DNA of 64,000 bases from Telopea speciosissima (taxonomy: Eukaryota; Streptophyta; Magnoliopsida; Proteales; Proteaceae): NCBI RefSeq assembly GCF_018873765.1, contig NC_057926.1:53147378-53211377 (forward strand). Reading direction: 5' to 3'. The position numbers and the translations under genes were made by a program. Position 1 is the stretch's first letter. The number at the start of each line of letters is the position of its first letter. Shown piece after piece: positions 1-64,000 of this stretch. Below the pieces are notes generated by a model, which was not told where the DNA came from, did not search any database, and saw only the letters and a program-made list of their open reading frames with translations.

Positions 1-1753
1 TAGTTCTTAGATTCTCTAAACTGAAAGAATGAGACCAAATGTAGGTAAAAGTACTAAAATTCCTTAACCAATTTCCAGGCGGAATAAATTTTCCAATACT
101 TATCAGGATTGCAATTATATTGATACGTTTTGAAAATGGGAGATAAAGATCTTTAGGTGAAACAGATTTAGAGGTAATATTGGCCTAGTTCTTGGATTCT
201 CTAGACCGACAAAATGAGACCAAACATAGCCGTAAGTACTAAAATTCCTTGAACCAACATCCGGGCGGAATAAATTTTCTCATACTCATTTATACTGCAA
301 ATTATAATGATACGTTTTCGAAAATAGGAGATAAAAGACTTTAGGTGAAACTGATTTAGAGGTAATATCAGCTCAGTTCTTGGATTCTATGGATCGACAG
401 AATGCGATCAAATATAGCTGAAAGTACTAAAATTCCTTGAGCCAACTTCCAGGTAGATTAACTTTGCACATACTAATCGGGTTCGCTATTATAATAATAT
501 GTTTACGAAAATGGGAGATAGAGATCTGTTGGTGAAATTAATTTAGAGGAAAAATCAGCCCAGTTCATGGATTCTTTGGACCGACAGAATGAGACGCAAT
601 CAAACAAAAAGTACTAAAATTCTTAGGGCCAACTTCCATGGATTCTTTGGACCGACAGAATGAGACTCAATCAAACAAAAAGTACTAAAATTCTTCGGGC
701 CAACTTCCAGGCAGAATAACTTTGCCCATACTCGTCCGCTTAGCCATTATAATATGTATTTTGAAAACGGGAGAAAGATCAGTCGGTAAAACTAATTTTG
801 GGGAAATACGTAAATTAGTACGTAAATTCCTTCAGCAAACTTCCGGGAAAAATAAAGTTGCCCATAACTATCCGATTCACAATTATAATGAAACGTATTT
901 GGAAAAGTAGATAGAGATCTACAGCTGAAACTGATTTCGATACTCCCGACCGACCGAATGAGACACAATTCAGTAGAATGTACAAAAATTCTTACGGCCA
1001 ACATCCAGGAAGAATAACTTAGCCCATACAAGTCCGTTTAGCCATTATAATATGTGTTTCAAAAATGGTAGATAGTGATTTTTGGGTGAAACTAATTTAT
1101 AGGAAATATCTGCCCAGATCTTGGATTATCAGGACCGACAGAATGAGACCCAATGCTGCTGAAGTTACTAAAATACCATTGGCCAACTTCCAGGCAGAAT
1201 AACTTTGCCCATACACATCTGGTTAGCCATTATAAAAATACGTTACGGAAAAAGGAGAAAGAGAACTGTAGCTGAAACTGATTTAGGGGTAATATTGGCC
1301 AAGTCTTGCATTCTCTGAACCGATAGAATGAGACCCAATCTAGCATAAAGTACAAATATTCCTTTAGCCAACTTCCAGGTGGAACTAATTTGCCCATACT
1401 CATCCGATTAACCATTATAATTATATGTTTTCGGAAAATGGAGAAAGAGATCATTAGCTGAAACTGATTTTGAGGAAATCAGTCAAGTTCTTGGAATCTC
1501 TAAACCGACATAATGAAACCAAATCTAGCTAAAATAACTAAAATTCCCTGAACCAACTTCCAGGCGAAATAAATTTTCCCATACTTATCCGGATTGCAAT
1601 TATAATGATACGTTTCGAAAATGGGAGATAAAGATCTTTAGGTGAACCTGATTTAGAGGTAATATTGGCCCAGTTCTTAGATTCTCTGGACTGACAGAAT
1701 GAGACAAAATCTAGCCGAAAGTACTAAAATTCCTTGAACCAACTTCTGGGCGG

Positions 1754-3894
1754 GTTATGGTCAATGAGGAATGGCTTTCAGCCTTCCCTACTTCTCATGC
1801 CAACTTTGACAGCCCAAACATTTCAGACCACTCCCCCATCTCTCTAGCTATTCAGCCCTTCCCTTCCTTTGGCCCCAAATCCTTTAAATACTTCGACATG
1901 TGGGCCTCTCACCCCTCTTTTTTAACCACAGTACTTCATGCTTGGGAAAAACCTATCACTGCTTTCTCTTCCCCCCTCATTGCATTTTCTAGAAAGCTCA
2001 AAAATGTAAAGGCAGCTTTCAAGGATTGGAATTCCAATACTTGTGGAAATATATCTCAACAGGTTTTGGAATGCAAGGATAGACTTGGCTAAATTCAGAT
2101 TCGGCTGCAATCGGATCATTGCAATAGTGCTTTAGCAGATGAAGAAAAGGCTACTTCTCTTGAGCTCTTTTCCTTACATGCTCAAGAAGAGAGCTTTCTG
2201 AAGCAAAATTCTAGAATCAAGTGGCTTGAGCTGGGGGACTTTAATTCTGCTTATTTTCACAGATCTCTGAAGGCTTTGATGCAAACTCCATTATTCATCC
2301 TACAGCCTAGGATGGCTCCATTGTCTGCACTGTTAAAGGTATCACAGTCTTGGCTGTTCAGCATTTCAAGGGCCTCTTCTCCAGCTCTCAGTTGGCCTCA
2401 CCTCCCATCCCGAATGGCCTACTCAACAAATTCATCCCCTCGGCCCTCCATGAATATTTGAGCTCCAATCGTAATGAAGACAAGATTGCGGCTGCCATCC
2501 TCTCTCAAGGTTTCGGGAGCCCCAGGCCCGGATGGCTTCAGTATGGGGTTCTTTTTAGCTTCCTGGGACGTTATCAAGCTGGATCTTATTGCAGCCATTA
2601 TGGCTTCAGTATGGGGTTCTTTTTAGCTTCCTGGGACACTATCAAGCTGGATCTTATTGCAGCCATTTTCAGCTTCTTCTACAACCCTTATCAAGTCAAA
2701 GGTATCCACACTTTTCTCTGCCTCATCCCCAAGAAGAAGGTGCCTCTGCTATGAATGATTTAAGGCTCATTACTCTTTGCAACCTCCTGTACAAATTTAT
2801 TGCCAAGATACTTCCTAGGCGGCTCAAAAGTGTGGTGGATATTCTTGTCAGTGACAAACTGACAACCAATCTGCATTCATCCCTGGAAGACTTATCTCGG
2901 ACAACATCCTTATTTGTCATGACATTGTCAAAGCTTTGAGAGGAAAAATCATTCCCCTGCTATTCTCCTAAAGATTGACATCCACAAAGCCCTTGATTCT
3001 TTAAGGTGGGACTTCATAAGTCAGGTGATGACCAAAATGGGTTTTCCTTGTATCTTTGTCAATTGGATTCAGGCTTGCATCTCTTCCCAAAGTTTTCTGT
3101 GCTTGTTAATGGCAGACCGGCAGGCTACTTCGATGCCTCTGTGGGAATTAGACAAGGCTGCCCTTTGTCCCCTTATTTGTTTACTTTGGCTTTGGAAGCT
3201 CTCTCCAGGGACATCCAAATTTGCACTGAACAACAGCTTATGTACCTATGCCTAAGTATAAAGCTCTCAACCTCTCTAAATTGGCCTTTGGGGATGCCTG
3301 ATGATCTTCTCCCAGGCTTCGTTAGCCTCTCTGGAGTGCATTATGCTTTGCTTGCAGCATTTTCATGAGCTATCGGGCCTGCGCATCAACCCCTCAAAGG
3401 CTCCTTTGCTTCAGAGATCTGGTTTTCAAGAAGGACACCTTCCTATTAAGTATTTGGGTCTTCCTTTGATTCCTGCCAGGCTTTCAGATTATCACTGCAC
3501 TCCTCTACTTGACCTCATTCGGAAAAGGCTGCAATTATGGAAAGGAAGCTTCTTTCATATGCTGGTAGGATGGTTCTTATCAGATCAGTCATGGAATCTT
3601 CGTATATCTGGAATCTATGGGTTGCCTCAAGCTACTACAAAGTCCCTGGAATCCCTTTTACCTTCCATCCCCTGGAAGGGCAAAGATACTTCCAGATTTC
3701 TTCACCGCCTTCCCTGGGCTGCTATGTGTCTACCGAAGAATGAAATAGGCTTGGGCAACAGAAAAATCAAAGAAGTAAACTTGGCTAGTATCTTGAAGTT
3801 AATCTGGAAGATTGCTTCCAAGCAAAAGCGCATCAAGGTTGACAGGATATACTCAGGGCCCCTGTGGCATGATTCCATTTAGACGACTTCCCTG
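1754..3894 (+). mobile_element. L1-type LINE fragment, copy 1, inside satellite
   Basis: A 5'- and 3'-truncated non-LTR retrotransposon of the plant L1 type. Pieces of the second ORF are visible in order: the end of the endonuclease ('ISDHSPISLAI'), the linker ('SFKYFDMWASHP'), the reverse transcriptase ('LCNLLYKFIAKIL', 'GIRQGCPLSPYLF', a ruined FADD-type site near 3290-3305, 'LSGLRINPSKA', 'KYLGLPLIPARLS') and the start of the C-terminal part ('GKDTSRFL'). It is spread over several frames with many stops. The zinc-binding and RNase H parts and any poly(A) tail are absent, so the right end is not a natural LINE 3' end. A 68-bp direct duplication lies at about 2533-2668 and is missing from copy 2. 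Forward satellite abuts the left end and reverse satellite the right end. Confidence 0.9.
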
Positions 3895-4460
3895 TCAGTT
3901 TCACCTAAAGATATTTATATCCCATTTTAAAAACGTATCATTATAATTGCGATCCGGATAAGTATGGGAAAATTTATTCCGCTTGGAAGTTGGTTCAAGG
4001 AAATTTAGTACTTTCAGCTAGATTTAGTCTCATTCTGTCGGTTTAGAGAATCCAATAACTAACTGATTTCCTCTAAATCAGTTTCAGCTACAGATCTCTC
4101 TCCTTTTTCCGAAAACATATAATTATAATGGCGATCGGGACGAGTATGGACAATTAATTTCACCTGGAAGTGGGTTAAAGAAATATTTGTACTTTATGCT
4201 ATTGGGTCTCCTTCAATCAGTCCAAAGAATCCAAGACCTGGGCCGATATTTCCTAAAAATCAGTTTCAGCTACAGATCTCTATCTTCTTTTTCCGATGCG
4301 TATCATTGTAATGGCTAACCGGACGTGTATGGACAAAGTTATTCTGCATGGAAGTGGGCCAATAGAATTTTAGTTATTTTAGCTAGAGTGGGACTCATGC
4401 GTTCGGTCCAGATAATCCAAGATTTGGGCCGATATTTCCTATAAATTATTTTCACCTACA

Positions 4461-4580
4461 AATCACTATCCTCCATTTTTTAAACACACTATAACGGCTA
4501 ACATCCGGGCAGAATAACTTAGCCCATACTCGTCCGGCTAGCCATTATAATGTGTTTAAAAAATGGGGGATAGTGATTCG
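4461..4580. repeat. Inversion centre 1 of satellite
   Basis: The two arms, 'aatcactatc...cca' followed by 'tttaaacacac' on the left and its complement on the right, flank a short non-palindromic core. Satellite is in reverse orientation to the left and forward to the right. Confidence 0.8.
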
Positions 4581-7500
4581 TAGGTGAAACAAATCTATAG
4601 GAAATATCGGCCCGAATCTTGGATTATCTGGACCGAACGAATGAGTCTCAATCAAGCTAAAATAGCTAAAATTCCATTGGCCAACTTCCAAGCGGAAAAA
4701 CTATGTCCATACATGTCCAATTAACCATTATAATGATACGCATCGGAAAAAGAAGATAGAGATCTGTAGCTGAAACTGATTTTGAGGAAATATCGGCCCA
4801 GGTCTTAGATTCTTTGGACCGGCAGAATGAGGCCCAATCTAGCATAAAGTATAAATATTCCTTCAGCCAACTTTCAAGTGAAACTAATTTGTCCATACTC
4901 GTCCGGATCGCCATTATAATGATATGTTTTCGGAAAAAGGAGAGAGATCTGTAGCTGAAACTGATTTAGAGGAAATCAGTCAGTTATTGGATTCTCCAAA
5001 CCGACAGAATGAGACCAAATCTAGCCAAAAGTACTAAAGTTCCTTGAACCAACTTCCAAGTGAAATAAATTTTCCCATACTTATCCGGGTCGCAATTATA
5101 ATGATACATTTTGAAAATGGGAGATAAATATCTTTAGGTGAAACTGATTTAGAGGAAATACTGGCCCAGTTCATAGATTCTCTAGACTGACAGAATGAGA
5201 CCAAATCTAGCCGAAAGTACTAGAATTCCCTTAACCAACTTCCGGGCGGAATAAATTTTCTCATATTCATCCGTATTGCAATTATAAGGATACGTTTTCG
5301 AAAATAGGAGATAAAAATCTTTAGGGGAAACTGATTTAGAGGTAATATCGGCCCAGTTATTGGATTCTCTAGACCGACAGAATGAGGCCAAATCGAGCTG
5401 AAAGTAATAAATTCCTTGAGCCAACTTCCCCGCAGATTAACTTTGCACATGCTTTTCGGGTTTGCTATTATAATTATGTGTTTACAAAAATGGGAGATAG
5501 AGATCTGTTGGTGAAACTAATTTAGAGGAAATATCGGCCTCTTGGATTCTCTGGACCAATAGAATGAGACCCAATCATTCAAAAAGTACTTAAATTCTTA
5601 GGGCCAACTTCCGGGCGGAATAACTTTGCCATACTCGTCCGGTTGGCCATTATAATATGTATTTTGAAAAAAGGAGAAAGATCAGTAGGTAACACCACTA
5701 AATTAGAGGAAATATCGCCCAAGTTCTTGGACACTCGGGACAGAAAGAATGAGACCCAATCCAGCATAAAATACATAAATTCCATGAGTAAACTACCAAG
5801 CAGAATAAAAGTATCCCATAATCGTCTGGTTCGCAATTATAATGATATGTATTTGGAAAAGGAGATAGAGATCTGAAGGTGAAACTGATTTAGAGGTAAT
5901 ATCAACCCAGCTCTTGGATACTCCCGACCAACAGAATAAGACCCTATTCAGTAGAATGCACTAAAATTCTTACGGCCAACATCCGGGAAGAATAACTTAG
6001 CCCATACTCATCTGGTTAGCCATTATAATATGTGTTACAAAAATGGAAGATAGTGATTTGTAGGTGAAACTAATTTATAGGAAATATTGGCCCAGATCTT
6101 GGATTATCTAGATCGATAGAATGAGACCCAATCCAGTTGAAATTACTAAAATTCCATTGGCCAACTTCCAGGCGGAATAACTTTATCCATACACGTCCGG
6201 TTAGCCATTATAATGATACGCATCTAAAAAAGGAGCTAGAGACCTGTAGCTGAAACTGACTTAGAGGAAATATCGGCCTAGGTCTTGAATTCTCTGGACA
6301 AACAGAATGAGACCCAATATAGCAAAAAGTACAAATATTCCTTTAGCCAACTACCAGGTGGAATTAATTTGCCCATACTCATCCAGTTTGCCATTATACA
6401 GATATGTTTTCCGAAAAAGGAGAAAAAGATTTGTAGCTGAAACTGCTTAAGAGGAAATCAGTCTAGTTCTTAGATTCTTTAAACTGAAAGAATGAGACTA
6501 AATCTAGCAAAAAGTACTAAAATTCCTTGACCAATTTCCAGGCCGAACAAATTTTCCCATACTTATCAGGATTGCAATTATAATGACACGTTTTGAAAAT
6601 GAGGATAATGATACGTATTGAAAATGGGGGATAAAGATCTTTAGGTGAAACAGATTTAGAAGTAATATTGGCCTAGTTCTTAGATGCTCTAGACTGACAG
6701 AATGAGACCAAATATAGCCGAAAGTACTAAAATTCCTTGAACCAACTTCCCGGCGGAATAAATTTTATCATACTCATCTATACTGCAATTATAATGATAT
6801 GTTTTCGAAAATAGGAGATAAAAGACTTTAGGTGAAACTGATTTACAGGTAATATCGGCTCAGTTCTTGGATTTTCTGGACCGACAGAATGAGACCAAAT
6901 ATAGCTGAAAGTACTAAAATTCCTTGAGCCAACTTCCGGGCAGATTAACTTTGCACATACTGATCGGGTTCGCTATTATAATAATATGTTTACGAAAATG
7001 GGAGATAGAGATCTGTTGGTGAAACTAATTTAGAGGGAAAATCAGCCCAGTTCTTGGATTCTTTGGACCGACAGAATGAGACGCAATCAAACAAAAAGTA
7101 CTAAAATTCTTAGGGCCAACTTCCGGACGGAATAACTTTGCCCATACTCGTCCGGTTAGCCATAATAATATGTATTTTGAAAATGGGAGAAAGATCCGTC
7201 GGTAAAACTAATTTTCGGGAAATACATAAATTAATACGTAAATTCCTTGAGCAAACTCCCGGGCAGAATAAAGTTGCCCATAATTATCCGGTTCGCAATT
7301 ATAATGAAATGTATTTGGAAAAGGAGATAGAGATCTGTAGCTGAAACTGATTTAGAGGTAATATCAGCCCAGCTCTTGGATACTCCCGACCGACAGAATG
7401 AGACACAATCCAGTAGAATGTACAAAAATTCTTACAGCCAACATCAAGGAAGAATAACTTAGCCCATACACGTACGTTTAACCATTATAATATGTGTTTC

Positions 7501-8200
7501 AAAAATGGGAGATAGTGATTTGTGGGTGAAACTAATTTATAGGAAATATCGGCCCATATCTTGGATTATTAGGACCGACAGAATTAGACCTAATCCAGCT
7601 AAAGTTACTAAAATAACATTGGCCAACTTCCAGGCAGAATAACTTTGCCCATATACATCCGGTTAGCCATTATAATGATACGTTTCGGAAAAAGGAGAAA
7701 GAGAACTGTAACTGAAACTGAAACTGATTTAGGGGAAATATCGGCCCAAGTCTTGCATTCTCTGAACCGATATAATGAGACCAAATCTAGCATAAAGTAC
7801 AAATATTCCTTTAGCCAACTTCCAGGCGGAACTAATTTGCCCATACTCATCCGATTCGCCATTATAATTATATGTTTTCGTAAAAAGGAGATAGAGATCT
7901 GTAGCTGAAATTGATTTTGAGGAAATCAGTCCAGTTCTTGGAATCTTTAAACCGACAGAATGAAACCAAATCTAGCTAAAATAACTAAAATTCCCTAAAC
8001 CAACTTCCAGGCGGAATAAATTTTCCCACACTTATCTGAATTGCAATTATAATGATACGTTTCGAAAATGAGAGATAAATATCTTTCAGTGAAACTGATT
8101 TAGAGGTAATATTGGCCCAGTTCTTGGATTCTCTAGACTGACAGAATGAGACCAAATCTAGTCGAAAGTACTAAAATTCCTTGAACCAACTTCTGGGCGG

Positions 8201-10360
8201 GTTATGGTCAATGACGAATGGCTTTCAGCCTTCGAAACATGACAGGGTTATGGTCAATGAGGAATGGCTTTCAGCCATCACTTCTTCTCATGCCAACTTT
8301 GACAGCCTAGACATTTCAGACCACTCCCCCATCTCTCTAGCTATTCAGCCCTTCCCTTCCTTTGGCCTCAAACCCTTTAAATACTTCGACATGTGGGCCT
8401 CCCACCCCTTTTTTTTAACCACAGTCCTTTAGGCTTGGGAAACACCTGTCACTGCTTTCTCTTCCTCCCTCATTGCATTTTCTAGAAAGCTCAAAACTGT
8501 CAAGGCAGCTTCCAAGGATTGGAATTCCAATACTTTTGGGAACATATCTCAACCGGTTTTGGAATGCAATGACAGACTTGGCTCAATTCAGATTCAGCCG
8601 CAATCGGATCATTGCAATGATGCTTTAGCAGATGAAGAAAAGGCTACTTCTCTTGAGCTCTCTTCCTTACTTGCTCGAGAAGAGAGCTTTCTGAAGCAAA
8701 AATCTAGAATCAAGTGACTTGAGCTAGGGGACTCTAATTCTGCTTATTTCACAGATCTCTAAAGGACAATGTTAATGCAAACTCCATTGTTCATCTTACA
8801 GCCTAGGATGGTTCTATTGTCTCCACTGTTAAAGGTATCAAAGACTTAGCTGTTCAGCATTTCAAGGGCCTCTTCACCAGCTCTCAGTAGGTCTCCCCTC
8901 CCATCCCGAATGGCCTACTCAACAAATTCATCCCCTCGGCCCTCCATGACTCTTTGAGCTCCATTCCTAATGAAGATGAATTTGCGGCTGCCATCCTCTC
9001 TCAAGGTTTCGGGAGCTCGAGGCACGGATGGCTTCAATATCGGGTTCTTTTTAGCTGCCAATGACACTATCAAGCTGGATCTTATTGCTGCTATTGTCAG
9101 CTCCTTCTACAACCCTTATTAGGTCAAAGGTATCCACAATTTTCTCTACCTCATCCACAAGAAGGACAGTGCTTCTGGTATGAATGATTTCAGGCCCATT
9201 GCTCTTTGCAACCTCCTGTACAAATTTATTGCCAAGATCCTTGCTAAGTGGCTCAAAAGTTTGGTGGATATTCTTGTCAGTGACAACCAATCTGCTTTCA
9301 TCCCTGGAAGACATATCTCGGACAACATCCTTATTTGTCATGACATTGTCAGAGCTTTGAAAGGAAAAATCATTCCCCTGCTATTCTCCTGAAGATTGAC
9401 ATCCACAAAGACTTTGATTCTTTAAGGTGGGACTTCATAAGTCCAGGGATGACCAAGATCGGATTTCCTTGTATCTTTGTCAATTGGATTCAGGCTTGCA
9501 TCTCTTCCCCAAAGTATTCTATGCTTGTTAATGGCAGCCCGGCAGGCCACTTCGATGCCTCTGTGGGAATTAGAATAGACTGCCCTTCATCCCCTTATTT
9601 GTCTACTTTGGCTTTGGAAGCTCTGTCCAGGGACATCCAAATTTGCACTGAACAACAGCTTATTGTCCCTTTGCCTAAGTGTATAGCTCTCAACCTCTCT
9701 CATTTGGACCTTGCGGATGACCTGATGATCTTCTCCAAGGCTTCGTTAGCCTCTCTGGAGTCCATTATGCTCATTGCTTGCAGCACTTTTACGAGCTATC
9801 GGGCTTGCGCATCAACCCCTCAAAGTCCCTAATTTTCTTTGCGGGGGATTCGGAGCTGGACAAGGCTCCTTTGCTTCAGAGATCTGGTTTTCAAGAAGGT
9901 CACCTTCCTGTTAAGTATTTGGGTCTTCCTTTGATCCCTGCCAGGCTTTCAGCTCATTACTGCACTCCTATGCTTGACCTCATTCGGAAAAGGCTGCAAT
10001 TATGGAAAGGTAAGCTTCTTTCATATGCCGGAAGGCTAGTTCTTATCTAATCAGTCCTGGAATCTACGTATATCTAGAATATATGGGTTGCCTCCAGCTG
10101 CTATAAAATCCTTGGAATCCCTTTTAGCTTCCATCCTCTTGAAGGGCAAAGATACTTCCAGATTTCTTCATCCCCTTCCCTAGGCTGTTGTGTGTCTGTC
10201 GAAGACTGAAGGAGGCTTGGGAATCAGAAAAATCAAAGAAGTGAACTTCGCCGGTATCTTGAAGTTAATGTAGAAGATTGCTTCAAAGCAAATGAGCATC
10301 TGCGTTGACTGGATATACTCAGGGCCCCTTCGGCATGATTCCATTTGGACGGCTTCCCTG
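8201..10360 (+). mobile_element. L1-type LINE fragment, copy 2, inside satellite
   Basis: Second copy of the same truncated L1 fragment, with the same left junction (after 'cttctgggcgg') and right junction (before 'tcagtttcacc') as copy 1. It therefore arose by duplication of the satellite unit and not by a new insertion. It keeps motifs that are worse in copy 1: 'IPGRHISDNIL', 'LADDLMIFSKAS' (the reverse transcriptase catalytic loop), 'LSGLRINPSKS' and 'IFFAGDSE'. A short repeat of the left edge (the phrase 'gttatggtcaatga' at 8201 and again near 8246) is special to this copy. Stops and frameshifts still rule out a working enzyme. The 68-bp internal duplication of copy 1 is absent. Confidence 0.9.
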
Positions 10361-10925
10361 TCAGTTTCACCTAAAAATATTTATCTCCCGTTTCAAAACG
10401 TATCATTATAATTGCAATCCGGATAAGTCTGGGAAAATTTATTCCGCTTGGAAGTTGGTTCAAGGAATTTTAGTACATTCAGCTTGATTTGGTCTCATTC
10501 TGTCGGTTTAGAGAATCCAACAACTAACTGATTTCCTCTAAATCAGTTTCAAATACAGATCTCTCTCCTTTTTCCGAAAACATATAATTATAAAGGCGAT
10601 CCGGACGAGTATGGACAAATTAATTTCTCCTGGAAATTGGCTAAAGGAATATTTGTACTTTTTGCTACTGGGTCTCATTGTGTCGAAGTAAAGAATCCAA
10701 GACCTGGGCCGATATTTCCTAAAAATCAGTTTCAGCTTCAGATCTCTATTTTCTTTTTCCGATGCGTATCATTATAATGGCTAACCGGACGTATACGGAC
10801 AAAGTTATTCCGCTAGGAAGTTGGCCAATGGAATTTTAGTTATTTTAGCTGGATTGGGACTCATTCTTTCGGTCCTGATAATCCAATATTTGGGCCGATA
10901 TTTCCTATAAATTAGTTTCACCTAC

Positions 10926-11048
10926 AAATCACTATCCCCCATTTTTTTAAACACATTATAATGGCCAAACCGGACGAGTATGGGCTAAGTTATTCTGCCC
11001 GAATGTTAGCCATTATAATGTGTTTCAAAAAATGAGGGATAGTGATTT
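10926..11048. repeat. Inversion centre 2 of satellite
   Basis: Same palindromic switch as at 4461-4580: arms reading 'aatcactatccccca' and its complement around a core containing 'gggctaagttattctgcccg'. Satellite orientation flips from reverse to forward here. Confidence 0.8.
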
Positions 11049-12257
11049 GTAGATGAAACTAATTTATACGATATATCGGCCCAGATCTTGGAGTACCTGA
11101 ACCGAAAGAATGAGTCCCAATCCAGCTAAAATAACTAAAATTCCATTGGCCAACTTCCAAGCGGAATAACTTTGTCCATACACGTCCGGTTAGCCATTAT
11201 AATGATACGGATCGGAAAAAGAAGATAGAAATGTGTAGCTGAAACTGATTTTGAGGAAATATCGGCACACATCTTGGATTCTATGGACCGACAGCAAGAG
11301 ACCCAATCTAGCAAAAAGTACAAATATTCCTTTAGCCAACTTCCAGGTGAAATTAATTTGTCCATACTCGTCCGGATTGCCAATATAATGATATGTTTTC
11401 GGAAAAAGAAGAGATCTGAAGCTGAAACGGATTTAGAGAAAATCAGTCAGTTAATGGATTCTCTAAGCCGACAGAATGAGACCAAATCTAGCTGAAAGTA
11501 CTAAAATTCCTTGAACCAACTTCCATACGGAATAAATTTTCCCATACTTATCCGGATCGCAATTATAATGATACGTTTTGAAAATGGGAGATAAATATCT
11601 TCAGGTGAAACTGATTTAAAGGAAATACTGGCCAAGTTCTTAGATTCTCTAGACTGACAGAATGAGACCAAATCTGGCCGAAAGTACAACAATTCCTTTA
11701 CCCAACTTCCGGGTGGAATAAATTTTCTCATACTCATCTCTAATGCAATTATAATGATACGTTTTCGAAAATAAGAGATAAAAAACTTAAGGTGAAACTG
11801 ATTTAGAGGTAATATCGGCCCAGTTCTTGGATTCTCTTAACCGACAGAATGAAGCCAAATCTAGCTGAAAGTAATAAATTCCTTGAGCCGACTACCGGGC
11901 AGATTAACTTTGCACATGCTTGTCGAGTTCGCTATTATAATTAAGTGTTTACAAAAATGTGAGATAGAGATATGTTGGTGCAACTAATTTAGAGGAAATA
12001 TCGGCCTCTTGGATTCTCTGGACCAACAGAATAAGACCTAATCAATCAAAAAGTACTTAAATTCTTAGGGCCAACTTCCGGGCGGAATAACTTTGCAATA
12101 CTCGTCCGATTGGCCATTATAATATGTACTTTGAAAATAGGAGAAAGATCAGTAGGTAACACCACTAATTTAGAGGAAATATCGCCTATGTTTTTGGACT
12201 CTAGGGACTGAAAGAAGGAGACCCAATCCAGCATAAAGTACATAAATTCCTTGAGCA

Positions 12258-12792
12258 AGCAAAGAAGTGCAGTGATGAGTGAAAGCCTAGCAGGATCAAA
12301 GGAAGACCCAAATACTTAACAGAAACTTCATGAAAACCAAATCTCTGAAGCAAAGGAGCCTCGCAGCTCAGTAATCCCCGCAAAGAAAATGAGGGACTTT
12401 GAGGGGTTGACCTGCTCGGAAAAGGCTGCAGTTATGGAAAGGCAAGCTTCTCCCATATGCTGGTAGGCTGATTCTTATTAGATTAGACTTGGAATCTTCG
12501 TATATCTCGAATCTATGGGTTTCCTCAAGCTACTGTAAAGTCCTTGGAATCCCTTTTAGCTTCCATCCTCTGGAAGGGCAAAGATACTTCCAGATTTCTT
12601 CAACCCCTTCCCTGGGCTATTGTATGTCTGCCGAAGAATGAAGGAGGCTTGGGTATCAGAAGAATCGAAGAAGTGAACTTGGCCGGTATCTTGAAGTTAA
12701 TCTGGAAGATTGCTTCAAAGCAAAAGAGCATCTGGGTTAACTGGAGATACTCAGGGCCTTCTCGGCATGATTCCACTTGGACGGCTTCCCGA
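12258..12792. mobile_element. Rearranged LINE fragment, copy 3 (inverted + direct piece)
   Basis: A shortened derivative of the LINE fragment. The first ~150 bp (12258-12407) are in reverse orientation and encode on the minus strand the piece around 'VKYLGLPLIL' and 'RFGFHE'. The rest (12408-12792) is on the plus strand and continues with 'GKDTSRFLQPLP', 'LPKNEGGLGIRRI' and 'ILKLIWKIAS'. The join 'ggttgacc' matches the 'cttgacctcattcgg' phrase in copy 2, which suggests a microhomology-mediated inversion. The right junction with reverse satellite is the same as in copies 1 and 2. Confidence 0.85.
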
Positions 12793-13358
12793 TCAATTTC
12801 ACCTAAGGATATTTCTCTCCCATTTTCAAAACGTAGCATTATAATTGCGATCCGGATAAGTATGAGAAAATTTATTCCGTTTGTAAATTGGTTCAAGGAA
12901 TTTTAGTACTTTCAGCTAGATTTGGTCTCATTCTGTCGGTTTAGAGAATCCAATAACTAACCGATTTCCTCTAAATCAGTTTCAGCTACAGATCTCTCTC
13001 CTTTTTCCGAAAACATATCATTATAATGGCAATCCGGACGAGTATGGACAAATTAATTTTGCTTGGAAGTTGGCTAACGGAATATTTGTACTTTATGCTA
13101 TCGGGTCTCATTCTGTCGGTCCAAAGAATCCAAAACCTGGGCCGACATTTCCTAAAAATTAGTTTCAGCTACAGATCTCTATCTTTTCTTTCCGATGCGT
13201 ATCATTATAATGGCTAACCGGACGTGTATTGACAAAGTTATTCCGCTAGGAAGTTGGCCAATGGAATTTTAGTTATTTTAGCTGGATTGGGACTCATTCT
13301 TTCGGTCATGATAATCCAATATTTGGGCCGATATTTCCTATAAATTAGTTTCACCTAC

Positions 13359-13479
13359 AAATCACTATCCCCCATTTTTTTAAACACATTATAATGGCCA
13401 ACCGGACGAGTATGGGCTAAGTTATTCTGCCCGAATGTTAGCCATTATAATGTGTTTCAAAAAATGAGGGATAGTGATT
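13359..13479. repeat. Inversion centre 3 of satellite
   Basis: Third copy of the palindromic switch, nearly identical to the one at 10926-11048 and one ~2.43-kb unit further on. Confidence 0.8.
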
Positions 13480-14688
13480 TGTAGATGAAACTAATTTATA
13501 CGAAATATAGGCCCAGATCTTGAAGTACCTGAACCGAAAGAATGAGTCCCAATCCAGCTAAAATAACTAAAATTCTATTAGCCAACTTCCAAGCGGAATA
13601 ACTTTGTCCATACACGTCCGGTTAGCCATTATAATGATACGGATCGGAAAAAGAAGATAGAAATGTGTAACCGAAACTGATTTTGAGGAAATATCGGCAC
13701 ACGTCTTGGATTCTATGGACCGACAGAATGAGACCCAATCTAGCAAAAAGTACAAATATTCCTTTAGCCAACTTCCAGGTGAAATTAATTTGACCATACT
13801 CGTTCGGATCGCCATTATAATGATATGTTTCGGAAAAAGGAGAGATCTGAAGGTAAAACTGATTTAGAGGAAATCAGTCAGTTATTGGATTCTCTAAGCC
13901 GACAGAATGAGACCAAATCTAGCTGAAAGTACTAAAATTCCTTGAACCAATTTCCATGCAGAATAAATTTTCCCATACTTATCCGGATCGCAATTATAAT
14001 GATACGTTTTGAAAATGGGAGATAAATATCTTTAGGTGAAACTGATTTAAAGGAAATACTGGCCAAGTTCTTAGATTCTCTAGACTGACAGAATGAGACC
14101 AAATCTGGCCGAAAGTACAACAATTCCTTTACCCAACTTCCGGGTGGAATAAATTTTCTCATACTCATCTCTACTGCAATTATAATGATACGTTTTCGAA
14201 AATAAGAGATAAAAAACTTAAGGTGAAACTGATTTAGAGGTAATAACGGCCTAGTTCTTGGATTCTCTTAACTGACAGAATGAAGCCAAATCTAGCTGAA
14301 AGTAATAAATTCCTTGAGCCGACTACCGGGCAGATTAACTTTGCACATGCTTGTCGAGTTTGCTATTATAATTAAGTGTTTACAAAAATGTGAGATAGAG
14401 ATATGTTGGTGAACTAATTTAGAGGAAATATCGGCCTCTTGGATTCTCTGGACCAATAGAATGAGACCTAATCAATCAAAAAGTACTTAAATTCTTAAGG
14501 CCAACTTCCGGGCGGAATAACTTTGCAATACTCGTCCGCTTGGCCATTATAATATGTACTTTGAAAATAGGAGAAAGATCAGTAGGTAACACCACTAATT
14601 TAGAGGAAATATTGCCTATGTTCTTGAACTCTAGGGACTGAAAGAATGAGACCCAATCCAGCATAAAGTACATAAATTCCTTGAGCAA

Positions 14689-15225
14689 GCATAGAAGTGC
14701 AGTGATGAGCTGAAAGCCTGGCAGGGATCAAAGGAAGACCCAAATACTTAACAGGAAACTTCATGAAAACCAAATCTCTGAAGCAAAGGAGCCTTGCCAA
14801 GCTCAGAATCCCCTGCAAAGAAAATGAGGGACTTTGAGGGGTTGACCTCGTTCGGAAAAGGCTGCAGTTATGGAAAGGCAAGCTTCTCCCATATGCTGGT
14901 AGGCTGATTCTTATCAGATCAGACTTGGAATCTTCGTATATCTCGAATCTATAGGTTTCCTCAAGCTACTGTAAAGTCCTTGGAATCCCTTTTAGCTTCC
15001 ATCCCCTGGAAGGGCAAAGATACTTCCAGATTTCTTCAACCCCTTCCCCGGGCTGTTGTGTGTCTGCCGAAGAATGAAGGCTTGGGTATCAGAAGAATCA
15101 AAGAAGTGAACTTGGCCGGTATCTTGAAGTTAATCTGGAAGATTGCTTCAAAGCAAAAGAGCATCTGGGTTGACTGGAGATACTCAGGGCCTTCTCGGCA
15201 TGATTCCATTTCGACGGCTTCCCGA
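14689..15225. mobile_element. Rearranged LINE fragment, copy 4
   Basis: Same inverted-plus-direct structure as the copy at 12258-12792, about 2,435 bp further on, with the same internal join near 14842-14850 and the same outer junctions. The inversion therefore happened once, before amplification of the ~2.44-kb unit. Not coding. Confidence 0.85.
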
Positions 15226-15791
15226 TCAGTTTCACCTAAGGATATTTATCTCCCATTTTCAAAACGTATCATTATAATTGCGATCCGGATAAGTATGAGA
15301 AAATTTATTCCGTTTGGAAATTAGTTCAAGGAATTTTAGTACTTTCAGCTAGATTTGGTCTCATTCTGTCGGTTTAGAGAATCCAATAACTAACTGATTT
15401 CCTCTAAATCAGTTTCAGCTACAGATCTCTCTCCTTTTTCCGAAAACATATCATTATAATTGCAATCCGGACAAGTATGGACAAATTAATTTTGCTTGGA
15501 AGTTGGCTAAAGGAATATTTGTACTTTATGCTATCGGGTCTCATTCTGTCGGTCCAAAGAATCCAAAACCTGGGCCGACATTTCCTAAAAATCAGTTTCA
15601 GCTATAGATCTCTATCTTCTTTTTCCGATGCGTATCATTATAATGGCTAACCGAACGTGTATGGACAAAGTTATTCCGCTAGGAAGTTGGCCAATGGAAT
15701 TTTAGTTATTTTAGATGGATTGGGACTCATTCTTTTGGTCCTGATAATCCAATATTTGGGCCGATATTTCCTTTAAATTAGTTTCACCTAC

Positions 15792-15912
15792 AAATCACTA
15801 TCCCCCATTTTCTTAAACACAGTATAATGGCCAACCGGACGAGTATGGGTTAAGTTATTCTGCCCGAATGTTAGCCATTATAATGTGTTTCAAAAAATGA
15901 GGGATAGTGATT
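15792..15912. repeat. Inversion centre 4 of satellite
   Basis: Fourth copy of the palindromic switch ('aatcactatccccca' arm and complement). Satellite turns from reverse to forward. Confidence 0.8.
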
Positions 15913-17122
15913 TGTTGGTGAAACTAATTTATACGAAGTATCAGCCCAGATCTTGGAGTACCTGAACCGAAAGAATGAGTCCTAATCCAGCTAAAATAAC
16001 TAAAATTCCATTGGCTAATTTCCAAGCGGAATAGCTTTGTCCATACACGTCCGGTTAGCCATTATAATGATACGGATCGGAAAAAGAAGATAGAAATTTG
16101 TAGCTGAAACTGATTTTGAGGAAATATCGGTACACGTCTTGGATTCTATGGACCGACAGAATGAGACCCAATCTAGCAAAAAGTATAAATATTCCTTTAG
16201 CCAACTTCCAGGTGAAATTAATTTGTCCATACTCGTCCGGATCGCCATTACAATGATATGTTCTCGGAAAAAGGAGAGATCTGAAGCTGAAACTGATTTA
16301 GAGGAAATCAGTCAGTTATTGGATTCTTTAAGCCGACAGAATGAGACCAAATCTAGCTGAAAGTACTAAAATTCCTTGAACCAACTTCCATGCGGAATAA
16401 ATTTTCTCATACTTATCCGGATCGCAATTATAATGATACGTTTTGAAAATGGGAGATAAATATCTTTAGGTGAAACTGATTTAAAGGAAATACTGGCCAA
16501 GTTCTTAGATTCTCTAAACTGACAGAATGAGACCAAATCTGGCCGAAAGTACAACAATTCCTTAAACCAACTTCCGGGTGGAATAAATTTTCTCATACTC
16601 ATCTCTATTGCAATTATAATGATACGTTTTCGAAAATAAGAGATAAAAAACTTAAGGTGAAACTGATTTAGAGGAAATATCGGCCCAGTTCTTGGATTCT
16701 CTTAACCGACAGAATGAAGCCAAATCTAGCTGAAAGTAATAAATTCCTTGAGCCGACTACCGGGCAGATTAACTTTGCACATGCTTGTCGAGTTCGCTAT
16801 TATAATTAAGTGTTTACGAAAATGTGAGATAGAGATATGTTGGTGAAACTAATTTAGAGGAAATATCGGCCTCTTGGATTCTCTGGACCAATAGAATGAG
16901 ACCCAATCAAGCAAAAAGTACTTAAATTCTTAGGGCCAACTTCCGGGCGGAATAACTTTGCAATACTCGTCCGATTGGCCATTATAATATGTACTTTGAC
17001 AATAGGAGAAAGATCAGTAGGTAACACCACTAATTTAGAGGAAATATCGCCTATGTTCTTGGACTCTAGGGACTGAAAGAACGAGACCCAATCCAGCATA
17101 AAGTACATAAATTCCTTGAGCA

Positions 17123-17673
17123 AGCATAGAAGTGCAGTGATGAGCTGAAAGCCTGGCAGGGATCAAAAGAAGACCCAAATACTTAACAGGAAACTTCATG
17201 AAAACCAAATCTTCGAAGCAAAGGAGCCTTGTCCAGCTCAGAATCCCCTGCAAAGAAAATGAGGGACTTTGAGGGGTTGACCTCATTCGGAAAAGGCTGC
17301 AGTTATGGAAAGGCAAGCTTCTCCCATATGCTGGTAGGCTGATTCTTATCAGATCAGACTTGGAATCTTCGTATATCTCGAATCTATGGGTTTCCTTAAG
17401 CTACTATAAAGTCCTTGGAATCCCTTTTAGCTTCCATCCTCTGGAAGGGCAAAGATGGGCAAAGATACTTCCAGATTTCTTCAACCCCTTCCCCGGGCTG
17501 TTGTGTGTCTGCCGAAGAATGAAGGAGGCTTGGGTATCAGAAGAATCAAAGAAGTGAACTTGGCCGGTATCTTGAAGTTAATCTGGAAGATTGCTTCAAA
17601 GCAAAAGAGCATCTGGGTTGACTGGAGATACTCAGGGCCTTCTCGGCATGATTCCATTTCGACGGCTTCCCAA
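17123..17673. mobile_element. Rearranged LINE fragment, copy 5
   Basis: Third copy of the inverted-plus-direct LINE derivative, again about 2,435 bp after the previous one. It carries a private small duplication near 17450-17465 ('gggcaaagat' repeated). The unit that follows is cut short near 18070, where its inversion centre should lie, and reverse satellite continues instead. Confidence 0.85.
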
Positions 17674-19186
17674 TCAGTTTCACCTAAGGATATTTATCTC
17701 CCATTTTCAAAACGTATCATTATAATTGCGATCCGGATAAGTATGAGAAAATTTATTCCGTTTGGAAATTGGTTCAAGGAATTTTAGTACTTTCAGCTAG
17801 ATTTGGTCTCATTCTGTCGGTTTAGAGAATCCAATAACTAACTGATTTCCTCTAAATCAGTTACAGCAACAGATCTCTCTCCTTTTTCCTAAAACATATC
17901 ATTATAATGGCAATCCGGACGAGTATGGACAAATTAATTTCGCTTGGAAGTTGGCTAAAGGAATATTTGTACTTTATGCTATCGGGTCTCATTCTGTCGG
18001 TTCAAAGAATCCAAAACCTGGGCCGACATTTCCTAAAAATCAGTTTCAGCTACAGATCTCTATCTTCTTTTTCCGATCCGTGTCGGTCAAGAGTATCCAA
18101 GAGTATCCAAGAGCTGGGCTGATATTACCTCTAAATCAGTTTCACCTACAAATCTCTATCTCCTTTTCCAAATACATATCATTATAATTGCGAACCGGAT
18201 GATTATGGGATACTTTATTCTGCCTGGTAGTTTGCTCAAGGAATTTATGTACTTTATGTTGGATTGGGCATCATTCTTTCGGTCCCTAGAGTCCAAGAAC
18301 TTGGGCGATATTTCCTCTAAATTAGTGGTGTTACCTACTGATGTTTCTCCTATTTTCTAAATACATATTATAGTGGCCAACCGGATGAGTATGGCAAAGT
18401 TATTTCGCCTGGAAGTTAGCGCTAAGAATTTAAGTACTTTTTGATTGATTGGTCCAGAGAATCCAAGAGGCCGATATTTCCTCTAAATTAGTTTCACCAA
18501 CAGATCTCTTTCTCCCATTTTTGTAAACACATAAGTATAATAGCGAACCCGACAAGCATGTGCAAAGTTAATATGCCCGGAAGTTGGCTCAAGGAATTTA
18601 TTACTTTCAGCTAGATTTGGCCTCATTCTGTCGGTCTAGAGAGTCTAAGAACTGGGCTGATATTACCTCTAAATCAGTTTCACCTAAAGATTTTTATGTC
18701 CTATTTCGAAAACGTATCATTATAATTGCAATACGGATGAGTATGAGAAAATTTATTCCGCCTGGAAGTTGGTTAATGGAATTCTAGTACTTTCGGCTAG
18801 ATTTGGTCTCATTCTGTCAGTCTAGAGTATCTAAGAATTGGGCCAGTATTTCCTCTAAATCAGTTTCACCGAAAGATATTTATCTCCCATTTTCAAAACG
18901 TATCATTATAATTGCGATCCGGATAAGTATGGGAAAATTTATTCCGCTTGGAAGTTGGTTCAAGGAATTTTAGTACTTTCAGCTAGATTTGGTCTCATTC
19001 TGTTGGTTTAGAGAATCCAATAACTGATTGATTTCCTCGAAATCAGTTTCAGCTACAGATCTCTCCTTTTTCTGAAAACATATCATTATAATGGTGATCC
19101 GGACGAGTATGGATAAAGAAATTTCGCCTGGAAGTTGGCTAAAGGAATATTTGTACCTTATGCTAGATTGGGTCTCATTCTATCGG

Positions 19187-19364
19187 GGAAAATTATCACC
19201 TCCAGTTTGCTGACCGGCCCAGTTCCCCAGTTCCTCTAATAGGGGGATGGTGGACCCCACCCGGGCAGGGTGTTTGGGCATGGGTGGAGAGGTCATTTCA
19301 GCCCCCCTTTGTTAGAGGAACTGGGGAACTGGGCCGGTCAGCAAACTGGAGGTGATAAAGATCC
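19187..19364. mobile_element. Hairpin MITE in satellite, 9-bp TSD (Mutator-like)
   Basis: A 178-bp palindromic element interrupts a satellite monomer. Its ends are inverted repeats ('ttatcacctcc...' and 'ggaggtgataa') that continue inward as a long stem, with the loop region around 'cccgggcagggtg'. It is flanked by a perfect 9-bp duplication, 'ttctatcgg', at 19178-19186 and 19365-19373. A 9-bp target duplication is typical of Mutator-like elements. No coding capacity. The same family recurs at 46831 and 62995. Confidence 0.9.
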
Positions 19365-19613
19365 TTCTATCGGCCCAAAGAATCCAAGACCTGGGCCGAT
19401 ATTTCCTCAAAATCAGTTTCAGCTACAGATTTCTATCTTCTTTTTCCGATGCGTATGATTATAATGGCAAACCGGACGTGTATGGACAAAGTTATTCCGC
19501 TTGGAAGTTGGCCAATGGAATTTTAATTATTTTAGCTGCATTAGGACTCATTCTTTCGGTCATGATAATCCAAGATTAGGGTCGATATTTCCTATAAATT
19601 AGTTTCAGCTACA

Positions 19614-19731
19614 AATCACTATCCCCCATTTTTGAAACACATTATAATGGCTAACCGGACGAGTATGGGCTAAGTTATTCTGCCCGGCTGTCAGCCATTA
19701 TAATGTGTTTAAAAAATGGGGGATAGTGATT
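19614..19731. repeat. Inversion centre 5 of satellite
   Basis: Last copy of the palindromic switch. From here the satellite runs in one orientation to the end of the array at about 25634. Confidence 0.8.
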
Positions 19732-22700
19732 TGTAGATGAAACTAATTTATATGAAATATTGTCCCAGATCTTGGATTATCTGGACCGAAAGAATGAGTC
19801 TCAATCCAGCTAAAACAACTAAAATTCCATTGGCCAACTTCCAAGCGGAATAACTTTGTCCATACACGCCCGATTAGCCATTATAATGATACGGATCGGA
19901 AAAAGAAGATAGAGATCTGTAGCTGAAACTGATTTTGAGGAAATATCGGCCCAGGTCTTGGATTCTTTGGGCCGATAGAATGAGACCCAATCTAGCATAA
20001 AGTACAAATATTCCTTTAGCCAACTTCCAGGCGAAATTTCTTTGTCCATACTCGTCCGGATCACCATTATAATGATATGTTTTCAAAAAAAGGAGAGAGA
20101 TCTGTAGCTAAAACTGATTTCGAGGAAATCAATCAGTTATTGGATTCTCTAAACCAACAGAATGAGACCAAATCTAGCTGAAAGTACTAAAATTCCTTGA
20201 ACCAACTTCCAAGCGGAATAAATTTTCCCATACTTATCCGGATCGCAATTATAATGATACGTTTTGAAAATGGGAGATAAATATCTTTCGGTGAAACTGA
20301 TTTAGAGGAAATATCGCCCAATTCTTAGATACTCTGATCGATGCATGAGACCAAATCTAGCCGAAAGTACTAGAATTCCATTAACCAACTTCCAGCGGAA
20401 TAAATTTTCTCATACTCATCCGTATTGCAATTATAATGATACGTTTTCGAAATAGGACATAAAAATCTTTAGGTGAAACTGATTTAGAGGTAATATCAGC
20501 CCAGTTCTTAGACTCTCTAGACCGACAGAATGAGGCCAAATCTAGCTGAAAGTAATAAATTCCTTGAGCCAACTTCCGGGCATATTAACTTTGCACATGT
20601 TTGTCGGGTTCGCTATTATACTTATGTGTTTACAAAAATGGGAGAAAGAGATCTGTTGGTGAAACTAATTTAGAGGAAATATCGGCCTCTTGGATTCTCT
20701 GGACCAATCAATCAAAAAGTACTTAAATTCTTAGCGCTAACTTCCAGGCGAAATAACTTTGCCATACTCATCCGGTTGGCCATTATAATATGTATTTAGA
20801 AAATAGGAGAAACATCAGTAGGTAACACAACTAATTTAGAGGAAATATCGCCCAAGTTCTTGGACTCTAGGGACCGAAAGAATGATGCCCAATCCAACAT
20901 AAAGTACATAAATTCCTTGAGCAAACTACCAGGCAGAATAAAGTATCCCATAATCATCCGGTTCGCAATTATAATGATATGTATTTGGAAAAGGAGATAG
21001 AGATTTGTAGGTGAAACTGATTTAGAGGTAATATCAGCCCAGCTCTTGGATACTCTTGACCGACAGAATGAGACCCTATTCAGTAGAATGTACTAAAATG
21101 TTTACAACCAACATCCTGGAAGAATAACTTAGCCCATACTCATCTGGTTAGCCATTATAATATGTGTTACAAAAATGGGATATAGTGATTTGTAGGTGAA
21201 ACTAATTTATAGGAAATATTGGCCCAGATCTAGGATTATCTGGACCGATAGAATGAGACCCAATCCAGCTGAAATTACTAAAATTCCATTGGCCAACTTC
21301 CAGGCGAAATAACTTTATCCATACACATCCAGTTAGCCATTATAATGATACGCATCTAAAAAAGGAGCTAGAGATCTGTAGCTGAAACTGATTTAGAGCA
21401 AATATCGGCCCAAGTCTTGGATTCTTTGGACCAACAGAATGAGACCCAATATAGCATAAAGTACAAATATTCCTTTAGCCAACTACCAAGCAGAATTAAT
21501 TTTCCCATACTCATCCGGTTCGCCATTATAATGATATGTTTTCGGAAAAAGTAGAAAGAGATTTGTAGCTGAAACTGATTTAGAGGAAATCAGTCCAGTT
21601 CATAGATTCTCTAAACTAACAGAATGAGACCAAATCTAGCTAAAAGTACTAAAATTCCTTAACCAATTTCCAGGCAGAATAAATTTTCTCATACTTGTCC
21701 GGTTCGCTATTATAATGATACGTTTTGAAAATGGGAGATAAAGATCTTTAGGTGAAACTTATTTAGAGGTAATATTGGCCCAGTTCTCGGATTCTCTAGA
21801 CTGACAGAATGAGACCAAATCTAACCGAAAGTAACAAAATTGCTTGAACCAATTTCCGAGCGGAATAAATTTTCTCATACTCATCCGTATTGCAATTATA
21901 ATGATACGTTTTTGAAAATAGGAGATAAAAATCTTTAGGTGAAAATGATTTAGTGGTAATATCGGCCCAGTTCTGGGATTCTCTGGAACGACAAAATGAG
22001 ACCAAATCTAGCTGAAAGTACAAAAATTCTTTGAGCCAACTTCCATGAGGATTAACTTTGCACGTACTTGTCGGGTTCGCTATTATTATAATAATATGTT
22101 TACAAAAAATTAGAGATAGAGATCTGTGGGAAAACTAATTTAGAGGAAATATCGGCCCAGTTCTTGGATTCTCTGGACCAACAGAATGAGACCCAATGAA
22201 ACAAAAAAGTACTAAAATTCTTAGGGTCATCTTCCGGACAGAATAACTTTCCCCATACTCGTTTGGTTAGCCATTGTAGTATATATTTTGAAAATGGGAG
22301 AAAGATCAGTAGGTAAAACTAATTTAGAGGAAATATCACCTAAGTTGTTGGACTCTCGGGACCGAAAGAATGAGACCCAATCCAGCAGAAAGTACATAAA
22401 TTCCTTGAGCAATCTTATGGGCAGAATAAAATTGCACATACTCATCCGGTTCGCAATTATAATGATATGTATTTGTAAAAGGGAGATAAAGATCTGTAGG
22501 TGAAACTGATTTAGAGGTCATATCAGCCCAGTTCTTGGATACTCTGGACCGACAGAAAGTACTAAAATTCTTAGGGCCAACATCTGCGTCGAATAATATG
22601 TGTTTCAAAAATGGGAGATAATGATTTGTAGGTGAAACTAATTTATAGGAAATATCGGCCGGATCTTGGATTCTCTGGACCAACAGAATGCGACCCAATC

Positions 22701-25634
22701 AATTGAAATTACTAAAATTCTATGGCCCCAACTTCCGAGCAGAATAACTTTGTCCATACTCAGCTGGTTAGCTATTAAAAGATACATTTCGGAAAAATGA
22801 GATAGAGATTTGTAGCTGAAACTGATTTAGAGGAAATATCGGCCCAGGTCTTGGATTCTCTGGACCGATAGAATGAGACCCAATATAGCATAAAGTATAC
22901 AAATATTCTTTTAGCCAACTTCCGGGCGGAATTAATTTGCCCATACTCGTCCGGTTTGCCACTATAATGATTTTTTTTTTGGAAAAAGGCGAAAGAGAAC
23001 TGTAGCTGAAACTGATTTAGAGGAAATATTAGTCCAGTTCTTAGCTTCTCTAAACCGACAGAATTAGACCAAATCTAGTTGAAAGTACTAAAATTCCTTG
23101 AAACAACTTCCAAGCGGAATAAATTCTCATACTTATCCAGTTCGCAATTATAATGATACCTTTTGAAAATGGGAGATAAAGATCTATAGGTGAAACTGAT
23201 TTAGAGGCAATATTGGCCCAGTTTTTGGATTCTCTAGACTGACAGAATGAGACCAAATCTAGCCGAAAGTACTAAAATTCATTGAACCAACTTCTAGGCG
23301 GAATAAATTTTCTCATACTCATCCGTTTTACAATTATAATGGTACCTTTTCGAAAAATGGGAGATAAAATCTTTAATATCGGTCCATTCTTGGATTCACT
23401 AGACTGACAGAATGAGACCAAATCTAGCTAAAAGTACTAAAATTCCTTGAGCCAACTTCCGGGCAGATTAACTATGCACATACTTGTCAGGTTCGATATT
23501 ATAATAATATATTTACGAAAATGGGAAATAGAGATCAGTTGGTGAAACTAATTTAGAGGAAATATCGGTCCAGTTCTTGGATTTTTTGGACCGACAGAAT
23601 GAGACCCAATCCAACTGAAAGTATTAAAATTCTTAGGGCCAACTTCCGGGAGGAATAACTTTGCCCCTACTCGACCGGTTACCCATTATAATATGTATTT
23701 TGAAAATAAGAGAAGGATCAGTAGGTAAACCTCATTTAAAGGAAATATCGGCTAAGTTCTTGGATTCTCGAGACCCGAAAGAATGAGACCCAATCGAGTG
23801 GAGAGTACATAAATTTCTTGAGCAAACTTCTGAGTGGAATAAAGTTACCCATACTCGTCCAGTTCGCAATTATAATGTTATGTATTTGGAAAACAGAGAC
23901 AGAGATTTGTAGGTGAAACTGATTTAGAGGTAATATCAGCCCAGTTCTTTGATACTTTAGACCGACAGAATGAGCCCCAATCCAGCAGATTGTACTAAAA
24001 TTCTTAAGGCCAACATCCGGGTAGAATAACTTAGCCCAAACTCGTCCGTTTAGCCATTATAATATGTGTTTCAAAAATGGAGATAGTGTTTTGTAGGTGA
24101 AACTAATTTATAGGAATTATTGGCCCAGATCTTGGAATCTCTGAACCGACAGAATGAGACCCAATCCAGTTGAAATTACTAAAATTCCATTGACCAACTT
24201 GTGGGCGGAATAACTTTGCCTATACTCGTGCGGTTAGCCATTATAATGATATGTTTACAGGCGGAATAACATTTCCCATACTAAAGTGAAACTAATTTAG
24301 AGGTAATATCGGCCGAGTTCTTTGATTCTCTGGACCGATAGAATGTGACCCATTCTAGATGAAAGTACTAAAATCCTTGATCAAACTTCCAAGAGGATTA
24401 ACTTTGCTCATACTTGTCCGGTTCGCTATAATAATAATATGTTTACGGAAATTGGAGATAAAGATTTGTAGATGAAACTAATTTAGAGAAGAAAACGGCC
24501 CAGTTCTTGAATTCTCTGGACCGACATAATGAGACCCAATCTAGCAAAAAGACTAAAATTCTTAGGGCCAACTTCCAAGCGGAATAACTTTGCTCATACT
24601 AGTCCGGCTAAGCATTGTAATATGTGTTTCGAAAATGGAAAATAGAGATCTATAGGTGAAACTAATTTAGAGGAAATATCGGCCTAGTTCTTAGATCCCC
24701 TAGACCGATAGAATGAGACCCAATCCGGCAGAAAGTAAGAAAATTCCTTGAGCCAATGTCCGGGCGGAATAACTTTTCGCATACTCGTCTGGTTCGATAT
24801 TATAATAATATGTTTACAAAAATGGGAGATAGAGATCTGTAATGGAACCTATTTAGAGGAAATTTCGGCCCAGTTCTTAGATTCTAAGGACCGAAAAAAT
24901 GAGACCCAATCTAGTTGAAAGTACTAAAATTCTTAGTGCCAATTTCCGAGCGGAATAACTTTTCCCATACTCATCCAGTTAGTCATTATAATATGTGTTT
25001 CGAAAAAGGAAAATAGAGATCTATAGGTGAAACTAATTTAGAGGAAATATCAGACCAGTTCTTGGAATCTCTGGACTGACAAAATGAGACCTAATCCAGT
25101 AGAAAACACTAAAATTTCTTGATCCAACTTCTGGGTGGAATAATTTTGCCCATACTCGTCCAGTTCACCATTAAAATGATATGTTTTCGGAAATGGGAGA
25201 TAGAGATATGTAGGTGACACTGATTTGGAGGAAATATCAGCCCAGTTTTTGGATTCTCTGGACCAACAGATGAGACCCAATCTAGCTGAAAGTACTAAAA
25301 TTTATTAAGCCAACTTCCGGGCGGAATAACTTTGCCCATACTTGTCCGGTTCGCCATTAAATATTATGTTTTCAAAAAAGGGAGATAGAGATCTGTAGGT
25401 GAAACTGATTTAGAGGAAATATCAGCCTAGTTCATGGATTCTCTAGATCGACAGAATGAGACCCAATCTAGCTGAAAGTACTAAAACTCTTGGGGCAAAC
25501 TTCTGGGGGGAATAACTTTTTCCATACTCGTCCGGTTTCACTATAATAAAAATATGTTTACGGAAATGGGAGAGAGATCTGTAGTTGAAAGTGATTTGGA
25601 GGATATATCAACCAAGTTCTTGGCTTCTCTGGAG

Positions 25635-26139
25635 CAGTTATTTTTTATTAAATAAAATTGAGTTCATATAACATATTAATATTTATCTATTATGACTCAT
25701 CTGAGTAGGAGTGTCAAATGGTAGGTCTCAGTCGGGCTTTAATCAATCATACACAACTGATCCCTAAGATCAACACCGATCAATTAGATAATTAGTCTAC
25801 AAAGCCCAAAACCGAGACCAAAAAGGAAATGTCGGTCAATTAACAGGCGTAATCGGTCTTGGCTTGCTGTAACTCATGTAAAGTGATAAAGAGAAAAGAG
25901 AGAGAACACGAGGTTACCTAAAATGAAAGGACATGAAAACCGTAAAAATATGAATCAGGTTCCAAGTGATGACATACCTGACTGTAGTGGACCAACATGT
26001 CTGATAAATGCTCCACCCCCAGTACTTAATTGGTAGGGGGTTAAGCTGCTGAGACTAACAATTGTGATAAAGTGAGCCTAATTTTGGATGGATCATCCAA
26101 ACCAAGTTGGCAACAACTCTTTCAACAACATCAGAATAT
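25635..26139. other. Array edge, no gene seen
   Basis: Non-satellite, AT-rich DNA directly after the array. The phrase 'aggagtgtcaaatgg' near 25709 resembles the end of the 'ggggtgtcaa' type of terminal-inverted-repeat element seen at 51319, but no second end is visible. No open frame of note. Confidence 0.5.
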
Positions 26140-26590
26140 GTGTAAAGCTTTGATGCTAATAAAGCAATGCTCGCCATTGTCACAGATGGTCATACGACCG
26201 GCTATGATGTATGGTGCAGAATGTTGGGCAGTTAAGAATAACATATAGATAAATTCAGTGTAGCGGACAAGAGGATGTTGAGATGGATGAGTGTAAAAAC
26301 TAGGAAGGATAAAGTTAGGACTGATCATATTAGAACAGGTTTGGAAGTAGCAACGATACATGATAAGCTACGAGAAAGTCATTTGATGTGGCATAGCCAT
26401 GCGGCCCATGTTCAACGGAGGCCTTTAGATGCTCCAGTATGGAGGAGTGATTTGATTCAAATTGAAGGAACTAAAAGAGCCAGGGAAAGACCTAAAATGA
26501 CCTTAGGAGAAGTGGTGAGGAAAGACATGCATAGTTTGAAAACTCGTCTGGAACAGTCATCTCGACCAGGTGGAGATTCTTGAGATCTGG
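26140..26590 (+). mobile_element. RTE-type LINE 3' fragment
   Basis: C-terminal part of an RTE-type reverse transcriptase in the plus strand. 'VIRPAMMYGAECWAVK' lies near 26190-26235, followed by 'MLRWMSVKTRKDKVR', 'VQRRPLDAPVWRSD' and 'RARERPKMTLGEVVRKD'. The last ~100 codons (26275-26583) are open, but the upstream part is out of frame. The usual 3' tail seen in the relative at 53690-53960 ('RTDWRAGLL') is replaced after about 26555 by other repeat sequence. A dead fragment. Confidence 0.85.
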
Positions 26591-27340
26591 GTGAGATCTC
26601 GGCAAGACAATGCATTATTTTTTTTATTTTTTTATTTTTTTGTTTCGGAAACTTCAAGGGAAGCTTGTTTTAGACTTAATAAACATTTAAATCTTCAAAT
26701 TGATTAAAAAAAAAATCAATTTGCTGTTTTGGATTTGCACCCTTGGTGGGCAGTAAAGGTCGAACCCTTAATGGAATATTGCCTATCCTACACATTGTTT
26801 GAATGAAATGAGACATAATTGGCAAGTAAAACAAGTAAATTATGCAATAATGGATGAAGACACATAATATTAAATAATTATTTAAGAAATAGTTAAGGAC
26901 TTAAAGTAAAAAATACAAAGTCCAGTGAACAATGCATATTAAATAGACATCCAAGTACAAATAGTATTATACTATGAATCTATGAGTACTGGGGAGGTCA
27001 AGATTCTTGAAATATTTGAAACTTCTCTGGATTTCTCTGAGATTCTCCAAATATTCAAAATTTCGGTCGAGTTATTTGAAACTATGCATGTTTTGTGTCT
27101 TGTATGTCATCTTGTCTAGAGGAGCCCGAGATATTCGAGATCTCGCCGAGATTTCGGCGAATTTTTGAACTATGATTACTGGAGGAGATCACTGACAGTT
27201 AGATGAAAGATACTAAAAGCTCCAACTTACATGTCAAACAAAACAAGTATGCAAATATACACAGACAGATTTGCATGAGGAACAAAGTATAAACGTACAC
27301 AGACAGATTTGCACGAGGAACAAAAGTATATCATTATGGA
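26591..27340. other. Repeat-derived non-coding DNA left of the BAG6-like gene
   Basis: Contains T- and A-rich tracts (about 26613-26641 and 26704-26715) and two stretches of a 'gagatctcggc' / 'gagatctcgccgag' motif (26580-26605 and 27120-27165) that look like ends of a degenerate repeat element, plus a 26-bp phrase repeated at 27263 and 27302 ('cacagacagatttgca'). No continuation of the neighbouring minus-strand gene was found here. Confidence 0.5.
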
Positions 27341-27367
27341 CATTGGTTAAGAAAGTACAGTACATAC

Positions 27368-29464
27368 AGCAAGTGCAGACGTAGCATGACCACTGAGAAG
27401 TTGTGCTTGTCGAACAACAATAGCTAATGCTTCGGGAGTTGGCAATCCCCTCATATCAGATGGTACCTCCACTCTCAATGGATCTCCAACATAGGAAGGT
27501 GAAAGATTTGATTGATACCCTGCATAAACCATAGCAAGATAAGATTAAAAAATAAACAAGTATTCACAATTATATCATCCTAACTGGGTAAAACATTTGA
27601 AAGTTTCACCATTGAGTGATAATGCCTGCTCCATGTGGTTCATAAACTCACAAAGAGTGATCAAAGAATCAGGAATTGGCTGAAAGACAGAAAACCCATA
27701 GAAAGAATTAGAAGAAGCCATTTAGAATGTAAAAAAACATGAGGGGAGAATGGATACTACCATACGAAGTGAAGGAAGAGGTAAGGGGCCCCCTGTCATA
27801 GGAAATTGCAAAGATTGAGGCAGACATGGGCATGAGTGATTCAAAGATGTCTGCATAGGAGGGACTTGATTTCTTGTCTGGCTGCTGGCACCTATAGTAT
27901 TTGTTTCGTCTGTTTCAACACCTTGGGAGGCCTGACCAGAAGCATCGGACTAAAGAAATACAAATAGCAACATTAGAATTAGGCTGGACATAAGTGAACG
28001 TACAGCCTCTGAGAAGAGAAAGAGAAGAGGGGAGGAGTTACTCCCTGGTATATTGGGCAGCACATTGTTAGTACCAGCAGTGAGAGTCTGGTTCCCAAGT
28101 CCAATAGAGCTGAGCACTGCCCCAACAATCTAAAAGTGAAGAAATAAATCAGAACCATACAGTATTCTCTTGCAGATTGATGAGCATAAGCCCACCAATA
28201 ATGACATTCAGCATTAAGTGTAGCTCAGACACAAGAAGGTCACCAACCAACCAAAAACCCAAAAGAGCATACCCGAGTAAGGTCAGGAACAACCCCATCA
28301 ACTTGGTCCCCAAGATTGAAAGTTCTGAGAACTACAGGAATGCCAGCATTGGCATCATTTACTGAAAAACAAAATTAAATGTCCTAAATAAAAGCCAAGC
28401 TATTAATATCACATGCTATGCATTTGATATTCAGTATCTGTAAAGGAAGAATTAATACCATGAATGTCACTATTCCCATTGGTTTTTCCAGAGGCTGTTC
28501 CAGGGGAAGGCTGTGACTGGGCAGGCTGTCTTGCTACTAAATGCAGTGTGTGCCCATTTTCCAGGCCTATGTGTGGTCAAGGAACATTATATAATAAACA
28601 GTAAAAAGGAACATTATACAATAAACAGTAAACTCTCTCTCTCTCTCGCTCTCTCTCATATTAAATTGTGTCTAGTCACAAAGTCATTACATGCATATAA
28701 ATAATAGGATACGGTAATCAGAGAGGAGGTGATCATCCTTTAAGACCTTTCCCCTAAAAATTAGTCGTTGCTGCTCAACTGGGACACCAATTGCATTTGC
28801 TATTTTCTCCTTGAACAATGGAACAGATATCTGAAAATGTTCAAAATAAAAACATTTCAAATTTAGGCATAAACCATCTACAATGGACTACATTTCGTTG
28901 TTAGAAGAACAAATCTGCTGAATTATGAGAAATACTTACTCAAATAGAATAAATCACGAAATTTAATATTGTTTAACAAAATGCCCCTATCAATTTTATA
29001 GTCCACATGTCATTGATAGCATAAGATGATGGAGGACAATTTGATAGCATGTGCATAATAGAACACATGCTATAAAAAAACCATAGAAAATTAGACAACG
29101 AGAGAGATAGAGGACTGTTAACCTTAACAGTGGTAGGACATGACCATCAAAGAACTATTGGAAGAGAATCGTTCTCTTAACCATTAGACCACAATTCTTT
29201 CCATAATGTAAAAGAAGAAAAAGAAAACAGAAACAGGAGGAGGACGATGGAAGAACTAGAAGGACAAAAGAAGAAGAAAAAAAACAGAGTAGGAGAAAGA
29301 ATGTCAAAACATACCTGAAGAACATGTTCGCGGCGAACAGCAGCAGCGGAAGCGGCATCCGCTTCGGCATCGGCAGCAGCAATCAGTTCCTTCCCTTCTT
29401 TCTGTTCGTCTTTTTTTTTTCTCCGTCCCTTCTTTCTCTTCGCTGCCAGTGAGAAGTGGGACAT
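27368..29464 (-). pseudogene. BAG6/Scythe-like ubiquitin-domain gene, 5' half only
   Basis: Minus-strand exon series of a plant BAG6-like protein; in animals BAG6 is a chaperone for tail-anchored and misfolded proteins. Seen with good splice sites: 29315-29464 (putative exon 1, basic and alanine-rich, 'AKRKKGRRKKKDE'); 28713-28830 (ubiquitin-like core, 'GVPVEQQRLIFRGKVLKDD'); 28459-28566 ('NGHTLHLVARQPAQSQ'); 28273-28361; 28042-28129 ('IVGAVLSSIGLG'); 27761-27949; 27610-27679; 27368-27519 ('MRGLPTPEALAIVVRQAQ'). Most junctions keep frame, but the 88-nt exon 28042-28129 leaves a one-base mismatch with the next exon. The first strand of the ubiquitin fold is missing: exon 1 does not look like that family, though its splice phase fits. 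The whole 3' half is absent before the satellite array. Truncated gene or chimera; a very long intron cannot be excluded. Confidence 0.75.
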
Positions 29465-29538
29465 GCAGCAGCAGCAGCAGCATAAGAAAACATCCATATC
29501 CATAACGCCGAAATATATGGAGTTCAAAATAAAAATAA

Positions 29539-29691
29539 GGGTAAAAGCTGGGCACACTGGGACTGTGCCCAGCCTGAGTCTGTGTCTCTCCCCACCCCCT
29601 AAGAAAATGACCCCCCTACCCTCCCCATCCCACTCTCTCCATTGGGCACAGCAGCTAGCTCCAGGAAAGCTAGTGTGCCCAACCGTCTCCC
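29539..29691. mobile_element. MITE with 9-bp TSD (Mutator-like)
   Basis: A 153-bp element with terminal inverted repeats ('gggtaaaagctgggcacac' against 'gggagacggttgggcacac') and a perfect 9-bp target duplication 'taaaaataa' at 29530-29538 and 29692-29700. It sits between the BAG6-like and aconitase fragments and contains no gene. The internal C-rich stretch 'aaaatgaccccc' is the complement of the 'gg.tcattt' core seen in the other hairpin MITEs of the window. Confidence 0.85.
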
Positions 29692-30029
29692 TAAAAATAA
29701 ACTATGATTATAAGGCAAATATTAGGTAGAAAAGAGAATGCACAGGAAGTACGATAAGATATAAAAGAATCTAGATGGCTCTCTCAGAGTTTCCATATTG
29801 ACTGCAAATTTTAAGTTCAGAGCAAGTATCAGTGGCCGAACAATGTGGTATCCCATCAGAGTTCCTCTATCATAGCACATGCATCCAAGTTTCCAAATGC
29901 AATGGTTTGCTTTCTTTTCTTTGGAAGAATACGCCAAGCTTGGATTTCCCCATGACTATTGTTATAAGTACTAGCATTTCTTTAGACAATACAAATTACC
30001 AGATTCCATTGACAATTTTCTTACTATAC

Positions 30030-32300
30030 CTGGCCAAGCATTGCTGCCTCTGCTTCAATTCCTCCAACGCCCCATCCAGCATCTCCTAAGCCATCGATCA
30101 TAGTTGTATGGGAATCAGTTCCAACCATACTATCAGGGTATAGCAGGCCATCAGTGTTGAATACAACCTGAGATCAAGGTATTCCAGGTTAACCTGAGTT
30201 TCAATAGTAATTTACTCAGTACATAAATATAAAAAATGATAACATTAGTGTGAGTAACACAAGCCCATTTGAAGATTTCATATATTCTACTTATCAATTG
30301 AGAGAAGGAATATTTAGAGACAGAATAAAGGAAGGAATTATGTAGATCTGAAATCTAAAGGTAGAACCCATGTCACGTAATATTGCTATTTCTGATGATA
30401 GTAACTCCCTAACCTGATGCACGATACCAGAGGCTGGAGGAACAACAAACATGTTGTGAAAAGCAGTAGATCCCCATTTAAGAAAAGCAAAGCTCTCCTT
30501 GTTCCTCTGGAATTCAAGATCCATATTTGCCTTCACTGCATTTTCTGATCTTGCTACATCCATCTGAACAGATCAACAACAACATCCACTGGGACCTGCA
30601 TAAAATATCAATTTTTGGAAGAAAGTTAGGAAACCTTCCCCCAAAGGAAAGAAAATATGTAATAGAAATACAAGAATAACAGGAATACATCTTACACTCA
30701 AAATATTAAATGCAGAAAAAGGTCATCTAGAGAAAAAGCACATTAAAAGAAAGTGGAATGAGTGACACAGAATCAAATATATGCTCTATAATGTTACCTA
30801 GAAAGAAGATCAGAAGTAGTTCATTGAAGGCCACTTCAGTAATTATTAGTTCCTCACTGTTTTCATGATGGGGAAGCTTTTGGATGTCCAACCCCGAAGA
30901 ACTTACAAGGAATAAATATTGTAATGAAAAGGAAAAATATCACCACCTGACATCTACCAAGGGGTTGATCTTGCTAGAATCACTGCCAAGCTTGTTCATA
31001 GCATCCCTCATGCAAGCAAGATCCACCACAACTGGAACACCATTAAAATCCTAACCAACAAATGTAGGTCATAAAATTTGGCAGAAATGTAATAAATTAA
31101 AACTACTGTGCAATTACATCTTCAAAAAACAAAACTACTACATAATTAACATAACAATAAACACCTGCAGGAGAACACAGGCAGGCTTGAAAGGAATCTC
31201 GACTTGTTTGGGAGAAGTATTCTCCCAACCAATAATCTTCTCAACATCTTCCTTGGTGACTTGGAAGTTGTCACAGTTACGGATTGCCGATTCAAGAAGG
31301 ATCCTGACGGAGTACGGCAACTTATCTGTGATGCACTCAATGTAAAGATGAGTGGATTTCGAAGAGATTGTGATTTTGGGAACCTGATAACAACATAAAA
31401 ATTCAGAGTATTTCAAACTTCAAATCCGAGATAGCCTCATAAAATAGGTCTCCTTCAATGCTGAAGAGAAACGGGAACTCATGAGAGGAAACAAGAAAAA
31501 AGGAACGTCATGAAGTCCAAGACCAACCTAAAGGATGACAAAATATATGATTTGCACATAAGAGCAGAAGAACAAAGGGGAGCAGCTATAATGCCGCTTA
31601 CCGATCCTTGGATCATTCAGAGCAGGTAGGCTATAGTACTTTCCAAACTCGCCACCCCCAGAAGATTTCCCATGAAAGTATTCTCAGCAGCTGATCCAGC
31701 ACATATTCACAAACAGAACTCAATCAATTATGTCGATCTCTGGAACAGTAGTAACTCGAGAATCTAACCATCTATACAAATCGTCTTTCTCTAGTAATAC
31801 GCTGAGTTGGATTAGTTAATCCAACAATTTAAGTTGTTCTCTCAATACATAAAAAGCATAAATCAGTGATGAATATTCATAAAAGAACTCTCATCAACCA
31901 AGGCACATTTGTAATCCATCTGGTCCGATTCAAAACAATACTCAGAAATTAAAGCAAATATCCTCCAGGAAGAACAAAACAGGTCTGCGTCGAAAGTCGT
32001 ACCCACAGTAGCGATCTTGCGCTGAAAGCGTTCAATCATAGGAGCAGCAGTCCTGGTCTGAGCCCTAAGACTAGCAGGAGATCTCCAATCGACACCGTGG
32101 CTCCAGCGAGGAACCGAAGATCGGATGGAACGAATAGCAGTGGAGAAGCAAAGTGATTGGGCTTTGATGAGAGAAGGAGAGGAGGAGCGAGGAAGAGGAG
32201 AAGTTAGGGTTCTAGAGATGGAAGGCAAGGATAAGGATGATAAGAAACGAACCTTAAAAGCTCTGAGCAGCGCCGCTGACAAAGAAGCGGTTATATACAG
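30030..32300 (-). pseudogene. ACO: Aconitate hydratase (mitochondrial type), exons 1-6, broken
   Basis: Aconitase interconverts citrate and isocitrate in the TCA cycle. Exons on the minus strand: 32003-32300 (targeting region, 'MIERFQRKIAT'), 31602-31690 ('[17 protein letters not shown]'), 31165-31325 ('[19 protein letters not shown]'), 30958-31050 ('[16 protein letters not shown]'), 30414-30595 ('[17 protein letters not shown]') and 30030-30193 ('[14 protein letters not shown]'). These are about the first third of a ~900-1000-residue enzyme; the iron-sulfur ligands and C-terminal domain are missing. Breaks: the expected start codon reads CTG (32298-32300); about 16 nt are lost before 'GGGEFG' in exon 2; 4 nt are lost in exon 5, destroying the conserved 'DHSVQ' motif; two extra nt near the start of exon 6. 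All splice sites look usable, so this is a genomic copy, not a retrocopy. Certainly not an active enzyme. Confidence 0.92.
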
Positions 32301-32712
32301 TCGCGGAATGCTTACCTGTGAGTGATCGTGTGAGAGAAAGCGAAGGAAAGAGGGGGGAAAGAGAAAAAGGAAAGTTGATTTGAAATAGAGAAGAAAAAAC
32401 GGTTAAATATCTAGAGGTTGTTGCGTCAAAGACACGCAATTTGTAGTAACGGTGTGAATTCACGTCAATTAAAGTAAGGCGGTACTTACCAAAAAACAAA
32501 TACGGCTGTTTGTGTTTTTTATTTATTTTTTTTGTTTGGGTAAAAGTAAACTGGGTAATCACCACGCGGTATTTTACAGAATTCTTGCCGAGCCAAAAGG
32601 AATTTAAATTGGAAATCGATATCATTGAATGAGTCCTAGAATTTATATTTTTTTTCCCCAAAAAAAAATGAAAATTCCTAAAGATCCCCAGAATCGGTAT
32701 GCAATAAGCCAA
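32301..32712 (-). promoter_or_regulatory. 5' flank of the aconitase copy
   Basis: Sequence upstream of the lost start codon, shared almost base for base with 39052-39488 in the second copy. It has pyrimidine/purine-rich stretches near 32330-32380 and 'tatata' near 32291 on the minus-strand side. It is probably the old 5'UTR and promoter; nothing shows that it is used. Confidence 0.4.
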
Positions 32713-33137
32713 TAACTTATAGGGAAATTTTCATTGACACTCCTTCCGATAGCCCGTTCAATTAATGCCACCCAACTAAGGGGCCAAAATATCAATTTTT
32801 GCCCAAAAACTAACAGGGTTAATTGAGTTGAATGAAAATGACCAAGCTACCTTTTACACTAAAAACATAAAAAACCCAGTCCCACTCTATTTTTTACCCC
32901 CAAAAAAAAAACCCTTCAAACAAAGCTGTAAAACGAATTGTATGGAGCAGAGGCCGAACCCCTTATATCGACGTCATTGCAAGTCTGATAATAGTCCGTT
33001 GTAAAACGAATTGTTTGTAGCTTTCGGAAACTGATTTTGTTGTTGGCCTTGGAGGTAATGGATTAGGGTTTCAAACCCAGATGAGCAGTGGCTTCCAAGG
33101 GTCTTCCGCTGGATTAGGGTTCAAACCCAGATGAACA

Positions 33138-33308
33138 ATGGCTTCTAGTGTGAAATTGGAACTGAAGAAGATGATTGAAGAGCTGGATTTGTCCGATGTG
33201 AGGCGGGGGAGACTGGAAAGGGTGGTGGCAGGGTTGCAGCGGAGCGAGAGAAGTAACCGGCATTCTTTTGTTGCTTCACTGCTCTCATCTAACCTCTTCT
33301 CAGTGTAG
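33138..33308 (+). CDS. Small 56-aa frame inside Pack-MULE-like element 1
   Basis: ATG at 33138, stop at 33306-33308. The product begins 'MASSVKLELKKMIEELDLSD' and continues with 'GRLERVVAGLQRSERSNRHSF'. It is highly charged and probably helical. The family is not recognised; it looks like the N-terminal exon of a captured host gene. The copy in element 2 keeps the same length and stop with only a few replacements, so the frame has not been broken in either copy. A comparable frame by chance cannot be excluded. Confidence 0.45.
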   Translation: MASSVKLELKKMIEELDLSDVRRGRLERVVAGLQRSERSNRHSFVASLLSSNLFSV

Positions 33309-33983
33309 GCGGTATCAGGGGCTTCTCTGGCGAGGCCATTGGGCCCGATTTCGGCAAGAAGAGAAAGATTCATGGCCTTTGAACGGGACTAGGGAAGCAA
33401 ATCAGACGGCTGATCTAGTCGATCTCTACTGCATTGCGTCAAATCGCCGGCAGACATCTGAGATCTTCATCGTTTCCTCCTTCGTCCTTTTATTTCTTTT
33501 TCCAAATTTAGGGCTTGGATCGCACAAAGGTGTTACACCCTTGTCCCAACTTTGAAAGAAAATGGATAAGAGGTTAGGGTTTTTCAAAAATACTCTGTTG
33601 CAGGTCTACCCAGTGCCAGAACAGCCAAGAAGATAAGAATGAGATGTTAATTAAACTTAAAACTGGAAACCCAGTTTGGATTTTGGTTTATGATGGTGGG
33701 TTTTGGTTGGATCTTCGGGATTCAGTTCTTTATTTTCAAAAATTATGAGAAAATTATACTTCTCTGTTCAGTGTTTTAAAAAAAAAAAACCACATTTTTA
33801 TGGTACAGGTTTCAGGGTATGCGAAAGGGAGAAGAAGAAGAAGAAGCAAGGAGAGAATAGGATAAAAGGGAAAGGGAAAGTTCACCTATGTGGATTGCTG
33901 AGAGCATGGTGGGGCAGGGGAGACTGGAGAGGGTGGGGGGGTTGCAGGGGAGGGAGAATAAAAGTGAGAGATGGAGGACTAAA

Positions 33984-34030
33984 GTGGTGGTGGTGGTGGT
34001 GCTGGCGGTGGCGGTGGCGGTGGCGACAGC
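33984..34030 (+). repeat. GGT/GGC microsatellite in Pack-MULE-like element 1
   Basis: Run of 'gtg' units passing into 'gcggtg' units. The second element has a shorter version near 40746-40780. Confidence 0.8.
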
Positions 34031-34248
34031 AAAAAACAGCAGAAGGAGAAGAAGAAGGAAAGAAAAATAAATAAAAACAATGGTGGCAAAATTGTCCTTA
34101 CAAAAAACCTAACACGTTGACATCATTAATTAACAATTAAAAGGCTTTTTCCATTAGTTTTTGGGCCAAACTTGATATTTTGGCCCTGAGTGGGGTGGCA
34201 TTAATTTAACGGGCTATCGGAGGGGGTGTCGATGAAAATTTCCGTAAC

Positions 34249-35227
34249 TTATAACATTCCCAACTTACCCTCAAACTTGGTTACAAACTTCTCCAATAAT
34301 GACTTATCACTCTTTATCAACACAGTTCTGATACCATGATCTCTCTCCACTAGACCTTTCATTTGCAAAACTCGAACAGCTGAACACCTTGGGATAACTC
34401 CCTTCTCCAAGCCAAACCCAAGAATTTTTGAGTTCCTCACAATATCTGCCGATTCCCAACCCATTTTTTTAACAAAGAAATCCATGTGGCTCATAGTCTT
34501 CTTTTCATACAGTGTCATAGACCAAGGATACCTCCTAAATACCATGAGAATCTTATTCTCAGAAAAGCCCCACCTTTGATAAGCCTCCAATTTCTGCTTC
34601 TATGTCGATTTGTTCATTGATGCAAACCCATGGTCACAATATTTGACTCAGGTACTCCATTCTTTCTCAAAATTGCCATTTTTGAGCCACATTCTGTATA
34701 TTGCAATTGATGTAACGAGTCTGACGCTTTAGGTCGATAACAACATTCTCCACAGTCCCAACTCCCAACTAAACTCTCGAATAAATGATTTTCTTTTCTA
34801 ATCTAGTGAACAAAACCCTTCTATCTTTGGTGAGGATTTTGGCAATGTTAGGGCTCGAAATGCCAAACGAATGGAAGAGCTCAAGTTTAGGGAGCAGGTT
34901 CTTTGTAGGACTGGCAACGAGAAATGATGGACACTTTCTAATGAGATTGGAAACCTCCGCTTTGGTGAATCTGTGGTTTTTGAAGAGGGAAATAACCAAG
35001 TCTGGTCTATCAGAGAATTCAAAACCAACCTTCTTGGACGCAGAGATGACTGCTGCAGGTGAGAGCCCACATGAGGTGATGAGGTAAGAGACCACGGAAG
35101 TCTCATTTCTTGAGGCTTTTGAGGAGTCGCATTTGAGAGATGAATGGTTTTGCAGAAAATCCAGTTGTGCAGTTGAATCTCTTACAGTTCTCCCAATTGG
35201 GATTCTTTTGAAGAGGAATCTAAACAT
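34249..35227 (-). pseudogene. mTERF-family gene, copy 1, broken
   Basis: mTERF proteins are helical-repeat nucleic-acid-binding factors of mitochondria and plastids that act in organelle transcription and RNA processing. ATG at 35227; the N-terminus 'MFRFLFKRIPIGRTVRDS' looks like an organelle presequence, followed by 'CGLSPAAVISASKKVGFEF' and 'LPKLELFHSFGISSPNIAKIL'. The first ~150 codons are open, then the frame is lost near 34770. About 40 codons present in copy 2 are deleted around 34620-34650, and the C-terminal part resumes as 'MEAYQRWGFSENKILMVFRR' to the stop at 34249, inside the target duplication of the adjacent Pack-MULE-like element, so that insertion changed the end of the gene. 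About 980 bp remain of ~1150. Confidence 0.88.
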
Positions 35228-35344
35228 TCAGAAATGTACTGAGTGCAATTAGTTCTGACTAGGAACTTACGGAGGTGTCTTCCGATAGGGTGGCTTCTGT
35301 TTCCATTGCTTTCATCTGCTCCAGATTAATTTATTAGGAAGTAT

Positions 35345-37440
35345 AAAGAATTAGTAAAGGACTATATTGGAGAGACGGATCTCTTCCGGTGCTTGTCTCA
35401 CTACCGCTTCCTGCTAGCTAGTCAATTCAAAGTTCAGTTATCCTCACTGTAGTTAGTTCTGTTCCCTATTGCTACTACTCATCCCTCTGATTTTTGTTTT
35501 ATTTGCTTCTACATGGCATCTGATGTTTCAGTCCTAAGTACAGAGAACAAAATGGATATAGAAAATGTACAAATGGGAAAATTTTATATTAACTAAGCAA
35601 ACATGGTTATTTGAAATGAATTATATAACTTAAGGTCTTACAAAAACAAGATCTTGGATTATACTATTTCTTATAAAAATGTCTAGCCATCTTCTAGAGA
35701 TGAGATATGGGATTTATTGTATAACTGTAACATAACAAATTCACTCAACAAGGATCATTCCACACACACACACACACACACAAAAAAAACAGCATAGAAA
35801 TGTCTAGCCACCTTCTAGAGATGAGATATGGGATTTATTGTATCACATAACAAATTCACTGAACAAGGATCAGTCTATGCGTCCGCCCACACACACAACA
35901 AATTCTAGAGATGATATATGGGATTTATTGTATCACATAACAAACTCACTCACAAAGGATCATTCTACACGCACACACACCCAAAAAAAAAAAACTGCAT
36001 AGAAATGTCTAGTCATCTTCTAGAGATGAGATATGGGATTTATTGTATCACATAACAAATTCACTCACAAAGGATCATTCTACACGCGCACACACCAAAA
36101 AAAAAAAAAACTGCATAGAAATGTCTAGTCATCTTCTAGAGATGAGATATGGGATTTATTGTATCACAAAACAAATTCACTGAACAAGGATAAAAAAAAA
36201 AAAACAGCATCATTCTACGCGTGCACACACACACACACACAAAAAAAGCATACAATACACACCTAACACAACAGTCATTCATCATCCAATTAGTTTCCTT
36301 CTTCTTTTCCTTTATCCAGTGAAATTTTTTTCTGCATTTCCATGAAAAGACAAAGGTGTAATTTTATTGTTATTTTCAGTGGCACGAGAAACTCATCAAG
36401 CGATTAAAAGGAACTTTTCCTCATTTGTTTGGAAGAGAACTCTGAAAACCACTAAGTAGAGCAGTCAACTGATTGATACTGATTAGAACCATCCTAAACA
36501 TGGTCCATGTATTTCCAAATAGAGGTAACCATGCTCAGTGATTTTAAGACATTCCACCAGTCTATAGCAATTGGTCCATTCAAATCTAGAATAATAAAAT
36601 CTCCCTCAGAAAAGGAATTAAAATCGATGGTTTCAAATAAAAGACATGTTAAGATTATTTCTATAAATTTATTGAAAGGAACAAGCTTTAAATGGATATA
36701 ATCATCCTTTTAGGTCTTCTCACAATTATAGGATATACTGCTTTTCAAAGTTCAATTCAATAACAAGCATTTGTATAAACGAAACAGCATCAAATTTCAG
36801 TAATAAAGCCACTACAGCTTCAGCACCACAAGTTTAGAACCAAATACACCAAAGGGAGGTATTCTTTTTTCAGTCCCCTTTTTTTAACAGCTATACAAAT
36901 CAGCATAACCAATTTATCAGATCATTGACATTAAGCAGCCTTTTTAATGAAAGAAAACTTGTCAATGCACATAAATGCAAAGAAAGTGACATCCTAAAAC
37001 CAGTTTTTCAAATTTAATGCCCCAAGAATCCAATTTTACAAAAATTTTACTTGTTATTCACCTTCTACAGTGTTGAGTAAATTAAAGTTACACTATAAAT
37101 CTGGGACTAGTCCCTACTCAAGTAACCACATGCACCAGAATGACTAGACAACAGATAAGTGCCTACCTGCTGAGCTCAAAACAGTCCACCCAAGGCATAG
37201 GAGCTGAACAGTCAAGTTCCTAGAGACCGATACTGATAATTTTGTGCCTTGGGCTTCAAGACCAACCAACAACAACCCACTCACCCCCCCCCCCCCCAAA
37301 AAAAAAAATTTGAGGCTTGTTTACAGTCTCCATACGGATTTCAAAAATTTGCGGCTTCAAGCTCACAAAGAAACATTAAGATCCATTCATCGAATTTCAA
37401 AAATTTGAGCATTGTACAATGGGTTCTTTCCAAACTTCCT
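35345..37440. repeat. 3'-flank block of mTERF copy 2, duplicated at 57230-58890
   Basis: Non-coding DNA that shares long stretches with 57230-58890 ('catggcatctgatgtttcag', 'gcagtcaactgattgata', 'aagcagcctttttaatgaaa'). Both blocks lie downstream of an mTERF copy, so the repeated unit was gene plus flank. A C-tract of about 15 followed by A's lies near 37276-37302. Confidence 0.8.
35677..36246. repeat. ~100-120-bp minisatellite with CA tracts
   Basis: Five units of 'aaatgtctag.catcttctagagatg' followed by 'gggatttattgtatcacata', 'aacaaattcact' and a variable (CA)n / A-rich tail, starting near 35677, 35798, 35903, 36001 and 36116. The homologous block at 57605-57670 has only one unit, so the expansion is private to this copy. 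Confidence 0.85.
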
Positions 37441-37447
37441 CAATTCT

Positions 37448-38595
37448 CTATCCTAGTCCTAGCAGAATAATATTCCCTTTGTATAGATCCAAGAGTTGAG
37501 GAACTTCTTTCTCATAGTTGGTCACAAACTTCTCCAAGAAATACTTCTCACTTTTCGTAAACAGATGTCCCATTTTAAGATCTTCCTTAACCAGACCTTT
37601 CAATATCAATACTCGTAAAACTGAACACCTTGGAAGAATCCTCTTCTCCAAGCTAAGCCCAACAAGTTGTGGGTGCGTGATGATTCCCGTTCCCAACCCA
37701 TTTTGTCAACAAAGAAATCTAAATGGCTCTTTATATTCTTCTCAGACAGTTTCATGAAAAAAGGGTACCTCCTAAATGCCAAGAGAATCTCATCCTCAGA
37801 AAAACCCCACCTTCGATAGGCCTCCAATTTGTGCTTCAATGTCGATTTTGTCATTGATGTAAACACAGATAGAACACTCATAAACGTGTACTTTGAAAGG
37901 TCGAAATCCATTTGCTTAATCTCCTCAACCATCTGTTTGAACATATCATTTTTAGGTGTCAACGTTGAGGGATAGTAAGTTAGTAAACTCACGATAATAG
38001 ACTCCGGTACTCCATTTTCTCTCAAGATTGCAATATTTCGAGCCACAGTCGGTATATCACAATTGAAGAAACGAGCTTCACGTTTTAGACCAATAACAAC
38101 ATTCTCTAGAGTCCCAACTAAACTCTTCCAGAAATTAAAAGCAGGGATAGTTTTGTTTTCTAAGCTATGGAACAAGAACTTTGAATCTTTGCCGAGGATT
38201 TTGGTAATGATAGGGCTCGAAACGCCCAACGAATGTAAGAACTCAAGTTTAGGCAGAAGCGTCTTTGTAGGCCTGGACACGAGCAACAATGGGCACTTTC
38301 TAATGAGACTGGAAATTTGGGCATCGGTGAATCCATGGTTTCTGAAAAGGGTAAGAACCGAGTCTGGTCCATCAGAGGATTCAAAACCAACCTTCTTCGA
38401 TGCAGAAAGGGCGGCTGCGGGTGAGAGCCCACATGAGCTGATGAGGTAAGAGACAACGAAAGGATTCTGATTTCTTGAGGCTTTTGAGGAGATGTATTTG
38501 AGAGATGAAGGATTTTGTAGAAAACCAAGTTGGGTAGTTGAACCTCTTATTAAGGTTCTCCCGATTGGGACTCTTTTGAAGAGGAAACTAAACAT
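37448..38595 (-). pseudogene. mTERF-family gene, copy 2, nearly intact
   Basis: The best preserved of the three mTERF copies. ATG at 38595; presequence-like 'MFSFLFKRVPIGRTLIRG', then mTERF repeats with the usual spacing ('LIRKCPLLLVSRPTKTLLPK', 'LLTYYPSTLTPKNDMFKQMV', 'KLEAYRRWGFSEDEILLAF', 'HLDFFVDKMGWERE'). About 300 codons are continuous, then the frame shifts near 37690: four bases present in copy 3 after 'gaacgggaa' are missing. The original C-terminus ('LEKRILPRCSVLRVLILK') continues in another frame to a stop at 37448, while the frame actually read ends about 28 codons after the shift, at 37606. The normal product would be about 380 residues. A protein with an altered tail could still be made, so pseudogene status is probable, not proven. 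Confidence 0.85.
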
Positions 38596-38691
38596 TCGGA
38601 AATGTAACTAAAATCGCAATTAGTAGTGACTAGGAACTTACGGAGGGGTCTTCCGAGACCGCGGCTTCAGTTTCTATTGCTTTCATCCGTT

Positions 38692-39051
38692 TTGTAATCC
38701 ATTTGGTCCGATTTCAAAACACTGTTCAGAAATTAAAGCAAATATCCTCCAGGAAGAACGAAACAGGTCTGCGTCTAGCGATCTAGCGCTGAAAGCGTTC
38801 AATCACAGGAGCAGCAGTCCTGGTCTGAGCCCTAAGACTAGCAGGAGATCTCCAATCGACACCGTGGCTCCAGCGAAGAACCGAGGATAGGATGGAACGG
38901 ATAGCAGTGGAGAAGCAAAGTGATCGGGCTTTGATGAGAGAAGGAGAGGAGAAGTTAGGGTTCTAGAGATGGAAGGCAAAGATAAGGATTATAACAAACG
39001 AACCCTAGAATCTCTGAGCAGCGCCGCTGACGAAGAAGCGGTTATATACAG
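38692..39051 (-). pseudogene. Second aconitase exon-1 fragment
   Basis: Duplicate of the aconitase first exon and part of intron 1 (compare 31909-32300). It carries the same CTG in place of the start codon (39049-39051). Compared with the first copy it lacks the sequence holding the splice donor (around 'gtcgtacccacagt') and about 15 bases in the 'gaggagcgaggaagagg' part. No further aconitase exons follow; the left edge joins the upstream flank of mTERF copy 2 at the phrase 'tttgtaatcca'. Confidence 0.88.
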
Positions 39052-39496
39052 TCGCGGAATGCTTACCTGTGAGTGATCGTGTGAGAGAAAGCGAAAGAAA
39101 GAGGGGGGAAAGAGAAAAAGGTAAGTTAATTTGAAATAGAGAAGAAAAAACGGTTAAATATCTAGACGTTGTTGCGTCAGAGACACGCAATCTGTAGTAA
39201 CGGTGCGAATTCGCGTCAATTAAAGTAAGGCGGTGCTTAGTTACTTACCAAAAAACAAATAAGGCTGTTTGTGTTTTTTGGGTAAAAGTAAACTGGGTAA
39301 TCACCGCGCGGTATTTTACAGAATTCTTGCCGAGCCAAAAGAATTTAAATTGGAAATTGATATCATTGAATGAGTCTAAAAATTATATTTTTTTAACCAA
39401 AAAAAAGAAAATTCCTAGAAACCCTCACAATCGGTATGCAATAAGCCAATTTTTTTTTATTTTTCTGGTAGAATATGCAATAAGCCAATAATTATA

Positions 39497-40991
39497 GGGA
39501 AATTTTCATTAACACTCCTTCCGATAGCCCATTCAATTAATGCCACCCAACTAAGGGGCCAAAATATCAATTTTTGCCCAAAAACTAACAGGGTTAATTG
39601 AGTTGAATGAAAATGACCAAGCTACCTTTTACACTAAAAACATAAAAAACCCAGTCCCACTCTATTTTTTACCCCCCAAAAAAAAAAACCCTTCAAACAA
39701 AGTTGTAAAACGAATTGCTTGGAGCAGAGGCCAACCCCTTAGATCGACACCATTGCAAGTCTGATAATAGTCCGTTATAAAACAAATTGTTTATAGCTTT
39801 CGGAAATTGATTTTGTTGTTGGCCTTGGAGGTAATAGATTAGGGTTTCAAACCCAGATGAGCAATGGCTTCCAAGGGTCGTCCGCTGGATTTGGGTTCAA
39901 ACCTAGATGAACAATGGCTTCTAGTGTGAAATTGAAACTAAAGAAGATGATTGAAGAGCTCGATTTGTTCGATGTGAGGCAGGGGAGATTGGAAAGGGTG
40001 GTGGCGGGGTTGCAGCGGAGCGAGAGAAGTAACCGGCATTCTTTTGTTGCTTCAATGCTCTCATCTCACCTCTTCTCGGTGTAGGCCATCAGGCCCGATT
40101 TCAGGAAGAAGAGAAGGATTCATGGCCTTTGAACGAGACTAGGGAAGCAAATCAGACGCCTGATCTAGTCGATCTCTACTCCATTGCATCAAATCACCGG
40201 CAGACGTCTGAGATCTTCATCGTGTCCTCCTCCTCCTTCGTCTTTTTATTTCTTTTTCCAAATTTAGGGCTTGGATCGCAAAAAAGTGTGACACCCTTGT
40301 CCCAACTTTGAAAGAAAATGGATAAGAGGTTGGGGTGTATCAAACCTACTCTGTTGCAGGTCTACCCAGTGCCAGAACAGCCAAGAAGATAAGAATGAGA
40401 TGTTAATTAAACTTAAAACTGGAAACCCAGTTTGGATTTTTGTTTATGATGGTGGGTTTTTGATGGATCTTCGGGATTCAATTCTTTGTTTTCAAAAATT
40501 ATGAGAAAATTATACTTCTCTGTTCAGTGTCTTAAAAAAAACCCACATTTTTATGGGAGAGGTTTCAGGGTATGTGAAAGGGAGAAGAAGAAGAAGAAGC
40601 AAGGAGACAATAGGATAAAAGGGAAAGGGAAAGTGCACCTATGTATGGGGTTGGATTGCTGAGAGCATGGTGGGGCAGGGGAGACTGGAGAGGGTGGTGG
40701 GGGGTTGCAGTGGAGGGAGAATAAGAGCGAGAGATGGAGGACTAAGGTGGTGGTGGTGCTAGCGGTGGCAGTGGCGACGGCAAAAAACAGCAGAAGGAAA
40801 AGAAGGAAAGAAAAAGAAATAAAAACAGTGGTGGCAAAATTGTCCTTACAAAAAACCTAACACGTTGACATAATTAATTAACAATTAAAAGGCTTTTTCA
40901 GTTAGTTTTGGGTCAAACTTGATATTTTGGCCCTTAGTGAGGTGGCATTAATTTAACGGGCTATCGGAAGGGGTGTCGATGAAAATTTCCA
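39497..40991. mobile_element. Pack-MULE-like element 2 (segmental duplicate)
   Basis: Copy of the element at 32722-34244 with the same long inverted ends. The flanking target duplication is the same as in copy 1 with one base lost on the left ('taattata' at 39489-39496, 'taacttata' at 40992-41000). The outer flanks (aconitase 5' flank on the left, ~25 bp of the mTERF copy 1 tail on the right) are also shared. It was therefore copied by segmental duplication, not by transposition. Confidence 0.88.
39914..40084 (+). CDS. Small 56-aa frame inside Pack-MULE-like element 2
   Basis: Same length and same stop position as the frame at 33138-33308. It starts 'MASSVKLKLKKMIEELDLFD'. The differences are all substitutions and none breaks the frame. 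Function and family unknown. Confidence 0.42.
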   Translation: MASSVKLKLKKMIEELDLFDVRQGRLERVVAGLQRSERSNRHSFVASMLSSHLFSV

Positions 40992-41172
40992 TAACTTATA
41001 ACATTCCCAACTTACCCCCAAACAAGGAGGATTAACATAACCACATAAACTTTTTTTTTTTTTTTTTTGGGTACACCATAACCACATAAACATACAAATT
41101 GACTATTATGTACTCCCCTCTACATCACCATGGGCATTAGGTGTTTGAAAATAAGTCTGGATCCTTTAGAAG

Positions 41173-41304
41173 CCATAAAGGGCATACTCAGTGCAAGGTA
41201 CGAAACCTTACCCCTGCTTACGTAGAGAGTTTGTTTCCTAATTTAAACCCGTGACCACTTGGCCACAATTGAGCCACCTTATCGTTGCACCAAAGCCCGC
41301 CCTC
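41173..41304 (-). mobile_element. Au-type SINE with 13-bp TSD
   Basis: 132-bp tRNA-derived SINE on the minus strand. Its 5' end 'gagggcgggctttggtgcaa' contains the A-box-like part ('tggtgcaacgat'), followed by 'ggtcacgggttt' (B-box region), 'gcaggggtaagg' and the 3' end 'tgccctttatggc', as in the Au SINE family of angiosperms. It is flanked by a perfect 13-bp duplication 'gatcctttagaag' at 41160-41172 and 41305-41317. It lies at the edge of a copia fossil. Confidence 0.88.
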
Positions 41305-41317
41305 GATCCTTTAGAAG

Positions 41318-41930
41318 TAATGTTTTCAAGAAATAGTGGGTAGCAATTAACGCACTAGAAGTAGCCCCAAGAAGCAAATTTTGACTAGTTGATTTAGCAA
41401 TATCATGGCTAGTTCCCATTTTAAGCATGTCATCCACATATAAAATTATAAACACACCTTTGTTATGGTGAAATTTAATATACAAACATCTATCAGAATC
41501 ATTTACATGAAAACCATTTGAGATTAAGACATTGTCAAATTTTTCATGCCATTGTTTTGGTATTATTTTAAGTCATATGAAGAACGCATAAGCTTGCAAA
41601 TCTTATGCTCTTCATCTGGAACAACATATCCTTTTGGTTGTTTGATATAGATTTCTTCCTCTATGTCTTCATTTAGGAAATTATCTTTACATCCATGATG
41701 TATAACAAGCTTGTACACCGATTCAACAGCAATCAGTAGCCTAATAGTTGCAATTCTAGCAATAGGAAAAACACGTATCAAAATAGTCTATATCCTCTAT
41801 TCTGCCTGAATCCTTTGAGAACGTCTAGCTTTAAATTTGTCAAGAGATCCATTAGGTTTGAGTTTCTTCATGAAGATCCACTTTGTGTCAAGAACCTTAG
41901 TCCTTGGAAGAAGGTTAACTAACTCCCATG
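41318..41930 (-). mobile_element. Ty1/copia retrotransposon fossil, RT region
   Basis: Minus-strand remnant of a copia-type pol gene, reverse transcriptase part, recognised by the 'ILYVDDML' box and by the region around 'IYIKQPKGYVVPDEEHKICK'. It is broken by several changes. No LTRs, gag or integrase are seen near it, so only a small internal part survives. A SINE has inserted at its downstream edge, so the fossil is older than that insertion. Confidence 0.85.
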
Positions 41931-43590
41931 TGTAATTAACAATGATAGAGTCTAATTTTTTATTTTTTATTTTTGGTCGAAAAGGAATTTACTGAATAAA
42001 AGAGTCATGTGAATGAACAACCTATAGCTTCAGACAAATAACAAAGGTCATGAAAGCACAGAATGGAACATGGCCAATCTGTCATATACGTGTAGGTACC
42101 GTGGTCTGAATCCTGGTGGGAATCGGTTTCGCTTGGTCCGTTGGTGGAGAAAGGAGTGTCGTATGACGTGTGGGTTTGTGGATGGCATCGAATCTTGATG
42201 TAACAACATAGGGATTGGGGTCATGTTTCATAAATTAAAATAAATGGAGTCGCCACCTTGCCCCATCCGAGGTGAGCGGAAGGGGCTACGTGATTCCATA
42301 TGGTTTGGTCAGAAATTTTGGGTAAGTGGTTAGGTTACAAGTGTGGGAAGGTATTATCACCCCATCTCGTCCGGTTAAACCGATCTTTCTACTAGATTCT
42401 AAATTTATAAAAATCTCCTATAATAACAAGTCTTATACCAACATGCAAGGTTAGATTATGATTCCTACCAAAAAAAAAAAAAAGGTTAGATTATGATGCA
42501 TCAAACATTTAAAAAAAAAATAAATCATTTACTATGTACACTAAAGTGAACTACTTTAATGGTCTACATTGTATTAAATAGAGGATGATATGAAAATATA
42601 CATTTACTCAAAAAGTGGAAAATGCAAAATGTTCAGTTGCTTCCATATCTGTATCCGTATCCGTTTAGCATTAACTGAATTCGTCCGAAAGCTAATCGGA
42701 TGTGGATGCAGATATAACACTATCCGAGCCGAATCCGATCCGTTTACAGTCCTAGATGGAGGATCCAACCTAGTCAAAACAGAAAATATATATATATCAA
42801 CCATGAAATATTATAATCTTTCTATTAAAATTTTGTTTTTCAAATTTTTTTATATAGAAGAAAAAATAATAAAAAAATTTCTTGCTCTTCCCTATTTCTC
42901 CATGATTTTGGCAAAACCAATCGTCAACACATGAATATTTCATGTTCTTAATCCGGAAGTAGCATTCTCCAATCCTTCACATGTGATGTGATTTGGTGCG
43001 ATAACTATGATGCCGATGAAAAGGAGTTGTGACTATACGTGATCCCTCAAGAACTTGGCATTCACCCCCATCTACCAAATGAGCATCCAAAAATAAAATT
43101 CGTTCAAGATTTACTTGTGAGAGTTATCAATCAGGTTGCCTCAATGAAGATAAAACACAAAATATAAAATAGAGTTTAAAAAAAAGGGGGGGGGGGGGGA
43201 AGGGGTCAAGGTTCAAGTTGCACAAATTTGTGATGTGAAGCACATCTAAACAATAGAACATTGACAAACAAAGGTGGATCCGTGTGATAGAAAACTCACA
43301 CATCTTATTAGTTAAATTTTAACTCCAAACAAGGAGGGGAAGACTGTTAAAATTAAATTCAATTTGACAAACAAATTACAAAAATACAAGAATACTTTAT
43401 AATGAAATAATATCCTTGTACTATATGGAATTTTTTAATCCCTTGTCATGCTTCTCTTAGACTGAAATATAATGGATGACATAGCCATGGGATGATCTAT
43501 CATATGAAGTCACCTACACACATTCAAATTCTACTACATAGCAAGTAAATTCGATCATGCTACATGAATAATATCACAAAAAATTATTAC
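41931..43590. other. Intergenic, AT-rich, no gene seen
   Basis: Near 41958-41990 an A-rich, 3'-tail-like stretch on the minus strand resembles the end of an L1 LINE, but no coding part adjoins it. 42640-42770 holds 'tccgtatccgttta'-type repeat sequence that recurs near 46440-46590. 42820-42930 resembles 55470-55590 ('atgattttggcaaaac'). 43098-43150 resembles 62618-62670. A G-tract of about 14 lies near 43186-43200. Confidence 0.5.
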
Positions 43591-43596
43591 GTTTAA

Positions 43597-43736
43597 GGGG
43601 TGATGTTCTCTGCCTGGGAGCGCAAGCTATGCCTAGACACATGGGGTGGAACGGGCACGTTATTTCGATCATTCAGGGGGCCAGTTGGTCATTTCGTCCA
43701 CCCCCATGTGTCTCCCAGTGCAGAGAACATTTTCCC
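43597..43736. mobile_element. MITE with 'ttctctgc' inverted ends
   Basis: A 140-bp element with inverted ends 'tgttctctgc' and 'gcagagaaca' and paired inner arms ('acacatggggtgga' against 'cacccccatgtgt'). Target duplication not clear. Related to the two elements at 47108 and 47533. Confidence 0.75.
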
Positions 43737-43847
43737 TAAATTTATATTCCCCCACCCAAAAAAAAAAAAGAACAAAGAATTTAGTAACCACTAGTCCTCC
43801 ATGTACTGACCTTTTCTACTAGTCCTAAATTTATATTCCCAAAGAGA

Positions 43848-43910
43848 ATGAGCGAGAGAGAGAGAGAAACAGAGAGAGTGAGCGAGAGAGCGAGAGAGAG
43901 AGAGAGAGGA
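43848..43910. repeat. GA-rich microsatellite
   Basis: Imperfect (GA)n/(GAGC)n tract of about 60 bp. Confidence 0.9.
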
Positions 43911-44040
43911 GATCGACCTGCTACTGCTCTTCCTTCCCCAATCTGTCTTTGCGTTTTTTTTGTCTTCAAGCCTTGGCCACGGGTTTTACTTGTGAATCGC
44001 TCGATCGATCGTTCTTGTTCTTTACATCAAATATTCTTCT

Positions 44041-44671
44041 AGTTTGTTTTAAAAGAACAAAAAAACGAACCGTCAAACCAAACACAAAATCACGTTTTTT
44101 TGTTCTTAAAGAACGAAAAAACAATTTTGAACACTGTTCAGACATTTACCAACCGTAGCCTTAGTCTAGAGGAGTAATAGGTTCAAAGTGTTTCCCAGGT
44201 AGTTTGCATTTGGGTCATTTTCTTTACATCTTATTTTAAGGATCCGAAAAAAATGTGATGCAGTCTGTTTGTTTTAGCCATTAGTCACATGTTTTAGTAC
44301 TCATGGTTCCTTCTGATGGGGTAATTGGTCATATTTGATTTGCATGTTTGCATTTGTTGCCTACTTAGGAAATTTCTCAGATTAAATAATTTGGTGAGGG
44401 CGTCAACTTGTCATTGTGGATTCTTGATTACATTCTTATTCCAATGATTTAATTCTCTGGGCCATTGAATTACATATATATGTTGAAGACTAAGTATGTT
44501 CATCCCAGAGAGTTTGGAGTTGTAATAATTATTTGGTTCCCTTTTCATTTTTATTCTTTTGGTAGTAAAAGAAAGTGTAAATTAAATGGACCACCCTTGT
44601 ACTTTAATTCATACTCACAGCACCCCCGCGATTATCAAAGATCACTTCCAAATAAGGTGATTTTTATGCGA
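44041..44671. other. Intergenic, no gene seen
   Basis: A small inverted repeat ('aaaagaacaaaaaaacg' against 'cgtttttttgttctt') lies at 44050-44110. Otherwise non-coding. Confidence 0.5.
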
Positions 44672-44739
44672 TTAGTGCCTGTAGGCTTCATGGTTGCAAT
44701 GAAAATGTAAATTTGTTATGTAAATTATATTTAGCCAAT

Positions 44740-44947
44740 CTCCTGTAAGTAAACCTTGCAACTGTTTAAGCCTTGCACAGCCAGTGAGGGCCAACAATTG
44801 TAGATTGTAAAGATTTTCAATTGAGTCGGGTAACCTCACAATATCAGAAAACGAGAGATTAAAAAACCATAGATGTTTCAACTTGCCAACTAAATTAGGC
44901 AATTCACAATTACAACAATCTTCTGTACGTTCACTGGAAAAAATCAT
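44740..44947 (-). pseudogene. NBS-LRR resistance gene, LRR fragment
   Basis: The minus strand encodes about 60 residues of leucine-rich repeats typical of plant CC-NBS-LRR immune receptors: 'LPNLVGKLKHLWFFNLSFSD' followed by 'LPDSIENLYNLQLLALTGCA' and 'RLKQLQ'. No NB-ARC, coiled-coil or further repeats are found on either side. An isolated, non-functional fragment. Confidence 0.8.
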
Positions 44948-45018
44948 GTCGCTACTCCAAAAAAACGAAAAAAGAAATATGTATGGAATGCATTTTCACA
45001 AGAGAATGGATCATCTGC

Positions 45019-45157
45019 ATGTACCAACAAGTGAACGTACATGTGAGAGCCAACCACCTGTCCTATTTTTGCCATTCACAAGGAGAGGAGGGGTATTTTT
45101 GGAAACAAAAATTAAAATGTGCTCGGCTCTCACATGTACGGTCACCTATTGGTACAT
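45019..45157. repeat. 139-bp hairpin repeat (MITE-like)
   Basis: Two arms of about 33 bp, 'atgtacc' ... 'acgtacatgtgagagcc' and the complement, enclose a ~70-bp purine-rich loop. No target duplication seen. A probable miniature inverted-repeat element. Confidence 0.75.
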
Positions 45158-45159
45158 AC

Positions 45160-46139
45160 AAAGGAACCAAACTTTCTTCACAAAAGTATATCTTCTAGTG
45201 GCCGGTGCTAGAGGTGGTGGTGGTGGGGGCGATGGTTGAAGTTGCATTGGAGGTGGTGGTGCAGTGGCGGTTTCATGCGTGTTCTTGTCCTAACTTTGTG
45301 TTTTTGTTTTTTGGAGTTTTTTTAGTTGTTTCTCAAAACTGTTCCAAATGTATATTTTAGCCCAGTTAATTCCCCAATAAAAAAAGACTGGACGAAAACA
45401 GTCTGTTTCATTTGTATTGCAAAAAATATACAAAAACACCAGAAACAATTTTTTTGAACGTTGCCACATAGATCCTAAGTTTCAGGACCGAGTTTTTCTA
45501 AAGCCATGGTGAAATGACTATCACTAGCCTTGGATGGCTGCTAGGGAATAGTGAAAGACATTTCGAACCTCCAACAAACAGGGGGGAGTAATAAACAGGG
45601 TTTTAGGTATTGGAAGTGGAAATCAAGTACGTGCAATATATGCTAGGGGTGGGGGGTTGGCAGTGATTTGAACGTTATAGTGACTTGAATTTGACAATGC
45701 AAGAGTGCTAATACCAAGGGTTAATTAAGTCCCAATTTTTGTTCCCATTAAACTCTCTTATTACTCACTTATCTGTACACCATGTTCATCAATGATTAGT
45801 CTCTTACTCTCCACATATACTGGGTTTTTTTTTTTTTTTGGTAGAACACATTGTGGTTGATAGGTATAAGTAATGCAAGACTAGACCTGTAATAGTATCT
45901 CAGACCTAATCTCACAGCAGGATCTCAATAAATAGTCAGACTCTCAAAAATCAACCCAAAAGTTAAAGTCAACAGAAAAGTCAATTTTCTCAAATGAAGG
46001 ACAAACTTTAGATATCAATCCCTTACAATGAATACTAACACCCTTCAGAAGATGAGAGTGATTGGTTGGATAATCTGAGAGCAATGAGAGAGTTTAAGTT
46101 TCAGGATATAAATCTAAGAATAGTCAAACTGAAAATAAT
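45160..46139. other. Intergenic, no gene seen
   Basis: Contains GGT-rich DNA at 45205-45270 and a T-tract at 45824-45840. No coding frame supported. Confidence 0.4.
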
Positions 46140-46343
46140 TCAAATCAGGCGAGTAGATTTCCCTAATACTTCAACTAGGAATGAAAATAAAGCTAAATAA
46201 GCTATTAAAACTAAGCCCATCCATTCTACATCAATGACTGTAGGATTGCTAGGGGGATGATATAGCACAGAAGCCATAACTTGAGCTATATAATCAAACA
46301 TCAGCTTCTTCACAGATCCTGCTTGGTGGGAGTACTTATACAT
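46140..46343 (-). CDS. Possible membrane-protein exon of unknown origin
   Basis: Minus-strand open frame. A splice-acceptor-like 'aagcag' precedes 'GSVKKLMFDYIAQVMASVLY', followed by one hydrophobic segment ('GLVLIAYLALFSFLVEVL') and a stop at 46140. It reads like a terminal exon encoding a single-span membrane protein, but I do not recognise it and no upstream exon was found. It may be a chance frame. Confidence 0.25.
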   Translation of the reverse strand: MYKYSHQAGSVKKLMFDYIAQVMASVLYHPPSNPTVIDVEWMGLVLIAYLALFSFLVEVLGKSTRLI

Positions 46344-46830
46344 TTTTTTGCAAATCTATCCAGGATACCTTGGCTTGATGAATCACCACCAGGTTTCCCC
46401 TCCATATCTGATAGTTTCTTCCAATTTTCTCTTCTCTGAGTTCGAGGATAATAATTGATCCGATAAGGGGATTATCATATTCGTATTCGATTAGTTTCGG
46501 GCGGATTTCGATTCTCCTAAACGGATATGGACACGAATCAAATACGGATTTTTGAATCTCCGTTGACATCTTTAGAGATAATGGAATCAACTTACAGCAT
46601 CTCTAATCCCTAAATCATCAAAACACAGACCCCGATTCAAGCAAACAGAAAAGGAAATGAGGATAAACCCCAAATAGAAGAAGGGGTTGGGGGGGGGGGG
46701 GTTAAGAAAACCCAATCAAAACTGATAAGACAAGAAAAATAAACACAAACCATTTCAGAAGTTAGTCTTCCACAAATCCATCACTAAAATCGCCCAATAT
46801 CAAGAAAGTATAAGCGTAAAGGAACACGTC

Positions 46831-46992
46831 TATTTACTTGCCCGTCAATCCCCTCAATTCCCTTTAATAGAGGGAGGTGGATTCCACCCAGGCAGTGTGT
46901 TCGGGTAGGGGGTAGGGTGATCATTTCCATCCACTAGTAGATGGAATTGAAGAAATTGATGGGCAGATAAATTGAGGGGATAAAGATCCCCT
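46831..46992. mobile_element. Hairpin MITE, same family as 19187 and 62995
   Basis: Inverted arms 'cttgcccgtcaatcccctc' against 'gatgggcag...gagggg', with an inner core 'ggtggattccacccaggcag' and 'gtgatcattt' matching the cores of the elements at 19187 and 62995. Right end 'ggggataaagatcc' as in the copy at 19187. Target duplication not clear. Confidence 0.75.
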
Positions 46993-47107
46993 TAATCCAC
47001 TTCAGTATACAAATCCATTTGAAACGTGTTCCTTTCAAAGAAAAAGTGAATAAATAGAGACAACAGAAAAGAAGTATGAACAAAGAAGAATATACTTTTT
47101 TTTTTAT

Positions 47108-47276
47108 GGAAAAAAGTTCTCTGTCCTGGATTGTGGCCTACGCCAGCACTCCCATGTGTCTATCTCTCTCCTCCCTATACAAAAAGACACCTCTACCCCC
47201 TTGTTGTAAGGAAGAGAGAGATAGACACATGAGAATGCTGGTGTAGGCCACACTCCCAGACAGAGAACTTTTTCCC
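47108..47276. mobile_element. MITE with 'gttctctgtc' inverted ends
   Basis: 169-bp element; ends 'ggaaaaaagttctctgtc' and 'gacagagaactttttccc' pair, as do the inner arms around 'actcccatgtgtctatctct'. The flanks are T-rich and give only an approximate 9-bp duplication. A close relative lies at 47533-47705. Confidence 0.85.
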
Positions 47277-47532
47277 TTTATTTTATTTGGAAAGAACCTT
47301 CATCTACAAAGGTACAACTCAAATCAACCAATAAAACCCTAAAAACAAAATAGGGGTAAATCTTTTTCCCTCAAAACTACAAACTATACAAAGTATAGAA
47401 AAGAGTTGTGATTTGGGACCTTTATCCGCTGTCGTGCCGCACGATGGCACAGCAGCGCTGCAGTGCACAGAAGTAGATAAAAATAATCTAGAGGCCCAAG
47501 CAGCGTTTAAAAGAAAAAAGAAAACCAAATAA
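47277..47532. other. Spacer between two MITEs
   Basis: No coding content is supported. 47420-47470 is GC-rich ('gtcgtgccgcacgatgg') for this region, with a small palindrome. Confidence 0.4.
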
Positions 47533-47705
47533 GGGAAAAAGTTCTCTGTCTGGGAGTGTGGCGCACACTACGCCAACACTCCCATGAGTCTATCTCTCTT
47601 CTCCCCATGTGAGAAGACACCTCTACCCCTTATTTTAAGGAAAAGAGAGATTGACATATGGGAGTGCTGGCATAGACCACACTTCTGGTCAGAGAACTGC
47701 TTCCC
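47533..47705. mobile_element. MITE just upstream of the F-box promoter
   Basis: 173-bp element; ends 'gggaaaaagttctctgtc' and 'cagagaactgcttccc' pair. Flanks 'accaaataa' (47524-47532) and 'aacaaataa' (47706-47714) match at 8 of 9 positions, consistent with a 9-bp target duplication. It lies about 45 bp upstream of the first TATA-like box of the F-box gene. Confidence 0.85.
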
Positions 47706-47750
47706 AACAAATAAAAAGGAAGGAAGGCACGTAACGTAACAAACTCCCAT

Positions 47751-47812
47751 TATAAAGTAAAGAAGAAGAAAATTCAACATTATAAACAGCGAAGACAGAG
47801 GACCCGTTCTCT
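47751..47812 (+). promoter_or_regulatory. Probable core promoter of the F-box gene
   Basis: Two 'tataaa' boxes at 47751-47756 and 47781-47786. A CT-rich stretch 25-35 bp after the second ('cgttctcttccttcct', 47805-47820) is a good plant transcription start region. ACGT motifs ('cacgtaacgtaac') lie just upstream at about 47729-47741. Confidence 0.5.
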
Positions 47813-48048
47813 TCCTTCCTAAATCCTAACTTAATCACTGTAATTAGTACGCTGCACGCCTCTTCTCTCATTGGTAAGTTGACAAGTCCTTCTGTTTTCT
47901 TGAATTCCAATTCTTCACACTAAAACCCTAGGAAGGGTTTGTGAGGGAAACTTTGCTCTATATTTATATTAATCTGTTCGATCATGCCGTTCTTTTTTGC
48001 ATTCTTAGGTTTGTAAATCATTATCTTTGATTGACTCATCAAGAGAAA

Positions 48049-49903
48049 ATGATAACTAACAGAGACAGAGATCGTCTTATAAGTCGGAGTAGGAGGAAGG
48101 AGAGGAGGATCAGGACTGACGATGCGGTGGTGGCGGTGGTGGTACCTGAAGCTGTGTTGATCAAAGTGTTTTCATGGCTCCCCGTGAAGTCCCTCCTCAG
48201 GTTCAAGTGCCTAAGTAAACGATGGTTTGATGTCATATCCAGTGATCCTTATTTCATTGACCTCCACTCTCAGCAATCCAATTCCAAATCACCATCTCGT
48301 CTCTTTTCCTTATCACGTAATTTGTTAAGGGAATTCAAGATCACTGATCCTATATCCCACTTATTGCCTACTCGCTTCGATCTGGTATGTCTCAAATCCT
48401 ACGATAAATTTTATGTTTGCAATCCAAGTACACATGAATCCATAACATTGCCACAATTTCGGGATTCTCATAATGCTACCTTCGGTTTTGGATATGTTGA
48501 GTCTACCAACGAGTATAAAATAGTCCATTTCATTGAAACTTGCTTCCCCCCACCCTCATCTTTCTTGGACTCACATTTCTTCCACTTATATGATCCCAAC
48601 CTCCCTAAGGAATGTAGAGTTTTCACCTTGGGAATGGGAAAGGACTCTCCTTCTTCTTATGCTTCTCCTTGGGCTTGGAGACTCGTCGGATATTATCCAT
48701 ATAAGTTCGAGGGTGCTCAATTTCCGGCTTTCATCACCGGAGCTCTTCATTGGTTGATCAACCACCCAGAGCTTCTTATTCAGAAAACAATCTTGGCGTT
48801 CAACTTGGAGAGTGAAGAATTTAGACTCGTCCCACCTCCCAGAGGTTTTAGTGATCTGATACAAATTCCAAAGCATCTCCAATTGGTAGAATTGAGAGGA
48901 TTACTCTGCCTTTCATATGTTGAAAATTACAACAAAATGAACATATGGATGCTGAAAGACTACTACGATAATGAGAGTTGGGCAAAAGAGTACTGTATTG
49001 ATCTGACTCCCTGGATGGATATTCATGGCTATTACAATGATCAGTATTATGTTCCTAAGGACATACTTTAAGGTGCTTATTGAGACGTTGAACGATGGAT
49101 CGTTCTATTTCGATAATCAAACCGCAAGTTTTAGTAAATTTATTTGTGAAGAGACAGGTTCATACATTAAAGGCATTAGTTTCTACAGGGAGAGCCTGCG
49201 GTCACTAAGATATGTACTACAGGTACTGTACCTCTAGCTACTTATTGGGTCATCTTGCTCTGTTTTTTTTGTTCCCTGTTTGTGTTTCTTTGGTGTTTGT
49301 TGTAATACTATTTTTTCCCTTCCTCTTTATCTATCATTCGTTATAGTCTCACTAATGCTTTATTATAAATTGAAGCAGAGAAGAAGTTTGAAGTTTGATC
49401 AAATTACTGGAGTTAGTCCCTCTCAATCACAGCAGTTGGCATACATGGATCCACCAATCTATATTGTGCGCGTTTTTGCATTGTATGCCAATCCAGGTTA
49501 TTCCTATTCTTATGGGGGATATCTCACAAATTTTAGAGGTGGTTTTGTTGCCATCGAAGGGAAGTTAATAGATGCAAGAGATTCCATTGAAGCAGATGCG
49601 AAAGCCATTCTTTGTGGGTTGGAATTTGCTCATCGGCTACGTAGACAGCGCATTGGTTCGATTTCTGAAGGCTGGGAGCTAGTTGATGCTATTAATGTTA
49701 CTGGAGAAAGGCAAACTTTTCATCCAAGGGTGGAAAAGATTCTTACCAGGATTACTCATCTTCTTTCTGAATTTAATTGGGCTCAAATATTCTATGATCA
49801 AAGACTATCTACTCAGGTGGCTTGCCAAATTGCTTGTGAGGCTATACGGCGGCAGAAGGATAGGTTATATTTTGATCCACCTGAGTGGTTCATAGATGGG
49901 TGA
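48049..49903 (+). CDS. F-box/FBA protein with C-terminal RNase H-like domain
   Basis: Exon 1 48049-49222, intron 49223-49378 (GT...CAG, phase 0), exon 2 49379-49903. F-box proteins are the substrate-recognition subunits of SCF ubiquitin ligases; the F-box here is at residues ~27-70 ('VLIKVFSWLPVKSLLRFKCL'), followed by an F-box-associated domain ('YVCNPSTHESITLP', 'KMNIWMLKDYYDNESWAKEY'). Exon 2 has the pattern of plant RNase H-like (RVT_3) domains: 'GGYLTNFRGGFVAIEGKL', 'SIEADAKAILCGLEFA', 'SISEGWELVDAIN', 'TRITHLLSEFNWAQIF'. Only the Glu of the catalytic set is clear; the Asp positions are replaced, so it is probably non-catalytic. One break: a single extra T near 49065-49070 puts a stop at 49069-49071, after which the FBA tail ('TLNDGSFYFDNQTASF') and the splice continue in the next frame. 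A possible 5'UTR intron is 47874-48008. A TTG further upstream was not taken as start. Sequencing error or recent inactivation are both possible. Confidence 0.8.
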
Positions 49904-50595
49904 ACCACCTAATTATGTGGCTTCATTAACCTCTTTCTACTTCTATAGATTCCAATGTAATGCATATCATTCTACCCAACTAAGGTAGAGGCGATAATAT
50001 GGTAAAAGGAGAGAGAGAGAGGGTTGGAAGTTTTACTTCTGTTAGACTGCAACTACACTTCACATTTCCACCAACAGTTTGAAAGTGATTTGTATGTGTA
50101 AATTGTTTAAGTTTCTATGATGAAACAACCAAAATGCTCTCCATTGTTCATTTTGGGGAGGGAGGGAGGGACAAAAACTTAAACAAGGGAGGTGCAAATC
50201 ATTTCCAAACTTTTGAAGCTTTGAATTCTCAGGAGTTTGATAACAAAGAAGCTATGTGGAGTTCCAAAACTTAAAAACGGCAATCACAAAGTACAGTGAA
50301 GTATTAAAAAGAGAAGTCCCAATGGAGTTCTCATATACAGAAATCTCATATTTTGTATAGAATGAGTAATAAGTTTACATATTTTTGGGTGGGTAAAACA
50401 AAGAAATGGTGAAATGGTTAAATGGGCAATGGGCATTCATTATCATAAGAATCAACATGGTGTGAATTCTACAACAATTAAGCAATCTACATCAAATTCA
50501 ATCCAACAATAACAAACTAGGCTAAGAATTGAACTCCCCAAAAAGACTATACAAGAAGTGGGAAAAAAATGAAAAAAGAGTGTAAACCTCGGCAA
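49904..50595. other. 3' flank of F-box gene and spacer
   Basis: AT-rich, with a GA tract near 50009-50021 and a G-rich patch near 50154-50170. No coding frame. The two genes are convergent across this spacer. Confidence 0.6.
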
Positions 50596-51171
50596 TCAGA
50601 TGATGCCAAGCTTACCTTCATCAGCTGCATGAACTGGCACTGGTGGCTCCCCTCTTGGAGGCTCATCGAGGTGGATGTGAGCGTAGTTGTTAAGGATCCC
50701 TGTACTCTGCCTAGAAATACTCTCCTTCTTCTCTTCCTCGGCTTTTTCAACCTTGTCCTTCATCATCTGGCTCAAGTCCTCAGCCGCCTTGGCAACCATG
50801 CTCAAGGCACTTGACACCCATGATGCACCACCCGAGATGTAGCGATACTCCATCAGGGCTGACCCTGTACTGCTTGCCTTCTGCTCAGCCAATGCAATGG
50901 CTGATCTTGTCTTCTCAGACACCTGGAACCGCTCATCCACCAACCTCATCTTCTCATTGACCAAAGTAGTCCCAATGGTTATCTTTTCTCTCAGGCCCAT
51001 CCTTCTGTCAAGGGACAAAACAGTAACAGAGGCATTTGACGTCAAGTGATGCCGTTCATCAAAGGTCCTGGCCTTGTTAAGGGCATCCTTCCCCAGTACA
51101 AACCCCTTAGCAAGCATGCTGCTTACCACATCCTCAGCCTTCTTAACAGCTGAATTGGCATTACAGGGCTT
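50596..51171 (-). pseudogene. BPA1-like (binding partner of ACD11) terminal exon
   Basis: A single exon on the minus strand, acceptor 'gtggtag' at its upstream edge, stop at 50596. The product matches the C-terminal part of plant BPA1/RRM-containing proteins: 'KKAEDVVSSMLAKGFVLGKD', 'GLREKITIGTTLVNEKMRLV', 'QVSEKTRSAIALAEQKASS', then 'ISGGASWVSSALSMVAKAAE' and the tail 'HIHLDEPPRGEPPVP'. These proteins bind ACD11, a sphingolipid transfer protein that holds cell death in check. The exon is fully open and its tail is typical. The N-terminal RRM exons, expected upstream, are not found in 51.2-60 kb; instead repeat elements start 150 bp away. It is either a decapitated gene or one with an unusually long intron. 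Confidence 0.7.
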
Positions 51172-51318
51172 CTACCACATAAAGAAATCGTTAAAGGGAA
51201 ATTGCTTAAAATATGGAAGAGGGAAGAAAGTTTCTCTTAGCATGAACATGCATGTACAAACAAAATCGTAAAACCTATCAGGGGTCAATTTACTGACAAT
51301 AATATAATCACTAGTTCC

Positions 51319-51728
51319 AGGGGTGTCAAACGGTTGGTTCGGTCCAGTTTCGGTTAAGTCAAACCAGTTTCATGCTGGTAATAGGCCAACCGAAACGAAA
51401 CCATTAAGCCAAAAGTTGGTTTTGGTCCAGTTTGAATCGGGGTTTTATTGAGTTAATGTAGCGGGTTGTTATCGGGCTGCTACTGGTTCGTTTTCTCCAT
51501 GAATATGCATTTAAAAAGTACTGAAAATAATGCCTTTTGTGTTAGACTTTTTTTTTTTTGGGGGGGGGGGGGGGTTAGTCTTTTATCGGTTTCAGCCAGT
51601 CCAATTCGTTTTTGTATCTACCAGTTTCATAAAATCCCAAACTGAAACAAACCTACAGAGGTTTGGTTTGGACTAAATTGGTCGATTTTGGTTGGAAAGA
51701 CCGGTTTGAGCTGGAAATTGACACCTCC
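51319..51728. mobile_element. Non-autonomous TIR element, 'ggggtgtcaa' ends
   Basis: Begins 'aggggtgtcaa' and ends with the complement 'ttgacacctcc'. The interior is built of 'ggttcggtccagtttcgg'-like sequence that pairs with 'accggtttgagc' at the other end. A C/G tract ('ttttggggg...') lies at 51542-51574. Target duplication uncertain. A common plant non-coding element type, perhaps hAT-related. Confidence 0.65.
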
Positions 51729-51927
51729 ACACACTAAAGAACAGAACAGAACATTGCATCAGTACCAACTTCAGTGTCCTTTCCACTTTTTTTTTTTTTT
51801 TTTGCTAAACTGTCCTTTTCACTTATGGTAACATCAACATGGACAAATAATAAATACGTGTTTCCATATATCCAAAAAGACTCAGTTCCATTCACTAAGA
51901 AGCATGGTGTGTATGTTATGCTGAAGC

Positions 51928-53216
51928 AAGGATTTCGAAATGTCTGAAATCGAGTTTTGGTTGAAATCTGGTATTTTTTCCCATTCATGGGGAAATCTTG
52001 GTTAGAGGGGTTTCTGTCGAAACTAGTGAGTTGGAGGCATGGAAGAAAACTCGACTGAAACCTGTTGAAACCACCGAGTTAACTCAGTTTCGCAGGTTTC
52101 CGAGACGAGTTGAATGGGGATTTTATAAAGTCCCTAGATTCGACTAGGTTTCGACCATATTTCGGTGGTTTCAACACATATGTCCATCAAAACTAGGGGA
52201 AACTTGGCTCGAAACTAGGACATATAGGTATTTATGCCAGAAATTGTCAGAAATCAGGACAAACACTTAGTTATGTCTAATATCATGTAAGTAAATGTTT
52301 TTGTATTTGTATTTCATTTACTTAAGATATTATTCATAAATAAGCAAATACCCCTATTTGAAACAATAAAAATAGTTAAAAATTAAATTCAAAGAAAAAT
52401 CAACCCGGTCAAGAACAAAACTAGATTTTTTAGGGCAATTTTTTCTAATGCTGGGGTTTTTCTCAAATCTAAAAATTTCATAAATCTTAATATAGTAAAA
52501 CATTGCCAAAAACCAAAAGAGTGGTAAAATATTCATTTGTTTTGATGTTCAAAAACATATTTTCATTCAGAGCAATTTTGTTAGCATTCACGCAAACCAA
52601 ATTAAGTTTGACCGGTGCATAACTCCTTCAATATAAATCAGATTTAAGCAACCTTGGACTTGTTGAAAAGCTATCAAAACAAAGCTTTCTTACAAATCCA
52701 AGATTGCTTAAAACTCATTTATATTGAAGGAGTTATGTTGAGGTCAAACCTTATTCGATACTATGTCCAAGAACAATATACAGTATCAAACTTGGATTAA
52801 AACCACAAGAAATATTTTTAGTGTTCTCTATGTGAAACTAATGCATGGATTGAGTTTAAAATGTCAAAATAGACAACACAACAAGAATCACGGTAAAAAA
52901 ACAACTTCTGGGCCTCAAAACCAAGGTTCGAGTTAGTCTGGAGAAAGTCCTAAGTTTCGACCGAGATATAGTCGAAACCGTGACAAACTCGTTTTTTAGC
53001 TGGTCGAAACCTGAGTTTTAGGACCTTGTATAGGCCTGGTTCAAGGTGGTCCAACCATGTTTCGATCAACCAAAACATGGTCAAAACTGTCAAAACCACC
53101 GATACATGGTCAAAACTCTGCACTTTTAAAAATCCACCTCTAATTCATCTCGAAAACTTGCGAAACCGAGATATCTCGATGGTTTCAACAGGTTTCGACC
53201 GAGTTCTTGATCCATG
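51928..53216. mobile_element. 1.29-kb fold-back element with 9-bp TSD
   Basis: Long inverted arms: left 52050-52190 ('gaaacctgttgaaaccaccg', 'cagtttcgcaggtttccgag', 'tttcggtggtttcaac') pairs with right 53050-53210 in reverse. Near the middle a second hairpin (52607-52748) has arms 'actccttcaatataaat'. A perfect 9-bp direct repeat, 'tgctgaagc', flanks the element at 51919-51927 and 53217-53225. No open frame. The 9-bp duplication and long inverted ends suggest a non-autonomous Mutator-like element. Confidence 0.75.
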
Positions 53217-53225
53217 TGCTGAAGC

Positions 53226-53689
53226 GAGTTTAGTTTAAATCCCTAAGTGGGTCATTCGACATTTGGTTGCTAGTAAAATCCTCAAGAAGCATGAAGAAGT
53301 TGCATGCTTATTTGATCCACGATTGGTTTAAATTGTACAAGGTAAATAAGCATAAGATAAGATTCTGCTCAAACTGACCAAATGTGATGAGGATTGTCAA
53401 TTAATAGCCTAGCCAATGTAGTATTTACAATTTTAGAGGTTATGGTCTTTTTGACTAGAGAGTTTACCACTACCAACATTTACAATCCAACGGATGTAGA
53501 TCCAAGGTTCAAGGTAGTAGTGGAGCTCAAATTGGTATAAAGAAAGACAGATGACTTTCAACTACAGAGTGAAGAATGAAGTCAGAAGTTCCAAATTTCA
53601 ACAGTATATAACATGAAGGATTGTTAATCAAGAATTCAATATTTAGCAGACAACTAGCTGGCCATTCAATGGGACTGCAAACAAAATAA
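53226..53689. other. Intergenic, no gene seen
   Basis: AT-rich spacer without supported features. Confidence 0.5.
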
Positions 53690-53960
53690 CAAACTATGCC
53701 ACATCCTGAGGTGGTATGGACATGTTCAACGGAGACTGTCGGATGCCCCAGTTCGGAGGAGTGACTTGATTCAGATTGAAGGTACTAAAAGAGCTAGGGA
53801 CAGACCTAAAATAACCTTAGAAGAAGTGGTGAGGAAAGACATGCATAGTTTAGGTCTTGTGTCTAGTCTGACTTCAAATAGAACTGATTGGAGGGCAGGA
53901 TTACTGTAGCCAACCCCAATTAAATTGCTTTAGACTGATCTGTAGCTTTGGTTGTTATGT
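53690..53960 (+). mobile_element. RTE-type LINE 3' end
   Basis: The plus strand encodes the extreme C-terminus of an RTE LINE: 'RWYGHVQRRLSDAPVRRSDL', 'RARDRPKITLEEVVRKDMHS', 'SNRTDWRAGLL' and a stop, then the usual tail 'ccaaccccaattaaattgc'. It is closely related to the fragment at 26140-26590. 5'-truncated. Confidence 0.85.
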
Positions 53961-54184
53961 TCCCTTTCCTTTCTTCTTATTGCAATCCGATTTTAGGTAT
54001 GAGAGACACTTTATTAAAGAAATCACAGCTATTTTTTATTTTTTTTGGACACATCATGTTAGTGTAGAAGAAAAGATGTCTTATGCAGTTTGGAAAACTT
54101 AGAGATTCTTGTGACAATAATAATTTATCTTTAAAATTAATGTACATTAATATAAAATGAAATAGCGGCAAGAGAATGTTACCT

Positions 54185-54425
54185 AGTCGCAAGCGTATGC
54201 ACAAGCATCTTGGGGGATGGGATTTCCGTCTTTCCATGGGGTGGGGCAGTCATTTCACCCCTATCCCACATGACCAATTAGCGTTCTTTTCCCCAATGAA
54301 AGAATACTAAACAAACATATGAGGGAATATTTTCTGTTTGGGAGCGTACCCTACACCCTCAAACCCCTTGTGTCTACATTGTCCCCTATGTAATGACCTC
54401 CTCTCCCCCCCCCCCCTTTTAATTA
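54185..54425. repeat. Two MITE half-elements
   Basis: 54185-54293 contains a '.ggggcagtcatttcacccc' core and ends in 'gcgttcttttcccc'. 54324-54425 starts 'gggaatattttctgtttgg' and holds 'taatgacctcc' before a C-tract of 13. Each resembles half of the MITEs at 43597-47705; neither has a clear partner end. Confidence 0.45.
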
Positions 54426-57229
54426 GGAAAAATTACTTAGATCCACTAGATAAGAATGGAAATTACAAGATAAGTAGGTTTCAAATTTGTTTTACATCTA
54501 CTACTTTCTATTTTAATAAGATTTACTTAATCCCCAAAGTAGGTTAGTACTCATGCCACGTTAGAATAAAATAAAAGAAAACTTCCAAAATTTTTCCAAC
54601 CTAATTTAATTGTTTTAAAAACTGTGAAATCCGATAAAAGTGCACCTTAATTGTAGGAGTGGAAATCAAAGCGGTTATTATCTCCTAAAAAAAAAATAAT
54701 AATAAAGCTATTGCATGGAATCCAAAGGGAAGTAAATCTTAATTGCTAGAATAGAAAACAATAGAAACATATTAAAGAAAAAAAAAAAGATGATGGTTCA
54801 CCCACTATCCTAAGGTTTTTGTATGATCCAAAATACCCTCTCAATACCTATTCCCACCCTGCGGCCTGCGATGAATGAGATCTCATTCACAATTGGTGAA
54901 AGGAAACTCGGTCATTAAAAAAAAACAAAAAAAAAAAGTGAGAAACAATAAAAAATAAAATAAAATAAGAACAGGTAACGAAAGTTGCGCACCCCTTCCC
55001 CTATTTTCCCCATTATGGTTTAAGATTAAAACAAATTTTTTGGCAATTTTGGAAGAGTACTTTTTTTTTATTCTTACATGGCTTGACCATTAACTAACTT
55101 TGGAGATTGAGTAAATCTTTTCAAAATGGAAAGTAGTCGATGTAAAACAAATTTGAAATCTACTTATCTTGTAATTTTTGTGCTTATCTAGTAGATCTAA
55201 GAAACTATCCCTATTCATTATACCAAAGTTGTGAGTGGGTGTTTCCTGTCAATATAGCAAACGCTCCAAGATAAGAAACACTTTCCCACGATATATAACA
55301 TATAATTATTAAACATATATTAAATTATTAATGACATATGTTGGGGGAAAATTGTGAAAAAATCCTAGAAAATATATTAGGTGATGTAAACAATCAATAT
55401 TTTAAGCATGCAACACTCTCAAACATTAAGCAGTAGGGAAATACATAGTTTAATTAATTTAACCATGAAATATAATGTTTATTCTATTATTTTGTTCTCA
55501 AATTTTATAAGGTAGGAAAATGGAAAAAAATCAGAATTTTTATGTTCTTCCACACTTCTCAATGATTTTGGCAAAACAAATCATCAAACACAACTTGTAC
55601 ATTTAGGATAAACACATATTCATCCAATTCAAACCGAAATAAACATAAAAGGGGGGGGGAGGGGGGGAATCGAGCTTTACCTTGGGCTGCACAAAAACGC
55701 TCTCAAATCCGAAAAATCCCTCTCTAGATCTCCGAAATCCAATGTTTTTGGTCAATTTAGACGCTAAGGGTTAGTAGATCGGCAAAAAAGTATTCTTCCT
55801 CCCCAAGTATGATGCTCTGCCTTGGACAAATTGTTTAGAAATATTCTAAAAGATGTAAGTCACTGGCTTGTGTTGGGTATTTAAGTTGCAAAGGAAAAAA
55901 ATTATAATTCTAGGTAAAAATTATGTTAAAAAAGATGAATTATCATTGTTAAAAAGGTCAGTAATTTTTTTCTAATATTGCAAAGTATCTATTCTGCCAT
56001 GTAGACAGATGATATGTCTATTCCGCCAGTTGGATAGAGAGTACAAGGTTTAGATTAGCCACTTTTCAAATTTCAATATAATTTTGTACGATGTACATAC
56101 TTTTCTGACTATTTAATATAATATATCTTCCTTTTCTCATCAAAAAAAATAATAAAAAAAAATTCAAAGCCTAATTTAATCAAACACCCCCTTTTGTATC
56201 GGTACACAACTTGTGCATGTCCATGCATGTGTATCAATACTCTAGACATTATTGTGCACTCCTCCAACTTTGAGAGTGATCTGTCAGCATAGATTATGTC
56301 TTGTGATTTTCAGAAACATCATCTTCTATTGTTATATGTATAACTACCCAAAAAATTACAAGTGAAAGCAATACAAAAAGAGAAAAAAAAAAATTTATTC
56401 TCACAACCCACTTCATTAGCTTGTCAAAAGTGGCCCTACCTCAAGTGCCATGTGGAATTAAGAAATTTCAATTTTAACATTTGGATAGATAGTAAATAAT
56501 CTAGATTAACTATATGTCAAATTTCAAACCTAATTCAAACAAATATGCTCCTATGTATTGGCATGCATCTTCATAGATGTCTGAGCATGCCTATGGTACA
56601 TTGACCACTCTATGAAATCTCCCATAGTCCTGAATTTTCAAAGCTTTATTTTATCATTTGACAAACTTAATGTTGAACTGAAAATTTACATGTGAACAAG
56701 TGACCTTGGGGTTTGTCTACATGTCCATAAAATTTGATCCCATCCGATCTTTGAGTTGTTTAAGAAATATTGCCCTGTATGACATGGTATTTCACTTTAT
56801 TTTTTTTTACATGACCACTGCATGGAAGCAAACATAGTCATACTTTATAAAGTCAATTCAATTTCTTATGTAAATAGAACACGGGCCAGGCCCGGTCCAA
56901 GCCGCCCACAAGGGGCAGGTCGATATGGAAGAGATGCCATTGAAATTGTAGTTTTAATTATCTTCGAGATTGGAGAGGAAGAGAAATTTTTTTATCCCTT
57001 TTTTCTGTATTCCCAATTTTCAACTTGCTTGTATCCCCCCAAAAAAATTTATTCTCATCTTGCTTTGACTGTATTCTGTACGTTCAAATTTGTTACATTT
57101 CTTTTAATCCGTTTGTTATCTTTCTATTATTGCAACTCTGTGTTGAACAAGACTTCACCAAAAGAGCTCATTTATGCCAATTTGTGGGTTTGATTGTTTA
57201 GCTCAAGTCACATGCCTAGCTGTCTCTAG
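54426..57229. other. AT-rich intergenic DNA, no gene seen
   Basis: No coding frame is supported. 55470-55590 is a diverged copy of 42820-42930. A G-rich tract lies at 55651-55668. 56880-57180 has a GC-richer start ('ggccaggcccggtccaagcc') followed by T-rich DNA; it might be an LTR-type remnant, but no ends are visible. Confidence 0.5.
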
Positions 57230-58890
57230 CTTTAGTGGGTCATGCTCATGAGTAATAACTTGTTAGGAGGATTAAGAATTAGCAAGGGGGTTGTCTTGGA
57301 GAATCTCATATGTTATCATCACTGTAGTGAGTACTGATTTCTATTGCTAGTATTCGTCCCTCTGATTTTTTTTTTTGATTTGTTTTGCTTCTACATGGCA
57401 TCTGATGTTTCAGTCCTAAGTCTAGAGAACAAAATGGTTATAGAAATTGTAGAAATGGGAAAATTTGATATTGACTAAGCAAGCTTGGTTATTTGAAATG
57501 AATTATGTAATTTAAGGTCTTACAAGAACAAGAAGATCTTGTTGGTTGCATCACTGTATTTTGTATGTTTCTTGGATATCCTTCTGTAGGTTATACAATT
57601 TCTCATAGAAATGTCTAGCCATATTCTAAAGATGAAAATATTGGATTTATTGTCTCACATAACAAATTTTCATAAAAAGGATAATTCTACAACAATGATT
57701 CATCATCCAATTAGTTTCCTTCCCCCCTTTGCATTTATCCAGGGAGAAAATTTGCTGCATTTCCATGAAAAGGCAAATGCATAATTTTACTGTTATTTCC
57801 AATGGCACCAAAATCTCATCAAGCACATCAAAAGGAACTTTTCACCTTTTGTTTGGAAGAGAACTCTGAAAACCACTAAGTAGAGCAGTCAACTGATTGA
57901 TACCTGATTAGAACCATCCTGAACATGGTTCATGTATTCCAAAATAGAGGTAACCAAGCTCAATGATTTTAAGACAATCCCCCAGTCTATAGCAGTTGGT
58001 CCATTCAAATCTAGAATAATAACATCTCTCTGCAAAAAAGTAATTAAAATCAATGGTTTCAAACAGAAAACATGTTAAGGCAAATTCTACAAAATTCATT
58101 GTAAGGAAAAGGCTTTGAATTGATATAATCATCCTTTTAGGTCTTCTTTTAATTCAATAACAAGCATTTTTATCATCGAAACTGCATCAACTTTCAGTAC
58201 TAAGACACTACAGCTTCAGCACCACAAGTTAAGAACCAAAATCTTTTTTTTTTTTTTTTTCCTTCTCTATTCTTTTTTATCAGTTCTGCAAATAAGCATA
58301 ACCAATTTATCAAATCATTGACATTAAGCAGCCTTTTTAATAAAAGAAAACCTATCAACACACATAATGCTTAGAAAGTGACATCCTAAAACCAAATTTA
58401 CAAATTTAATGCCCCAAGAATACAATTTTACTTGCTATTCACCTCCTAAGTTTTGCGTAAATTGAAGTTAAACTGTAAATCTGGGACTAGCCCCTAAAGT
58501 AAACACAACCACCAAAATGACCAAGCAACAGATAAGTGCCTCCCTGCTGAGCTCAAAACAGTTCACCCAAGGCATGGAAGCTCGACAATCAAATTTCTAG
58601 TAACCTATATTGAATCAATAACCTTACTAGTTGCACATAATAGCATGTATACAGTCTCCATATAGACCTTGAGACTTGAACCTAACCAAGTTTCAGATAT
58701 CCTACTAGAAAACAGTAAACAGGTCCATTCAAATTTAGACAAATCAATCTCTCTCTCAGAAACAACAAAGTAGCTGTATTGTCAACAATTGACGGATTTG
58801 AGATTCATTGAGAGTAATGAGTCAACAAGGAGAGAGAACAACACAGAAACATTAATATTTACCTTATCAAAATAATTTGAGCACTTTACA
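57230..58890. repeat. 3'-flank block of mTERF copy 3
   Basis: Diverged copy of 35345-37440, colinear with it, but with only one unit of the minisatellite and without the long C-tract. Confidence 0.8.
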
Positions 58891-58900
58891 ATAGGTTTTC

Positions 58901-60045
58901 TCAACCCACTTCCTCAATTCCATCTCCTAGTCCTAGCAGACTAGTATTTCCTTTGTATAAATCCAAAAGATGAGGAACTTCTTTCTCATATATGATCACA
59001 AAATTTTCAAAGAAATGCTTCTCACTCTTTATCAACAGATGTACCATTTTAAGATTTTCCTTCACTAAACCTTTCAATATCAATACTTGTAAAACTGAAC
59101 ACCTTGGAAGAATCCTCTTCTCCAAGCTAAGCGCAAGAAGTTGCCGGCGTGTGATGATAACTTCCCGTTCCCAACCCATTTTGTTAACAAAGAAATCCAT
59201 ATGGCTTGTTATCTTCTTCTCAGACGCTGTCATAAAAGAAGGGTACCTCCTAAATGAAACCCCACCTTCGATAAGCCTCCACTTGCTGCTTCCATTTCGA
59301 TTATTTCATTGATGTAAACACAGATAGAGCCCTCATAAATGTGTATTTTGAAAGATCAAAATCCATATGCTTAATCTCCTCAATCATCTCTTTGAACAGA
59401 TTATTTTTAGGAGTCCACGATGTGGGATAGTAAGTTAGTAAACGCAGGATAATGGACTCCGTTACTCCATTTTCTCTCAAGATTGCAGTATTTCGAGCCA
59501 CAGTCTGTATATCACAATTGATGAAACGAGCTTCACGTTTTAGACCAATTACAACATTCTCCAGAGTCCCAACTAAATGCTTCCATAAATAAAAACAGGG
59601 ATAATTTTGTTTTCTAAGCTACGGAACAAGAACTTTGAATCTTTGAAGCGGATTTTGGCAATGTTAGGGCTCGAAACGCCCAAGGAATAGAAGAACTCAA
59701 GTTTTGGGAGAAGGGTGTTTGTAGGACTGGCAACGAGCAATAATGGATACTTTCTACTGAGTCTAGAAATCTGGGCTTCGGTGAATCCATGGTTTCTAAA
59801 GAGGGTAAGAACGGAATCTTGTCCAGAGGATTCAAAACCAACCTTCTTGGATGCACAGATGGCAGCTGCGCGTGAGAGCCCACATGAGCGGATGAGGTAA
59901 GAGACCCTGAAAGGGTTCTGATTTCTTGAGGCTTTTGAGGAAATGTATTTGAGAGATGCAGGGTTTTCCAGAAAACCCAGTTGGGTAGTTGAATCTCTTA
60001 TTAAGGTTCTCCCTATTGGACTATTTTGAAGAAGAAACTAAACAT
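58901..60045 (-). pseudogene. mTERF-family gene, copy 3, broken
   Basis: Homologous along its whole length to mTERF copy 2. ATG at 60045 ('MFSFFFKIV'), but the frame is lost within the first dozen codons where copy 2 reads 'RVPIGRTL'. Open pieces remain at 59614-59883, 59301-59501 ('LLTYYPTSWTPKNNLFKEMI') and 58901-59233 ('HMDFFVNKMGWEREVIITRR', 'LEKRILPRCSVLQVLILKGL'). About 30 bp around 59255 (the 'GFSEDEIL' part) are missing. It keeps the four bases lost in copy 2. A dead copy. Confidence 0.88.
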
Positions 60046-60146
60046 TCGGAAAAGTACTAAAAGCACAATTAGTTCTGACTAGTAACTTACGGAAGGTTCT
60101 TCAGAGCGCGGCTTCTGTTTCCACTGCTTTCATCTGCTCTCCAACT

Positions 60147-61030
60147 TTGTTTTTTTTTTGGGTAAGAAATAAATTTATTGAGAAAGAGAGCAGTTACAAG
60201 CAGGGGCTTCAGAAGCGCATAGCGTTTGAAGCCACTGAGTGGATATGGGCCATTCTATCCTGCTCGGAGAGAGAAGGCCTTTCCTTGCCAAGGTGTCAGC
60301 TATCTGATTTACACACTTAGGAATATGGGAGAAAGATAATTGCTGAAATTTAGATAAAAGGTCCCTGATGTCTGCCAGCACTGCAATGGAGGTGACAGGG
60401 GGCCGTCAATTTGCATCTAGACCGTTGGGGTGGTTGATTAGCACTAGATTGTCTGATTCCACTTGTAGCTTGAGAAAGCCTTTGTCCAGGGCTGTACTGA
60501 GAGTGCTGCGCACAATAATGGCCTCGCCTTGGAAGATGGAAGTAAAGTGCATGGCCTCGGACATGGAGTTTAGGGTTTTGCCCTGTGAGTCCCTGAAGAT
60601 GGAGCCAATGCCACCATTAGAGTGTTGGAGTGATGCATCAAAATTAGCCTTGACTGTATATGTGGGCGGGGGTGACCAAGATGGGTTTTGGGTGGTGTTT
60701 GGGCAGGTGGTTATCGGGTGTGGAGGGGAGATGGGGTTGGCTTGAAGGTACTCTGAGAAGGAGCAATTGGCTTTGTTGAAGATGTCCAGGGGAGACCATT
60801 TATGGTCATTAAAGATGAGGTCATTCTACGAGGTCCATAGGTGCCAGCAGATGAAGCTAGCAAGGGCAAGGTCCTCACGAGCTTTCTTTTTATCCCTAGA
60901 GAAGAAAGGGTCCCAGCCTTCATCTACTCTGCAACTTGAGACCAAAGTTCTCTATGAGAAGCCTTTTAGCAAGTGGCGCTTTGGAGAACCAGTAGGTCTA
61001 TTTGGCAATGAACAAACATCTTATGACTGA
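60147..61030 (-). mobile_element. L1-type LINE 3' end with RNase H domain
   Basis: Minus strand. Starts within the C-terminal part of ORF2 ('LASFICWHLWTS'), then a plant RNase H domain: 'VKANFDASLQHSNGGIGSIF', 'FQGEAIIVRSTL', 'LQVESDN' and 'CVNQIADTLARKGL', i.e. all four acidic catalytic residues are present. At least one stop (a Trp codon turned TGA) breaks it at about 60410. The frame ends 'CNCSLSQ', followed by a 15-base 3'UTR and a poly(A) tract (60149-60160 as T's), a genuine LINE 3' terminus. It is inserted in the upstream flank of mTERF copy 3. 5' truncated; left limit of coding DNA approximate. Confidence 0.85.
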
Positions 61031-61318
61031 GTTATTGGAGCTTTTAAATCGATGTCTTCATGGACCATAATTTTTTGGGAAGAATGACCGGATTACACAA
61101 AATCAGGTTTAGTTATACAAAATAAACCACTGATTGATGCAGTTAACAAAAATACACTACTATGGGTTTGGATTTACAAAACTATCCAAAATATTATTTC
61201 TCTCACAAATAAAAATGTCTTGTGACAATTTTACCCCACCTCCCCTTCTCTGGTCACCGATCACAGATCTTTGCCCACACGCCCCAACCCCCTGTTACAC
61301 CACAACCCACCCCAATTT

Positions 61319-61506
61319 GGATCCTCTACTGCCGAGCTACCCCGTCCTGCCATGCTACGTAGACACAACAAGGTAGGAAATTACCGCTTTACCCCTGCCA
61401 AAGCATTTTGCCCAAGTGGGGGTATAGCGATCATTTCCCGCCTTACTTTGTTGGCGTAGCATAGCAGGACGAGGTAGCTCAACAGTAGAGGATCTGGATC
61501 CTAATC
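61319..61506. mobile_element. Hairpin MITE
   Basis: Long inverted arms: 'ggatcctctactg', 'gagctaccccgtcctgccat' and 'gctacg' at the left pair with the reverse complement at 61430-61506. The loop holds 'gggtatagcgatcatttccc', again the core motif of the hairpin family at 19187, 46831 and 62995. 'tttggatcc' and 'tctggatcc' at the two ends may be a decayed 9-bp target duplication. Confidence 0.7.
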
Positions 61507-61886
61507 CACCCCACCTTCCCCTACCCCCTTCGTCTTCTTCCTGCAATCCTCTTTTCTTCTTATTTTTTTTTGTTTGGTAAAAGCTTCTTCCTTCTTCCTA
61601 CAATCCTGATTCTTGTCCGATAGTTGTCTCGAAGCAAAGTGCAATGGTAGGAGAGGTGGAACCATGTCACACTGTGCGACGACTGCGAGTTGTACGGGAT
61701 ACCCAGGGTGGGGCGTGGACCATGCCGGTTTGGGATGGTGGGCAAGCAAACACACCCCAGGCGGGGGTTGTGGGTCATGCCGATCTGGTGTGGCGGACAG
61801 GCAAAGACAATGGTAAAGTTTGCAAAGTCGACAACAACACTAATCTTCTTCAGAGTGACATGTAAAATCCAAGTCAAGGTGGAGAT

Positions 61887-62241
61887 TGTTGGGTTTGAGT
61901 GTGTCTTGTATTTTGTGGGTCCACATAAATGTAATTAGTCTGTATTTGTTACTGGGACAGGTTTTGGGTCCATTAAATGTAAGGAGGTAGAATTGTACTT
62001 GTGTGGGGATTAGGGTTTTAGGTTTCTCTATATATTCTTTGTGTGGAAAACCCTGACAACAAGCAAAGGAGAATACTTTGTGAGGTGGAGAGTAGTGTAG
62101 AGAGCTTTTTAGGAAATAATGGAAATTTTCTGGTTCTCTCAGGTGGATGTAGGAAATCTTGTCGAACCAAGGTAAATTCCTTGCATTGTATGTGATTGTT
62201 CGTTTGGGTTCTTCCTCGTGGTTGTGCATTTGTCTCCAACA
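61887..62241 (+). mobile_element. Ty1/copia-type LTR remnant
   Basis: A 355-bp stretch with copia-type LTR ends (5' 'tgttggg', 3' 'ccaaca'), preceded by a polypurine-type tract 'aaggtggaga', so this would be a 3' LTR with a little internal sequence to its left. A TATA-like 'tctatatattc' lies near 62026. No matching second LTR or coding part in the window. A fossil. Confidence 0.65.
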
Positions 62242-62985
62242 CACTTTTGATCCTAATATATTTATGAGAAAAATAAATTAGAAATAATTGGCCGTATCAT
62301 ATAGGTTGATCTAATTCCATTCCGGTGACTATCAATACGAAGCATCTAGACTCGAAATGCACTTAGACTTAGTCTCCTATGAAATGACCATCCTGCCTCA
62401 TGAAAAGTAGAAATCCTGCTACTATTGATGCTTCCACATGCAATCCCATTGGCTCTCATGTTGGCACAGGAGCCACACTCGTGGATAGAAAACTCTCCTC
62501 CATAACATATAGTTATCAAATGGGAAAAGGTTCTCAAGCCGCCGGGGCAGACTATACTAACACCCCTGTGGGACTATCTCTCTCATGCTCGTATGAAATG
62601 ATCTTGTTGCCCTTGAATATGTTCAAAATTTGCTTGTAAGAGTTATCAAACAGGTTACCTCAATAAGAGGGTTCATTATCTGATTATCAGCAAAAGAGAC
62701 AAAGATAGAGGTTTATTGAAAATGTGAACTAGGACTCCATCATAGACTCATTCAATACACCATGAAGACTGACCCTTATTGGAGAGCAACTAACTATTTC
62801 ATTAATCGAATATAACTTAGCTTTAAAGTAGCATGTCCCCATCCTTGTCCTATTTCTCTTCTATTTTATATTTTTTATTAAAAAATAATTGGCAATAAGA
62901 GGAAACATCTATATTAGACAAATGTAATAATAGAGCATGCTATAAAAATTTTATTTTAATTTTTTAAAAGAAGACAAAACATAGA
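62242..62985. other. Intergenic, no gene seen
   Basis: 62618-62670 is related to 43098-43150 ('gagagttatcaatcaggtt'-like). Otherwise AT-rich without features. Confidence 0.45.
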
Positions 62986-62994
62986 TGAGAGCAA

Positions 62995-63169
62995 GAATTT
63001 TTATCGTCTATGATTCCCTGTCCGGTACGGTTCCTATAGTCCTCTAACAAGAGGGGGGTGGACCTCACCAAGGCAGAGTTCGATCAGGGAGTGGAATGGC
63101 CAATTTGCCCCCCTTAGTCAGAGAATTGTAGGAACTATACTGGACAGGGAACCATAGGCAATAAAGGTC
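62995..63169. mobile_element. Hairpin MITE with perfect 9-bp TSD
   Basis: A 175-bp near-palindrome: arms 'gattccctgtccggtacgg' and the complement of 'actggacagggaacc'. Core 'gtggacctcaccaaggcag' as in the elements at 19187 and 46831. Flanked by a perfect 'tgagagcaa' duplication at 62986-62994 and 63170-63178. Mutator-like MITE. Confidence 0.9.
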
Positions 63170-63519
63170 TTGAGAGCAATGGGAGTGCTTTACTCAGGCA
63201 AGTCGTCCGAGTCAAGTTAAAAAATAAGAAAACTTGTTAAGAGTCATGTAAACTCGCTTAGTATAAAAATTGGCCAAACTTAGCCTAAGTTTATCTGCTT
63301 CTTAAGAGACTCGGTCTTTACGCTCGAGTCACATAAAACTTGTCGAATTCGGTCAAAAACTGTATTTCTCTACTTCTCTCCGGCCAGATATGTTAAACCC
63401 TTGAAATTCTTCCCCATGTCATATGTATTTCAACAGGAAAACCTTTAGAGAGTGATAGATGTCATAGAGGCCCTCAATGTTACTGCCATTTCTAAGATGA
63501 AATGACGAGAAAGGAAAAA

Positions 63520-63690
63520 AAATGAGCTTATCTCCTTTAGTGAATTCCATCTGATCCATTCCTTTCCCAATGTGCCTATGCAAGAAAGCCCTCTTCCTAA
63601 ACATGGTTGTGAACTGCTCTGCTCGCTCACCCTCTTGAACATCTATTAGATGGAGATTGAGTTCTCAATGAATGTTGATGGTACTATTGT
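63520..63690 (-). pseudogene. Beta-tubulin C-terminal pseudogene fragment
   Basis: The minus strand matches the end of plant beta-tubulin: a 'STFIGNSTSIQE'-like stretch (two stops at 'QE'), then 'MFKRVSEQ', then after a 5-nt duplication of 'agcag' the frame continues as '[12 protein letters not shown]' and '[11 protein letters not shown]' (normal: [26 protein letters not shown]). Similarity stops there. No intron, no tail, no further tubulin exons. A short dead fragment. Confidence 0.8.
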
Positions 63691-63841
63691 GATCATATGA
63701 ACAAAGTCAAAGAAGATTCTATGATGTCGTAGAAGGAAAGGAACATTGAATTTAAAACTTTAGGAAAAACTTGACTCGTCCTGACCAAGTTTGACTCGTT
63801 CAACTCACCAGGTTTTGGAATCTAGAGAGGGCGAGACAAGT

Positions 63842-64000
63842 TTTTTTTTGATGAAATAAGAAAAGTTCTATATTAAGATAAAGGAACATATACAGTATTT
63901 TTCACCTGGGCATAGCGAGCCAAGTTACGAGCTATAGCTATACAAAAACGATCTCCTTGCTTATCATAACAAACATCATGATATAAGTCCGAAATATAAA
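63842..64000 (-). mobile_element. Probable LINE 3' end, cut by the window edge
   Basis: A minus-strand frame, open to the right edge, ends 'RFCIAIARNLARYAQV' ... 'VYVPLS' and a TAA. After ~30 bp ('atatagaacttttcttattt') comes an A-tract (T's at 63841-63849). This layout equals the L1 3' end at 60147. The protein itself is not clearly recognised. Confidence 0.45.

Follow-up and report, generated by a model that had tools for sequence, protein, structure and literature searches.

An F-box/FBA gene family of Telopea speciosissima with a predicted RNase H-like exon at its 3' end

The classes of plant F-box proteins are defined by the recruitment module at the C terminus, which selects the substrate; SKP1 is bound by the F-box. 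The described proteins closest to the gene studied here are the plant F-box/FBA proteins (PF00646 with PF07734 or PF08268; TIGR01640), in which an N-terminal F-box is followed by the FBA region and of which many broken copies exist. The waratah family shares both characters with them and differs in having an extra C-terminal RNase H-like exon. This exon resembles the RVT_3 domain (PF13456) of plant L1-type elements and cellular genes in a 108-column profile match which includes the helix with the conserved Glu, but three catalytic Asp are lost, and the host is an F-box gene and not an element. A third comparison is offered by the NLR proteins with integrated domains (NLR-IDs). Fusions of RVT_3 to NLRs were reported in 7 species and integrated domains were proposed to be baits (PMC4759884), and RVT_3 is also contained in the integrated-domain list of PMC8832786. 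The integrated RVT_3 domain is the common character here; the difference is that the hosts are NLRs, not F-box proteins. The authors of PMC4759884 found insufficient evidence for transposon activity generating NLR-IDs. A pairing of an F-box with RVT_3 or RNase H was not found in open-access text, and one may be listed in the supplementary domain-combination table of PMC3030570, which covers 3,269 combinations in 10,811 F-box proteins. The terms RVT and reverse transcriptase were absent from the main text of the F-box family papers examined.

The window, which is the whole stretch of 64,000 nucleotides analysed (C11:53147378-53211377), carries one copy of the gene with the following features, copies A and I and loci B, D and G being other members of the family:

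48049..49071, plus strand: exon 1, first reading frame, 340 residues (sequence; Pfam; TIGR01640)
about 48145-48255, plus strand: F-box within exon 1 (Pfam)
about 48733-49041, plus strand: FBA domain within exon 1 (Pfam; TIGR01640)
49067..49069, plus strand: frameshift scar, TTT replacing about 14 bases that are kept in copies A and I (three-way alignment)
49069-49071, plus strand: stop TAA closing the first frame of exon 1 (sequence)
49070..49222, plus strand: continuation of exon 1 with the last part of the FBA region (...SLRSLRYVLQ) in a shifted frame; read without a shift in loci B, D and G
49223..49378, plus strand: phase-0 intron of 156 nt, CAG/GTACTG...GAAGCAG/AGA (GT-AG in 11/11 copies)
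49352-49356, plus strand: CTAAT site in the intron (present in 9/11 copies)
49379..49903, plus strand: exon 2, predicted RVT_3/RNase H-like domain with a tail ending DPPEWFIDG (Pfam; family alignment)
about 49514-49837, plus strand: RVT_3 match within exon 2 (Pfam)
49901-49903, plus strand: exon 2 stop TGA, the coding part being 49379-49900 (sequence)

Exon 1 as a whole extends over 48049-49222, across the frameshift. When its part up to 49068 (48049-49068) was compared with Pfam, the F-box was matched at E 2e-7 (31.1 bits, curated cut-off 20.5), FBA_1 at E 2.1e-5 (24.9 bits, cut-off 21.1) and FBA_3 at E 3.5e-5 (24.2 bits, cut-off 20.7), and the F_box_assoc_1 model TIGR01640 matched exon 1 of the window at E 3.8e-20 (72.2 bits, cut-off 37.9). 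The F-box scored 39.3 bits in locus B, where TIGR01640 scored 69.2 bits and no FBA Pfam model was found at E 0.01. A search of the PDB with exon 1 of the same locus gave 25 matches, including F-box only protein 2 at 0.023.

The interruption of exon 1 had been ascribed in the preliminary description to a single extra T at about 49065-49070. This proved to be wrong. In a three-way alignment with the two closest copies, A (C11:53.08 Mb) and I (C11:50.45 Mb), the TTT at 49067-49069 stands in for about 14 bases, which is a net loss of 11 nt, and since a loss of 11 and a gain of one give the same frame register, the earlier misreading is explained. The replaced bases are kept in both A and I, which carry other lesions, namely one stop and a one-base loss in copy A and two one-base gains in copy I. 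The one-base lesions of these two copies could be assembly errors; the 11-nt scar resembles the product of end-joining and is unlike a homopolymer read error. Because it is absent from A and I, the deletion in the window is probably very young. Judged from its sequence, the window copy is thus best described as a recently disabled family member, from which the fusion cannot be encoded in one frame.

A remaining function of the window copy as a truncated F-box protein of 340 residues, for instance as a competitor of intact members, appears improbable. Such a protein would lack the RNase H tail and the last part of FBA. In its favour, the F-box and most of the FBA region are open. Also in its favour, the gene body, counted with its intron, has 17 differences from copy I in 1844 sites, in comparison with 35 in 1189 sites of the downstream flank (gene-versus-flank Fisher P 4e-5), and since the gene body is the closer of the two, this hints that it was constrained or converted until recently. 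The probable youth of the deletion speaks against a working truncated protein, as does the fact that frameshifted F-box pseudogenes are common in plants (PMC3030570). A duplicated segment containing the F-box gene and its flanks was seen at about 46549-51400 of the window and at C11:50453167-50458020.

Two foldback elements were found close to the gene, on its upstream side:

47108..47276, no strand: foldback element resembling a MITE, a neighbour of the F-box gene and outside its coding part
47533-47705: second foldback (MITE-like) copy

The pair is located 0.3-0.9 kb upstream of the F-box gene. The arms of the first element are 87% complementary, and the two copies are 80-87% alike piece by piece. 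Elsewhere in the window, three open frames of the mTERF family were recognized on the minus strand, at 34772-35227 (E 2.9e-8), 37609-38607 (6.1e-28) and 59576-60037 (3.9e-9). They share similar N termini and form a local group, two of them being short and perhaps truncated. The plus strand carries a reverse transcriptase fragment at 9344-9829 (RVT_1, 1.8e-12), and words like those of this frame were noticed by eye at 3280-3879, also on the plus strand, where Pfam gave no match at E 0.01. An open frame at 50596-51171 on the minus strand presumably resembles the last exon of an ACD11-binding-partner (BPA1-like) gene; Pfam gave no match to it at E 1.

A search of the genome with exon 2 returned 25 matches at E 0.01 or better. 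One of these, on C6 (L033, 24% identical), was dropped, as by eye it is an ordinary RVT_3 domain with its Asp residues and lies outside the family. The other 24 rows were reduced to 19 places, and at 16 of the 19 an F-box/FBA match was located upstream, on the same strand and within 5 kb. With this linkage the loci constitute a gene family in which the pairing is beyond chance, and exon 2 as an unrelated neighbour was rejected; that exon 2 belongs to a separate retroelement, the case named in the preliminary description as its refutation, is unlikely for the same reason. At C9:28.00 Mb the start of exon 2 lies beside an F-box part at 27.99 Mb and the remainder follows about 9 kb onward, a split which suggests an insertion. 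Two further places, C11:50971298 and C9:12953845, are exon-2 fragments, and an F-box part of their own was not found in the stretch of surrounding sequence covered. Outside the 19 places, locus P (C11:53.07 Mb) is an F-box locus with approximately the first 26 residues of exon 2 only and with an unaltered intron donor.

The splice boundaries are shared among the copies. In all 11 copies compared, the GT-AG ends are at the same place, and the introns start with GTA after AG, end with CAG and are in phase 0. The donor is CAG/GTACTG in five of the 11 and a close variant in the rest. Nine of the 11 have CTAAT some 25-35 bases upstream of the acceptor, D having CTTAT and J TTAAT, and the length of the intron ranges from 105 to 924 nt. 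Open frames extending from the ATG to the donor and across exon 2 were seen at three of the 16 linked loci, namely B (about C11:53065380-53067722), D (about C11:56001812-56003676, minus strand) and G (about C11:50977801-50980204, minus strand); each of the remaining 13 has one or both exons damaged by a stop, a frameshift or a truncation. The architecture described at the outset, with an F-box/FBA part, a phase-0 intron and an RVT_3 exon, is therefore real and recurs across loci with the same boundaries. One could still suppose that exon 2 is a separate transcription unit or the remnant of a retroelement, which was duplicated beside F-box genes and never spliced to exon 1. This would agree with the outcome of a search of the genome for a spliced retrocopy with the junction peptide, in which none was found and the matches were exon-2 starts only, with the two fragments that have no F-box part of their own nearby, and with an open frame of 123 residues at locus G, on the opposite strand about 0.8 kb past exon 2, which is LINE fragment-like by eye. 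Given the match of donor, acceptor and phase across the copies compared, and the fact that at B, D and G the open frame of exon 1 continues into exon 2, we regard a separate unit as very unlikely.

The assignment of exon 2 was based on several profile comparisons. The exon of the window matched Pfam RVT_3 at E 9.7e-7 with 29.2 bits, above the cut-off of 21.6, and four members including it scored 29.2, 55.4, 43.1 and 38.1 bits against the same cut-off. All 7 exon-2 members scanned matched RVT_3 at E 0.1 or better, the best at 7.4e-15. In a profile-profile comparison the exon-2 family aligned with eight RVT_3 domains of the same genome over 108 columns (95.8%, E 6.6e-9), a narrow comparison set, because six of the eight are near-copies of one element. 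The only NCBIfam match of exon 2 was a haloarchaeal RNase HI model at E 0.035 (14 bits, cut-off 300). A PDB search with exon 2 alone gave 9 matches with E values from 0.1 to 0.86, none of them significant, among which was ribonuclease H1 (4e19) at E 0.62. The exon-2 alignment gave 3 PDB matches, none a significant RNase H; the best, at 0.0039, was to a designed repeat TIM barrel in which none of the repeats reached significance by itself. Single-sequence structure predictions had a mean pLDDT of 36.0 for exon 2 and 33.7 for exon 1, and as these models are too poor, the fold rests on the sequence profiles. By these, exon 2 is predicted to be an RNase H-like (RVT_3) domain.

The catalytic residues were followed in an alignment of 7 members, which are those with exon 2 open over its full length, damaged copies being excluded. 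The catalytic Glu is kept as Glu71 of exon 2 and is invariant in the 7 members. The first catalytic Asp is replaced by the invariant Phe33 in RVFA, a position placed by eye and outside the profile alignment. The third acidic position is occupied by Glu in the window copy and by Asn, Lys or Thr in the other members, and in place of the last catalytic Asp the window copy has Cys149, the others Cys or Val. Of the D-E-D-D set of active RNase H, only the Glu is thus present in the 7 aligned members. The earlier statement that the catalytic Asp positions are lost stands, for one of the three by eye; the Glu is retained, so not all of the catalytic residues are gone. Because three catalytic Asp positions are not Asp, cleavage by the exon-2 domain as a nuclease is unlikely.

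Selection was assessed separately for the two exons. The dN/dS ratio of exon 2 was 0.57-1.08 (28 pairs of 8 copies, of which copy E has a stop), and that of exon 1 was 0.46-0.78 (6 pairs of 4 copies, of which copy H has a stop). Five pairs were tested against a dN/dS of 1. For exon 2 the P values were 0.026 (D-H), 0.30 (B-G) and 0.90 (the window copy and F), and for exon 1 they were 9e-9 (B-H) and 0.08 (D-G). The differences in exon 2 at the three codon positions, in 7 copies, were 0.218, 0.188 and 0.198. Such ratios together with near-equal codon positions indicate that constraint on exon 2 is weak or mixed with diversification. Hypervariable columns with at least four residues numbered 19, compared with 14.4 +/- 3.4 in a neutral simulation in which 112 of 1000 runs reached this number; the excess was not significant and diversifying selection is therefore unsupported. 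Invariant columns, in contrast, were 60 of 168 ungapped columns and exceeded the 40.1 +/- 5.2 of the neutral simulation, a number attained by a single run in 1000. At 7 of the 19 places the whole of exon 2 is an open frame, and the simulated probability of being stop-free at 0.125 changes per site was about 0.09 for each drifting copy (binomial 7e-4, which assumes independence of the copies). Between loci B, D, G and H (six pairs), the synonymous divergence was 0.27-0.35 for exon 2 and roughly twice as high, 0.43-0.70, for exon 1; conversion of exon 2 or poor alignment of exon 1 could account for the difference.

These values bear on the possibility that the exon was captured by chance and is a non-specific tail, passively tolerated in a short-lived F-box lineage which is dying out by drift. 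The damage at 13 of the 16 linked loci, the dN/dS of exon 2 and the lack of a significant excess of hypervariable columns all fit this, and F-box genes of narrow distribution are described as being under relaxed selection and F-box pseudogenes in general as numerous (PMC3030570). Drift does not account well for the 7 of 19 places with an open exon 2, for the excess of invariant residues over the neutral simulation, or for the gaps among the 7 open copies, which are all multiples of three (partly a matter of the choice of rows, which were picked as open). Drift is a doubtful explanation, although it is a stronger competitor than a truncated protein or a separate unit. Apart from drift, the sequences would be compatible with an exon 2 that is a partly constrained scaffold and otherwise free to change, or with a constraint that was lately relaxed, and the data do not separate the two. 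Extensive amino-acid change on a partly invariant scaffold would fit with a changing partner, and relaxed constraint would fit equally.

The origin of the fusion was examined with the F-box parts. In a maximum-likelihood tree of 22 F-box proteins those of 7 exon-2 carriers made up one clade (100/99), and eleven related C5/C1 proteins were outside it; the other exon-2 carriers, which are broken or partial, are omitted from this tree. Scanned with the exon-2 profile, 14 related C5/C1 F-box stretches, for most of which about 1.3-1.5 kb downstream was covered, gave no match below E 2.5, and the genome searches with exon 2 gave no family match at the C5/C1 relatives among the matches listed. One carrier clade together with 14 relatives in which the exon was not found within the sequence covered suggests a single fusion event. 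In 11 of the 14 relatives shown, a CAG/GTA follows the FBA region at the corresponding position or close to it, sometimes in a different phase. Since relatives keep this site, a last intron that existed before may have taken up the RNase H exon. As to the source of the domain, the matches of exon 2 in the genome outside the family were 19-39% identical with E 6e-4 or worse, among the matches listed, and a protein-level search of the genome for a donor gave weak scattered matches only, again among the matches listed. These are too weak for a donor to be named. Derivation from a LINE, as had been proposed, is plausible; an archaea-like RNase H was acquired by plant non-LTR elements and is also found in plant cellular genes (PMC5348765), and either could therefore have been the source.

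The explanation we prefer, and consider moderately probable, is that the copy in the window is a recently disabled member of a family whose intact members are lineage-specific SCF substrate receptors with a catalytically dead RNase H-like binding module. According to this proposal, an F-box/FBA family would once have gained a 3' RVT_3 exon, probably through its last intron. In the intact members the F-box would bind SKP1 in an SCF ubiquitin ligase, and the substrate would be bound by a surface to which both the dead RNase H fold and the FBA region contribute, with the RNase H fold being a binding module for protein or nucleic acid and not a nuclease. The most likely role of the RNase H-like tail, as far as can be judged from the sequences, is that of an added binding surface. 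As NLRs with integrated RVT_3 exist and integrated domains are proposed baits, a bait role is also conceivable by analogy for the tail of an F-box protein. A more far-reaching version, which is decidedly speculative, would make the catalysis-stripped RNase H a sensor arm of the SCF ligase that captures proteins of retroelements or pathogens, or the RNA-DNA hybrids carrying them, for destruction. The captured targets would then be those which bind RNase H folds, in parallel to the integrated domains of NLRs, and this part of the idea is to be taken as no less speculative.

Loci B, D and G constitute an intact and testable set of members. If the single capture of a retroelement-type RNase H exon, its spread and its loss of catalysis are true, the family would be a clean case of the gain of a receptor module via the last intron, and a family combining an F-box with an RNase H-like domain would, if true, be an F-box parallel to the integrated domains of NLRs.
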